From positions 1,119,425 through 1,183,424 of the forward strand of contig BCKL01000002.1 of the NCBI GenBank assembly GCA_001600635.1: a stretch of DNA of 64,000 nucleotides, read 5' to 3'. A program made the position numbers and the translations under genes. The stretch is from Leucosporidium creatinivorum. Its lineage: Eukaryota; Basidiomycota; Microbotryomycetes; Leucosporidiales; Leucosporidiaceae. Positions 1 through 64,000 of this stretch are shown piece after piece. The notes under the pieces are model-generated. The model saw nothing but the letters and a program-made list of their open reading frames with translations, made no database searches and had not been told where the DNA came from. Each line of letters starts with the position of its first letter. The first letter of the stretch is position 1.

Positions 1-1774
1 TTTACTGAACACCATCTTCGCCTTCTTTACTCCCCAGCGTTCCCACCTGAAATCGTTAGGATACTCCGCTCGAAGAGTCGCCGAAGCTTCGGCCTTACGA
101 GTGGCTGCGACAGAGCGTTTGTAGGCCTGGGTGCCTTCTCTTGGTGCGGCTCGGGGTTGAGGACGGGAGGAGCGGGTGGGGGGAGGGGGGTTGTAGCGGG
201 AGATCGAGGAGGTGGAGAGTTTCGGAGCAGGGGCGGCGGGGGCGGCGGAGGAGGTGGGCTTGGTGAACCAGCCGGAAGAGGAGGAAGGAGCCTTGGGCGC
301 TGCTGTCGAGGAAGAAGGAGCAGGCCGAACCCTACTCGGCGGCGGCGGCAGGATCTCAACCTCCTCGCTGTCCTCCTCGCTGAGCACCAACTCCTCCGTC
401 GCCCTGCCCTGCCCCTTGCCCCTCGCGACCGTTCGGGACGGCAAGAACTCAATCTCGCTACTCAGATCCTGCTCCGCTGCCAACGCCTCCATCATCTCCT
501 CCCTCGAGAGATTGGCGCTCGGCGCGGACGTCGAGAAGAGCCTCGCGCTGGCCGGACCGCTGGAGGTGGTGGGGAGAGATGGGTAGAAGGAGGTAGTCGC
601 GATGGGCGAAGCAGGTCGGCGAGTCGGGGTGGGAGCGCGACGAGCTGGGGCGAGGGGTTGAGGAGAAAAGATGTCCGCTTCGAGCGAGTCGGAGAGTGGC
701 GAGGGAGAGGAGTGGCGAGAGTGTCGGGCGCGGAGGGAGACTTTAGGCGAGAGAGGGGGAGGGGAAGGCGATTTGCGGAGAGGAGGAGGGGCGGGAAGGG
801 GCGAGTCGAGCGCCGAGTGGAAAGAGGCGGCCGAGTCGTTGCCCTCCGAGGCGGAGAGGGACATGTCGAGGTCGAAGTCGTCGTCAAAGTCGATCCCAGC
901 AAGCAGGTCGTCCACCTGCGCCTGGGAGAGGACAGGCGGGAGCTGCGACCCTCCGAGCGGCACCGCCGACTTCGGTGTAGGCGAAGGGCTCTGCTGCTCC
1001 CCTCTCCTTGCCCTCTGCGCCCAAGGCGTCCCCGCTTGTACGCCCATATCCACCTTTCCGTTTCCATGCCCATCCTGCGCCGCCGTGAAGCTTCCAAACT
1101 CGACTTCGAGCATCTCCGAGTCTCCGTCCTGCTGCTGCTCGGCGAAGGGGCTTTCCGGTCGCTTGAGCTCGCCCGTAGCCGTCACTGCAGCCGCCGAACC
1201 GATCTGGGCGTAGCTCCTGCTTGGTGAGAAGCGCATGGTACTGCTGCTCCTGTCGGCCGAAGCGAGCGAGAGCGAGGGCGAAAGAGGCTCCCAGCGGTGG
1301 CTCTGGAGACCCCAGGATTGGGTGGTCGTGTTGGAGGTGGTGTTGCTGAGTAATGAGAAGCGAGGGGAGGAGGAGATGGTCGCTTGGGTGTGAGTTGGCG
1401 AGGTGCGAGCGGGAGAGACGAGGGGCGAGCGGCGTCTGTGGCGAGTACAGTGAGCTGGTGAGGTACAGCGAGGGAGCAGGAGGAGATGCTTACGATGCTG
1501 TGGATGTGCCCTTGCTCTTGCTCTGCACCTTTGCCGCTCCATCGCCCGCTAGAGGTTGCTGCCCTCGTTCATCGAACAAGATGGGCTGGCCGGGTCGCCA
1601 TCCTCTACCCTCGACGGGCTTGGGTTGCTCTGCTGTACTCGACTGGGTGGTTGTGGTCGATTCTGGCGCAAAGCGAATGCCGAGAGAAGGGTTCCACGCT
1701 GGAGGTGCTGCTGCTGGTCGAGTTGAGCGGGGACGAGAGGGAGAAGTGGGAGCTGCTCTTGCTGCTCGGAGCAT
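1..1774 (-). CDS. Unrecognised disordered protein, 3' end outside window
   Basis: I do not recognise this protein. The coding frame starts at an ATG at 1772-1774 (MLRAARAAPTSP). It leaves the first exon at a GTAAGC donor near 1486 and stays open from about 1430 (or 1348) to the left edge. Two CAG acceptors, giving introns of about 58 or 140 nt, keep the same frame, so the exon 2 start is not settled. The product is rich in Ser, Pro and Ala, with an acidic patch (SEEDSEEVEILPPPP) and a basic tail (RWERWGVKKAKMVFSK) where the sequence is cut. Codon use and the absence of stops over 1.3 kb support coding. No domain is visible in the part present. It is divergent from the gene at 1963, with under 200 bp between start codons. 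The translation begins after an upstream in-frame stop, so an extra 5' exon cannot be excluded. Confidence 0.6.
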
Positions 1775-1962
1775 CGCGTCTGGTGTCGAGGTAATCGTGT
1801 GCAGTATCGAAGAGTAAGAAGCTGGAAGAAGCGAGCGAGATGGATCAGGCAAGAGGTCAAAGAGGGGCCCGAGTTCTGAGCTTGAAGTGAGCGACGCGAC
1901 TTAGACGCTTTCGCTCCGCCCATCACCTCGTCTCTCGCTTTCGGCAAGTACCGTCGTACAAT

Positions 1963-3161
1963 ATGCGCCACTATGCTCCTCCATCATTCGCACTCGACAC
2001 ACGTGAACTCAGAGACCTGCGCCTGCTCATCTACGAGTACCCCGACCGTTCGCCCGCCGTCGATGGCTTTCTGGCCGGAGCGTCTGCCGTTTTGCAGCTT
2101 TTCGGCCCTCTGATCAAGGCCTACGATGATGCACAGCCGCTTCCGCCGCTACAGCTCGCCCTCCCACCGAGAAAGCACGTCCGACAGCAACCTCGAGCAC
2201 ACAGCGCGCCGGCGCGTCGACTTCAACCTCATCATCTGCACCAAACCATCCCTCCTCGACCACAACCTTACCTACATCACCAGCACTACCTACCCTTCAC
2301 TCCACTCTCGCACCGCTCCAAGACCAAATCTACCAACGCTCGCGCGGTCTTCAGCCCGAGCAGCTCTTTCGCGAGGCGCAGGCCATGTATGAGGAGATGC
2401 ATTCGGATCATCACGACGCGCTGAGGGAGGCGAACGGATGGCACGAGAAGTACGAGGAGACGGCCCACGCGTTTCGCAACTTTGTCAGGGCGCAGCGGAG
2501 GTTCATGGGGCTGCCAGCGGAGGTTTCGGAGGAGGAGGAGGACGAAGACTCTGGCGACGACGACGACGACGAGGATGACGAGGACGAGGAAGAGGACATC
2601 AAGCCCGTCCTATCCTCTTCCCCTTCCTCCTCCCAGGACGACCGCTCCTCCTCCTCCTCGCCCGCCGAGCTCCCCACCCCCCGCCTCTCGCGCGAGCGCC
2701 TCGTCCCCACCCGTCTCTTTGCTCCCTTCCTCCCCACCAACTCTCGCGCCTCCACTTCCACCTCCACCGCCCAAGCCCAAGCCCCTCCCTTCTGGCTCAA
2801 AGGCCGTCAACCCGCCCCTCCTCCCGCCGCCGCCGCCATCGCCGAGGATTCGGATTCGGAGGACGATCAGCCGGCGCGCAAGAAGGGGAAAGGGAAGGGC
2901 AAGGGAGGACCGAGAGTGGTGCAAGAGGTCGAAGTGGAGCAGGAGACCGCGCGAGAGCGTATGGAGCGCCTGATACAGGAGCGGCAGAAGCAGCAGCTGA
3001 GCGAGGAGCTCGCAAGCATGGATCGTTTTGCGGCGGAGTGGGCCGAGTGGGGCAAGGAGGAGAAGGAGAAGAAGAGGGAGCAGGAGGAGACTGCTCAGGC
3101 GGCGGAGAAGCAGGAGGCGGGACAAGAAAGGAGGAGGAGTAAGAGGTTGCGGGTCGCTTGA
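1963..3161 (+). CDS. Unrecognised acidic/charged protein
   Basis: No family recognised. Two open stretches belong to one gene. The first opens with ATG at 1963 (MRHYAPPSFALDTRELRD). The second is a long frame that is in use by about 2140 and ends at 3161. They lie in different frames, so an intron must lie between roughly 2000 and 2300. Possible donors are the GTGAAC after codon 13 or a weak GTCGAC near 2214, with acceptors at GCACAG or ATCACCAG. I could not choose between them. The second part carries a Ser/Thr-rich linker, a helical segment (LFREAQAMYEEMHSDHHDAL), a run of Glu and Asp near 2530-2600, a Lys/Gly patch that could be a nuclear signal, and a charged coiled-coil-like C-terminus ending SKRLRVA. 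A nuclear role is only an inference from composition. Confidence 0.6.
2528..2596 (+). repeat. GAG/GAC trinucleotide-rich acidic tract
   Basis: A run of GAG, GAC and GAT codons encodes an almost unbroken Glu/Asp stretch inside the gene at 1963-3161. It is a coding low-complexity tract, not a separate element. Confidence 0.8.
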
Positions 3162-3527
3162 GTTGGCTTAGCTCGGCGGGCGCCAAAGAGGGAGGGGCGA
3201 GAGGTCGGCGCTGGTCGGCGACTAAGTGCCCAGTTTTAGAGCTCTGCAGACGTGTAGATTTGTGAGAAGCAGTATCGCAGTACCATAGACATTCGTTCCG
3301 ACATGCTAGGGCTGAGACTGAGCGCCCGGCGCGAGTAGAAAGGGTCGGCGGAGACATCACCGAACTCGTACTCGGGCTTCCTCGTTTCGAATCTCTTTTT
3401 CGGTTGAACTCGCCGCTCGCTCTCTCGCTCTCTCGCTCGCTCACGATCTGACGAACTGGTGTCGAAGGCTCTTGTATTGCCCTCGACTGCTTCCCTCCGG
3501 CCCTCTCCGCTTTCTCTTCCACCTCCG

Positions 3528-5306
3528 CTAAATCTTCGTAGCCGTCCAGAACGACGCCGTATACTCATGCTTGAGCAGCGACTTGGGGTTGGAAGTGTAG
3601 CACGTCTGGACCTCCTTCTCGTTCTGTGCGTCGACGTATGTGTCAGCATCTTCCTCTCATCTGTCCCTCGTCCCTCTCGTTCTCGCGCCGAGCTCACCTC
3701 AATCCTAAAGCCCACCCTCCTCGCCGCCTCCTTGACCTCCTCCATCGTCAGCTCAATACTACTAGCCCCCTTGGTATTTTCGAAATGCCACAACGTCGGT
3801 CCCAGATTGATCCACGTCCCTCCGGGTTTGAGCAGCTGGTGGATGAGAAGGAGGTAGGCGATGATGTTGCGGGCGGTGTCGAGGAAGAAACAAGTGAGGA
3901 TGGTGTCTTGGGTGCCTGGTTGGTGACGAGGGCGGGCGTTGGCAAGTAGGCGGGCGGAAGGGAAGTCAGCTCGGCGCTCGGCGCAAGGGAAGGCAGCTCG
4001 CATGCGCAGAGAGGGAATAACGCACCATGCTCATTGGCGTAGACCTCCAAGAAGTCCCCAGCAGCGAAAGAAAAATCTCCCTGCGTCTCTCCTACATCAC
4101 CAGGCAGCACGTCGGGGATCATGACGGGTGCGAGAAGGTCGGCGTTGGTGCGCAGGTTGGAGAAGGAGTGGAGGAAGGGGTGGAGGGTGAATTGATTGGG
4201 AGTGGAGATACTGTAGATCGTTCAAGGGGTCAACGGGAGTGAAGAGGGGGCAGAGGGAGAGGAGGAAGAGCGAAGCGCACTGGTTGAGGAGGAGGGAGGA
4301 GGCGATGAGCTGCGAAAATGGGTAGAATTGAGGGTCAGCCAGAGCGATTGGACAGCAGAGCGAGGTAAGAAGGCGCACCATATACAGCGAGAACTCGTTC
4401 GCTTGCGTCGAGAAGCCTGTTCGGTCAGAGTGTCAGTTCCGGCTCAGCTCCATCTCTCGAGTTCGACTCACCCATCCTGACGACCTCCCAAGCGAGTCGA
4501 GCCAGTCCGGCTCCGGGGACCAGAATCTTGATCTCTGCTCTGCACTCTCAAAGGTTCATTAGCTGAGCTCACGCGAACTCGGAGAAGAAGGCTAAAGCCG
4601 AGCTCACCGCTGCTCCAAGCTCAGGTCTTTGTACTGCTCTTCCAGCGCATCGAGGATGGGCTGGTAGGCGGTGTCTCGTTCTTCTTTGCCCTGTGGAAGA
4701 GCGAAATGTGCATCAGCAGGCCTGCCAGCTACGCCGAGAGGCGAGACAGAACTTACGACGACCGACCAGTCGCGCACGCATTGTCGGAGGGTACTCCTCA
4801 GCCTCTGCAGTACCTCTCAGTCAGCTCTCCCGCTTCACATAGCGCCCCAACCTCGAACTCACCTCATGCTCTGCCTCACTCGGCGCCTTTGCCTCCAGGC
4901 TCGCATCCCTACTCGGCGGAAACACATTCTGCTCGACCATAGCCTTAACCAGCACTTCATTAGCTTCCAACTTCCTATCCACCTCTCCCAACAGCTCTGC
5001 ATACCCCGGCAGCAGCTTCCGATGCTCCTCCGGCAACGAGTAGAAGTCGCCCCTCCTCCGCTGGTTCGCCGAGAGGGATTGACGGAGGTAGGAATCAAAG
5101 GTGGCTACTACGGTGGCTTTCTGGAGGTCCTCTTTGTCGATGCGGCCGGTGTGGTCCATGGCTGAGCTGGACGAGCTGGAGGATGCGTCGTCGTCTGCTG
5201 GCTGAGAAGGATAGGGAGGTGGAGGAGCGGGGAAGTGGTGCTGATGACCTCCTTCGTGAGAGTGCGAGTGGCCGGCGCCGTGCGAATGGCCGTGAGAGTG
5301 CGCCAT
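3528..5306 (-). CDS. CARNMT1: Carnosine N-methyltransferase (N2227-like)
   Basis: SAM-dependent methyltransferase of the N2227/CARNMT family, which in animals methylates carnosine and which also has fungal members. Family marks are seen in order across about eight exons: RRRGDFYSLPEEHRKLLPGY in exon 1, DWSVV-GKEERDTAYQPILDAL, the SAM loop VPGAGLARLAWEVVRMG, FSTQANEFSLYM, an ISTPNQFTLHPFLHSFSN segment, TILTCFFLDTARNIIAYL, and KPGGTWINLGPTLWHFEN near the C-terminus. The last exon ends HEYTASFWTATKI before TAG at 3528-3530. The start is the ATG at 5304-5306; the longer open frame upstream begins only at TTG. The N-terminus is odd: about 24 residues made largely of His, Ser and Gly (HSHGHSHGAGHSHSH), which looks like a metal-binding or low-complexity tail. 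Introns follow the local GTGAGT...GCTGAC...CAG plan. Confidence 0.93.
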
Positions 5307-6474
5307 GAGACGAGGGAGATGAGGGGAGAGGGAGAGAGGCAGCGCCGCCAAGTCCGAGAGAGGTGGTAGAAGGGTGCAGAGATTGCAATCGTTCGCGGGG
5401 CGCTTTCGAGGGCCCTGGTGTAGTCTCTGCTGCTAAGTGAGACCATCAGTCGCTTCTGACGAGGCAAGACGGCTGCTCGGCGTTGACCACTGGGGCGCGC
5501 CAAGCAGTGAGGAGAAGATTGGCGAATTCCAGGGAGAGCTCGAGCACAACTCAGTCTTGCGAGAGTCTCATCGCTCGAGACAGCCACTTGGGCTGACCGA
5601 GATCATTGTCCGGCGAGCCTTGGCCTGGAACGACGAGGTTCGGCGATGGCTCGAGCGAGTCTCGAGCTGACCGTGAGCCCTCCACCAAAGCTAGGAGGTC
5701 AGGATTCGTCATTTGAATCCATGATGTAGCAGTGGAGAAGATGCGCGGTGAGCTTGAAGCGTGAGATGAAGTGAAAACGAAGCTGGCGATTCTCGTTCGG
5801 CTGGGGCCGAAATGGAGAACACTTCACCTCCAGAGGTGTCCTCGGAGGCCTGGAGGGTCTTCAATAGACTTTAGTAGCCAATACCAAGCTTTGCCAGCTG
5901 CTTGCAGAGGCGATGACTGACCTGGCCGCCCACATTGACAACTAAGGCTCGGCGCTCGCTGCTCGTTCGGTTTGGCATCTTCCATTCGCCAGCATACTCG
6001 CGGTGATCAGCCGAGAGCAGCTGCCCTACAGCAAGCATTTTTTTAGAGCCACTGCAAGCCGAGTCAGGTTACTGCAGTGGCAGATCGCCGTCACCGCTGA
6101 CGGCGAGAGGGAGCGCCGAGCTGAGCCACCGCGGCCTCTGATGTCCTACATAACCTTGCGCTGGTCTCATCATTTCATTCGCAAGGCTCGTCGTCATCCT
6201 CGGCTCGTGTTCACGACGACTAGCGACCTCGGCGGATTGGAAAGCTCGAAGCGACCGGATCCCAAAAGCTCGGCTGTGGTTGGCTAAAAGAGAGTCGAGT
6301 GGATTCCTGGGAAGCCGGCGCCGTTCAGTAGAATATTGCAAAGTAGGAAATCCCATTTATACTTGTAGCAGAGTAGAAAGACCGAGGCCGGCTGGGAAGG
6401 CAGCCGTCCGGAGCTCAAGCTCACTTGCCCGTGACCCTTGCTCTTTGGATTCCTACCAATCGCTCACCACAGAA
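5307..6474. promoter_or_regulatory. Divergent intergenic region, CARNMT1 / ETFDH
   Basis: This 1.17-kb stretch separates two divergent start codons and must hold both promoters. I see no convincing coding frame; the short open frames lack splice support and start context. An AT-rich patch (TTTATA near 6355) lies about 115 bp before the ETFDH start and could be a TATA-like element. Confidence 0.45.
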
Positions 6475-8927
6475 ATGCTCCGCCTCAGCTCGAGTGTAGC
6501 CTCAACATCCAGGACAGCAGTCCCTCGCCTCACTGCTCGCTCCCTCCTTACCACCACCAGCTCTGCACCTTCGCCTTCCCCCGCTGCCGTCGCTTCGACT
6601 TCGACCCTCCCCGCCGCCCGCCCTTCCGCTCGTCGTGCAGCATTTGCTCCCGCGCAAGTTCGCCCATTCTCGACTACACCAAGACGATCACAGGCTACTC
6701 CTGTCGAGGAGGAAGCTGTAGCTGAAGAGGAGGAAGCCGTCGAGCGCGTCTCGGATGAGGTTGACGTCTGCATCGTTGGAGGAGGTCCCGCCGGTCTCTC
6801 GGCGGCCATTCGCTTGATGAAGCTCGCTCAGGCTGAGGAGCGGGAGATAAGGGTCGTCGTGCTCGAGAAGGGTCCTGAAGTCGGTGCGTGCTTTCCCTCA
6901 GCTGGCTGGAGGGGGAGCATTTGACTCGGCCGACAATTTCTGTAGCTGACCTCTGATGCTCGCAAATAGGCGCCCACATTCTCTCCGGAGCTGTCATCGA
7001 GACTCGTGCTCTGGACGAGCTCATCCCCGACTGGAAAGAGCTAGGAGCGCCCCTCAACCAGGAGGCCACTTCGGACGCCATGCGCTGGCTCACCCCGACC
7101 AGCTCGTACCCCATGCCCCACCCTCCCCAAATGTCCAACAAGGGCAACTACATCATCTCGCTCTCCAAGCTCTCGCGCTGGCTCGCCGAACAAGCCGAGG
7201 AGCTCGGCGTCGAGATCTACCCTGGCTTCGCGGGAGCCGAGGTGCTGTGGACCGAGGACGGCAAGGGCGTTCGAGGAGTCGTCACCAACGATATCGGCCT
7301 CGACAAGAACTTCAAGCCCAAGGAGTCGTTCGAGCCGGGCATGGAGTTCCACGCTAAGGTCACCCTCTTTGCCGAGGGAGCTCATGGCTCTCTCTCGAAG
7401 CAGGTGATGAGCAAGTTGGGCTTGAGGGAGGGCAAGGACCCCCAGACCTACGGACTTGGAGTCAAGGAGGTGTGGAAGATCAAGAAGGAGAAGCACGTCC
7501 CCGGCAAGATTCAGCATACGCTCGGATGGCCCCTGAACAACTCGACGTACGGAGGAACGTGGCTGTACCACATGGAGGACGAGATGGTCTCCCTCGGTAT
7601 CGTCGTCGGACTCGACTACCCCAATCCCTACCTCAGCCCCTTCCGCGAGCTCCAGGTGAGTTTCGGCGATCTTGCTCTCACTTCTCGTCGAGTCAAGCTG
7701 ACCTTCTCTTGTCGCTTCCTACCAACAGCGCCTCAAGCACCACCCAGTATTCGCCGAGCTGCTCGAGGGAGGAGAGTGCATCGCCTACGGAGCTCGTGCG
7801 CTCAACGAGGGAGGCTACCAGTCGATCCCCAAGCTCAGCTTCCCGGGAGGAGGACTCATCGGCTGCTCTGCTGGATTCCTCAATGTTCCCAAGATCAAGG
7901 GTGGGTCTCTCTTCTCTCCTATTTCTTCTCTTCCCCCTGCTGACCTCGCATCGCATCGACAGGAACCCACACGGCAATGAAGACGGGCATGCTCGCCGCC
8001 GACGAGACCTACGCCGCCCTCAAGGAGCTTCCCGAGGATTTCGAGCAGTCTACGGCTCCCTCGGTGGATATCTCGGGCTACGAGACGGCGTTCGAGAACT
8101 CGTGGGTCGCCAAGGAGCTCAAGGAAATTCGCAACGTTCGCCCGAGCTTCCATAACCCCCTTGGCAACTGGGGTGGAATGGCCTACTCGGGACTTGATAC
8201 CCTCATCCTCAAGGGCAGGACGCCGTGGACCTTCCACCACCCCAAGGAGGATTACGCTGCGACGGGCAAGGCGAGGTAAGTCGTTGCTGGCTCTCGGCGA
8301 GGAGGTTGAGCGGCTGGCTGATCTGTCTCTCTTCCCTGTCCTTCCTCTCCTTTTCCGTCTGCGTCTCCGCTACTCCCTCTCATCATCCCCATCCGCCTTC
8401 ACACCCACAGCGAGCACAAGCCGATCGACTACCCCACGCCCGACGGCATACTCTCCTTCGACATCCTCACCTCCGTCTCGCGCACGGGCACCAACCACGC
8501 CGAGAACCAGCCGATCCACCTTCATATCGAGGATTCGGCGCGCGCAGCTCACGTCAAGGAAAACGTGGAGGAGTACGCTGGATTGCTGGGCAGGGTGTGC
8601 CCGGCGGCTGTTTACGAGTATGTTGAGGCCGAGGGAGAGGACGCCGATGCGGTGGGACAGAAGCTGGTGATTAACAGCCAGAACTGCATTCATTGCAAGA
8701 CGTGCTCGATCAAAGTGAGTCTGCTTCGTCTCCTTCTCGGCGCTGCTTTCGAAGGCCGAAGCTGACGTTCCCGTTTCTCTCCCTCAACCACAGGTGCCGA
8801 CTCAGGTGAGCGACCGCGCGAGAGTCACTCCTCAACTTGGGCGATCGCTGACCTCTTCTGTACTCTACAGGACATCGAATGGCGCGTACCCGAGGGGGGA
8901 GGAGGACCCAAGTACAGTCTCACCTAA
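6475..8927 (+). CDS. ETFDH: Electron transfer flavoprotein-ubiquinone oxidoreductase, mitochondrial
   Basis: ETF-QO (yeast CIR2) passes electrons from ETF, reduced by fatty-acid and amino-acid dehydrogenases, to ubiquinone in the inner mitochondrial membrane. The N-terminus is rich in Arg, Ser and Ala with no acid for about 80 residues, a typical import signal ([19 protein letters not shown]). Next come the FAD dinucleotide motif [39 protein letters not shown], and [20 protein letters not shown] with [14 protein letters not shown]. The C-terminal 4Fe-4S ligands are CPAAVYEY and [11 protein letters not shown], and the protein ends [18 protein letters not shown]. All four cluster cysteines are present, so the enzyme looks whole. 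At least six introns interrupt it, and one exon near the end is only 12 nt (8794-8805). The start is the first ATG of the frame; the longer upstream frame opens only with TTG. Confidence 0.97.
8794..8805 (+). other. 12-nt micro-exon (VPTQ) of ETFDH
   Basis: GTGCCGACTCAG is flanked by CACAG upstream and GTGAGC downstream. It joins CSIK to [12 protein letters not shown] in frame and restores the family sequence between the iron-sulphur cluster and the C-terminus. Confidence 0.8.
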
Positions 8928-9413
8928 ACTCTGCGCGGGTGCGGAGGGGACGACCGGACGAGAATGTTGTGCAAAGACTATATTACATCCATCTCCGAGA
9001 CCAAGCGACTTGTCGTTCTTGTGAGAGCGAGCCGTGCGGAAGCGCCGAGCGATTGAGAGCCTCTCGGCGCGGGATCACAATGGCCGGCGGGCGGTGCTGA
9101 TGGAGGAGTCAGCTGGTCGGGATGAGAGTGAGGTTGTAGTAGAGTACAAGCTGACCCGAGAAATGTCTAACTCTGAGCATGCCGATGCGGATCGGCTTCC
9201 TGACGAGGGGTTGCCAAGCCGAGGAGAGAGCTCGGGAGGGTGAGGCGACGAGGGAGGCGAAGGTTCGCTCTTCCCACATCACTCGTTTCTCGCTCATTTT
9301 CTCCCGACTCGTCGGATAGTACTCTAAAGGAATCACCTACAACACCACAGCACTCTACCGTACCGCCCTACACATCGACTCGACTGACTCTCGCCTCACA
9401 ACAAGCTCGAACG
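8928..9413. promoter_or_regulatory. Intergenic region, ETFDH 3' end / KRE6 promoter
   Basis: About 490 bp between tandem genes. No coding signal was found. The last 60 bp are pyrimidine- and CA-rich (ACACATCGACTCGACTGACTC), like a 5' leader before the ATG at 9414. Confidence 0.35.
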
Positions 9414-12400
9414 ATGAGCCAACAAGGGCCTGGAGGGCCAGGATTCGCTCCCTTACCGCTCACTTCGCCGCCCGTATCACCTACACTACCTAACGATCCT
9501 TCCTCCCCCCGCCGGGGCATCACTCAATCCCTTTCGTCGCCATTGAACCCCCAGCGAGGTTCTCTCGTCCCTCTCGACCGCGAAGGATCCTCCGGCTCGT
9601 CCAGCGAAGGAGGAGGATACCAGCGCAATTCGGCCAGCAGGCAATCGCACAATGGTTACACTCATGCTAGGAAAGACGGCTCGCAACAGCTCGATTCCAC
9701 CACTCTGGGTAAGCTCTCGCTGCCCTTCGCCCCATCCTCCGCCGCTGTTTTCCAACTGCGCGGGGCCGCCTATCAGCTTCTTTCAGCGTGCACGGAGCAC
9801 AGTCGGATCATGAGCAGTGTACTGATCAGATCTACACTACTACAGGGGTCCTCTCCGGCGCTGTCGGCGGCTCCTTCGGTCCCTTCCCGCGCTCGTCGAC
9901 TTACTCAACCAGTGGCCAAGCCGCCTTCTCTCGCCGCGACTCGATGGCTTCATCGGACGTAGCCATCGACCTCACTTCCAGCACTAAAGACGGCCGACAA
10001 TGTCCCGGCGCAGACCAAGCCTACCTCCCCACCGCCGCCTACCGCTATTCCTCAGCCTCCTACTCCGACAACGATCTGCATCACACTTATGGCGACGAGT
10101 CGCCGCCAGCTGGGTCAGGGGAGACGGGAGTGTTTGTTGAGCCCAACCCTTCGCTGCTGTGGACTAAGGAGAACGTGGAAGCCGACGACTACCTGCACGT
10201 GAGTCCTCGCGGCCGACCCATGCGCCGAGAAGCGATGCTGACGGAGTTTCCGCTGCATCGTAGAACACGGACCCTGCGCTTGAGAAGATGCTGGATAAGG
10301 AGTACAACCAGTGGAGCTTCCGAGGGTACATCAACGTCGGGACTCTGAGCGTTGTGATTGTCGTTCTCGTCGGGCTCTTTGCTGGATGGCGAGTTCGCCT
10401 GCTCGGCTCGTTCTCGAAGAGGCAGAAAACTCATCAGATTTTTACCGAACAGGCCCATCTACAACTATGCCATCAAGGGCGGCTTCCCTAACGACAACGG
10501 CGGCAACCCCGACCTCGGTCCGTACTTTCGCGCTTCATTCTCGGCGATCATGAGCTGACCTCTCCTCGCATTTGCAGGATGGAACCTCGGCGGCATCAAC
10601 GGCTCGGGTCAAGTTCCCAAGATCTCGGGCCTTCCTACCCTCATCGACTCCGACACGCCCCTCAGTGCACGCACGAGGACGGGCTTTGATGGCGACAAAT
10701 ACAACCTGGTCTTCTCGGACGAGGTAAGTCGCTTGAGCGACCAGCGATTCGACGATTGCTTATCCCTGTCATCTCATAGTTCAACACCGACGGCAGGACC
10801 TTCTGGCGTGAGTTTCGCTCCCTCATTCCTTTTCGCCGAACCTGAACTGACCTGTGCCTCATCTTACAGCTGGAGACGGTGCGCTTCGACGTAGCTTACG
10901 AGGTGTTGCCCTGTTACTGACCATTCCCTCCTTCTCACCCCACAGATCCATTCTGGGAGGTGAGTTGCTGCTCGGCGCTGCTCGGCTTAGCTTGCCTCGA
11001 ATGCTTTCGCTGACTTCTTCTCTACCACAGGGAGTCGACCTTCACTACTGGGGAACGCGCGATCTCCAGTGGTACGATCCCGACGCCATCACGACCAAGG
11101 ACGGCAACCTCGAGATCACGATGACCCAAGAACCGAGCCACGGCCTCAACTTCCGCTCGGGCATGCTCCAGTCGTGGAACAAGTTCTGCTTCCAAGGCGG
11201 CTACATCGAGGTCTCCATGTCGATGCCCGGCACCTCCAAGGCCATGGGCTTCTGGCCGGGAGCGTGGACGCTCGGCAACCTCGGTCGCGCAGGATATGGT
11301 GGAACGAATCATGGAGTGTGGCCTTATACCTACGGAGCTTGTGCGTAGTCGTTTCCTTCTCGCTGTGGCCTTCTCGGCGCTCGCTGACTCGCTTCAATCT
11401 CCTCCCGTTCACAGGCGACGTCGGCACTCTTCCCAACCAGACCTGGCCCAACGGCAGCGTTCCCCTCGCCGCCAAGTCGTCAGGTAGCTCCGATTATGGA
11501 GGAGAGCTCTCTTGGGTGTGTTTCGGCGAGGCTCGACCGCGACGAGCTTCTCGAGCTAACGTCTTCCTCTCCCCCTCTTCCCCTCGCGCAGCTTCCTGGT
11601 CAGCGTCTCTCCGCCTGCACCTGCGAGGGAGAGGATCACCCTGGACCTAACGTTCGAACCGGTCGTGGAGCGCCCGAGAGTGAGTTCGAACCGAGCGTCT
11701 CCGAGTCGTCGCCTCTCGAGCTAGTCCTGATCGTCTCCCTCGCATATCTTCACAGTCGATATCAACGAGATGCAGGTCGACTACCGCGGCACTGGTTCTA
11801 CCTCTCAGTCCATCCAGGTTCGTCGTCGCTGTCGGCTGAGGTGTGCGGAGCAGGTCGCTGATCGCTTTCTCTCGTATAGTTTGCTCCGATCGACGCTGGC
11901 TACTTGTGGCTGAACGAGACCCCTCAGACCACCATCTACAACGAGGACATCACTTTCCAGAGTGCGTATTGCTCTTAAGCCTCCATCGAGCGCGCCGAGC
12001 TGACCTTCACCCTCGCTTAGACATCTGGCACGGCTCGGTCAACCAGGAATCCGCCTCGGTCATTACCCTCACCGACGACACTTCATACGATGGTGCAGGA
12101 TACACGAGCTTCGGCTTCGAGTTTGAGAAGGAGAAGGCCATCACCTGGGCGGTCAACGCTACGCCTTCGTGGCAACTCTCGGCCGCCTCCATCGGACCCA
12201 ACGCCGAGGCTCAGATCTCGCAGAGGCTGATTAGTGAGGAGCCCATGTCCATCATCCTGAACTTGGGAATGTGAGTAGTCTTCTCAGTTTCTTCAGACGT
12301 ACTCGACTCGAGCTGACTCGTCTTTCTCTCTCCTCGCAGCTCGGAGAGCTTCCAGCCGCCAGGTTCGTTCTCACTTCTCCGCCGCTTGTAAGAGCTTCAG

Positions 12401-12802
12401 CTGACCTCGCTTCTTCATCCAACCAACAGAATGGGGCAAGATCAAGTTCCCTGGAGTCCTCCGCTTCGAGTGAGCCGTTCTCTTCCTCCCTCTCCGCGTC
12501 TCAATCACATGCTAACCTCTCTCGCTCGCAGCTACGTCCGCGTCTACCAGAAGGGTACACCCAAAACTTCGTGCGACCCCGCCTCTCACCCGACCGCGGA
12601 CTACATCAACCGCCATCTGGACGTCTACAGCAAGTGAGTTCGACCGCTTGTTTCAAACGCCGAGGAAGATCGCTGACCGAGCTCTGCTCCTCACGCCCCC
12701 CCCCCCCNCACCAACCCCTACAGCCCCAACATCACCATCTGGGACGCCTCCAACAATCTCACCTTCCCCAAGAACCGACTCTCGGCGACGGGTTGCGATT
12801 GA
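9414..12802 (+). CDS. KRE6: Beta-glucan synthesis-associated protein, KRE6/SKN1 family (GH16)
   Basis: Type II membrane protein of the secretory path needed for beta-1,6-glucan in the cell wall. About 18 exons read as one protein: a cytosolic Ser/Gly/Pro-rich N-terminus, an NQWSFRGYINVGTLSVVIVV membrane anchor followed by VGLFAGW, then the KRE6 lumenal domain. Marks include DGRTFWPGDDPFWEGVDLHY, GTRDLQWYDPDAITTKDGNL, FCFQGGYIEVSMSMPG, MGFWPGAWTLGNLGRAGYGG, HGVWPYTYGACDVGTLPNQT and the GH16 active-site pattern EIDINE (from GAPEIDINEMQVDY). The tail holds YVRVYQKGTPKTSCDP and ends NRLSATGCD. Two exons are very short (9 and 14 nt). The last intron holds a C-run with one N, so the assembly is uncertain there but the coding sequence is not affected. 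It opens a run of five surface-glycan genes. Confidence 0.95.
10870..10878 (+). other. 9-nt micro-exon of KRE6
   Basis: CTGGAGACG lies between TTACAG and GTGCGC. With the preceding exon (ending TTCTGGC) and the next one it gives FWPGDDPFW, the expected KRE6 family sequence, so the exon is well supported despite its size. Confidence 0.75.
10946..10959 (+). other. 14-nt micro-exon of KRE6
   Basis: ATCCATTCTGGGAG between CCACAG and GTGAGT encodes DPFWE in frame with its neighbours and completes the GDDPFW motif of the family. Confidence 0.78.
12696..12708. other. Poly-C run with an unresolved base
   Basis: A run of twelve C residues followed by an N at 12708, inside the last intron of the KRE6 gene. 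It marks an unresolved homopolymer in the assembly. Confidence 0.95.
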
Positions 12803-13483
12803 TCGGGGGACGGGCCACGAGGAGCGGGAGCGAGCTGCATGACGAGGTAGAGGTTTTTCGGAAGGGAGAGACGACTCTGATTTGTTGCATACACTTTTAC
12901 TACACACCATGGACGTTTTGAGCGCGCCTTTGTACTGCACACACTGTTTAATTCGCCCGTCGTGAGCTCGGCGCCGAGGGGAGAGGAAAGGGCGAGCCTA
13001 CGAATTGAGATACAGCAGACGTTAACACACCGGAAGTTCGTTCTGTAACAAAAGATCGTGCTTGCAAGCTTGTTTTCCTAACTCCATTTCAAATCAATTC
13101 CGAGGTTGGAGCCTGGCCAACACCGAGAGCAGGCGAAGACGATCTCATCGAGTTCAGCTTTCTCCTTCCGCCTTTTCGCTCGCTTCGACCTACAGCCCTC
13201 TGAGCTCGAGCTTGGAGGCCCTCTGCGGAGAGTTTACCCTACATCTACACCTCTACAACCTCCTCCGACCTCCGACTTCAGCGCCCGTCTCTCAGCTCCT
13301 CTGCCGCCTGCCGCCCGCTCAGCGCTCAGTCCTCTCGCGCGTCACCTTCCGCCGTCAGTTACAAGGTCGTCACCAAGCTACAGGAATCTCTACAGCAACT
13401 CGCTGCTCTTGCACCCCTTCCCAGCGCCTTCTCCGACCTCCCGAGCTGAGCGCCAAGCGAGTGGGCTCGCCAAACATCCAAGC
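12803..13483. promoter_or_regulatory. Intergenic region before the mucin-like gene
   Basis: About 680 bp between tandem plus-strand genes. The frame of the next gene is open upstream to about 13106 but contains no ATG, so a further 5' exon could lie here. Otherwise it reads as 3' UTR and promoter, with several GCCGAG/CTCGGC words. Confidence 0.35.
12967..12978. repeat. 12-bp perfect palindrome CTCGGCGCCGAG
   Basis: CTCGGCGCCGAG lies about 165 bp after the KRE6 stop codon. The same 12-mer recurs at 24668-24679 inside the first intron of the enoyl-CoA hydratase gene. Confidence 0.7.
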
Positions 13484-15485
13484 ATGGCCTCCTCAATCTG
13501 CCACACGGTGACTGCCGACCCGACGGTGTACACCAGCATCGTCACTAGCATCCTTACAGCTACTATCACTGTGAGTAGCAGCTCCGAACGACCCGAAGCG
13601 GGAGGCGGCTGAACCCAGAGTTCCTCTCCGTCTCTCGCAGGGCGATCCGACGACTCAGGCAACGTCTCTTCCCGTCACGACCACCGCTTGCGCTACAGGA
13701 GCAGGAATTAATGGTACAGATCCTACAGTCTGCCGCACCCTCACCTCATTCATCGCCACCCAGAGGGTACTTCCGGTACGTCCAAGCAGATCCCACTTCG
13801 ACGCCTCATGGTCCTGGGAGCATGCTCTAGCGCTTGTCTCTAAAACCCGATTCTGTAATACTGACTCGCCTGCGCACTTTGCACAACAGGGCTCCACTTC
13901 CGAGTCGCTTTCCACCGTCACTTCAATCTCCCTCTCCACCGCCGCCGGCGCCGAATCGACCAGCTGCCAAGCCGCCCCGTCTTCGAGCTCTAGTAGCTCC
14001 TCCTCCTCGTCCACAGAGACGTCTACTACGACCACCTCGAGCTCAACGACAACAACAACACCGCCGCCAAGCTCATCTTCCTCATCAACCACGACGGAAC
14101 CCGAGAGCTCGGCGCCCCCCACCTCCGCCGAACCGACGAGCGAGCCCGCTTCGTCCGCTGCCCCCGCTCCTTCCTCCTCTTCGACAGCTCCTCCACCGGT
14201 CAGGACGCTCGACCCGTCAACTATAACGAGCTTCCGTACAGTCATTGTGACGAGCACGGGAAGCGATGGACGGCCAACGACCATCACCTCGGCGGGAACT
14301 CTCAACTCGGCTTCAATGGGCAGCGGAGGTTCTTCCTCCAACACGGGAGCCAGTGAGTTGTCACCCTCCTCGTTTAGAGAGCGCAGCTGACCTTCGCTCT
14401 CCTTCCCAGTCGCTGGAGGTGTCGTCGGAGGCATTGCCGCTCTCGTTCTCCTCGCCTTGATCCTGTGGCTTCTCCGTCGCAAGGGCATCTTCCGCCGAGA
14501 CGATGAGCAATTCAACGACGACATGTGGGCACCAAACCACCATGGGGCTGCAGGAGTCGGCGGCGGACCTGCAGGCGACGAGGACCACCCAGGCGCCGTC
14601 AATCTCGACCCCGAGCCGGTCATGATGGCCGAGAAGGAGGCAGGAGGAGGAGTAGGGAGCCAGACGCACGACCCACGAGCAAGCTGGTATGGCTCGGATG
14701 GAGGACGGTCGATCTACCCTGATCGAGTGGGAGGGCCGATGGGGCCGCATGGAGGATACCAGTACGAAGGCGAGGCGGCGGTGGGAGGCGCGGCGCTGGC
14801 GATGGGGTTCGCAGGATCGAACGGAGCCAACGAGCGTCGCCTCTCGCGGCAGCAGAGCATGCGGAGCGGCAGCGGCCACAGTCACGAAAACGGAGGAGGA
14901 CACTCGCCCTCGAGCTACACCCACGCCCTTCCTCCCATCGCCGCTCACTCGCATCGGTTCTCGCACGACTTCTACCAACCCCCTACGGAGCTACCCTACG
15001 GCGCCTTCCCGCAAGACCAAGGTCGGCGAGACGAGCTCGTCAGGCGCGAGAGCGGCAGCGCCGAGGGTCGCATGTCGGCTTCGGACCACTCGGACTCGGC
15101 AAGAACAGCAGCTACCACCGGATCGAGCACCGGCCTCTCCTCGATGCCTTCCCACCGCAATGTCGCTCAAGGCTTCACCCCCCTCCCCACCAGCCTCACT
15201 CCTCAATCCTCCCGCCCCAATCTCGCCGTCCTCACCTCCTCCTCCGGCTCAGGTTCGGGCACCGAGTCCTCCCAATCCCGCTTCACCCAGTCGTCAGTCT
15301 CGACGGCACCATCCTCCGTTCTCCCCACACCCGCCTCCGCCACGAACGACGCCGAGGGCAAGGAGGAGCTGCACCTCGAGAACCACTTCCTTAAGGCCCT
15401 TCGACCGACTCTGAATCGCGCGGAGTCGTCGTCATCCTTCATCGTGCCTTCCCAATTCCTTGGCGCTCGCATCGCCAACGCATGA
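13484..15485 (+). CDS. Mucin-like single-pass plasma-membrane protein (wall-sensor type)
   Basis: The predicted protein has an N-terminal region of about 90 residues with a few Cys (ICHTVTADPTVYTSIVTSIL), then a Ser/Thr/Pro-rich stretch of about 130 residues of the kind that is heavily O-mannosylated. A glycine-led membrane helix follows (IAGGVVGGIAALVLLALILW), then a basic stop-transfer LLRRKGIFRRDD and a long cytosolic tail rich in Gly, His and Ser. This plan matches fungal wall-stress sensors and Mid2/Axl2/Skg6-like proteins; I cannot name the orthologue. Four introns, the last just before the membrane helix. No clear signal peptide follows the ATG at 13484, so either the helix acts as signal-anchor or a first exon has been missed. 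It lies between KRE6 and a PC-esterase-like gene, which fits a surface role. Confidence 0.75.
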
Positions 15486-15901
15486 GCAGCTGGTGAGTTT
15501 GGCGATCCCTTCGCAGACAACGGAGCAGCGGCTAACCCTCTTGCTCTCTCGCAGTCAGCGCTCGCACTACTTTCACCCTTCCGTATATACGTCTCTCCCC
15601 TCCGCCTAATCGCCCACATACGACCTCTCTTTCAATTTCTGTCCTCCTCCCCTTTCAGCGCTCCGAGCGCTCGCCCACACTCCCTTCACGCTTTGTATTG
15701 GCTTTCGCATGTAGTTCTCTCCTCTCTTTGGGTCTTCGGGGTTTGGAATGATGAAGGGGATGAATCAAGTTCTATGAGTGTCCGACATGCGACGTGATGA
15801 GAGAGTGAGTCGAGAATGGCGAAGCGGATCTAATGGGAACAACAGAGGAGAAAAGAGGCTGATGATGGTACAGGTCGTGAGGATGAGGAAGCTTTGGATG
15901 A
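15486..15901. other. Convergent 3' intergenic region
   Basis: About 415 bp between two convergent stop codons. It looks like 3' UTR sequence of both genes; near 15500-15555 a GTGAGT...CTAACC...CAG block suggests a spliced 3' UTR intron. No gene seen. Confidence 0.4.
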
Positions 15902-17901
15902 TCAGAGGTTGCCGAGGACGGCGCGGCGGAGCCTACAGAGAGGAGAAAGTTCAGCTCGGCTGCTCGGCTACTGGTGGAGGATAAAACTCACTCGTAGAGC
16001 ATAATGTCGCCCCAGAGAAATCCTCCTGGCAGAGGAGGAGTGTGCACGTTGTTCATAAGATGCTGCTGGCCGAGCCTGCAAGAGCGAAACAGGCGCGAGG
16101 CGACAGAATGAAGGTCAGCGCCGAACCTCCGTCGGGGTAGAAACGGTCAGCGAAGGAACGTACATGAGCGACCCCCACTCGTCGACACGAATCATACCCT
16201 TTAGATTCGCCTCCTCCCCGCCCAAAGCCATCTGCTCTATCTTCTGTCCTCCTTTTCCAATCCTTCCCTTCACTCGGTCGATGAAGGCCTCATGCCCTTC
16301 CGACGCCTTGAAGCCCTTCACACCCTTGCTCTTCTTCGATGATCCGGCTGAAGGTGAAGCACCGAGCTGTCCCAGCTTCTCCCGCTTCTTGGCGAGGTTG
16401 AGATCCCTGACGACCATTCGGGAGAGCTGGTCGAGGGCCGCGACTCGCGCGTAAGGGGTGTTGGCGAACTTGGGAGTGTGGTGGAGAGCTCGCCACATGA
16501 GAGGAGTCTTAGGGAAAGCGTTCCCGAGGTCCTGGAAGGCTTGGTGAAGCCTTTCGGCGTACCACTCCAGACGCTCCGAATCCAGATCCGAGAAGGGATC
16601 TCGCCCGTTAAGCTCGTCGAGGGCGGTGAAGTGTCGAAGATCCCAGAAGCCCGAAGAGAACTCAATGAGATCGGGGTGTGTGCGGTCGAGGGAGCGGAGG
16701 ATAGGCAGGAGGATGTGCGAAAGACGGTCGTCGAGGGCGACTGCGAACGCCGAGGGTTAGCGACCTGCTTCGATGAGCCGCAAGAGCCCTCGCTACTCAC
16801 CTGGAGGGTAGAAGTAAGGATCAAACAGGAGCTTCTCGCGTTCGAACTCGGGTCGTGTTGCCAGTCCCTGCAGAGCGAGCAAGGTCAGCAAGGAGACCGA
16901 GATCGACTCGGTGAAGGCGAGAATTCACGAAATGGAAGACCGACACGAGGGTGAAGTCGTACTCCTCGATGTAGCAGACGCTAGGGCGACTGGCGTCCAA
17001 GTTGGGCTGGTTTGCTCCCTTCAGCTTCTCGTCAATGCCGTTGACAAAGCGAGGCGGCGAGAGAGGATGCTCGGCCGAGATGGTGACGAAGCGACCGCCG
17101 GCGAACCGGCAGAAGTCCTTGTTGTGTAGCCTTTCGACGTGGTCCCCGAAGAGTACTACCGTCTTGCCGTGTAGCCAAGGGAGAGGGAGCGACTGGTTGA
17201 GCGCTGGCCGGTATTTCGGCAGAGGGAGAACGAGCGGTTGTTCGGCCATGTTGGGTTGCATCGTGGAGCGAAGGGCCTTCATGAGCTCGGGAGGGGAACA
17301 GGTTGGGTCGTAGGGGATAAATCGATTGTTGTCGGGGACAGCTTGGTCCGAATGGAGATGGCCGTATTCTTCGTAGGGGTTGCAGCTGCGACGAGACAGC
17401 TCGGCGAGTCAGCTTCCTGTTGTGCTGACCGCTGACAAGAACTCACGCTGCATGATCAAACTTCAGCCCCATCTCCTCCAGCTTGCTCTTTATCCCCCAC
17501 CAATCCTCGGCTTCTGGTCGATGGGAGAGAATGACGGCGCCGAGCGCGCCGAGCAGCAGCAGGAGGAGGCAGCTCAGTACCAACCGTAGCTTGCTCGTCT
17601 TCTTCCTATCCTCCAAGTCGAATACAGGTCGCATCGGTGATCCCCAAGGCGAAAGCAACGGCTTCTCCTCGCTCCCATCGTACCCCGGAGTCGAGAGCGG
17701 TGAATACTGGCCATCGTACATCGAGCTCTTGCGAGAGCGGAACCGTCCTACTCCAGCGTCGAGAGAGAGGTGTCGCTTCCATCGTGGGTTGGCAGAGAAG
17801 CCGCGTACGTTGCTCAGTCGGCGAGCGAAGTCGGAGTCGGCGCTCAGCTCGGCGGTGTTGGGCATCGACTGCCGGTAGAGCGAGTTTCCTGTGCCAGTCA
17901 T
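15902..17901 (-). CDS. Type II membrane protein with PC-esterase/SGNH-like domain
   Basis: The N-terminus is cytosolic and Ser/Arg-rich, followed by a clear signal-anchor helix (LRLVLSCLLLLLLGALGAVI). The lumenal part carries TVVLFGDHVERLHNKDFCRF, where the PC-esterase family has its GDS block, then EFSSGFWDLRHF, and near the C-terminus HLMNNVHTPPLPGGFLWGDI, which fills the place of the late Asp/His block. Members of this superfamily move or remove O-acetyl groups on glycans in the Golgi. The protein ends LYELRRAVLGNL. Six or so exons with the standard local intron signals; the start ATG is at 17899-17901. Odd point: the nucleophile Ser of GDS reads as His here (GDH). Alternative: a non-enzymatic relative, or a different SGNH subfamily. 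The family call is by motif reading only. Confidence 0.6.
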
Positions 17902-18463
17902 GGCGAGGTGCAGACGTCGTGAAAGGAGCGAGAGAGGAGTGTGAAGACGAGAAACCCGCAACCACGGATGCCATGACTGCACTTCGAGTCTTGCGGGGGC
18001 AGCAGCCTCCCCCTTCCCCTTCCGGCCGAGGGGGTCGGTTCCACTTGCCAATTTTTGGCCCAAACGCTCAGGAAGGCTAGAAGAGCTATTGACCAGCTAG
18101 ATTAACATTGGGCCCATCCCGAGGCCTCGAGCTGGCTCAGCTCGCTCGGCTCAAGAGGTGCTCGCCCGCCCTCCTCAAGGAGGCGGGATGGCTGGCGCCG
18201 AGAAGTCGGTGCTGTAGACGCATGTAGCTGGTTGGCGAGCGAGTATCATGCAAGGGTAGTCGAAAAGATGTATCTTAGTCGCCTGGGCGAGTGAGAAGGC
18301 AAGAAAGCGCTCGCAAGACCATCGCCAAGCCTTCGCTCTCGAGAAATCAGCGCCGAGGCGGAAGATGGTGAACAACAGGATTCGTAGTCCTTGCAATCGA
18401 TGACAGCGCTGAAAAAAAAAGGAATACGGCTACAGAGAAGAACATCTGAGAACATCTAAACGT
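17902..18463. promoter_or_regulatory. Intergenic region between tandem minus-strand glycan genes
   Basis: About 560 bp that should hold the promoter of the PC-esterase-like gene and the 3' end of the O-fucosyltransferase-like gene. No coding frame with splice support. An A-run lies near 18412-18420. Confidence 0.35.
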
Positions 18464-20414
18464 CTAGTACACGAGCTCCGTAGGTCCCGAGCGCCAGGCC
18501 TTGACCCTCAACGCCGAGATGGTGCTCTCCGCGCTCCCCCTCGTTCCGACAAACGCCGCCGCCTTACTCTGCACCACCTGATCCATCACCGCCGGCAGCC
18601 AACTATCCCCAAAGCGCTGCCTGAGCTCCAAGTCCTCGTAATCCAGCAACGTCCATCCCGCCGCCGCCAGCTCGCCCTTGAAGCCCAAGTCGGTGATATC
18701 GGTAGAGACGACGACCGAGAGAGCGCGTACGCTATGCCTCTGCGCTCGACTCTTCTTGCCCGTGACCATGGCGATAGTTCGGACCCGCTCGACCGCCTCG
18801 ACGTAGGATGAGAGCCGAGGGGAGCAATCCTCCTCCCTGCGAAGGAGGCATTCCGCCGCTCGAGCCTCGGCGGAAATGTGCACCGCGATAAAGGGAGCAC
18901 GGTGGCCGAGGAGGAAGGCGACGACGTCCAATGCGGTCTCCTGGAGCTCGGGGATGAAGTGGAGGGCCTTGCCGTGCAGGTTGAAAGCCGTGTGGTCGCG
19001 AGGGTCGAGGTGGGTGGTCGAGTGGGCGGTGGTAGGGTGTTCGGGGCGGTAGAGAGAGTGGTCGATGCAGAAGACGTGGGATTCGGGCTCGGTGTGAGGT
19101 GCGGAGGAGGCGGTCAGGGTCGAGACGGAGGAGGTGTGCAGGGCTTGCTCGATGAGACCGCTTTGCGCTGATTTGTCGTTTTCGAAGCTGGCGATGAACT
19201 GATGCGAAGCTGTAGAGGAATGAAGTCTGGTTAGCTATCGAAGCTCAGCCGTTGATCGCCTCAACGCCGAACTCACCGAGAAGCTCGTCTCCGCTGACCT
19301 CTCCAGCCTTGGTACGCGACGTCTTGGCCCTCATGGGGAAGAACGAAGCGACCACACCATTCTCGCGCATCGCCGCTGCCCTCCCATCAATCTCCTTCTC
19401 CGACACAGGTCCAATCCAGCATCCCAACGAGTCCTCCTTTGCGCCGACGGGGCGAATGTCGTTCCAGTCGACGACCGAGACGCTCGTGGCTTGCGAGAAG
19501 CGAGGCATGTCGAAGATGGAGGAGAAGGGGATGGAGGTCGGTGCTTCGTTGGCATGGGATACGGAGAAGGGGGCGACGAGGGGGATGCGAGAGAGGACCG
19601 AGGCGAGATGAGTGAGGTGGTAGAAGTTCATGATTTGCTGGGCTGTAAGGAAGGAGATTGAGGTTGGCTCGTATTCGACTTCGGCTTCGGCAGCAGGTCC
19701 AGACTCACCGAGGTCGCCGTGCTGAGGGCTAGTAAGATACCGCATGTCCGAGCTGAGCTCGTCGCGGAAGGAAGCAGCATCTACACGCTTACTTGCTGAC
19801 TGCGAAGGAAGGAGGCATTAGTGATCGTACGACGGGTCGAGACGCGAGAAGCTCGAACGCACCTTAAAGATGGTTGGCATCGACGACGACCGAGAACCAG
19901 TCCTATCGTACTCTCCCCTGCCCATCCGCTTCACTTCAGGCGCCGTGCTGCTGCTACCGCGCAGAAGGAAGTATAGCACCGTAACGGCGACGAGCGCTCC
20001 CCCGCCCATCAGCACTTGATGAAGCGAGATCGCCTGCTTGCCTCCCTTTCGGCGCTTGGCATCTCCTCCCCCTTCCCTCCAGCTCAACCCTAGACCGGTG
20101 CGCGACTGTTGTTGCAGGCGAGGCGAGTCGGAGGACAGGGCTGGCGAAGACTTGGCGCTGTAGTAGGGCGCAGGGGAGACGTTGGCCGAGAGGAGGGGCG
20201 AGTTGGAGTTGGAGATGGGGAAGGAAATGTGAGGTTGCGGTGATGCATGCCTCGAGGTTGGTGGTTGGAACCAAACGTCAAGGTCTGGTGAAGGGCGGTG
20301 AGCTGGTCGGCGGTTGCGAATCGGGGTGGACATGCTGGCAGGGTCGAGGAATTGGTTGGAGCCGTCGAGGGTGATGGGAGAAGAACGAGAGTGAGGGCCC
20401 GGCGTTGAAGCCAT
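18464..20414 (-). CDS. O-fucosyltransferase-like Golgi type II membrane protein
   Basis: The first exon (ATG at 20412-20414) encodes a Ser/Pro-rich cytosolic tail and an anchor (LMGGGALVAVTVLYFLLRGS). Later exons read TSPQHGDLAQQIMNFYHLTH, LSRIPLVAPFSVSHANEAP, SIFDMPRFSQATSVSVVDWN, then HRAPFIAVHISAEARAAECL and the tail KAAAFVGTRGSAESTISALR. The order (N/Q-Q start block, FD block, VHxR-type block, late FxGT-S-S block) is that of the GDP-fucose protein O-fucosyltransferase fold as found in many basidiomycete proteins of unknown acceptor. The join between exon 1 and the exon at about 19745 is not clean; a 7-nt exon near 19801 may be used. It shares a 531-bp divergent promoter region with the CAP10-like gene. 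Confidence 0.65.
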
Positions 20415-20945
20415 GGCGAGTGCTAGCTAGCGAGTGTGATGAAGGTGAAGAGCAACAAGTGCGTTTGTGACGAGACAGCCGGCCTTCGCACACAGTTCCA
20501 GTTCGACCCCGCCGAGTCTCACTCCTGGACCGAGCCGACTTAGGCAGGTTTCAAGCCACTTCTCGCCTTTCCCGCCACTTTTTGACAGCGCGAGGAGGCC
20601 GGGCTATCATTTACTACAGCCACATCATCGAGCCCAGATGTGAGTGATGAAACCTTGGCCCGTAAGCCGAGAGCCAGAGCGAGAGAAGTGAAGGGGAGAA
20701 GGAGGAGCAGCGCTGCAGCGAGCGCTAAGAGGCGGAAGAAGGAAGAGGGGGTCCGCTAGCATTTGCTTCGGTAGAGCAGCAGAATAATCTGTTTCAGCTC
20801 TGCTAGCCTACAACTGCTGCACCGAGTTTCATACAGCAATCTCGAACCTGCAGAGAGGCTAGTCTCGCTCAACTCTCTCTCTTGCTCTCCCTCCGCCTCG
20901 TCGCATCTGTAGCCTCTTCGTCGTCTTCGGGTTGGATCAGCAGGC
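20415..20945. promoter_or_regulatory. Divergent promoter region, O-FucT-like / CAP10-like genes
   Basis: 531 bp between the start codons of two predicted glycosyltransferase genes read outward. It holds no open frame with support. The arrangement would allow shared control of the two genes; this is inference from layout. Confidence 0.5.
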
Positions 20946-23555
20946 ATGTTCTCTACAGCAGGACACCCTTCGCATGTTCGGCGGCGCTCGTCCAAGATCT
21001 CGCCAGTGCCCGACGAGGGAGGCTGGACCAGGCCATCGCCTTATTTGAACCGCACGCCAAAGCTCGAGGCAGGCGGGTTCGATACAGCAGGCTCGCGCGA
21101 CCGGCATAGGACAGCACAGAAGACGAACTTCGGGCAACGGCTCGTCAACTTGCTGTACCGTTTCGCCCGCTCGCCTCGCGGCCTCGCCACCTTGGGCTCG
21201 CTCGCTTTCCTCTGGGTCTGCAGCTCCTACATCTCCAACAACTCGCACCACCTCGCTACACGGCCAGTACACCCCGCTTTCCTTCCCATCATCCGCCATG
21301 GAGGTGCCCTCGTGCACAAGATCTCACCCGCCTACGGAAGTCGCATCAAGGACTGGCACGACTACCAGGTGCAGAACAACCCCAATCGCAAGCTCACCGA
21401 CGAGGAGATGGAAGCACGAGCTCAGCACACCTTCCACCCCAACGGTCTCCTCCTCGTTAACCCGCGCGGACGACACCCCATCTCGGTTCTGATTGAGCGC
21501 GCCGAGAAGCGTTGGAAGGACAAGGTTGCCAAGCAGAGTCGGACGCTGGGAGAGGCGGTAGCAGAGTACAAGAGGAGGTACCGCAGGAATCCTCCACGAG
21601 GCTTCGACGACTGGTGAGTTGGGCCAGCTGGGGCTTTCGTCCCGTCACCGAAAGCCGAGCTGAAACTGACTACTTCCTCCGTACAGGTGGGCATTCTGCG
21701 AGGAGAACAACGTTCAATTGAGGGACGAGTACGACCAGATCAACCATGATCTCGCACCCCACTGGGCTCTGTACGCTTCATCTCGACTCGCTTCATCTCG
21801 TCGGCGCCAGCTCACCTTCGGCTTCACCCCAACAGCGAGGCCCACGATTCACGACACCGTAACCGAGTCATGCAAGAGCGCGACCACACCTTCACCGCCG
21901 CCTTTAAGCCAGGACAAGAGCTTCCCTCGCTCCACGGCCCTTACTCGGACCTCAAGCGAGCCACCGATGTGCAAGGCTTGCTCAAGCTCTACGGCGGACG
22001 CATGCCTCGACCGCTCAACATCACCTTCATCATGGACGACAACCCCGCCGTCATGCTTCCCTACTCGCAGCGCGATCGCATGGTCGAGCTCGGCCAGCAA
22101 GGAGAATGTGCGCTTCCTGTCCTTCGAATTTCCCTCGCTCCGAGCTGACTCTCTTCTCCAACTCGCAGACTTCGGCCCATCCGAGTTCGTCGAGCCCGAA
22201 GACCCCTCCCTCTCCAACTTCGCCCTCGCCTGCGCTCCCAACTCGCCTCTCCGCCGCTCCGAGCGCGGCGAGTTCACTCCCGACTACTCAGGCGACGCCC
22301 AACGCTCCTTCATCTGGGATCACCAAAAGGTCGCCGATCTGTGCCAGCACCCCGAATCTCGTCAGCTGCACGGCCACACGATGCAGCAGGGAGTCCCTCT
22401 CAGCCCGCTCGTCCCCCTCTTCACTTTCGCCAAGACGAGGCTGCATGCCGATATCCTCGTTACGCCGTTGGAGCAGTACGAGGAGGTCTACACGATCGGC
22501 TACGAGCCGCCTTGGGAGCAGAAGAGTATGAACAAGCTGCTTTGGCGAGGTGAGCTTCTCGGCGCCTCTCTTCTCACTCTCGCAGCTCACTGACTCTTCT
22601 GCCACCTGCAGGATCCACCACCGGAGTCGAGTTTGACCGCCACACCCCCTGGCGCCAATCCCAACGTGCTCGTCTGCACATGCTTTCGCAGAACATGGAA
22701 GGCGAGCGCCCCGTCATCTGGTCGCAAGGGAACATGATGCGCGAGAGCAACATGTCGGTCGAGGCGCTCAACCATCTATACATGGACACCTTCTTCTCGG
22801 GCGCGCTGCAGCAGTGCGATCCCGAGACGTGCGAGATTATGACCAAGACGTTGGACTTTAAGCCGACGATTGGGTTGGATGAGTCGAATCAGGTGGGTTT
22901 GTTGCTTTGGGGTGAGGAGGATAGGAGAGCTGACTCAACTCTCGTTCTGCAGTATAAGTACTACATGGACGTCGATGGAAATGGATGGAGTGGACGTTTC
23001 CATCGTCTCATGTCGACTCGCTCGGTCGTGCTCAAGTGAGTCGCCCTCAGCCCTTCATTGCTCAATCAAGAGCAAAAAGCTGACCTCTCGCTCTCTGTCC
23101 AGGTCTACCGCCTTCCCCGAGTACGTCTCTCCCTTTCAGCTCCCTCTGCCGGTCACGTTGATCGCTAACCCCTTCCCTCTTCGCGCAGATGGTACGCCGA
23201 CCGCATCGAGCCCTGGGTGCACTACGTCCCGGTCAAGATCGACTACTCGGACGTCTACGACATCATGACCTACTTTGTCGGCACGCCCGACGGCCGAGGA
23301 TCGCATGATTCCGTCGCCGAGAGGTTGGGACAGCAGGGCAAGCAGTGGGCGCAGACTCATTGGCGGTTTGTGGATATGGCGTAGGTGGTGTTTGCCTCTC
23401 GAGTGAGAAGCGCTTAGCTGATGCCATTCTTTTCGACTCGCAGCGCCTACATGTACCGCCTCTCGCTCGAGTACTCGCGCATTCTTCACCACGATGAGCC
23501 CGATGGTAACGATTACTACTTTGAGCCTCGGCTCATGGCTGATGAGGAGTATTAG
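20946..23555 (+). CDS. CAP10/CAP64-like glycosyltransferase (GT90)
   Basis: Golgi glycosyltransferase of the CAP10 family; in Cryptococcus this family includes beta-1,2-xylosyltransferase Cxt1 and capsule genes. The sequence has a basic cytosolic tail, an anchor (GLATLGSLAFLWVCSSYISN), then a stem and the family hallmark YRRNPPRGFDDWWAFCEENN followed by LRDEYDQINHDLAPHWAL. Further blocks are MPRPLNITFIMDDNPAVMLP, LVPLFTFAKTRLHADILVTP, KLLWRGSTTGVEFDRHTPWR, YKYYMDVDGNGWSGRFHRLM and YADRIEPWVHYVPVKIDYSD. It ends EPRLMADEEY. Introns are short and regular; one (21614-21686) contains a perfect 8-bp stem. All central blocks are present, so it looks intact. The sugar moved cannot be read from sequence; xylose is a guess from the family. 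Confidence 0.85.
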
Positions 23556-24400
23556 ACGATTAGGCAGCGCGGAGTAGCTGGAGCGGAGCAGAAGAGGGTT
23601 CGGGGAGGGTGTCGATTGACGGGGAGGGCCTTTTAACTTATCATCATCAGCATTCGACTGTACTAGAAATTTTCATTGCATCTTCTCTTGTCGTCCGAAA
23701 GCGAGAAGCAAGCTCTCTCAGTCGCCTGCAGCTGCTCTGCTGGCGAGAAACGAGCTCGGCTTGCGCTCTCGGTGTCGCTAAAGTGTCGCTGTAGCTCTTT
23801 CGATAGGTCTTAACAGCCAAGTATATGTCAAGTCTACCCTACTATCGCTCCAGAGCCCCACAGCTCCTTCCTACGACCTGCCAGAACAGCGAGACCAGGT
23901 CAGCGCGTGTCCTCCTTCCGCTCGGTCGTGTGATGTTGGTCCCCCGGAGAGATCTCAGCGTCTAGTTAATGTCAAGCTCGTAGTGCGAGTTGTTGCAAAG
24001 GAGTAGTTGGTCATCCTTGATCTCTCCTTCCGTGCTGCAGGCGAATTGGCGCTGATGGCGTTGCGGGCGGAAGTGGGGAACAGCCGGGCTGGCACGGCGA
24101 TGGGGGAGAGGACTGACCTTGTAATGTAGCTGAGCAGAGCAGGTCCAGCTGCAGAAAGATGTTGTAGACCGGTTGGCGAGAGTTGCCTGCCGGAGACGAG
24201 CGAGTGGGGAGAGGGAGACCCTCTGCGGAGCGAGTTTCGAAGGTTGGCCTTGAACCACTTCGTCGCTCGGCTCTTCGCTTGACTACAAGACTACGGCAGT
24301 ACAGCACTGCAGCACTGCACCTCATCCTCTAACTTCAATCGCCCACCGCTACACCTCACGCACTTCGTTCGCCTCTCCAGCTCTCGCTTCCATCGCAGCC
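23556..24400. promoter_or_regulatory. Intergenic region, CAP10-like 3' end / enoyl-CoA hydratase promoter
   Basis: 845 bp. A minus-strand open frame with ATG at 24325 runs to 24011, and a nearby alternative minus-strand reading ends at 23962 (LLLCNNSHYELDIN), joined by a possible GTCAGT...CTGCAG intron. That intron lacks the usual branch site, and no family is recognised, so I do not call a gene. The rest reads as 3' UTR and promoter. Confidence 0.35.
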
Positions 24401-25859
24401 ATGTCCTCCAACTACAACAGCTCCGAGCCTATCATCCTACAGCTGGATGCACCTTTCGCTACCATCACGATCAATCAGCCCGCGAAGAAGAATGCGTTAT
24501 CAGGGCCCTTGTACAAGCAGCTCTCTGCCCTCCTCCAGGTGAGCTCTCGGCAAGGTCGGCAGCTGCTAGGGAGCCCGGAGTGCGCCGAAGTGATCGGGAG
24601 CTGGATGTAGTAGTGTGTATCTACCCGCATCTGCTTGCCGAAGTCGCTACAAGGCCATTCTGCAGACCTCGGCGCCGAGCTGAGGTTCAGCGCCGAAGGG
24701 GACTTGACCGGACGAGGTGGCCGAGCTCTGAACGGTCTGCGGAGCTCTCACCAGAGTTCGAAACCTACTCGTACACATACTGACCACGAATTCCATCCAT
24801 GCACAGAGCATCGACCGCCGCCCCGAGATTAAGGTCACTATCCTCACCGGCCGAGGCGACTTCTTCTCGGCTGGAGCGGACGTCAAGGCTGTCCGCGAGG
24901 GCTTCGGCGAGACTGGCGAGGACGCGAGGACTTCTGCCCTCCGCAGGCTCAGCGAATCCAACCTCGACCTCACCCGAGCTCTCTACCGCCATTCAAAGAT
25001 TCTCGTCGCTGGATTGAACGGGCCCGCTGTGGGTGAGTAGTGGCTCGACACGGCCCCTTGGAGCACAAAGCTGATGCATACTTATCGCAGGTCTGAGCGC
25101 CGCCCTCCTCGGCCAGTTCGACTTCGTCTACGCCGTCGAGAACGCCTGGATCCTCACCCCCTTCACCGCTCTCTCCCTCGGTGAGCTTCTCGTGTCTCAG
25201 CTCCGGGACTCGACTGGCTGACACCCGGTTTCCACAGTCTGCGAGGGAGGCGCCAGTCTCTCCTTCCCCCGTCGCATGGGCATCGTCAAGGCCAACGAGG
25301 CTCTTCTCCTCGGCAAGAAGCTCACCGCGCCCGAGCTGCAAGCCAACGGCTTTTTTAACAAGGTGAGGGTCACGTGAACACATTTAAATCAGCCACAGCT
25401 AACCTAGAACGAGTTACAGCTCTTCCCCGCGTCGTCCGACGACGTCTTCATGTCGTCTTTGATGGCCTACCTTCGCGACAAGCTGGATGGACTTGACCTG
25501 GATGCTGTGAGTTTACCGAGACGGTTGAGAAGGCCGAGTGAGGCAGTGCGCGGCGCTGATGCTCTGAACATACAGGCTCTCATCTCGAAGCAGCTCATCA
25601 AAGCCACCTTGCCCGATCCCGACCCCAGGTGAGCTCTCTCCTCGCGCTTCGAGACGGCCCTCTCGGCTTATGGCTGACCTCTCCTCACCTCAGTAACATC
25701 CGTGAGGTCTTTGCTGGCGCTGAGCGCTTTGCTACGGGCAAGCCCTCCGAGAAGTTCGCCCAGTGAGCTCCTACAGCGTCGACCGAGATCGCCGTAGCGA
25801 GCTGACCTTTGCCCTCTCTTCGCAGAGTCGCCGCCAAGAAGATGCGCCACAAGATTTAG
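24401..25859 (+). CDS. Enoyl-CoA hydratase/isomerase family protein, probably peroxisomal
   Basis: Crotonase-fold enzyme of fatty-acid beta-oxidation. It most resembles delta3,delta2-enoyl-CoA isomerases: ATITINQPAKKNALSGPLYK at the start, the oxyanion-hole block TGRGDFFSAGADVKAVREGF, then LVAGLNGPAVGLSAALLGQF, CEGGASLSFPRRMGIVKANE and LISKQLIKATLPDPDPSNIR. Crotonase trimer-type domains are complete at about 280 residues. Seven or eight exons; the first intron (24539-24806) is 268 nt, several times the local norm. The C-terminus is KKMRHKI: HKI resembles but does not match a standard peroxisomal PTS1 (for example HRL of yeast Eci1), so location is open. Which crotonase reaction it carries out is inferred, not shown. 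Confidence 0.85.
24668..24679. repeat. 12-bp palindrome CTCGGCGCCGAG (second copy)
   Basis: Identical to the palindrome at 12967-12978. It sits inside the 268-nt first intron of the crotonase-fold gene, directly before CTGAGG. Confidence 0.7.
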
Positions 25860-26317
25860 ATGTAGATGCTAGACTGACGAGGATCTGGAATGAATGGACC
25901 TACAGCAGTACATTCTGGCAGCACGAGAGCGATGAGAGTTCGGCGAGGCGATTGCGCAGGCTGTCCCGCAGAGGCGGGTTGAGGCACGCTTCTGGTCACT
26001 TTAGCCAAGCCAATATGATTTGTATAGTATGGTCCCACTCGCTGACCACTCGCTGAGATGCTGCTGCTGTTCAGGGCGAGCATGGAAGGAGGCTCGGCGA
26101 AAGCAGAGGGAGCGCCGCGGTCGCTCCCTCGAGGCCTAGTCGGCGAGGATGGTGACGGGCGGGCCCCAGTGTCGTGTAATACAACTACTCAGACGCTGAG
26201 ACGCCGATTCTGGGATCAGAGATGAGTCAAGGACTTGGGCGACGGAGCGAGCTTCGCAGCTTGCCCTCTTACTTCTCGCCCGTTTCTCGTCGTCTCCTCT
26301 CCAGCACGTCGCCCAGG
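25860..26317. promoter_or_regulatory. Intergenic region before nicotinate phosphoribosyltransferase
   Basis: About 460 bp to the preferred start at 26318. An in-frame ATG at 26222 would add 32 residues rich in Ser, Arg and Leu; the family usually starts close to the later ATG. Nothing else seen. Confidence 0.35.
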
Positions 26318-28121
26318 ATGCTCCGCTCTTTACTGGATTTGGACCAATACAAACTGAGCATGATGCAGGCTATACTACAGCAGATCGTGAAGGACGGAGA
26401 GGATCCGCCCGTCTCATATAGGTTCACCAACCGGGGAGGCAACCTGTTCACTCGAGCGACGTACAAGGTCGTTCTCAAGGCCGTCAAAGGTGAGTGGAGC
26501 TCCTCTACCCCCTTCCCTAGACGCTTACTGAGCTACCTGAGCGCGCAGACCTTGGGAAGCTCAGCTTGACAAAGGAGGAGCGCGCCTGGCTCGAGACTAC
26601 CGTCCCCTACTTCACGCCCGAGTATCTCGACTACCTCGAAGCGTTCCGCTACAAGCCCGACGAGCAGGTCACCGTCGAGTACATCGTCGAGGATAAGGAC
26701 GCGCAGGGGGAAGAGCTCGGTCGTTTCGAGATTGAGATCAAGGGTGGATGGGCAGCTACGATCTTGTACGAGGTGAGTTCAGCTCGCAGCCAGCCCTCTC
26801 TGCTCTGTCGTATCTTGTCGAACCATCCTTCCCGAGTAGGAAGCCCTGTGAGCTGACCGCGACTCCTTCCGCAGGTCCCTCTGATGGCCATCATCTCTGA
26901 AGCGTACTTTACGGCTCAGGAGACGAACTGGGACTACGTTGGGCAGTATGGTGAGCTTGTCCAGCCCGTCTGAACCGCCCTGCGAGCCCTCGCTGACCCT
27001 TCCTTCTTCGCAGAGCTCGCCAAATCCAAGGGGAAGGCGCTCTTCGAAGCCGGCTGCGTCACCTCCGAGTTCGGCACCCGCAGGAGAAGGTCTTACGAGG
27101 CGCAGGACATCATCATGCGCGGCCTCATCGCCGCCAACGACGAGTTCGGCCGAGAAGGCAAGGGTCGTCTCGCGGGAACGAGCAACGTCCATTTCGCGCA
27201 AAAGTACAACATCGCGCCCATGTGAGCTCTTCCTGAATTCCTTGGCCTCCAGCGCCGAGCTCATCAAGTCTTTTGCTGGGGAGCAGAGGGACCATCGCGC
27301 ACGAGTGGATTATGGGAGTCGCTGCCCTCGGCGGTTATGAAGGATCCAACGGCCGAGCCATGGACTTGTGGGAGAAGGTACTTCTCTTACGCTGTGTCGT
27401 TCTCGCTCGCCTGCTGACTGTTCTTCTCGCGCAGACCTACCCCTCGGGCGCCCTCTCCATCGCCCTCACCGATACCTTCTCCACCAAGCCCTTCTTTGAC
27501 GACTTTGTTTCCGACCCCGCGCGGGCAAATAGGTGGAAAGGTCTCCGGCAAGATTCGGGATCGCCCTTCAAGTTCATCTCGCTGGCGAAGGAGGCTTTCG
27601 AGCGCATCGGCGCCGACCCGAAGCAGAGTGCGCCTCTGTCGCTGTGGAAGGCCGGCTTCGTGGCTGACTCCCACGTCTCTACAGAGATCATTGTCTTCTC
27701 GGACGGACTTGACGTGACCAAGGCGATCGAGCTCAAGAAGGCTTCCGACGAGGCTGGAGTTGGGTGCTCCTTCGGCGTGGGAACGACCTTTACCAACGAA
27801 TTTGTCAAGGTTGAGAAGCCCGTCAAGCAGGAGGTTCCAGGGGAGGGAGAGCCTCGTACTGGCGAGCCGAGCAAGGCGCTCAACATGTACCTTTGACCGT
27901 TGCTTGACGACTCGGCGCTGCTAACCAAACCCGCGCCTCCCCAGGGTCATCAAGCTCTACCGCATCGACAACGAGTTCTGTGTGAAGATCTCGGACGAGC
28001 TAACCAAGGTGCGTGGCCTGTGCGCCCTAGGAAAGCTCTCGCTCACGTCCCTTCGCCCTCGCAGAACACGGGCGATGAGGAGACGGTCCGCATGGTCAAG
28101 CACCGCTTCGGTCTCGAGTAG
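26318..28121 (+). CDS. NPT1: Nicotinate phosphoribosyltransferase
   Basis: First enzyme of NAD salvage from nicotinate (nicotinate + PRPP to nicotinate mononucleotide). The family opening MLRSLLDLDQYKLSMMQAIL matches the SLLDxDxYK block of yeast Npt1. Further marks are VSYRFTNRGGNLFTRATYK, VPLMAIISEAYFTAQETNWD, CVTSEFGTRRRRSYEAQDII, AGTSNVHFAQKYNIAPMGTI followed by AHEWIMGVAALGG, then ALTDTFSTKPFFDDF, GLRQDSGSPFKFISLAKEAF, EIIVFSDGLDVTKAIEL and GVGTTFTNEF. The protein ends MVKHRFGLE at TAG 28119-28121. About eight exons. The donor after EPSKALNM is GTACCT, weaker than the rest but required to reach VIKLYRIDNEFCVKI. The start at 26318 is preferred over the in-frame ATG at 26222 on family length. 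Confidence 0.95.
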
Positions 28122-28295
28122 GCTGCCGCTTCGTAGTGACGAGAATAGGGCGCCGGCAATAACTAGATGTGCTTTTTGTGTCGTTCCTTGCTGGAGAGGC
28201 TCGCTTCGGCAGCTGCTCTCGGGCTCGCTCGGCTCTCAAGAAAGTTCGTTTCGGGCGACCAAATAAACGAACGGCATACTACAGCAAGCGATGAT

Positions 28296-29360
28296 CTACT
28301 GAGTCGGGGCGCGGCTTGCAAACGGATTGGTGAAAATGGGCCTGCCCGGGGAGGGGTCGCGAGACCTCGGCCAGCTGCTGGAGGCTGCCGCGGAGGGCTG
28401 AGAGGAGGAACATCAGCTCGAGTACACACAATGCATCAATTTGAGTACTAACATGGAGATGTGCAGGCGTCGGCCCGCTAGGGCGACGGCGAACTTCGAA
28501 AGGGTTTCGGCGATACTCGGTCGGGGATGGTGGATTTGAAGAAGACAAGTCGCCTCTGCTACCGATGCGGCGAAGGCCTGTTGATCGTTTCGGACAGGCT
28601 TAGCTGCTTGTCTACTTTGCTGGTCCCGAAGAAGCCCAGCACTCACCGCTGAGGGCACTGCTGGAAGCGACCCGAGAAAGGATGGACGGCCTACGCGCCT
28701 CGGGGGAAGGAGGACGGAACTGCTGGATGTATGCCCTTCCAGCCAACCGAAGCTCTTCATCTGCGTGAGCTATGCGAGCTCTCGCCTCGATATCTGACCG
28801 CATGTCAGCGTCCGTCGAACGGCGCCACTTCGAACTCACGCCCATGGTCCCTCTGAAACTTTCCATCCTCCTCCGGAGATTTATAACTCTTCCGGATCTC
28901 GATTATCCTGTCTCGTGCGTTTCGCCTGTCCTTGAGCAGACTCTTCGTGTGCTCGTCGATAAACTAGGCCGAGGCGAAAGTCAGCTCGGGACCGAGCTCC
29001 TCCTCTTGCGCTTACGGGGTACTTCGTCCGCATTTCCAGAGATACAGTGGGGTAGCCATCCATAACATCGCACTGTGCATCGCTGAGGTACTCTTGCCAG
29101 TACAGATTGTTGTACAGGTGCCCTTCGTTGAGCTGAGTTGACGCCGAGCGCTGGATTTGCTCGTCAACGCTGGAGGCAGATGTAGCCTGGCTGTCTTGCC
29201 GCCGACGTAGATGTTGGTTCTCGTGGAAGTACCCCACTGTATGAGATGGGACTGGTCCTGAGATGGATGATTTGAGATGGCCCCGCTCGTCCTCCCCTCC
29301 GGACGAGGGCGCTCGGCTGCTGCCTGTGGACGAGGAAGCAAGTGAGTTGAGCCCGCTCAT
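28296..29360 (-). CDS. Unrecognised protein
   Basis: Five exons join cleanly by eye. The ATG at 29358-29360 opens MSGLNSLASSSTGSSRAPSS. The reading then runs NLYWQEYLSDAQCDVMDGYP, TKYP to FIDEHTKSLLKDRRNARDRI (intron GTAAGC...GCTGAC...CTAG), RDHG to HIEARARIAHADEELRLAGR, a Ser-rich part, and ends PGRPIFTNPFASRAPTQ at TAG 28296-28298. Every join uses local-type splice signals, which is good evidence for a real gene. I do not recognise a family. Visible features are a charged helical central part (DEHTKSLLKDRRNARDRIIE) between disordered Ser/Pro-rich ends; no membrane segment. It is convergent with NPT1 (about 175 bp between stops) and tandem behind the C2H2 factor. Confidence 0.7.
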
Positions 29361-29802
29361 ACGCCCAGGAAAGGCTCACTTCGTCCAAAGACCGACATGG
29401 CAGGAATCGAACGAGAAGAAGGAAGACAAGAGGCAATCTCGACTTTCTCAGCCTCAAACTCCCCTCCTCGGCGTTCCCCTCTTGACGACTGTGGGGCTCA
29501 AAACGTGCCGTTTGAGATGCAGTGCAGCGACTTGCCTTTATCGAGAAGCACACCTCAAAGATCTGTACAACAAGTCGAGCAGAAGCCAGAGGCAGCAGTG
29601 GAAGCGAGCGAGGATCAGAACGCGAAAGAAGTTCGGCGCTGCTCGTCGGTGACATGTTGGCTTGTCGCACTCAATCTCACACTCTGAATCGATGCAGGAG
29701 CGCAAAGCAAGTACTGATTGTCAACAATGGTCGTCCAAAGCCCACTCAAGCCCTCCCTCGCCGTCCCAATCCCCTCCGCCCAGCTCTCGCCGAACCCCAA
29801 TA
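29361..29802. promoter_or_regulatory. Intergenic region between tandem minus-strand genes
   Basis: About 440 bp. It should contain the promoter of the gene at 28296-29360 and the 3' end of the C2H2 factor. Open frames here lack splice or family support. Confidence 0.35.
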
Positions 29803-32800
29803 TTAGGCCTTAGGTGGGCTGGGGTTCTTGGTGAGCAAGATGCGGAGTATCCTTGCTCCTTCTTGAGCTGTGCGGGAGGAGCAGGGAATGAGAAGACGAA
29901 GTCAGCTTCCGCGAAGGGAGGCGGGAAAGCCGAAGCGAGAATCACTCACCAATCTCCCACCTGCTCGCCTGAACATACTCGCAGATCGTCTGACAGAGGT
30001 CGAGCGTGTTGTTCTTGCCCTCCACTGCGAGAAGGCCCTCGGGCGAATTGGTGCACATCTGCAAACGAGGGGAGGACGGGATCAGCCCCGAGCTCGAGCT
30101 GTCGCGTAGCCGAATGATTCGACCCACCGTATCGAGGTAGCGCATAGCTGCTTCTTGGTAGTTCTCCGAGCGAGCTCCTGGTTCTCCGCTCGCTATTGAG
30201 TGGAAGCAATGTCAGCTCCACCGGTTCGGCGAACTCGACTAAAGCGAAACGGCACTCACTCGATCGACCATAGCAGTAGAGGGTCAAAGTGGCGATGAAG
30301 ACCGACCAGCGATGATGCAGACAGCCCGCCAGGTCGACGGTCGACTGCTGGTAGTGCTGCAACGATGAGCGCACTGAGGACGAGGGAGGGAGGTCAGCGC
30401 CTTGATTGACGGCGAGGGCGTGAAGCCGGCGCCAAAGACTCACAGAAGAAGGCAGCGTGCCAAACAGCGGCTCGAGCATCCTGAGGGAAGACCGAGAGGT
30501 GGTTAGCCACGGCTGGAACGAAGCGAGAAGGAGGTAGCCGAGGGTGAAGGCAGGGGAGAGTCGGTCGAGCCAGGAAGGAGACAGCGAGGGGACAGCAACG
30601 CACCTTAGTCTGCGACCACAGCTTGATGCGCGCCTCCGTAGCGTTGTAGATGGCAGCCGAGACGACAAGTCCGAGCGCGCTCTCGGCGCCGGCGTAGATC
30701 TGAAGCTCGTGGATGTCGATCGAGAGGGTGATGTGCGCGATGGCCTGTAGGTCGAGATAATTAGCGCAAGCTCGGACTCGGAAAGATGGGAAACGAGCTA
30801 ACGTAGAGCGAGATGGAGGCGCGGAGGAGCTGGCTCGTTGGGAAGGTGGCGGTGACGAGGCAGGTGTCGAGACGACTCTTCCACGAGTTGTACGAGGCCG
30901 AGCTGTTGAAAGCGGAGAGAGTCAGCGAGATCGCGAGGAGAAGGTCGCCGGACTCACATCATATCTCTCCAGTTGTTGGCTCTGCCCTCGGGCTGCGACA
31001 TGCCGATAACATGATCACGCCTGTCGAACTCCAACGTCAGCTCTCCTCTCCTCCTCCCCCCTCGAAAGCCGAGCTACTCACCACTGCAAGTCCTGAGCCA
31101 CGCTCAACAAACCATGCAGAATGGCGATCCTCGAAAACGGGTTCAACGCCGGAGGCGCATGTCCCGCCATCAAACTAGCCTTCAACGCCGAGATGAAGGG
31201 AATCGGCGGGCGAGCATTGACGCGAAGGCGCGCCCATTCTTGAGCGTCGCGGGCTTCCCAAAGCTCTTCGTCGCAGGGGAGTTGGAGCTGGATTTGGAAG
31301 GCCGAGAGGGTGGGAGAGTGGCGGAAGAAGGCGGCGTCTGTGGTATGATGTGTGGTGGGAGAAGATTAGCGGTGAAGAAAGGATGGTTGCCGGGGAGAGG
31401 ACGTACGTTCGACATCCACGCCGAAGACGATCAAAGCGATACGCTTGGCCACTTCCTCCTCGATCCAGGCAGCCCACTGCGTCTCGATATCATCATGACC
31501 AGGCGCAAAGACTGCCGGCGCCCTCTGCGAGAAGATGGCACTCCGACGACCGAGCTGTTCCGCACATCCATCGTCAGCTCCACTCGGCTCGACGGGCGTT
31601 TAGGCGAGCATAGTCGACTCACGGTCACGCAGCTAGACCAAAAAATGTGCGACATCTCATGGTCCATCCTCGTCGAGCAGAGCTTGCCAAAGATGACGAT
31701 GAGGAGGATGGTCTGATGCAGCCAAAGCTCGGCGCGAGGGCGGAAGTCGTTGCTCTGCGACCAAGGAGGGTCAGCTTCTCGCCTCTGATCTGACGGGGGA
31801 TGAGTAGAGCGAGATAGGGCTTACGCAAAGCACCTTGCCGCGGAAGCCCGAGTGCAGTTGACAGGCGAGCTTGTAGGCCTCGATGGAGGAGAAGTAGCAG
31901 CCGAGGAGCATCTGTCTCGGTCGGTCGATCAGCTCTGTTCCTCTCCTGCTCAAGATCTCAAGATCAAGAACGACTCACCATCGAGAGCAGCAACGGCGTC
32001 GGCGCGGTCGAAGCCCTGCACCATCACCCAAATGGTCAGCTCTCCTTCTCGGCGCGCGCAAGAGCGAGAGAAGTAACCAAACTCACTTGAAGCTCGCCCG
32101 ATGCACCGCCGGCGCCTGCGTCTCATGCACCCTCGTCCAAAAGAGGTCCATATACTCCATCATAGCGCCGCGAGTCATACGGGTGTCGCCTCGGAGGTTT
32201 TGCCAGGAGGGCTGTTCAAATCAAGCCGAGGCGGGGTGAGCTTCGAGGCGGAGAGGATGAGAAGAGAGACGAGCGTACACCGCAGTAATCGATTACGCGC
32301 ATCCGCGTATCATTGTCGATGAAGACAGAGACGTCGTGCGTTGTGTCGTAGGGAGTGGGGACCGAGGTCGCGGCGGTGAGGGTCGCTGAGTCGGCCGAGT
32401 CGGAGGCCTGTGGATCGCGAGAGGCGGCGAGGAGTCAGCGACCGCGCTCGCTCGTAAGAGAAGAGAAGAGCGAGACGACGTACGGAAGAGGACCCCTGCT
32501 TCCTCGCCGCCGAACTCGTCGCCCCCGCCGAGCCCGAGAGGTCCTTGCTCTTTTCCTTCTCCTTGGCTCCCGCACTCTTGCTCTTCTCCTTCCGCTTAGC
32601 AGCAGCAGTAGCGTTCGGGGGACTCCTCTGCTCCACCGCCGGCATCGGTGCAGGGGGTGCAGGGCCGGGAGCAGGCGCCGGACTCGGTGCCGGATCGACG
32701 ATGGAGGGTGAGTTCTGATTCGTCGAAGGGAGGGAAGAAGGTTGGACGACGATGATGGGCGGTTGTTGCTGCTCGGTAGCAGCTTGATCCATGTCCATCG

Positions 32801-34978
32801 CGTGGTCGTGGTGCTCGGTCGACGGCGAGGGCTGCTCCGGCTCGTGCTCGTGCTCTTCGACGATGGCGCCCCATTCGAATGCTCCAGCGCCATGCGAGCT
32901 ACTCGGCAGTTGGTGGAGATGCTGCTGCTGCTGCTGCTGCTGGTGGTGATGCTGCTGCTGCGCGAACCCTCCCAAGTCCCTCGTCGCCGCCTCCAACTGT
33001 CTACTCACTCCCGGGGACATGCCTCCCGCAGCTGCACCATTCCCGTTCGTCTGCTGGTGCGTCGGACTCGCCTCCTCATCCCCCGCGGTGAGCTGCCCCT
33101 GCTGCTGTCCCGACCCTCCTCCCATGCCCGAAATCTCCCCCAACCCCATCCCACCCATGCCCAAAGCACCCATGCCCATCGCGCTCTGATACCCTCCCGT
33201 TCCATTCCCTCCCGCACCACCCAAGCTTCCAAACCCCATGCCCATCTCCAACCCGCCCAGCCCACCACTCCCACTGCCCCATCCCCCTCCTCCTCCCGCT
33301 CCAAACGGACTAGCCGGTCTCGACTGAGGGAAGCTAATATCGAACCCCCCTGTCGGATCAAACAGCCAGTCGTACTCTGATGCGGAGACGAAGGGAGCGC
33401 CGTGCAGGGAGGCTTGGACTAGGTCTAGGGAGGTGAGTTGGACGGGAGGTGGCGGGGAGGGGTCGAACGAGGAGTGAGGGTCGCGAGGGTAGGAGGAGGT
33501 CGAGTCGGGCTGCGAGTGAGAGTGGTGTTGGAGGAAGAGGTCGGTGGTGCCGTGGTGAGAGTGGTTTGGGGGAATCGCCGAGGCAGTGGAGCCCGAGGTC
33601 GAAGCGTCGGCGCGGAAGGACGAGCCGTACAGATCTTGATGCTGCTGCTGCTGTTGCGGTTGCTGATGATGATGAGCGTAGAGATCGCTCGGGTTGGCAT
33701 GAGGCGCAGCGGGGGAGAAGCCGTTGAAGGTCGAAGCCGGAGGGGCCGAGTTGGTAGAAAAGGAGGAAGGGGAGAACGCCTGAGGCATGCCGTAGATGCG
33801 TTGTTGGTACGCTTGGTGTTGGTCCGTCGAGAGTTGATCGTTGGGCAATGGAGCAGCCGCAAGAGGCGGCAACGCCGTCCCTCCAAAGGAGAAGGGCGAG
33901 CCATGCTCGCTCTCCTCCCCTGGGCTCCCCCCTCCTCCTCCTCCTCCTCCGGCAGCAGCTCCAGCAGCCGCAGCAACGACATTCGCCTGCGCCTGAGCCG
34001 CCGCCTGCGCCTGAGCCTTAGCCGTCCGAGCACGATGCTCTGCTGCTTTCTCTGGATCGACCTTGCGGAGGTGTCGCTCTTCGTGTCGGACGAGCAAGTC
34101 GAGGCGGACGAAGGTTTTGGGACAAGGGGCGTAGGAGCAGTGGTAGGTGTTGATGGGGTTGTGGTTGAGGCGATGGCGCGTGAGGTGGTCCGGGCGGGAG
34201 AAGGCTGTTTAAAGCGGGACAAGAGAGGGGAAGAAGGGAGTCAGCGAACGCCGAGATGGGAAGGAGGCTGCGATAACGAGAGCAACGACGACCCAGCAAA
34301 GAGCACCACCAAGGGTCCTCCACCGAATCGACCAAGCTTCATCACACTAATGCCCTCCGCTTGCCCCAGCGATGCGCCCCAAGGCGAAGTTCGGCAGCTG
34401 GGCCGTTTCGAATCCAAGATGGCCTCGGATGGCGGTCCCCAGTCCCTCCGCCGACTTTGTACACCTCGGGATCGCTTTTCACTCCATGGAAGCACCTCTC
34501 CCTGCTGCTACACCCCACCAAACCCTCTGTAGCGAGTAGTAGAGCCCTCGCGCGAGAGGGCAAGTCAAGCGGGGCTCCCGGGCTCGTTGGTGGTGATGGG
34601 AACTCGTTGCGCCTCCGGGAGGCTAAGCAGACGCTAAATCTTGCTCATCCAGCAGAGAGCTGCTTCCTCGTGCCCTCCGCATGATCTCGGAGCCGTTGGC
34701 TCTAGAGAAAGCAAGCTCGTCGGAGAGGAAGAAGGTAAAGCGCCGGGGCCATGCGGGAGCAGACGAAAGGTGTAGTGGTATAGGGCCTTACCTTTCTCAC
34801 AGCCAGGTTCTGGACAGACGTGTTTTTTAGCGTCTGTAGCGGAAGGTCTTCTGCGCTGCTTCTTGGGCGCAGGTTGCCCTTCTGGCTGCTGATCCTGAGG
34901 GTTGTTGAGCTGTTGGTGTTGGTGTTGGTGAGAAGAGGAGGAAGAAGTAGGGGAGATGCCGTCGATGGTCAAGTCCAT
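29803..34978 (-). CDS. C2H2 zinc-finger transcription factor with fungal_trans domain
   Basis: Predicted nuclear transcription factor. ATG at 34976-34978 opens [20 protein letters not shown]; a basic [15 protein letters not shown] leads into finger 1, [23 protein letters not shown], and finger 2, [24 protein letters not shown] 587-nt first intron cuts finger 1 between its cysteines and histidines. Exon 2 (32484-34204) is long and encodes Gly/Met-, His- and Gln-rich activation-type sequence with a poly-Gln run. Later short exons carry the fungal_trans (PF04082-like) middle region: [60 protein letters not shown] and [20 protein letters not shown]. The end is [16 protein letters not shown]. The C2H2 plus fungal_trans pairing occurs in ascomycete AmdX-like and related factors; its targets cannot be read. 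It is divergent from the Fhl1-like gene. Confidence 0.85.
32920..32960 (-). repeat. CAG/CTG trinucleotide tract (poly-Gln)
   Basis: On the plus strand, two runs of CTG separated by GGTGGTGAT. On the coding minus strand they give CAG codons for a Gln/His-rich run in the C2H2 factor. Such tracts vary in length between strains. Confidence 0.85.
34205..34791 (-). other. Long first intron (587 nt) splitting zinc finger 1
   Basis: Donor GTAAGG after GGCTGTGAGAAAG and acceptor AAACAG before CCTTCTCCCGCCC. Joining gives CEKAFSRPDH, the standard link between the two halves of a C2H2 finger. The intron is about ten times the local norm, and I see no gene in it. Confidence 0.8.
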
Positions 34979-35823
34979 CCTGTTCCTGTTCTGTAGCCGA
35001 TTAGAAAGAGACGAGAGAATTGGTTCGAATGAGAGAGGCGAAGGCCGACGGTCAGCTGAAGCTCGAAACGCCTCGAAACGCCTAAGTCGCTGAGACAGAG
35101 CGAGGTTGGACTTGATCAACAACCAGCGTACTCGAGGACACCTCTCTCTGTTTCTGTACCCTTGTACCCGCTCAACGCCGACAGGGCTCTTCTAAGCGGG
35201 TCCTACTCCCCTACATCTTCCACCCTCGCTCTTCGCCAGGAGGAGCCGCTTCAGAGCAAGCCGAGTCGCCAATCGCCTCTTCCCTGCAGCATCCTGTAGG
35301 ACTACAGCTACCAGTCGACCCCGAACACAGAGTAAACTTTACACGTAAGCGATTCCGCTCCTTTTCTAGTCTCTCCATCCTCTACGAGGCCACAGCGGCA
35401 GAGCCACCCGTGCTCTCGAGCAACGGCTTTGCGGGTCCAATTCGCTCTGTAGCAGCTCATGAGCTACAGGCAGGCTGGAGCAGCTGTGAGGTAGCAGCAC
35501 GCTAGCTGGCTCTACCCGGCTCAGCCGAAACGAGCTGTAGTACATCAGCTGCTGGCCTCTTCTCACTCAGCTCAGCGCCACCCCCTCGCCCTCTCTTTGT
35601 CGTGCTCCCTCGGCTCTCTCGGCTTAGAAGAGCGGTTGGAAGCCCTTCTAGCGTACAGCAGACACTCTCTGATACCCTACAGACCTCAGACGCCTCAAAT
35701 TACAGCCCAGCTGACCCTCTTCTTACCTCTCGCGCGTTTCCATCAACAGACCACCCTCTCAACTCGCCCTGCTTCCGACAGCAGCAGCAGCGCACCGCCC
35801 CGCTGCTGTAGCCGAGTAGCCCA
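34979..35823. promoter_or_regulatory. Divergent promoter region between two transcription-factor genes
   Basis: 845 bp between the C2H2 factor (left) and the Fhl1-like factor (right). No supported coding frame. The right half is pyrimidine-rich with short poly-CT stretches, as is common before highly expressed fungal genes. Confidence 0.45.
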
Positions 35824-38800
35824 ATGGCCTCCTCTCGGGGTACAGAGGGAGGGGCCAATCACCCTCCCTTAGCACCTTTACCACCACCTCTACCCCCTCC
35901 CTTCTCCCGTCTCTCTGATGAACCTCAACGAGGCGGACCAGAGGACTTTGACATGCTCTCGGGCTGGGCTCGCTCCCTCTCCGTTTCACCACGATTATTC
36001 CCTACCACCTACGGCAACGAATCATCCTCCCTCCTCCTCCCTTCTACCGGCTTGGGAGGCCTCGACTCGCCCAACTTTGGTTCGACCAGCTTGGGAGGAG
36101 CAGGCAGCTATCGTGGCTTGTCGGGCTCGCCTGTACTGGCGCCGGTGAGGAGGGAGAGTCAGTTGACGGTGGGGACGGGGTTGAGCCCCGAGTTGGGGCC
36201 TACGCGAGTCGGGTCGAGGAATAATAGCTCGGGAGGAGGAGCAAGCGGCGGCGGAGGAGGGCTGATGATGGCTTCGGGTGTAGGAGTAGGAGGGGATTAC
36301 TCGTACGCCTCCTTCAGCTCGCAGTACCAGGATTCACCGCCCTCGGAATCCCTGCACAATCACCACCACTCGCCGCATGAAGCCGTGCCGGCGCCCCCTC
36401 CTCCTCCTTCCCGACCGGCTTCGCTGCACTCGCTCTCGCAGTCGCCAGCTCTCCCATCCCATACCACCCACTCCTTCTCCAACCTAGACCACCTCGCTTC
36501 CCTTTCTCCTCAACCGCTCCCTCCTCCTCTCTCGGCTCCAACCACCAGCGCACCGCCTCTCATCCCCGCTCCCACGCCCATCCTCTCCCACCCACATCCC
36601 CCGCCACCGCTTCCCGTTCCTCCTCCACCAGCTCCAGCAACAACAGCAGAGGAGGAGGAGGAAGACCCGCGCATCCGCGCCTACGCCAAGCTCGAGTTCC
36701 CGACCTTTGACATTTACATCCAAAAGCTGAGCGTCATCATCGGGAGGAGGCCCGCTGCTGCTGTACTTGCTGCTGCGGCGAACGTGCAGCAGGCGAAGAG
36801 GAGCCCGAGTGCGACGAGTCTGGGAGGGAGGGGGTCGAGTAATCCTCCCCTCGGCGGAGGGGGAGCAGGAGAGAGTGCGATGCCGTTGGGGTTAGGGGAT
36901 GCGAGAGGAGAGGGAGTCAAGTTGGAGGATTTCGTCATGGGGATGGAGCTGGATGAGCCGAAGGAGGTCGTCGTCGAGCAGGAGAAAGAGAAGGAGATCA
37001 AGGCCGAGCCCGCCGAGTCGGCCGCCGTGGTTCTTCCTCCCCTCCCTCAGTCGTCGGCGATGGTCCCTCAGCTGTCTTTGACGCTCAGTAGCCCCAAGGG
37101 AACGACCACCGCCCCCTCCGCCGCGACCGCGACGGCCGACGAACCCGTCACCGTCGACGCGTTCGCCGAATTCCTCAAATCCTCGCCTCCTCCTCCTCCC
37201 GCCGCCCCAGCAGCAGCCGAATCCGACGTTCCCCCTCTCGCTCTCCCGCCCTCCACCACCTCCGCTCCTGCGCCTGCGCCCGCGCCTTCCCCCGCTCCCG
37301 CCCCAGCAGCAGCACCACCACCAGGCTTTCTCACCGACATTGACCTAGGACCCATCCGCGCCGTCAGTCGCCAGCACGCGAGGTTGTACTTTGATTATGA
37401 GTTGGGCGGGTGGGCCATTGAGGTGCTGGGGAGGAATGGGGTGGTCGTGGATGGGAAGTGGAAGGCCAAGGGCGAGAGGGAGGGGATGGGGGCTCGGTGA
37501 GTTTCGAGCGAGCGTTTTGATGAGTTTTGGGGGAGGTGGGAAGGGCGGAGGGAGAGAAGGGGAGGATGGGGCGCTGACCTTTCCCGCTCTCTCTCTTCTC
37601 CCTCGCTCCTCACCGCCGACCGAGCAGAACCAAGATCCAAATCGCCGAACGCGTCTTCTTCTTCGTCCTCCCGACCATCGACCCCCCATCAACGCTCCAC
37701 AACCCTCTCGCCTCGACCTCCACTCTCCCCGCCGCCGCCGCTCTGTCAGAGGACTCGGACTCTGAACTCTCGGAGCTCGATTCCGCCGACTTGCTCTCCT
37801 CTCCCTCTTCCTCCGCCGGCGGACCAGCTCTCCACCAGCACCAGCACCAGCATCAGCACCACTCGCCTCACCTCCGACTCGCCCGCTCCGTCTCGCGCAA
37901 CCCCTTGCTCGAAGGCGATGGCGATTCGTCCTCTCTGTCCGAGTTGAGCTCTTCGGAAGTCGAGCTCTCCCCGCTGCAAGAGCCTTTGGATGAGGATGGA
38001 CTGCCGAGGGTTCCAGGAGGGTATAGTCTGGCGGGAGGGATGGTCGCGGGCAAGAGGTTGGAAATGATGCAGGCGGTGAGGAGTGGGGGGAAGGGCATGG
38101 GGATGGGAGCTGGCGGGGGAGGAGGGAAAGGCAAGGCGCAGCAGAGGAGAGGTGGAGGGAAGGGTAAGGGCAAGATGTTGCCGCCCAAGAGGCCGAGGAG
38201 GGATAGTTGGGCGTATAGCTCCGAGGAGGAGGAGGGGGAGGAGGAGGCGAGCATGGGATATGGATATGGGGGTTACGGAGGGCGATATAACGAGTATGAT
38301 CACGAGCTGGAGGAGGACGACGAGGAGGACGACGAGGGGGATATCGACATGCCCCTCAGCCCACCGAAACGGAACGTAGACCTCAAGCGCGCGGTCGAGT
38401 CCAAGCGGCCCAATTTTGCTCAGTCGCTCGCGATGAAGGCGCCGCCTCCTGGTGGAGGAAAGAGCGCAGGACAGATGGCCAACAAGAGGAGACGGCACGA
38501 GATCAACAAGATTGTCATCAAGCGCAAGAACTCGACGCCGCCTCCGCCTCTCCCCGCTGGCGCGCCCGGTTCCGGATCGGTCCCAGCTCGAGCGTCCAAG
38601 GCTCCTCTCAAGGCGCCGAGGGATCAACCGGTCGCTACCAAGATGCCGAAACGACAGCGCGATCCCTTCGAGTCGGCTCCGAGCCTCGGCGTCGCAGCAG
38701 CCGCTTTCGCCGATCCTTCCCTCCTTCCTCCTCTTCCTTCCGCTGGAGGTCCCTCCTCCTCCTCCATCTCTACCGCTCCCACTTCTCTCCTCCCCGTCGA

Positions 38801-40901
38801 CGGATCCACCTCGGCTCTCTCCCCCGTCAACCTCCCGCCTCTCCCCCTTCCCTCCACCGCCGCTCCTTCGCTTTCGCCCAACGGAGAAGCGTCTTCCACC
38901 GTCGCTGGCTCTTCGACTACCGCAGGGAAGGCACCAGCAGCCAAGCGACCTCGAGGTCGACCTCCCAAGAACGGCGTCTGCGCCAAACGACCGAGCAAGA
39001 AGACCCCCGGCGGCGCTGGCTCCTCGGCAGCAGACTCTCCCACCGGCGGCGAGGCCGCTACCGCTCTCCCTATCGACCCCCTCCTCGACGGTCCTCAAGG
39101 CGCCTCGGCGCTCCCTCCCCCGCCCCCTCCTCTCCTCGTCTATGGCCCTCACACCGAAGCGGGCGTACCCCCCGTCGCTCCTCGCGCACCGCCCTACACT
39201 CCCGCTCCGATGCCGCCTGGCCCTGCGCCCACTCGCGCATCGCAGGATAATCCCCATGGAAGGCCGCCGTACACTTACGCGAGCCTGATCGCTCAGGCGT
39301 GCATGGGCAGTCCCGAGAGCAAGTTGACGTTGTCGGAGATTTACGATTGGATCAATGAGAGGTGGCCGTACTTTAGGGATCATCAGCAGGGGTGGCAGGT
39401 GAGTTTTGGGATGCGCTCGCTCGGTCACTCGCTCGGCGCAGTCGAGGATGGTAGCTGACTTTTCGCTCTCGCCTCGCAGAACTCGGTGCGCCACAACCTC
39501 ACCCCCGCTCGAGGCTTCCTCAAAATCGACCGACAGGAAGGCGAGAAGGGCAAGGGAGCCTTCTGGACGCTCGACCCCGCGCAACGAGACGGCTTCGACG
39601 GTTTCACCTTTCGCAAGAAGGCGATCCCCAAGTCCGAGACGCCTGCTGCTGGTGCTGCGCCGTCGCCCTCCGCTACGTCGTCGATTTCGGCGCCCAAGGT
39701 CAACGGCTCGGCTTCAGCTTCGACGTCGACCAAGCCCTCCACCTCGACCTCGAAGCCAGCTACGACTCCCGCTCCTCCCGGCGCGACCAAGGTTACCGCT
39801 CCCAAGCCCGCCGCCGCTGCAGCAGCCCCTCCCGCCGGCAACGCCAAGGCCACTACTCCCGCCGCGACTCCTTCTCCCTCCCTTTCGGCTCCCCTTCCCG
39901 TCGTCATCGGCGAGATTCCCGACTCTTACGTCCGCCCTCCCCCTCCCGCCAACAACGGCGCCCCTCCCGACGAGCTTACCGCCGCCCTTCTCAAGGACCC
40001 TCCCATTGTCCTGCACGAGGGCAAGCTCATCCTCAACCCTTCCATCTTCGCCCACCTCCCCAAAGAGCAGTTGGACCACCTGCAGGTCTTGCCCGCTAGT
40101 CAGGCGCTGCAGATCTTGCAGGCGTACGTGGTGCAGCATTTCAAGGAGAAGATGAGGAAGATGGCGAGTGAGAAGGCGGATAAGGCGGCGAGGGAGGCGG
40201 CGGAGAAGAGGGTCAAGGAGGGCACGGCGGGACAGGGCGTCGCGGGACCGCCGCCTCAGGTCAAGTCGGTTGTCAATGGCAGTGGAGCGGCTAGTGCGAG
40301 TGGAGGAGCAGCAGCAGCGCCGAAGAAGGAGACGACGGGAGGAGTCGAACGGGCGTTGACGACCAACGGGACGCCAAAACCTCTCTCCGCGACATCCTCC
40401 TCGACTGCTGCGCCCAAGTCGGCGACCGCGTCGCCCTCTCTCGGCGCAAAACCAGCTCCTCCCGCCTCGGCGAGCAAACCGAGTCCTTCTCTTCCCGCCA
40501 AACCTCCTCCCGTCTACACCAAACCCGCACCACCACCACCTCCTCCTCCGCCTCTCCCTCGACCGACCCCTCCACCTCCATCCGGTCCTCGCTCTTCGCT
40601 CCCTCCTTCCGGCCACTCCGGTCGACCTACGCCCCCTCCTCCTCCCCCACCTCTCCCACACAAGCCCATGACTCGCTCCGGCCCACCACTCAACGCGCCT
40701 GCCGGTCCTCGCAACTCTGGCCCTCCGCCTGGAACGCCGACGGGCCCGAAGGCTCAGCGAGGAGGAGGGGGGAGGGTGACGCGGCAGCAGGTCAATTCGA
40801 CGCCCGTTGGAGGAGGAGCAGGAGGGCACAAGAGGAAGTTGAGTGAGGTTGGTGGGGGAGCGGGTCCGAGTAAGATGGCCAAGGTGGGGGAGAAGAAGTG
40901 A
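35824..40901 (+). CDS. FHL1: FHA-forkhead transcription factor, Fhl1-like
   Basis: About 1,620 residues in three exons (35824-37496, 37628-39398, 39480-40901). The FHA start AYAKLEFPTFDIYIQKLSVI followed by IGRR and the FHA end VSRQHARLYFDYELGGWAIE followed by VLGRNGVVVDGKW match Fhl1, but roughly 200 residues of low-complexity sequence separate them. The forkhead domain is at about 1099-1180: RPPYTYASLIAQACMGSPES, TLSEIYDWINERWPYFRDHQ, QNSVRHNLTPARGFLKIDRQ and GKGAFWTLDP. An intron splits it just before the NSVRHNL recognition helix. A later helical block (LHEGKLILNPSIFAHLPKEQ, LQILQAYVVQHFKEK) also fits Fhl1 of filamentous fungi. In yeast Fhl1 regulates ribosomal-protein genes through Ifh1/Crf1 binding to the FHA. 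The linkers hold acidic, RGRPP (AT-hook-like) and poly-Pro stretches. Confidence 0.9.
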
Positions 40902-42082
40902 GGTCGTGAGCAGGGAGGGACGAGGATTCGCTTGGTTACGGGTTTCTCTCGACTCTTGGGACGGGTGCTTTATGTTGTAGTCTTGCCTTTTGATCGGTAC
41001 ATAGGTGTTTCCGCTCGCTTGACCTTGCTGCACGAGAGCTGGAGAGCACTGTGGACAGCGAACGACCGCTCTCGTCTCGACTTCTTCGCCGAACCGCCGA
41101 ATCGCGAGCGCCAAGAAGTACGAAGGAAGATCCCTGCCGGTCCCGCACTCTTGCATTTGTCGTCCCCTACCCTAAAGCTAGAGAAGTGTGTAGCTCGACC
41201 CGCGCCGACGCTCTCGCTCCTCAACAGGAAGGCAGGAGCGAAGGAGCGGGCCAGCTTTGCCGCGCTCCAGCGTGGGACACGCTGCACGTCAGCACAGGAC
41301 GATCGAGCTGGGAATAAAAGCGACAATAGGCCTTTCATCGCCATGATGAAAAGAGAAAGAACAGCCGAATGCAGGAGGAGGAGGATGTCGAGGGAACCTT
41401 GGCGGGGCCTGGCTGAGCGTCAACTTCGGCGGAGACCTTTTGACAGGGTGTCGCTCAGTCAACGCCACGCTACACAATATGACCCCTCCAAGAGCCAGCC
41501 GCGAGCAACGTGGTGGTCGCTCACTCGACAGAAAAGTCAAGGAAGGCAGTGTGAATCGGCCGAGCCAGCCTTCGCAACCCGCCATCTTCGCACTTCCTCT
41601 GCTCGAGAGCTCGCGGAGCGGTAAAGGGCACGAGTATGGTCGAGTAGCTCTGTGTGTGTGCTCAGCTAGCGGGAAGCAGCCTGGATGGCTCTGCAGCGTC
41701 CTGCGAAGGCGCGACACACTCGCGCTTCGAGACCAGCCCTGAGGCGATCTTGCCCTTCTATGATCTGTCTCGCCTGTTTGGGCGTGAATTGCGGGTGCTT
41801 GTTTCAGCGCTCAAAGATGCCTTGTTCGTCCTCCTCTTCGTCTCACAAAAGCAAGGGCATCAGGCGGCTACATCCCTCCCCCCCGCCGAGACTGAAAGCC
41901 TCGCGGCTGTTTCTTCTCGTTTCTCCCTCCTCCACCTCTTCCCTAACTCACCTCATACACCTTCCCGTGCGAGCCGTCAACCCTTGCACGCCCAGGCTGG
42001 TCCACGAGCACGTCCGAGCCCACCGAGTCGATTCCCGCTGTCTCTCCTCGAATTACCAGCCAACAAGCTTCAGCAGCCAGCC
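40902..42082. promoter_or_regulatory. Long intergenic region (1.18 kb)
   Basis: The longest gene-free stretch in the window. Open frames on both strands show no splice signals, no domain and a composition like neighbouring non-coding DNA. The last 200 bp, rich in CT and CA words, are likely the leader of the gene at 42083. I see no RNA gene. Confidence 0.4.
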
Positions 42083-43494
42083 ATGGCTTTCCGGTCGGGA
42101 GCAGACGCTTCTTGCTCTTCCCCTACTCCTGCTGCCTACCTCCCAGCCTCCCAGCGACAGATCCGGAAGCCTTCGCCGAAGCCTGACAAGGTGCGTCTCG
42201 CTCGCGGCGTCTTGCGCTTCTCGAGCAAAGCTGACCGTCCTCTCATACAACGCAGTCCAGCAACAGTTTCTTTGGCAGACGTCTGAGCATCTTCAGCGGC
42301 AAGAGCGACTCGCCAACCCCATCCCGCCCCATTTCAATCTCGTCGCCCATCCCAGACTCCTTCGTCGACTACTCGACCGGACCCTCGCCAGCCTCGACCA
42401 GTCCCTCCTCGCGCACGAGCTCAGTCGCTCCTTCTTCCCCTCCCCTCTACGGACGTCCGTCCCGCTCTTACTCCTCCACTTCGCTCGCCTCCCACGCCGA
42501 GACTCGGTTCTCATCGCCGGCCAGCGGCATGTTCGCCTCTCAACAGCCGAAAAGGGTTCGACGCAAGCCTGTTCCCAGCTACATTGACCTCAGTGGCTCG
42601 GTGGACCAGCTCGCGGTGGACATCGTTGGGCTAAGAAGGCTGCAAGTCGACCACTCGGCGGAGCAGGCGACGAAGGAGCACAGGCGGACCTCGTCGACCG
42701 GGACGGAGGGCATGTGGGCTAGTGGCAGGGACTCGTTTATGTGCAGGGAGCTCGAGTCTCCCTTGCAAGAGTCGGAGGAGGACGCTGAAGGTCGGGAGGA
42801 GATGCGCGACGGCCTATGGACGACCTCGTCGGACCTCACCTCGTCAGCTACGGGCGAGTCTCAAAGCTCCAGTCGATCACGCCAGTCATCTTTCAGCTCC
42901 CTCGTATCCCTGCGCGCCAGCCCCTGCCTCTCCTCCGCCCCCTTCCGCCCTCCACGCTCTCCTCGGCGCTCCCACTCTCGCAACAGCAGCTCGGTCTCCT
43001 ACCAAAGCATCCAAATCCCTCCATCTCCCGCCCTCAGCTCTCCTCGTCAAGCCTGGCGCAAGACCTCATGGGAGCTTCCCGAGCTCGAGCTGCCCTTCAT
43101 GCCCACCCTCTTCCCCACCGAAGGCGAGGAGCCTTACGCCTACATCGCCGAGCCGACTCCCCTCGCAACCGACATCCGTAACCCCTTCGACGCACTATCC
43201 TCTCCTCCCGCGTCTACCTCTTCATCCTCTTCGTCGACCTCCAGCCACGAAAGCTCGTCCACCATGCCCACCGAGCTCAGCGACGACGAGACCTCGCCGA
43301 AGGAGTCGGCCCCCTCGCCTCCGACACCCTCTCCCTTCCGCCGACCTTCTCTCTTCCGCGTCATGAGCGAGGGAAAGAGCTACTTCATCGAGGCGCCGAT
43401 GACGAGCCCGAGGAGTAGCATCTACTCGTTTAAGAGTGCCAAGGAGGAGGCGCCAAACGACTCGGCGATCCTGGAGATCAAGCTGTTGAAGTAG
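42083..43494 (+). CDS. Unrecognised Ser-rich protein
   Basis: Two exons: 42083-42189 (MAFRSGADASCSSPTPAAYL ... KPDK) and, after a 67-nt-class intron with GCTGAC branch, an exon beginning SSNSFFGRRLSIFSGKSDSP and ending AILEIKLLK at 43494. No family recognised. The protein is about 450 residues, dominated by Ser and Pro, with scattered basic patches (KRVRRKPVPSYIDL) and short hydrophobic/aromatic motifs (SWELPELELPFMPTLF, EEPYAYIAEPTPLATDIRNP, SPFRRPSLFRVMSEGKSYFI) of the kind conserved as docking sites in disordered regulators. No membrane helix. Likely a phosphorylated regulator, by composition only. It is convergent with the dioxygenase gene. Confidence 0.65.
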
Positions 43495-43726
43495 TCGGCA
43501 CGGATTATATTGTCCATACGGTTATTTCCTGATATTCCTCATATATGGCGTTTCCCATCCTGCCCCACCTCAGTTCATAGCAGGCGTAATATCATTCTCG
43601 GCTCGCATCTATGTAACTCTCGCCGAGACCGCCGAAATCCGCGAAAAGATAAGCGAGACTTGCAGAAGAGTGCATAGATGGCAACAACAGATGACACAGA
43701 TGGGGACGTATATGCTATGGGACGAC

Positions 43727-45817
43727 TCAGAGGATGGGGAAGCGCTCCCACGCCTTGCTCCACTTCGCCTTGTTCTCGCGATACACTCGCTTCTTCTCCG
43801 CCTCACCTATCGTGGTGAGAGGGACGTTAGCTTCTGCGTCCCTACAGCCAGACGACGGTGGCTCAATCGCGAAGAGGAGCACTCACCGAAATGGCTGAGG
43901 CTACGACCGCCGAGCTCGCTCCACAAGAAGAGAGTTGCGCCGCACCAGAAGGCGAGGGAGTTACGAGTGTCGTCCTCGTGTATTGAGGTATTCCAATGCG
44001 TGAAGATGGCCGAGGGGAAGAGCGCGACATCTCCTGCGGCGACTTCGATGGCGAGTCGAGCTTCTTGCAGGATGAGCCAGCCTGACCGAGTCGAGTCGAA
44101 GTCGCTGAAGGGGACGATGCCTGATGGGAAGAGGTCAGCGACGAGACTTAGGCGATCCAGGTGAGAAACGCACCGCAGAGACCTGGACCGAGGTTGTGGC
44201 TATCGCGATGAGGGAGCGTGGCGACCTTTCCGCCTGTGTTGAGGCAGAAGGAGCAGAAGGCCCCGAAGAGGAAGTAGAGACCGCGCGCGAGGAGCATGGT
44301 GGCCAGCGAGCGGTGGTACTCGTAGACGCCGGGGTAATGAGTTTGGAGACTGCGAAGAGAGACGGGAGGCGAGGTCAGCATCAAGCGGCCAAGACGGCAA
44401 GGCAAGCAAGTGCACAACTCACGTCCTTGATACATGCCCCCGAATGCGACCAAAAGCCTTGCCGCGCATGAGCTGAAGCCACCTGGTAGGCGAAGCCGTA
44501 AACGCCGAAGAATAAACGGGCTCGACAGCGCCCGTTTCTCGGTGCACTCCGATCTGCCTAATCTTGTGTGATCCACGCGAGCCGTCGGTCTTCATAGGTG
44601 GGGCAGTGAAGGCCGAGACTTCTTTAGCGAGCTCCTCGGCGACGCCCTTCATCCCTTTGGGGCATTCCACGCGCGTTGCGAAGGCTCGCCGAGAAGCATC
44701 GACGAATGTGGTCGACTTTCCTGCGACGCCTGAGCGATGAGCGAAGGTGAAGCCGGCGAGTTGAGGGTGGTTCTTGATGAGCTGAGCCTCGACCGAAGCT
44801 CGCCGCTGCTGTTCGACGTTCAGCGTCGAAGTGGAGGAGGGCGAGGTTTTGAGATGACGAGCCTCGACCGAAGTGCGTCGCTGTTGCTCAATGTTTGGAG
44901 AGGAGGCGGGCGGAGGTGAGGGCAAGGGAGAGGGAGAGGGCGGGACGGTCGAAGGGAAGATTGGGCATGCTGGTGCTGGAAAGGGCTTTGGTGGTGTGGC
45001 GCTGGGTCGTATGGGTGTCGAGTAGAAGGAGGAGGATGGGATAGATTGGGTGATAGATAAGTCGGATGGTATGAAAGGCGTGCGAGCGGGAGTTTGAGGT
45101 TGAGGGGGGCTCGGCGATGGGGACGGCGAAGGGGTCGAATGAGCTGCAGCCTTCGAGCTGGCTCGAGGCTTCTCCTTCTCCAGCTTGAGCTCGACTCCTG
45201 CGTATCCAGCGCGAGGATGCACCGGGAGGCTGGCCACCGCCACACTGAACGGAGCGCTGGCGAGCACCGACGACTCGCTCCTGGCCTTCTTGGCCACCTC
45301 TTGCAAGCGCGCTTCCTTCTTGTCACGCCGACGCTTGAGCTTGTGGCTTCTGAAGGTCGGAGGAGGGAATGACGAGAACTCTGAGAGCCTGTACTTGTCG
45401 TCGGGGTCGAAGGAGAGGCAGGGGAGGGTTGTTTCCATCGCCGAGGGCGCCGAAGAAGGGCATAAGAGTAGCTCGGCAGCCATGAGAGTCGATAAATCGT
45501 CATCTTTGATGTTGTCCGAGAGCTGTGCGAGATCACATTCGACCTGGAGCGTTGTCACGGCCTGCGAACGACGCGTGAATTCAAGTCAGCTCGGTCGAGG
45601 CGCAGAGCAGCTATAAGATGACACTCACCTCCTCTTTGACAGTAGGAATGGCAGTAGGAGGTGAAGCTGGTGCTTCGGGGTCCGGCTTCGGCTTGACGTC
45701 GTCCAGATGTGACGGCGAGGTGATGCAGGCAGGGAGCGAAGGCGAAAGGTCGGCGGGAGGTGTACAGCGGCAGTGCTTCGGGCGGCGGCTGCATCCAGCA
45801 CAGCGACGTTTCTGCAT
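43727..45817 (-). CDS. TET/JBP-like 2-oxoglutarate- and Fe(II)-dependent dioxygenase
   Basis: About 600 residues in five exons. The N-terminus opens with a Cys/His cluster (MQKRRCAGCSRRPKHCRC), then a long Ser/Pro-rich region. The C-terminal third is a double-stranded beta-helix dioxygenase: LPHRDSHNLGPGLCGIVPFS (HxD iron ligands), SGWLILQEARLAIEVAAGDV, ALFPSAIFTHWNTSIHEDDT (distal His) and R of DDTRNSLAFW (2-oxoglutarate binding). The order, the GLCG-like turn, the late HxNT and the R-NS block fit the TET/JBP family expanded in basidiomycetes, whose studied members oxidise 5-methylcytosine or thymine in DNA; fungal copies are often tied to KDZ transposons. No transposon lies here. It ends AKWSKAWERFPIL at 43727. 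Alternative: a related 2OG-Fe dioxygenase acting on protein or RNA. Family by motif reading. Confidence 0.7.
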
Positions 45818-45989
45818 GATGATAGAGCAAGTCCGGAGCGCGACCTAGGAGCGAAAGAGACGCGCCGAGCTCTCCGACGCAATTCGAGTAGTAAGAAGAG
45901 GCGGCAAGCTTTCGAAGCTTGACTTCCTGGTTCTTACATCACTTGCTCGCTTTCTCGTCGCTTCTCGCATTTCAGCTCGTCGTACAGCC
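45818..45989. promoter_or_regulatory. Short divergent promoter, dioxygenase / Bye1-like
   Basis: Only 172 bp separate the start codons of the dioxygenase (left) and the Bye1-like gene (right), so the two almost certainly share promoter sequence. Confidence 0.55.
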
Positions 45990-48900
45990 ATGAGTGGCAG
46001 GATCCGGAACCCGTCTGTACGAGCCTTGGAGGCTCAGCGCGATGCCTACGCCGTCGAAGAGCTTGCCCCGCCTCAACAGCAGCGCTCCTCTGCCCGCAAG
46101 CAGAAGGCAGCAGCAGCGCCCGCTCCTGCTCGCAGGGGCAACGCCGTCATCAGGGGACTAGATACTGCAGCAGACGAGGATGCAGCCATGTCGGCGGCCG
46201 CCTCGCAGGAGGACCCGGGCGAGGGAGAGAAGGACCCTGATTTCACGCTGTGTACGTTCTCTCCGACTCATCTGTAGGTCTCTAGAGCTCGCGCGCTGAC
46301 CTCTGACCATCCTACAGACTGTATCTGCCTCGGCTTCGACACCGGAGAGCAGCCCATGATCCAATGCGAGCACTGCAACAACTGGTAAGCTCGCTCGCTT
46401 GCGCAAGCTGCCCCGGAGTCATCAATGGCTCGACTCCGGGGGCTCAGAGCTGTATGCTAACCTGTTGCCTATCTCACAGGTTCCACTTCCGCTGTATCGG
46501 ACTCGACGAAGAGCGCGCTACTCTGATTGAGGCCTACTGCTGCGACATCTGCACGGAAATGGGCTTGGGAACGACTCGGAGTAAGTTCAATCTCACTACC
46601 AGGGCATCTTCTCTTTCGCTGGCGGGCTGTTGGCGTCTACCTACACCCCCAGGAGCCTCCCTCGAACGACGTCCTCCCCTTCGCTCGGCGGATAGCTCTC
46701 GGGCAACGAGCTTCGCTCGCGCTCAGAGGGCGTGCACCTTCGCCCTCGATGCTCTTCTCGACGTTGACCAGTGTAGACGTGCTAGCTGGTCATCAAGCTG
46801 GTGTTCTCCGAAACCCGTCGTCTCGCCAGGCTCGGCCGAGGACCTCTTCGCACTCGCTGCCCGCCCCTCCTCACAACTCTGCCCTCCCTCCGTACGAAGA
46901 GCGAACGCGTTCGATTCATCAGCCAGGCTCACAGTCTTAGACGGACATCTCGGGTCAAACCGAGAGATGAAGCGCGAGCTCGCAGGTCAGAGGGCCAGGA
47001 GCGACGGCTGGGCACTTTGCAGGCGAGAAGGAGATCCTGAAGGGGTCTTGAGATTCGATGAACCGCTGGACCGTTTCTGCTACGCAAGCTCTCTTACGGA
47101 GGCGCTTCGGCGGATCCAACCCCCGAGACCTTCGGGCCTCGCCCGCTTCCGCCTCGACCACCGACGGCAGCAGGCGGTGGAGGGTAACAGACGGAGCCCG
47201 GGTGTATATGATGTGCGTGAGGAGTGGGCCGCGCGACGATTTGCATTGCCTTGCCGGCAGGGCATCGTTGCAGAGGCTTCGCTCGCTTTGCGTCTTGCTC
47301 GCACTTCGCAGGCTGGCTCTCAAGAGTGACTTCCACCTGCAGAACGAGAGCTGATCTCCCTTTCTCTCTTTACTCACCCACAGCCATCAACGACGCGCCG
47401 CTGCAACCAGTCGATTATGACGATGGACAAGCTTCTTCTCCCTCCCTCACCAGCACCTTTGACGAGGACGAGGAGGAACCACCTACAGCCGAGGACGACG
47501 ACGAGGAGTACAGCGCCGAAGCTGGACCTTCGTCTGGCGGCGTCAAGCGGGCAAAGAAGGCGCCAGGAGGCACCAAACAGCGCACTCGGCGCAAGGTTGC
47601 GAACGCCGAGGGCGACGAGGACTACGTCGGAGAAGCGGAAGTCCCTGCTACCAGCGCCAGCCCTCGCAGCAAGACCGCTACACCCCAAGTAAGCACTCTC
47701 GTCGGTTGTAGAAGCCGCAGGGAGCTCCAACTGACCCTTCCCAAACTTCGCAGCCGAAGTCATCCACCTCCAAGAAGGGCGCTCGTCGCAACTCATTCGT
47801 CGACGACAAGGACGACGCTCTCGCACCCAAAACCAAGGGACGAGGGGCTCGCAAGCCTCCCCCGACGGCTCCTCTCCCGCCCATCGACCTCGTCAATGCT
47901 CCCTCGGCGCCTCCTTCCGACAAGACTCGCACTCACTGCGTCAAGCAGCTCACCACCATCTTCAAGTCGGTATTTTCGGCCAACGAGGGAGACGGAAACT
48001 CGGTCGGAGTCGAAGTGCGCGCCGCTGCCTTCGCCGAAAGCGTGGAGAGCGAGCTCTTCGAGGGCTTTGCCGAGCTCGACCCAAAGAACGTTCGCTCGCC
48101 GAGGACGAAATACGTGGCCAAGTTCCGCTCGCTCCACTTCAACCTCAAGACCAACGCCGTCTTCCGCTCCCGCATCTCCTCCAACGACCTCAACCCCGCC
48201 CAAATCGTCAACATGTCCAACGAGGACCTCCTCACGCCCGAACTCAAGGCGATGGCCGACAGTGTGCGCGCCGCGAGTCTCAAGCACTCGGTCAAGGAGG
48301 TCGCTACCGCTCCCACCGCCAAGCGCACTCACAAGGGCGAGGAGGAGATCGACAACCACGCCATCGTCGCAGCGCAAGCCGAGGAGAAGGCGCTCGCCGA
48401 ACGCGACGAGCGCGAGAGGCGTCAACGCTCCGAGTCGGCCTCGCAGCGCAGCCCTCAGCCTTCACCTCGAGTCGATGCCTCTCCCGCCTTCTTCGGCTCC
48501 CCTCCTGCCACCCCCAACGACTTTGCCGCCTCGCCATCCTCCACCACTCCCTTCGCCAGCTCCGCCGCTCCTCGACAGCGTTCCTCGTTACCTCACTCCT
48601 CTGTCACCATCTCGGCCGAGGACCTAGGACTCGACACCGAGGATGAGAAGCCCATCATCGCTCCTACGCCTCGGCGCAAGGTTTCCACTTCGGCTCACCC
48701 ATTCGACTCGGCTTCGCCTGCCAGCAAAGCGGAGGACTCGCCTGCGCCCGGGGAGGACGGCGACATGGCACCACCACCGCTTCCCGCCCGCGCTAGGAGC
48801 AGCTTCGACATGTCGTCCGTCTGGGGCAACATCAAGGCGTCGCCGCAACTCGAATCGACCGAGCAGATGAAGTCGATGGACGCTACCGAGGATGAGGAGG

Positions 48901-50612
48901 CCAGCGGACCCGAGCCTTTCGCGGTCTCGTCCTCGAGGTCGGGCGACGACGACGATTTCGAGGCCTCGCTTCTTCGCGGAGACGGCGCCGTCAAGGAGAA
49001 GGCGCCGAGGTCGACCACCCCTCCTCCGCCGTCTGCATCCGCCCAGCCTCTCACCGACCTCCCATCAGTATGGAGCGGCGACCTCATCGTACCAGACGAG
49101 GGAGGTTTCCCTGCTACCTGCGTGCAAGTCGGTGGGCGACCTTTCGGGACCGCCGCCGAGGTGTGGGCGAGGTTGCTCCCTCGCTCCTTCGCGATGGACG
49201 GTCGCATGCCCACCAAGACGGCGCACAAGTATCTCCTCGAGTGTTCTTTCGCATCCTCCAGGGAGCTCGTCGTCGTTGCCGTCCTGCCCGATCTCAGTGG
49301 ACCGACCAACCTCTCGCCTCAGAAGCCGACCAAGGAGAGCTGCCTCGCCAAGCACCAGCACATCTTCGACTTCTACGTACAGAAGGAGCGCATCGGGGTC
49401 ATTGCGCCGACGGGAGAGCTCAAGAAGGTCGTCAAGGACATGTATTTCCTCCCCCTCCGCAAGTGGGATCCTCTGCCCGAGTGGGCCGAGCTCTTGGACG
49501 ACCACAAGATCCCCGAGCCGAGCGGTCGCGATGGAGATGTCCTTCTTTGTGTGCTCGTCACTCAGAAGGGAGCGATTCCTAGCGTCAAGCCTCCTTCGCC
49601 TTCCCCAGCGCCAATCGCGGCCCCTCCTTCGTCGTCCTTGGTCTCGGCGCCTTCGACGGCGGTATCCATGGTGCAGGACGCCCTCCCCGTCTCGAGCGCC
49701 CTTCCCGCTCCTCCTACCCAGCCTCAATTGCAGCCCCAGGCGCAGGCGCCTCCTCCTTTCGCTCGTCCTCCCGGCGCCTCACCTTACCAGCCGACCGCAG
49801 GCTATGGCCGTCCACCCCACTCCGCTTCGCCCTACCCCGCTAGAGGCCAGTCGCCTTACGGCAATCCTCCTTCCAACTACTACGAGCCGCCTCACTACCC
49901 CCAAGGCGCTCCTCCCGCGCCTTACGGTCAGCCCTCGGCGTACCCTCAGCACACTCCTCACTACCCTCAGCATTCACCGCCTTACGACCAACGCTCGCCT
50001 TCCTACAACAACCAGCAATCTCCTCCCTACGGAGGTCAACACTCCCCTCCCTACGGCCAACGCTCTCCTCCTTACAACCCGTCCGCGCCCAGCTCGGCGG
50101 CTCCCCCTCCCGTCGACGCTTCGGCCATCCTCGCGGGCATCGACACCTCGGCGCTCAGCTCGCTGCTCGCCAACCCCAGTCTTCTTCAGGCGGCTGTAGC
50201 GCAGAGCCAAGCTCCCTCGAGCTACGGCGTGCAGTCCCAAGCGCCGCAAAGCCAAGGGCCGCCGATGGGACGTCAGCAGTGGGGAGGCGGGGGAGGGAAC
50301 TACGATGGGTACGGCGCAGGACGACCGCATGATGGAGGATATGGCTATGGAGGAGGAGCAGGAGGACCACAGCCCCCTGCTGGCGGAGGAGGTGGAGGCT
50401 ACGTTCATCCGAGCCGAGCGGCGCTGTTGGATCCCTCGGCGGGCGGCCCTCCTCCCAGCGAGATGGGCTACGGTGAGGTTTACGACCGAGGTGGATATGG
50501 AGGACCTCAAGGTGGATACGATGGTGGACGAGGAGGCTATCAGCAAGGCTATGGCTCGAATGGCGCAGGAGGATGGAACGGCCGAGGGAGGGGCAGGCGT
50601 GGAGCTTACTGA
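45990..50612 (+). CDS. BYE1: Bye1-like transcription regulator (PHD, TFIIS central, SPOC)
   Basis: About 1,195 residues. PHD finger at about 88-140: YCICLGFDTGEQPMIQCEHC, WFHFRCIGLDEERATLIEAY, CCDICTEMG, with the full C4HC3 ligand set. The TFIIS middle domain, at about 300-425, holds RTHCVKQLTTIFKSVFSANE, YVAKFRSLHFNLKTNAVFRS and RISSNDLNPAQIVNMSNEDL. SPOC, at about 683-855, holds VWSGDLIVPDEGGFPATCVQ and TAHKYLLECSFASSRELVVV. The tail is Pro/Tyr/Gln- and Gly-rich (repeats like SPPYGQRSPPY) and ends GRGRGRRGAY. Bye1 binds H3K4me3 with its PHD and RNA polymerase II with its TFIIS-like domain; that role is known for yeast and inferred here. An 803-nt intron (46581-47383) follows the PHD exons. 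Confidence 0.92.
46581..47383 (+). other. Unusually long intron (803 nt) in the Bye1-like gene
   Basis: Donor GTAAGT after GGAACGACTCGGA and acceptor CCCACAG before CCATCAACGACGC. The PHD finger ends just before it and the acidic linker starts just after, so the join is sound. Open frames inside on both strands show no domain. It may hold a regulatory or small RNA element, but nothing definite is seen. Confidence 0.65.
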
Positions 50613-50791
50613 TAGATAGAGCGTGGGTTCGGGACAGCTGAGTACTCGCTGTAGTGTTCTAGTAGTCCATCAGTGCAAATTTCCGTTGTTCATAGTCTCA
50701 TTTCTCGAGAGCCCTTTGCGAAGCGCCCGAGTAAGCGCTCCCGTCCTTCGCGAGCTTGGCTTCGTTCATATCGCTTCGCTTCGACTGCAGC

Positions 50792-53550
50792 ATGGACGAC
50801 GAAGGCAACTCGACACCACGGCCTTCCAAGAGCAAGAACATCCTCCCAAACCTTGGCCGCGAACTTCCTAACCCTCTCCGCTTCGATTCGTATGCTCAAC
50901 CAGGCCCCTCGAACCTCTCGTCTCGGGTCCCTTCAACAGCAAGCAGCGTAGCGGGCTCGGTAGTCAACCATCCAACTCGCAAACAGCTCACTCGACGGCA
51001 GCAGTGAGCTCTGGCAGCTGCAGGCGGGCTGGACACGGAGCTAACCGCATCGCGCTCTCCAGGCTATTGAAACGCGCTCGATCTCACGAGAATGCTGGGT
51101 CGCCGCTGAGTGGAATTGGGAGTGAAGCATTGCAGTCGCAGAACCCTCAGATCAAAGAGGTGAGCTCGCGTTTTAATGCCCTCTACAGCTCCAGCTGAAC
51201 CGCTCTCCACCTCGCCCAGGACATTCTGCGGCTCATCGAGCAGTATCTCGGTGAAGAGGGCTATCTAGCTACCAAGCTCGTGCTACACGATGAAGCCAAC
51301 CTCAAGGCCAAGGAGCGCGGGGACCGGCAGGTGCAGGGCAAGAACCTCAAGCGAGCGATCATGGGTGCGTCTGCTCGGAGGCTCAAGACCAGGCGCCGAC
51401 TGACCTACAGCTTGATGCAGAGGGCGACTGGGCCGAGGTGGATCTCATCGTGAGCAAGGGACCGCTGGTACGGACGCAGAACGCCCTGCTGTACTCGCTT
51501 TACAAGCAGCGTTAGTCCCGAGCTCTCCCCTCCTTGCGAAGCTCTCGGCTGACCTGTCTCTTCTTGCTGCAGAGTTCTTGGAGCGTGAGTCTTGATACCT
51601 CTCATGCTGATTCTCCGAGTACACTGCTGACCCACCCTCGCTCGCAGACATTGAGTATCGCGAGCTTCAGAAGGTGAGCTGCTCGGCGCTCGCCTCATCG
51701 CCTCACTCCTTGCTCACCCCGCCTCTTCACGCAGGCCTTTACCCTCCTCAACAAGCGACTGAAACCGCTCGAGCACTTTCAGCCCACACCGAACGAGTTC
51801 AAGGACCTCTGCTACCTTCTCTCCGCCAAGTCGGTGCACGACGCTCCATCATTCAAGAACTGGGAGGGCGTGACGGCTGCTCGGGAACGATTGGTCGAGG
51901 CCTTCGGGAAGATGGTGGAGGGAGAACGGGAAGAACGAGAAGGTGGGGACTCTGGACGTTTCTCTGCACCCGCACCAAGCTGACCTCGTTTCGCCGTTTC
52001 GCAGAAGCCGTCTTTGTGCCGCCAAATCGACTCGTCACGATGCTCGAGCAAGCTGTATCTTACCAGATCGAGCTTTCACGATATCGACCAAAGGACGTGC
52101 CCGTCATCCACTCGTCAGTCGCCTCCTCGACCGACCTTCGCAACCCGAGCTGATCTCCAATGCACAGACTACTGCAAGACTACACTCCCTTCGTCGTCCC
52201 CAACTCCATCGCCAATGTCCTCGAAGGCCATACCGCCAACATTAAGGCCGTCCGCTTCATGGGCGCAGAGGGCAAGCAGCTCGTCTCAGGCTCAAGGTTC
52301 GTCGATCTGCTTCCTCTTCTACCTGCACTGCGCTGACCTCTCCGGCTACAACCAGCGACAACACCGTTCGGATATGGGACACCGCCACTTCCAACTGCAC
52401 CCACATCATGCGCGGCCATCGCAGTCGGATATGGGATGTCGACGCGACGACGAGCGGCGATAGGATTGCCAGCGCTTCGGGCGACAGGACCGTCAAAGTG
52501 TGGAATTGGCAGGCGGAGGAGGAGCTGCAGAGGTGTGCTACTACGTTGGAGGGCAACTTGGGAGATGTTTATGCGGCGCGGTGGCATCCGATGGGGGTGA
52601 GTGAGGCGCGCCGAGCATCATCGAATGAGCGAGCTGACCTTGGGGCGATTGCAGAACCATATCGCTACAGGAGGATACGACAAGATCGTGCGGTTGTTTG
52701 ATGTCGAGTCGGGAACTATCCTCAAGACTTTTACTGGTGAGCTCGAAGCTGCTTTGTCGAGGCATCTCCTCGGCTTTCGCTGACCTTTCACCACCCTCAG
52801 GTCACTCGCTCTCCATTTCGTCGGTCATGTTCAACCCTCTCGGCAACCTCATCGTCAGCGGGTACGTATTCTGGCTCTTCTCTCTCGCTCAGCACTCATT
52901 CTGTCTCATTCCTCAGATCCAAAGACTCCAACGTCCGCTTCTGGGACTCGGTCAGCGGTCTCTGTATCCGGACCCTCAATGCTCAACTCGGCGAGGTTAC
53001 TTCAGTCGATATGAGCGACTCCTACCTCCTCACCAACTCGCGCGACAACTCGGTTCGGCTCTGGGATGTCCGAATGGTGAGTTCTCGGGCTCGGCTTGCA
53101 CTCAGAGAGCGCCCGCTGATCACTTCTCACTCCGACCCAACAGCTACGACCTCTCCGGCGGTTCAAAGCCCACTCCAACACCTCGCAGAACTTCATTCGC
53201 GCTTCGTTTGCCCATTCCTCGCTCCTCGTCTCGGGCTCAGAGGACGGCGTGCTGTACATGTGGGACCGCGAGTCGAGTGAGGTGTTACAGACCCTCGAGG
53301 GACACGACGGCATTGTGAGTAGCTCTTTCTCTCATAATTGTCCTCGACTTCCCCACTCGGAGGGGCGGTCGACCCGCCGCCTCATGGCCGAGAATGGATG
53401 GACTTGAGCTGATGTGCTCTCTTCCTGGCGACGCAGGTATACGGCGCCGTATGGAACGATAAGCAAAGCCTGCTAGCTAGCTACGGCTCGGACGCCAAGA
53501 TTAGGACTTGGGAGTTTGATGAGAATAAGGACTTTGAGTACGAGGATTGA
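50792..53550 (+). CDS. LisH-CTLH-WD40 repeat protein
   Basis: Thirteen or more exons give a protein with a disordered start (MDDEGNSTPRPSKSKNILPN), LisH (DILRLIEQYLGEEGYLATKL), CTLH (NLKRAIMEGDWAEVDLIVSK to YRELQKAFTLLNKRLKPLEH), a middle block with VPPNRLVTMLEQAVSYQIEL, and seven WD repeats from NVLEGHTANIKAVRF to KIRTWEFDENKDFEYED. Repeats end in VRIWD, VKVWN, VRLFD, VRFWD, VRLWD, LYMWD and IRTWE. The plan is that of SMU1 and WDR26-type scaffolds; the VPPxRLxxLxxQA block is shared with SMU1, a splicing factor kept in intron-rich fungi, but the match is not close enough for a symbol. One exon (51573-51584) is 12 nt. LisH/CTLH parts dimerise or join GID/CTLH-type complexes in known relatives. 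Confidence 0.85.
51573..51584 (+). other. 12-nt micro-exon in the LisH-WD40 gene
   Basis: AGTTCTTGGAGC lies between GCTGCAG and GTGAGT. Joining gives SLYKQQFLEHIEYRELQK, a sound CTLH helix in frame on both sides. Confidence 0.78.
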
Positions 53551-53749
53551 ACGGCCGCAATGCCAGAGTTGTGTAGCCTCTCTACTCGGGGCAGAGCTGT
53601 TTTATCTCGCGGAGATGCACCTCTACAATTCGCGAGCTCTCTGCAGGCTGATACGGGCACAAATAAGACACTTCGTTCCAAGCGGCTCCAATACGCTTCT
53701 CCTGCTTCCCCTTGCTAATGATCTCCTGGGGCGGTGTGGTTGCAACGCA

Positions 53750-54433
53750 TTTACTCGTCGTCCTCGTCGTCCTCAACGTACGACTTGGTGTTTTTGGTGG
53801 AGCGAGTTGAGCGGGCGCGGGTAGGCAGGGGAGCCTCCTTCTTGGGAGCGGCCGCCTTCTTTGCCTTCTTGGCGGGAGGGGCAGCGGTCTCGTCCTCGAC
53901 GGCCTCGGCAGCATCCTGTAGTGGATTATAAACCCGTCAGCTAACCTTGCAAAAGCGCGCGCCGAAAAGATGGCGAGGCGGGCGGTGAGGCTGGACGTAC
54001 GGCGAGCTTCTCCTCAGCCTTGTCGGCCGTCTCCTGGACCTTCTCGACAGCAGCCTCGCCGTTGGTAGCAGCAGACTCCTTGACCTCCTACAGAGCAAGC
54101 GCGCAGAGAGGAAGAGAGCACCGAGAGTCAGCTCGGCGCGAGCAATGTTGGCGCATTCCCAGCTCAGCTCACCTCGACCTTGTCCTCGGCAGCCTCCTTG
54201 ACGTCCTCGGGGGCAGGGCGCTTCTCGCCAGTGACGGCCTCGGCGACCTGCTCGGCGGCCTCTGTAGCCTGCTCGACGACGGCGGCGGCGGTCTCCTTAG
54301 CCTGCTCGACGAGGGGGGTGGCCGACTCGACGACAGTGTCGGAAACAGTGGTGGCAGCGTCTACTACAGCATCCTTGACCTGCTCAGCAGCGGCGGTAGC
54401 TTGCTCGACGACGGTGGGCTGCTTGGCGGACAT
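53750..54433 (-). CDS. Small Ala/Val/Glu-rich amphipathic protein with basic-acidic tail
   Basis: Three exons give about 170 residues. The first two thirds are made of Ala, Val, Glu, Thr and Lys in a loose 11-residue rhythm (VVEQATAAAEQVKDAVVDAA, LVEQAKETAAAVVEQATEAA), as in LEA proteins, apolipoproteins and lipid-droplet coats: long amphipathic helix, no Cys or Trp. The last exon adds PPAKKAKKAAAPKKEAPLPT, an Arg/Ser stretch and an acidic end (SYVEDDEDDE), which looks like a nuclear or histone-tail-like segment. No family recognised. Codon use is strongly biased to C/G-ending, few-codon sets, suggesting high expression. ATG at 54431-54433, TAA at 53750-53752. Possible roles are stress protection, lipid-surface binding or chromatin; none is shown. 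Confidence 0.7.
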
Positions 54434-54662
54434 GTTGTAGGGATGTAGAGGGATGAGGTTTGAAGGAGAGCTTGCCAGCCCGCCCTTTCGAACTTCGACT
54501 TGTCGACCGTCACCAAAGGGCTGCTCTCTTTCTCGGTCTCCTCTTCGTTCGCCTGCTCGTCCCGTCTCGTTTCGTTAGGAGTGTACATAGAATCGACTAC
54601 AGCGCAACAGCAACTCGCCCCTCGCTCTACCCCTCCCACCGCTCCAGCTTGCCCGGCTCACA

Positions 54663-56244
54663 ATGAACGCGCAAGAGTTTCGGCCGCCGTCTCCCGAGAT
54701 GTAGGCTACTAGCTCGCTCAGCAGAGCACAGCTAACTCAGATCTACCTACAGCCTCACTTTCCTCATCCCCCTCTCGCTGCAAGCCCTGCTGCTGCACCC
54801 CATCTTCCCTTCCGCCCTCTCTCGGCCTCTGCGCTTCCTCCTCGCACCCTTCTCCATCTACTACACCTGGTGGTCCTCCTTTAGCCATGGATTCGAACCG
54901 AGGGACTTCTGCGTTGGCATCAACTTTGGTGAGTGGCGACACGGACGACTCGGAATCTCGGCGATCGCTGACCTCCGAGCTCGTTCGCTCTCCAGTGCTC
55001 GGCGTGATGAACGCGTACGGCGTATGGAAGGCGCTCGAGTGGGGTACTGCAGCCGATTTGACGCCCTACACTTGGGTCGGATTCGTCGAGACCGAGGAGG
55101 GGAAAGCTGTGGGGCCGAAGGAGAGCAAGGAGGACTTGGAGGTGATTAGGAGGAAGCAGGCCGAGCAGGATGGACCGCTCGACATCATCTCCTGGACGAT
55201 CCTACTCCTCGGCTCAATGCGAGGCAACGGCTGGGCCTTTGGACCCCCTCCTCGCTCCCTCGCTCCTCATCAACCTCGTCAACCCCTCGCCTTCCTCAAG
55301 AGCACCCTCTTCGAGATCACCTGGTCGCACCTCTCTCTCGTATCCTGCGCCATCGTCCTCCTCGCCCGTCAACCCTCCCGCATGGCCTTCTTCTCGACCC
55401 TCTTCCCCTCCCTCTCCGACAAGACCCTTCGTACCCTCAGCGAGACGGTAGCGACCATGGCGCTCGGCACAGGAGCCTTCGCAGGCCTCACGCTCGGCAT
55501 GCAACTCGCCATCCTCGTCGTTTTTGTCCCGACCGAGCTCCTCCGCCGCTCGCCTATTCCCTCGGCGCTCAAACCTCCTCCCTTCGACTCGAGGCAGTAC
55601 CCACCACTCTTCCTTCGCCCGTGGGCGCCCGAGAACGTCTCGCACTTTTGGTCGCAGCAGTGGCATTCCTTCTTCTCCCTCCCTTTCGCTTATCTCGGGT
55701 TTTCGCCGTTCAGCAGAGTCGGCGAGGCGGTGGGTGGAAAAGCCGGAGGAAGGGCGCTCGGCGTGTTGGCTGTGTTCGCTATGAGTGCTTGGCTGCATGA
55801 GCATGGTGAGTGCTCTCCAGGTCTCTGCTGGTCTGCTATAGGCTGACCCCTCCCTCTCACAGCTATTTGGTCCGCAACCCACACCCTCCCGCCTCCTTCA
55901 ATCCCTCTCGACTTCCCTACCCGATGGGGAGGAAGCATCTACTTCATGGCGCAGGGCGTCGCCATCATCCTCGAGGGAGCGTGGCGAGCCATCACCGGCA
56001 GGAAGGTACAAGGACCGCTCGCCTTCGTCTGGTCCGTCTGCTGCATGGCGGGACTCGGCTACTACACCTACCTCGCCTGGTGAGTCTTGAGCGTGCTGCA
56101 GCTGCGAGAATAGGAGCTGACGAGCTGATGCTCTGCAGGTCCACCCTCGGCCTCTTCAACAATCTCCCTCATCCGAGCGAGTGGACTTGGGCGCGCTACC
56201 TCATCCCCCTCGCTGCCGTTTCCCCTCCTCAAGCCTTCGCTTAG
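54663..56244 (+). CDS. MBOAT / wax-synthase-like acyltransferase
   Basis: Multi-pass membrane protein of the wax synthase branch of MBOAT enzymes, which move fatty acyl or acetyl groups from CoA onto alcohols or sterol-like acceptors in the ER. Five exons; hydrophobic helices are frequent (LTFLIPLSLQALLLHPIF, AFAGLTLGMQLAILVVFVPT, GRALGVLAVFAMSAWLHEHA, WSVCCMAGLGYYTYLAW). Family marks are LRPWAPENVSHFWSQQWHSF and the likely catalytic His in SAWLHEHAIW. A first short exon (MNAQEFRPPSPE) joins LTFLIP through a GTAGGC intron. In oleaginous red yeasts such enzymes could esterify fatty alcohols or sterols; basidiomycete relatives also acetylate or acylate secondary metabolites. Substrate not known. 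It is divergent from the small Ala/Glu-rich gene across 229 bp. Confidence 0.82.
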
Positions 56245-56573
56245 CTCGACCCGATTCGATATACGACGCTGAGAACCTGCCTTATACACTGTAGCGATAA
56301 CCCTCCCCCTCTTTCCCTTTCGCATAAGCACATACAGCATAGCATGATTCGGCTCGGGTGGAGTGGAATAGCAGCGACAGCGTGGAGCTGCAGGTCACGA
56401 GGCCCTGGAGAGCTCGACGCGAAGAGCTCAAAGTATCAACTCGGTGAATCAACGCCCTCGCTGCTCGCGTTATTCGAATCACAAACGCCGCTTCGTCAAC
56501 GCCGAGCCGACTGGTCACTGAACGGTACTGATTTGCACTAAATTGAGATCGCTATGTACACCCTCACTTCACC
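56245..56573. other. Convergent 3' intergenic region
   Basis: 329 bp between the stop of the MBOAT-like gene and the stop of the minus-strand gene at 56574. No gene seen; several TATA/TACA words fit 3' processing signals. Confidence 0.35.
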
Positions 56574-57586
56574 TCAAAGCTTCGCCGCCTTCCATTTGAA
56601 CTCCTGCACCTCCTCCCTACTACACTCCCTCAGCACCTCGCCCTTCTCCGCCCAAACCTCCACCTCCCTCGCCAAACTTCCCTTCGCGCACTGTTCGCCA
56701 CCCCTCAACTCGCAGTCCACAAAGTTGACGCCATCACCAAACTGCAGGCGACCATTCACGCGCAGAGCGGGATAGTACTTGACTTGCTGAGAGCCGCCGC
56801 CGATGAGGGTTTGAGTCGGAGCTCGGAGGAAGTGAGGGTGCGAGTTGGAGGGGGATTCGAATTCGCCGGCTGGGAGGGGGGGTTGGAGGAGTGAGATGGA
56901 GGGGAAAAGAGGCGGGAGGGAGACGGTGCGGCCGAAGGGAGTGGCTATGAGGGCGAAGAAGGGTGAGGAGGGGGAGGCCGAGTTCGGCGATGGTGGAAGG
57001 GAGACTTGAATGAGGATGGAGGAGGGCGAACGTCGGAGGGGAGTGAAGCTGAAGTGTGCTAGATGGCCGGGGAGGTGGTAGTGCTTCCTCACTGTTCGAC
57101 AGCAGAGCACGAGGATCAGCGCCAGCGACCATGTGGGGGTCGAGCGAAACGAACGGACACAAAACGGCCGAGGCTATCGTGCTGCAGTACAGTCTCGTCA
57201 CCCTCGGAATCTTCTTTGTCCTTGCGACCTGCTGTAGCGTATTCGGCGGCAGGAAGGGCCACGAGACAAGGAGAGCATCGAAGGCGCCTGCTCGGTCGGA
57301 TCAGCTGGGAGCCCGGGAAAGCGGGGTCGAGGGTGCTCAGAACTCACCTGCAGGGGATTTCGAGACGCGGAAGATTTGGACAAGAGGATGGGAAGGTGCA
57401 CTGTCTACCTGGTAAGCTGTGATAGGACCATCAAGCGAGTCTGAGGCTCCTTCGTCTGGGAGGAGAGACGTTCGAGCAAGGCGAATGCTGTAGACGACGT
57501 CGGCCTGAAGGATCCAGGGTCTGCAGTGTCAGAGGTCAGCGATGATGTTATGTACGTCCAGCTGAAGCGTACGACGAGGTGAACAT
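56574..57586 (-). CDS. Unrecognised protein
   Basis: Three or four exons. ATG at 57584-57586 gives MFTSS and, through a GTACGC donor and CTGCAG acceptor, PWILQADVVYSIRLARTSLL then DEGASDSLDGPITAYQVDSA and LVQIFRVSKSPA. A second intron leads to a part reading FDALLVSWPFLPPNTLQQVA and TRLYCSTIASAVLCPFVSLD. The last exon, in another frame, holds HYHLPGHLAHFSFTPLRRSP, FFALIATPFGRTVSLPPLFP and QQVKYYPALRVNGRLQFGDG, ending EVQEFKWKAAKL. The join before the last exon is not settled. No family recognised; beta-rich composition suggests a folded globular domain, with one possible membrane or buried helix. A plus-strand frame at 57056-57415 overlaps it but has weaker support. Confidence 0.55.
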
Positions 57587-57755
57587 GATACGACGAGCGA
57601 TAGAGAGGGAGAAAGAGAAGTGAAATGCGGGGTCCCTGCCAGCTCGTCTTGTTAGAATATTAATGTCTAGACAGGGTTGCAGTGGTACGAACAAACACGA
57701 ATCGGACAAACAGCTAAAAGATCCATAAACTACTCCCACGCCGCCCCCTCGCCAA

Positions 57756-59128
<1,373 letters not shown>

Positions 59129-59723
59129 GCGGAGCGACCGAGAAGCAAAAGCGCGCTCGAGCTCAAAGAGAAGTGGCGCGCGACGACGAGCTTGAGCTGA
59201 GCGAAGGAGCTGTGGTCGAGTAGCTGGCGGTCCGACTCGTAGCGAGGCGAAACCAAGAGAAAAAGATAAAACTGCGAGAGAAGCGGAAGCGAGGTGGCTG
59301 AGAGAAAGTATGAGGAGAGAAGGCGCGCCGCCGCTTTCGGCGAGTTAGAGCTGCTAGACTTACCCCGCCTTTTTCTGGCCCGTTCGGTCGGCTCCCCAGG
59401 TAACAAACACCGCAGAGCTTCAGCGTGGCCTCAATTTGCCCCCTTTATCTCGTGTGCAGCCTTTCGCCGAGCTCTCTCGTTCTCGGTCTTCTTCTCTCCT
59501 GCAGACGACCTAAGCGCCGTGAGGCGGCTATCACCGCTGTAGCATGGTGAATAATGATGCATAAGCAAGCTCGAGGGCCCTGCATGCCTGTGGTGAAGCC
59601 TGTCGCCCTCCACGACGTCTCGGCGCAGGCTCATCTCATCGCCGAAGCTGCTTCCCCACTGCAACAAGCTCGGATCAGCCTGATACTAGATACAGCGGTG
59701 AGGAACTCACGCTTGATCGTCGC
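59129..59723. promoter_or_regulatory. Intergenic region between tandem minus-strand genes
   Basis: About 595 bp between the Rab4-like start and the 3' end of the F-box-like gene. It should hold the Rab promoter. No supported coding frame. Confidence 0.35.
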
Positions 59724-61119
59724 TCACTTGGTTGCATTGTGCTGACGCGAGATGGAGAGCGCGAGCGGCCGCACCGAGCCGTCGAGGGCGAGCATGACCG
59801 ACTGTGTGGGCAAAAGGTTGGCTCGTATGGAGGTAGCAGCCGAGGGGGAGGAAGTTGAGAACGTCGCCGAGTCTACTCACTTGCATATCCCACTCAACCT
59901 TGATACCCCTTGCCCTGCACGCTGCTTCGAATCGCGCCGGCTCGATCCTCCCTTCCCTTTTGTACCAGCCGAACGTCGGTGTGGAGGGTACGAACCTCCA
60001 GGATGTGACTGTGGCGAGTGCAGGATGTCCGAGTAAGGGTATCAGGCTGTCCGCGACGGTTCCTGCTGAGCACCACATCTTGATCCTTCTGAGGCGACAT
60101 TCGGGGGGTAGGAGAGCGTCGAGGATGGACGTGAAGGCGGAGATGAGGTCGCTCTTGATGCAGAGTTCTTCGAGTTGGTTACAATATTTAAGGAGATGCG
60201 GGTGTTTGGCGAAGAAAAGCATCGCGGAACGAGTGAGGGCGAGAGTTCGGAGAGAAGGGGCGACGAGAGGAAAGCTAGCTAGGAGGAGGGGCAGGTCGGT
60301 AGCAGTGGACGACTGAGTACCGAAGAAGCTGATGCCGAAGGGTGTAGAGTCGGGGAGAGAGAGAGACAGCTCTTTGAGCTTGCCAGGTTGGGCGAAGGCG
60401 TGGAACTGAGCGTCGACGACAGGGAGGAAGGTGCCATCCAGCTGCAGGGACTCGAGGGTGAAGGAGGGTTGGATGGTGTGCACGATGCAGGAGGCTGGGG
60501 TTTGTACTCCTCCCTCATCTTCGAAGACGAGTCGGCGCAGACCTGGTTCGGCGAAGGCGAAGGTTAGCCGGGCGAGGAAGGAGGGCGCCGCTTCGGATCA
60601 CTTACTCGACAACGCTGGAAGCTCAAACATCTGATTGCCCACCGCAGTGTACAAGCATAGAGATAGAGTTTCTACTCCGTGCAGCTCGGCGCAAACCCTC
60701 AAAGTCCGGTCGTTTCGTCCCTTCATCCTCTCGCCGAGCCCCGCCACCCCTTCCAAAGAGCCCGACAGCGCCGCCGAGGTCACTCTGTACCGCTTCCTCG
60801 CTTCACTTGCCAACCACCGATCCGCCGTCACACTCGAGATGATCCAAGGATGGCGAAAAAGCAGGCGCTGGCTCGGCTCCCTCCACACTCGGGCGACGAG
60901 AGCTGTCCTCACGAGCACCGGTTTCCGCTCGTAGCGACATCCAGCGGCGAGTTCGATGATGAATGCGAGCACTTCGGCTGGGAGCACCGAGATGGGTGAA
61001 GAGGATTTCGGTGGAGGGAGTGGAGGCGAGGGCTGGACCGAGGTGGAGGACGCCGGCGAGAGGGAGAGGGAGACGACACGGCGACGGGTGCGCGAAGGGG
61101 GAAGGGTGCGTGTAGCCAT
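59724..61119 (-). CDS. F-box-like / leucine-rich repeat protein
   Basis: Three exons. After a basic, Ser/Pro-rich start (MATRTLPPSRTRRRVVSLSL) comes SSPISVLPAEVLAFIIELAA followed by VRTALVARVWREPSQRLLFR, which has the LPxEVLxxI...L..C..V.R.W....L.. plan of an F-box as seen in basidiomycete F-box proteins. The rest carries loose Leu-rich units (LESLQLDGTFLPVVDAQFHA, LKELSLSLPDSTPFG, LRTLALTRSAMLFFAKHPHL, LEELCIKSDLISAFTSILDA, CRLRRIKMWCSAGTVADSLI). It ends SVMLALDGSVRPLALSISRQ and a few more residues before TGA at 59724-59726. Such proteins usually bind Skp1 and choose SCF ubiquitin-ligase targets. A TTG/CTG-opened frame extends further upstream; the ATG at 61117-61119 is used. Confidence 0.7.
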
Positions 61120-61395
61120 GTACTGGTGCTGCTCGGGGGAGATGTCGGGTAGGCTGGCAGGCCGGCCTGCGAAGCGACGGGCGGTCAGTGGGAGCGGGGC
61201 AGATTCAGAGGCTGCTGAGGGAGTGTGACCGCCGGAAAGCACGTACAGTAGATGTAGGGTATCAGTTTGAAACAGCGAGCCTGTCCCAGAGTCGAACGAG
61301 CCGAGTCGATGTATGACGAGCGAAGGGTGAGAAGCGAAAGGAGCAGCAGCAGCGCGGCTCTTTCTCCTCCGCTCCACTAGCGTCCACTCTCCGAC

Positions 61396-62964
61396 ATGGC
61401 CGAACTGATTGAAGCACACGAGAGTAACAAAGCTACTCTGCAAGCTGTAGCCCAAGCCGTTTCCCCTCCAACTTCGACTCACATCAACCCGCTCCTCGCT
61501 CGCGGCAAGCTCAAGAAGGCGCCCAAACCCAAGCAGAAGAGCAAGAAGAAGGGCAAGGAGCTGGCCACTACCGTACAGCAGGTCAAGGAGGATGAGCTCA
61601 ACGTCGTCAGCGCAGGAGTAGGGTACTCGGATGCAGGCGTAGCGGGAGGTGAAGAGGCGGATGTGCTGGATCTCGCCGACCAGCTGCTAGCTCAGCTGGA
61701 TGCAGGGGCGGACGAGGAGCCGAAGCTTACAGAAGGATTGGCGCCCCCGACGCAGCCGCTGCACAAGACCAGCAGCAGCAGCTCGACGGGTTCGGCAGGA
61801 GGAGCGAGGGAGATGCTGCACGACATGAAGGAGGGCGTTACGAACCTCTTCCACTCCAACTCCGAGGGAAGCGAGAGTCCCAAGGATGGAGAACCCAAGG
61901 TGTCGAGGCAGAAGCTCCGGAAGGTGCGTTACAATGCCGACGATGAAGCGCCGCTCGGTCTCTGATCCCCCTCTCTCCTTCTCTCCACACCCATGCACCT
62001 CGGTCATCTGAACATCCCTCTTCACCGTCATCAGCTCCGCAAGGAGCAGCACTACCAAGATGTTCGCAAGCAGGCTCAGGAGGAGACGGCTGCCGAGAAC
62101 GACCGTTCGGTTCAGGACGAGCGGGATGCGATTCAAGCGGGCTGCATCAAGCTGAAGGTCAGGATCAAAGAGATCAATCCCGATGGTCACTGGTAAGTCT
62201 GCTGCATCCCTGCTATCAGCAGAGCTGACCCTTGTCCACCTGCAGTCTCTACAGCGCCATCGCCGACCAAGCCAACATGCTCGGCCTTTCGGTTCGTCAT
62301 CCTTCGCCACTCGCCTCGGTCATATGGCTGACTTATTGCACCCACAGGAATACAAGGAGACGTTCGCATCTACACGGAATCATGCCGCCGACTTTCTGCG
62401 CTCGCACCCCGACGACTTTATGCCCTTCCTCACGAGCGACGAGGATCCTGAGGGTATCATGAGTGCTGGTGAGTCTCGGAGGTGTGGCGGACGACGTCTA
62501 GATCGCTGATCTCTGTCTCCGATTGCAGGTGAATATTCGCGGTATTGCTATACCGTGGCAAAGACAGCCGAATGGGGAGGCGAGCCCGAGGTGTGTTCTC
62601 CGCTTTCGTTACACAGATCTGGAGTTGACGTCGCTCTGCTACCACAGATCCGAGCTCTCGCTGCTCATTTCGCTGCACCCATCCACGTCCTGCAAGCCGG
62701 CACCGACATTCTGCCCTTCGGCGAGGATGCTCCACCAGGCCGAGGGCCGATGCTCATCTCGTTAGTCGTCTCGCATCGTCGTCTTCGTCATACGCTGACC
62801 TTCCTTGTGCTATCATAGCTATCATCGCAAGATGTACGGCCTCGGCGAGGTGAGTCCTTCCCGATCCGCTTCCTTCACTTCTCGCTAACCCTCTCCTTGT
62901 TCCGCAGCACTACAACAGCCTCGTCCCAGCAGTTCACCCACCAGCCGAGGCTGTCGAGGCATAG
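61396..62964 (+). CDS. OTU2: OTU-domain deubiquitinase (OTU2/OTUD6-like)
   Basis: Cysteine protease that removes ubiquitin. The N-terminal part is charged and coiled-coil-like (LKKAPKPKQKSKKKGKELAT; LRKEQHYQDVRKQAQEETAA), as in OTUD6/Otu2. The OTU core opens with LKVRIKEINPDGHCLYSAIA (catalytic Asp and Cys in DGHCLY), continues through HAADFLRSHPDDFMPFLTSD, EYSRYCYTVAKTAEWGGEPE and IRALAAHFAAPIHVLQAGTD, and ends with the catalytic His in ISYHRKMYGLGEHYNSL. An intron falls inside the active-site Cys codon (62191 region). All catalytic residues are visible, so it looks active. Stop TAG at 62962-62964. In yeast, Otu2 acts on ribosomal protein ubiquitin during translation; inferred here from architecture. 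Confidence 0.92.
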
Positions 62965-63343
62965 CGCCGCATATCTTGGCGCCTCCCGATGCAACCTGCA
63001 CTTTGCTAGCCATCGTCTCGGTAGTCCATCGCCGAGAGAACGAGCTGACCCATCGCTCGGCTCGGTGCGCGCTGGGAGAGACTTGGGAGCAGCGACAGGA
63101 CGAGACGACTACTATGTACGATCAACTGCGAGTGCAGCCCGCCACGAGGTTGAAGAAGGGAAGAGCACCGAAGTCGGCGATGTTCGCTTTACAGCTCGTA
63201 GGGCGGATAGCAAGAGACGAGCAGCGAAGGAAGGTTTCTATTGGTCCTCCGAGTAGCTAGTGATACAACAAGTCTACCGCATTAAACGTCTACAGCACTG
63301 ACTACCCTTCGAGAAGCCCTCGACCGCTCGAGCCAACTAGGCC
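62965..63343. other. Convergent 3' intergenic region
   Basis: About 380 bp between the OTU2-like stop and the HSF-type gene stop. Short open frames only; reads as two 3' UTRs. Confidence 0.35.
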
Positions 63344-64000
63344 CTAAGCCTTGACCGAGCGCTTCTTGGTTCTCGCCGCCCTCTCCTTGCTATGCACGGG
63401 TTTGAGTCCTCCGAGCGGACAGTGGTGACCGCGAGTCGAGCGCCAGAATTCGGGGTGGGTGAAGGCGCAGAGGTCGGCGGCAGAGAAGGCGGGAGAGATG
63501 GAGGTGTCGATTACGTTGAGGAGTTGGACGGTGGACAGGCGCTTGAACCCGTAGATCTGTGGGAGGTAGAAGGTGAGTGAGACGAAGGATCAGTATGTGA
63601 GAGATCGAACGCACGTTGAGCTGGCGAACGAAGCTGGCAACAGTCGTGTGCCGAAAGAACTTGGTGAGGACTTCGAGCGTCTCGTGCTTCGTGTGAGCGA
63701 GGATGACAGATTTGCCCTGTAGTGGGAGAGAGAGTCAGCTCTGTCTAGATCCCAGAGACTGTAGCAGAGCCCACTTGAGGATCCCAGCGAACGTATTGCT
63801 GGTATTCGGCGTGACCGAGCAAGTAGACCAGCTTGCTGATGAAGGGCTGCAGAGGCATCGGGAGGTCAGTTCTGGGATGGCACGCCCATCATAGCAACAC
63901 AACTCACCGTAGCAGGCTCATCATCCTCGACATCATCCGCCTCCTCGCTCGAGAAGCCCGAAGCATCGAGCGTCGGCAGGGGCGCCGCGAGGCTGTCCGC
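63344..64000 (-). CDS. HSF-type DNA-binding protein, 5' part outside window
   Basis: The C-terminal exons of a protein with a heat-shock-factor-type DNA-binding domain. From the right edge: an acidic linker (SSEEADDVEDDEPAT), then PFISKLVYLLGHAEYQQYVR with WDPQ, GKSVILAHTKHETLEVLTKF, FRHTTVASFVRQLN-IYGFKR (recognition helix) and the wing ending AFTHPEFWRSTRG. After HHCPLGGLKPVHSKERAART the protein stops at SVKA, TAG at 63344-63346. So the HSF domain lies at the very C-terminus, with no room for the HR-A/B trimerisation coiled coil that follows it in Hsf1. The wing segment between YGFKR and FTHP is longer than usual (STVQLLNVIDTSISPAFSAA). It is likely an HSF-like regulator other than Hsf1; the N-terminus is not seen. 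Confidence 0.82.

Follow-up and report, generated by a model that had tools for sequence, protein, structure and literature searches.

TET/JBP proteins are already well known in fungi, where their genes are described as mostly numerous and linked to transposons (PMC12730594, PMC8889193); many DNA transposons of Pucciniomycetes, Agaricomycetes and Pezizomycetes carry them, and the types PU, AG and PE of transposon-encoded proteins have been described (Kojima 2025, PMC12730594). This abundance and the link to transposons make it difficult to test a cellular role of the fungal TETs. Expansions of the TET/JBP genes are reportedly also the subject of a PNAS paper from 2014. The structures used for comparison here are those of CcTet from Coprinopsis cinerea (PDB 7vpn, 7w5p, 8jkk) and NgTet1 from Naegleria (NgTet; PDB 4lt5, 5cg8, 5cg9). 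According to PMC11040006, the residue located five positions after the His of the HxD motif (H+5) is N1387 in TET2, D234 in NgTet and Gly331 in CcTet; N1387 bonds the amino group of cytosine, and the Gly of CcTet admits 6mA. The same source describes the role of the 2-oxoglutarate (2OG)-binding Arg, and of two positions that follow it: R+6 stacks on the base, and R+8, which is His in TET2 and NgTet and Arg in CcTet, bonds the base by contacting its O2. Regarding the enzymes that write methylation, PMC12210899 reports DNMT5 from every Pucciniomycotina genome that it studied and DNMT1 from almost every one. Among the open-licence papers listed in literature searches there was no work on stand-alone TETs of related yeasts.

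In this work we analyzed a gene of Leucosporidium creatinivorum located in a 64,000-nucleotide stretch of DNA (the window), which a first-pass annotation had considered a TET/JBP-like dioxygenase placed outside any transposon. From these analyses the gene is most likely a divergent, single-copy TET relative that lies among ordinary genes, and it adds a divergent stand-alone member to those already described in fungi.

The interval 43727-45817 corresponds exactly to a minus-strand gene of five exons, with 605 codons plus the stop codon; the introns of 67, 73, 53 and 80 bp all have GT..AG ends, and the exon structure predicted from these splice sites fits the interval (Table 1). The ATG of the divergent neighbour is at 45990, which leaves 172 bp to the start codon of the TET-like gene. 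The neighbour matches the Pfam families PHD (E 9e-9), TFIIS_M (E 3.1e-20) and SPOC (E 1.5e-13), a set that is Bye1/PHF3-like following the names used in PMC4100922 and PMC8526623. The gap and the neighbour are as given in the first-pass annotation, which proposed a common promoter for the two genes; shared regulation is a further step that the gap does not demonstrate.

Table 1. Features of the TET-like gene and of the gap to its divergent neighbour, in window positions. Counts of viral relatives come from a 160-protein alignment fitted to the profile.
Feature	Position	Strand	Basis
172-bp gap separating divergent start codons	45818..45989	.	sequence
Exon 1: start codon and N-terminal Cys/His cluster	45629..45817	-	spliced model
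Cys/His cluster C6-x2-C9-x5-H15-C16-x-C18, possible metal knuckle	45764..45802	-	sequence
Exon 2: linker rich in Pro/Ser, basic stretch, beginning of the catalytic domain	44423..45561	-	spliced model
Basic stretch at residues 136-157 (candidate nuclear localisation signal)	45280..45345	-	by eye
TET/JBP-like oxygenase core, residues 439-561, crosses introns 2 and 3	43942..44436	-	TET profile alignment
Exon 3: HxD motif	44174..44349	-	spliced model
N480, invariant position of the viral TET set	44238..44240	-	160/160
H490-R-D492, predicted Fe(II) ligands	44202..44210	-	H and D in 160/160 viral relatives
N495 (H+5), site of the cytosine-N4 contact in TETs	44193..44195	-	80 N and 80 D of 160
Exon 4: distal His and 2OG Arg	43887..44120	-	spliced model
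H543, predicted third Fe(II) ligand	43996..43998	-	160/160 viral relatives
R554, predicted 2-oxoglutarate-binding Arg	43963..43965	-	R in 160/160 viral relatives
W560 (R+6), base-stacking aromatic position	43945..43947	-	Tyr in 160/160 viral relatives
Exon 5: C-terminal part and stop codon	43727..43806	-	spliced model

The placement of the gene outside any transposon was supported. At the DNA level the locus is single-copy in the genome (in a search that omits simple repeats), the neighbour domains are ordinary cellular ones where scanned, and none of the five pairs of inverted repeats found in 41000-49500 brackets the gene; the repeats found in this region are all of 34 nt or less. Neither a transposase nor repeated termini, as expected for a KDZ-TET transposon, were found on the two sides of the gene, and a KDZ search of the genome gave no match in a run in which no control matched either, so that it had no positive control. 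As tested, the gene therefore differs from the PU, AG and PE types, with which it has in common the family and the fungal setting; judging by the published description it also has HxD in place of the HxE of the PE type (PMC12730594).

Direct searches with the protein left the family question open. The full-length protein had no 2OG match in Pfam; with the domain alone, Tet_JBP (PF12851) was at the top (E 0.079; 0.036 when trimmed), with 2OG-FeII_Oxy_5 at 0.053 and 2OG-FeII_Oxy_3 at 0.092. The Tet_JBP score of 12.6-13.8 bits stays far under the gathering cut-off of 34.9, which is an annotation threshold and not a biochemical trait. None of nine controls (one reversal and eight shuffles) matched a 2OG family, and one shuffle matched an unrelated model with E 0.18. 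Pfam is a blunt test here, because four of the seven phage TET-like proteins described below are also under the cut-off and a 78-aa piece of NgTet was not matched by the Tet_JBP model at E <= 1. An NCBIfam scan of the protein matched nothing. Against the PDB sequences the best match of the domain was NgTet, with 28% identity over 76 aa and an E of 0.98 that is not significant alone; CcTet was not listed at E <= 10.

A second, clearer TET/JBP gene of the genome is found on contig C6 (contig-C6 paralog; C6:317973-318206, L001 and L009), with Asp at H+5; it matches Tet_JBP with E 3.9e-5 in the genome search and E 1.8e-6 in the Pfam scan, and its closest phage among the matches listed is Caulobacter phage Cr30 (E 6e-7). 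A Zn2Cys6-like frame was noticed by eye downstream of it. The gene under study was absent from the matches when the genome was searched with the Tet_JBP family, with a Cr30-type viral TET, or with the contig-C6 paralog; the reverse search, with the domain of our gene, reached the contig-C6 paralog with E 0.0023, and a two-sequence profile of both proteins matched NgTet in the PDB with E 0.037. A third, more divergent and weaker TET-like candidate is present at C2:972752-972922 (L187:796-1812), with an HKD motif and Asp at H+5 (TET profile, E 0.0015; Pfam, E 0.044; search with the contig-C6 paralog, E 0.0077). The genome was searched exon by exon and these gene counts are lower bounds.

The contig-C6 paralog led to phage proteins, and two among 14 listed records are annotated as 'Tet-like J-binding protein'. 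Seven of the phage proteins were retained; each of them is matched by the Tet_JBP model of Pfam (E 8.4e-21 to 0.0027) and shares the catalytic signature of our gene. A profile of these seven was run with the filters off against 2,304 entries, made up of the gene, 1,303 window fragments and 1,000 shuffles. The gene was ranked first (E 1.1e-4), the sole other entry below 0.7 was its own exon frame, and the next independent entry had E 0.75. In contrast with the alignments that included phage TETs, which did recover viral relatives, viral scans with the gene's domain, the two-paralog alignment or the contig-C6 domain alone recovered none. From two scans with alignments that included phage TETs, the best 80 of 160 relatives and the best 80 of 96 relatives were taken; two that lacked the motif were dropped, and clustering of the rest at 70% identity left 36 sequences. 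These and the seven phage proteins formed a 43-sequence profile, in which Cr30 is present two times, once from the phage and once from an IMG/VR record. With the frames of L009, L013 and L015 added to the search set, the contig-C6 paralog was first (E 1.4e-12), the gene second (E 8.9e-6) and its exon frame third (E 0.0012); the next independent entry had E 2.1, and the best of the 1,000 shuffles E 3.5. The viral set is a fair proxy for TETs: when the gene was combined with 32 viral relatives into one profile, this matched TET2, NgTet and CcTet among the PDB sequences (E 1.5e-6 to 0.0014), and the next non-TET had E 0.56. A profile search had been proposed by the first-pass annotation as a check: TET profiles rank the gene high, and Pfam places Tet_JBP first at a sub-threshold score that is near those of the generic 2OG families. 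A tblastn search of the domain against phages gave three records (E 2, 5 and 8), none of which was counted as evidence; one match, over a 668-aa open frame, is in another reading frame, and the other two fall under a helicase and under a 'putative 2OG-Fe(II) oxygenase'.

The HxD motif, the distal His and the 2OG Arg reported earlier are present in the claimed order, as H490-R-D492, H543 and R554, and this triad and Arg are also those of CcTet. The Asn at H+5 is likewise as expected for TET/JBP, CcTet being the exception at this position; NgTet, too, has HxD with a carboxylate or amide at H+5. In the viral relatives the Gly and the Glu of the motif GxLxxxE are kept in 159/160 each and T546 in 156/160, and a MAFFT alignment of the seven phage proteins, the contig-C6 paralog and the gene has 10 invariant columns that include the motif Asn, His, Asp, Gly, Leu, Glu, His and Thr. 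The base pocket departs from the known enzymes in two positions. R+6, where Phe or Tyr was expected, has Trp, which is aromatic too. R+8, expected to be His or Arg, is Gly; this position varies across TET/JBP, being Arg in 80, Leu in 45 and Lys in 35 of the 160 viral relatives. At H+5 and R+8, respectively, the gene thus has Asn and Gly, as compared with Gly and Arg in CcTet and with Asp and His in NgTet.

Structure prediction was another check that had been proposed. A single-sequence AlphaFold model (pLDDT 37) was discarded. With 33 sequences, i.e. the gene and 32 of the 36 viral relatives (four were left out), the mean pLDDT was 60.3 and the pTM 0.59; 100 of 279 residues had pLDDT 70-90 and 94 were below 50, and five of 28 ten-residue blocks reached 80-85. 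In a Foldseek search of the PDB with this moderate model, derived from a TET alignment, ranks 1-15 were all chains of NgTet or CcTet, NgTet being the best match by fold as it was by sequence. At E <= 0.001 TETs were 16 of 35 matches, the rest being AlkB homologs, prolyl hydroxylases, a gamma-carboxylase and two others. The full-length superposition on NgTet was poor (TM 0.45, rmsd 9.7 over 249 columns), and the cores of CcTet superposed with about 3 A over about 90 columns. A double-stranded beta-helix nearest to those of TETs is the fold expected of the family; TETs are at the top here, with a model of moderate confidence. This model is itself derived from TETs and biased to them, which makes the fold search no independent test, and the match is a support and not a proof. 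Together, the phage and viral TET profiles, the family-typical residues and the fold search back the membership in TET/JBP originally proposed, at a score that does not reach the Pfam cut-off.

A candidate writer of the substrate was found at a locus on contig C7 (L008:3100-7800), where a match to DNA_methylase (25.2 bits) and one to SNF2 (27.2 bits) share a strand, with about 3 kb between them, and cytosine-methyltransferase motifs were seen by eye across adjoining exons. We take this arrangement to be the layout of DNMT5. It is the one place with DNA_methylase found in the genome. No match to the uracil/thymine-DNA glycosylase family was obtained in an exon-by-exon genome search, which is a weak one, and a glycosylase step after oxidation is for this reason unsupported. 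Within the window the CpG observed/expected ratio is 0.97, i.e. CpG is not depleted. With few TET-like genes found and a DNMT5-like writer, this genome would lend itself to asking, by clean gene deletions, if the TETs of fungi serve the host by erasing methylation or by marking it.

We consider it probable that the gene encodes a nuclear, host-encoded TET/JBP Fe(II)/2-oxoglutarate dioxygenase that oxidizes 5mC in DNA; a nuclear site is suggested by the basic stretch of exon 2. In such an enzyme iron would be bound by H490, D492 and H543, and 2-oxoglutarate by R554; the base would be flipped from the DNA into the pocket, where N495 would touch the amino group of 5-methylcytosine and W560 would be stacked on the ring, and the methyl group would be converted to 5hmC, possibly with further oxidation. 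The substrate would be the 5mC maintained by the DNMT5-like enzyme, and the gene product may tune or erase these marks. 5mC is the likely substrate because of the DNMT5-like locus, and because of the Asn at H+5 the protein looks like a 5mC enzyme rather than a 6mA enzyme. The departures at R+6 and R+8 from TETs of known activity, together with the fact that CcTet accepts 6mA besides 5mC (PMC11040006), would suit an enzyme of the same fold that acts on another base or polymer, such as m5C in RNA, thymine as in JBP, or 6mA. This is unlikely, given that H+5 is Asn as in TET2, that the use of 6mA by CcTet rests on its Gly (PMC11040006), and that the genome has the DNMT5-like locus. A fixed cellular function in oxidizing the bases of DNA or RNA, as suggested by the first-pass annotation, would be plausible.

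That the protein could be a generic 2OG-Fe(II) hydroxylase of proteins or small molecules, from another family and merely TET-like, is brought up by the nearness of 2OG-FeII_Oxy_5 and Oxy_3 to Tet_JBP in Pfam. We consider this very improbable: the family-typical positions are retained, the TETs precede AlkB and the prolyl hydroxylases in the fold search (with its TET-biased model), and in the 43-sequence search the 2OG-FeII_Oxy_3 gene of this same genome (L013) and a phage 2OG oxygenase (L015) were outside the best 13 entries, which reach E 16. A transposon-borne past, with the gene now domesticated or decaying, would be compatible with a host-encoded 5mC dioxygenase and is conceivable because DNA transposons carry TET/JBP genes in several fungal classes (PMC12730594). 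It is also quite unlikely, since the frame, with its four introns, and the catalytic residues are intact, the locus is single-copy among cellular neighbours, and KDZ was unmatched in the search that had no positive control; an ancient domestication may still have taken place.

The Cys/His-rich N-terminus noted before is indeed there, with C6, C9, H15, C16 and C18 inside residues 1-18. Of 20,000 shuffles of the protein, 380 had four Cys within 13 residues at some place, and 22 had four Cys among their first 20 residues; by this measure the cluster is uncommon, though not overwhelmingly so. Pfam had no match at the cluster, and when the genome was searched with the N-terminal 211 aa, no gene besides this one was matched below E 0.2. 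A zinc knuckle at C6-C18 is possible. A more tentative and rather doubtful idea is that the gene represents a fixed, non-transposon TET lineage, with a pocket altered by Trp and Gly and an N-terminal Cys/His knuckle, that may recognize and oxidize a base different from plain 5mC, or act at chosen sites, in normal fungal gene control.

Regarding the phage relatives, phrog_24024 matches the gene (E 0.0011) and the contig-C6 paralog (E 6.5e-7); the TET nature of this family is not demonstrated by NgTet and CcTet, because their short pieces failed to match. In two of the seven phage loci a glycosyltransferase is downstream of the TET-like gene, which suggests DNA hypermodification. The proteins annotated as 'SNF2 DNA repair protein' in phages Cr30 (L017:1712-3040) and DLP_6 (L019:1694-3040) matched only Tet_JBP in Pfam at E <= 0.01, and this annotation looks wrong. 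The SNF2 label may have been taken from JBP2-like proteins.

The window had no matches in Rfam or in a tRNA scan. In the linker of exon 2 (44770-44900, minus strand) two like stretches, NIEQQRRTSVEARHLK and NVEQQRRASVEAQLIK, suggest by eye an internal duplication. Elsewhere in the window, at 37578-40898 on the plus strand, two adjoining frames match the two halves of Forkhead and probably form one spliced forkhead gene.
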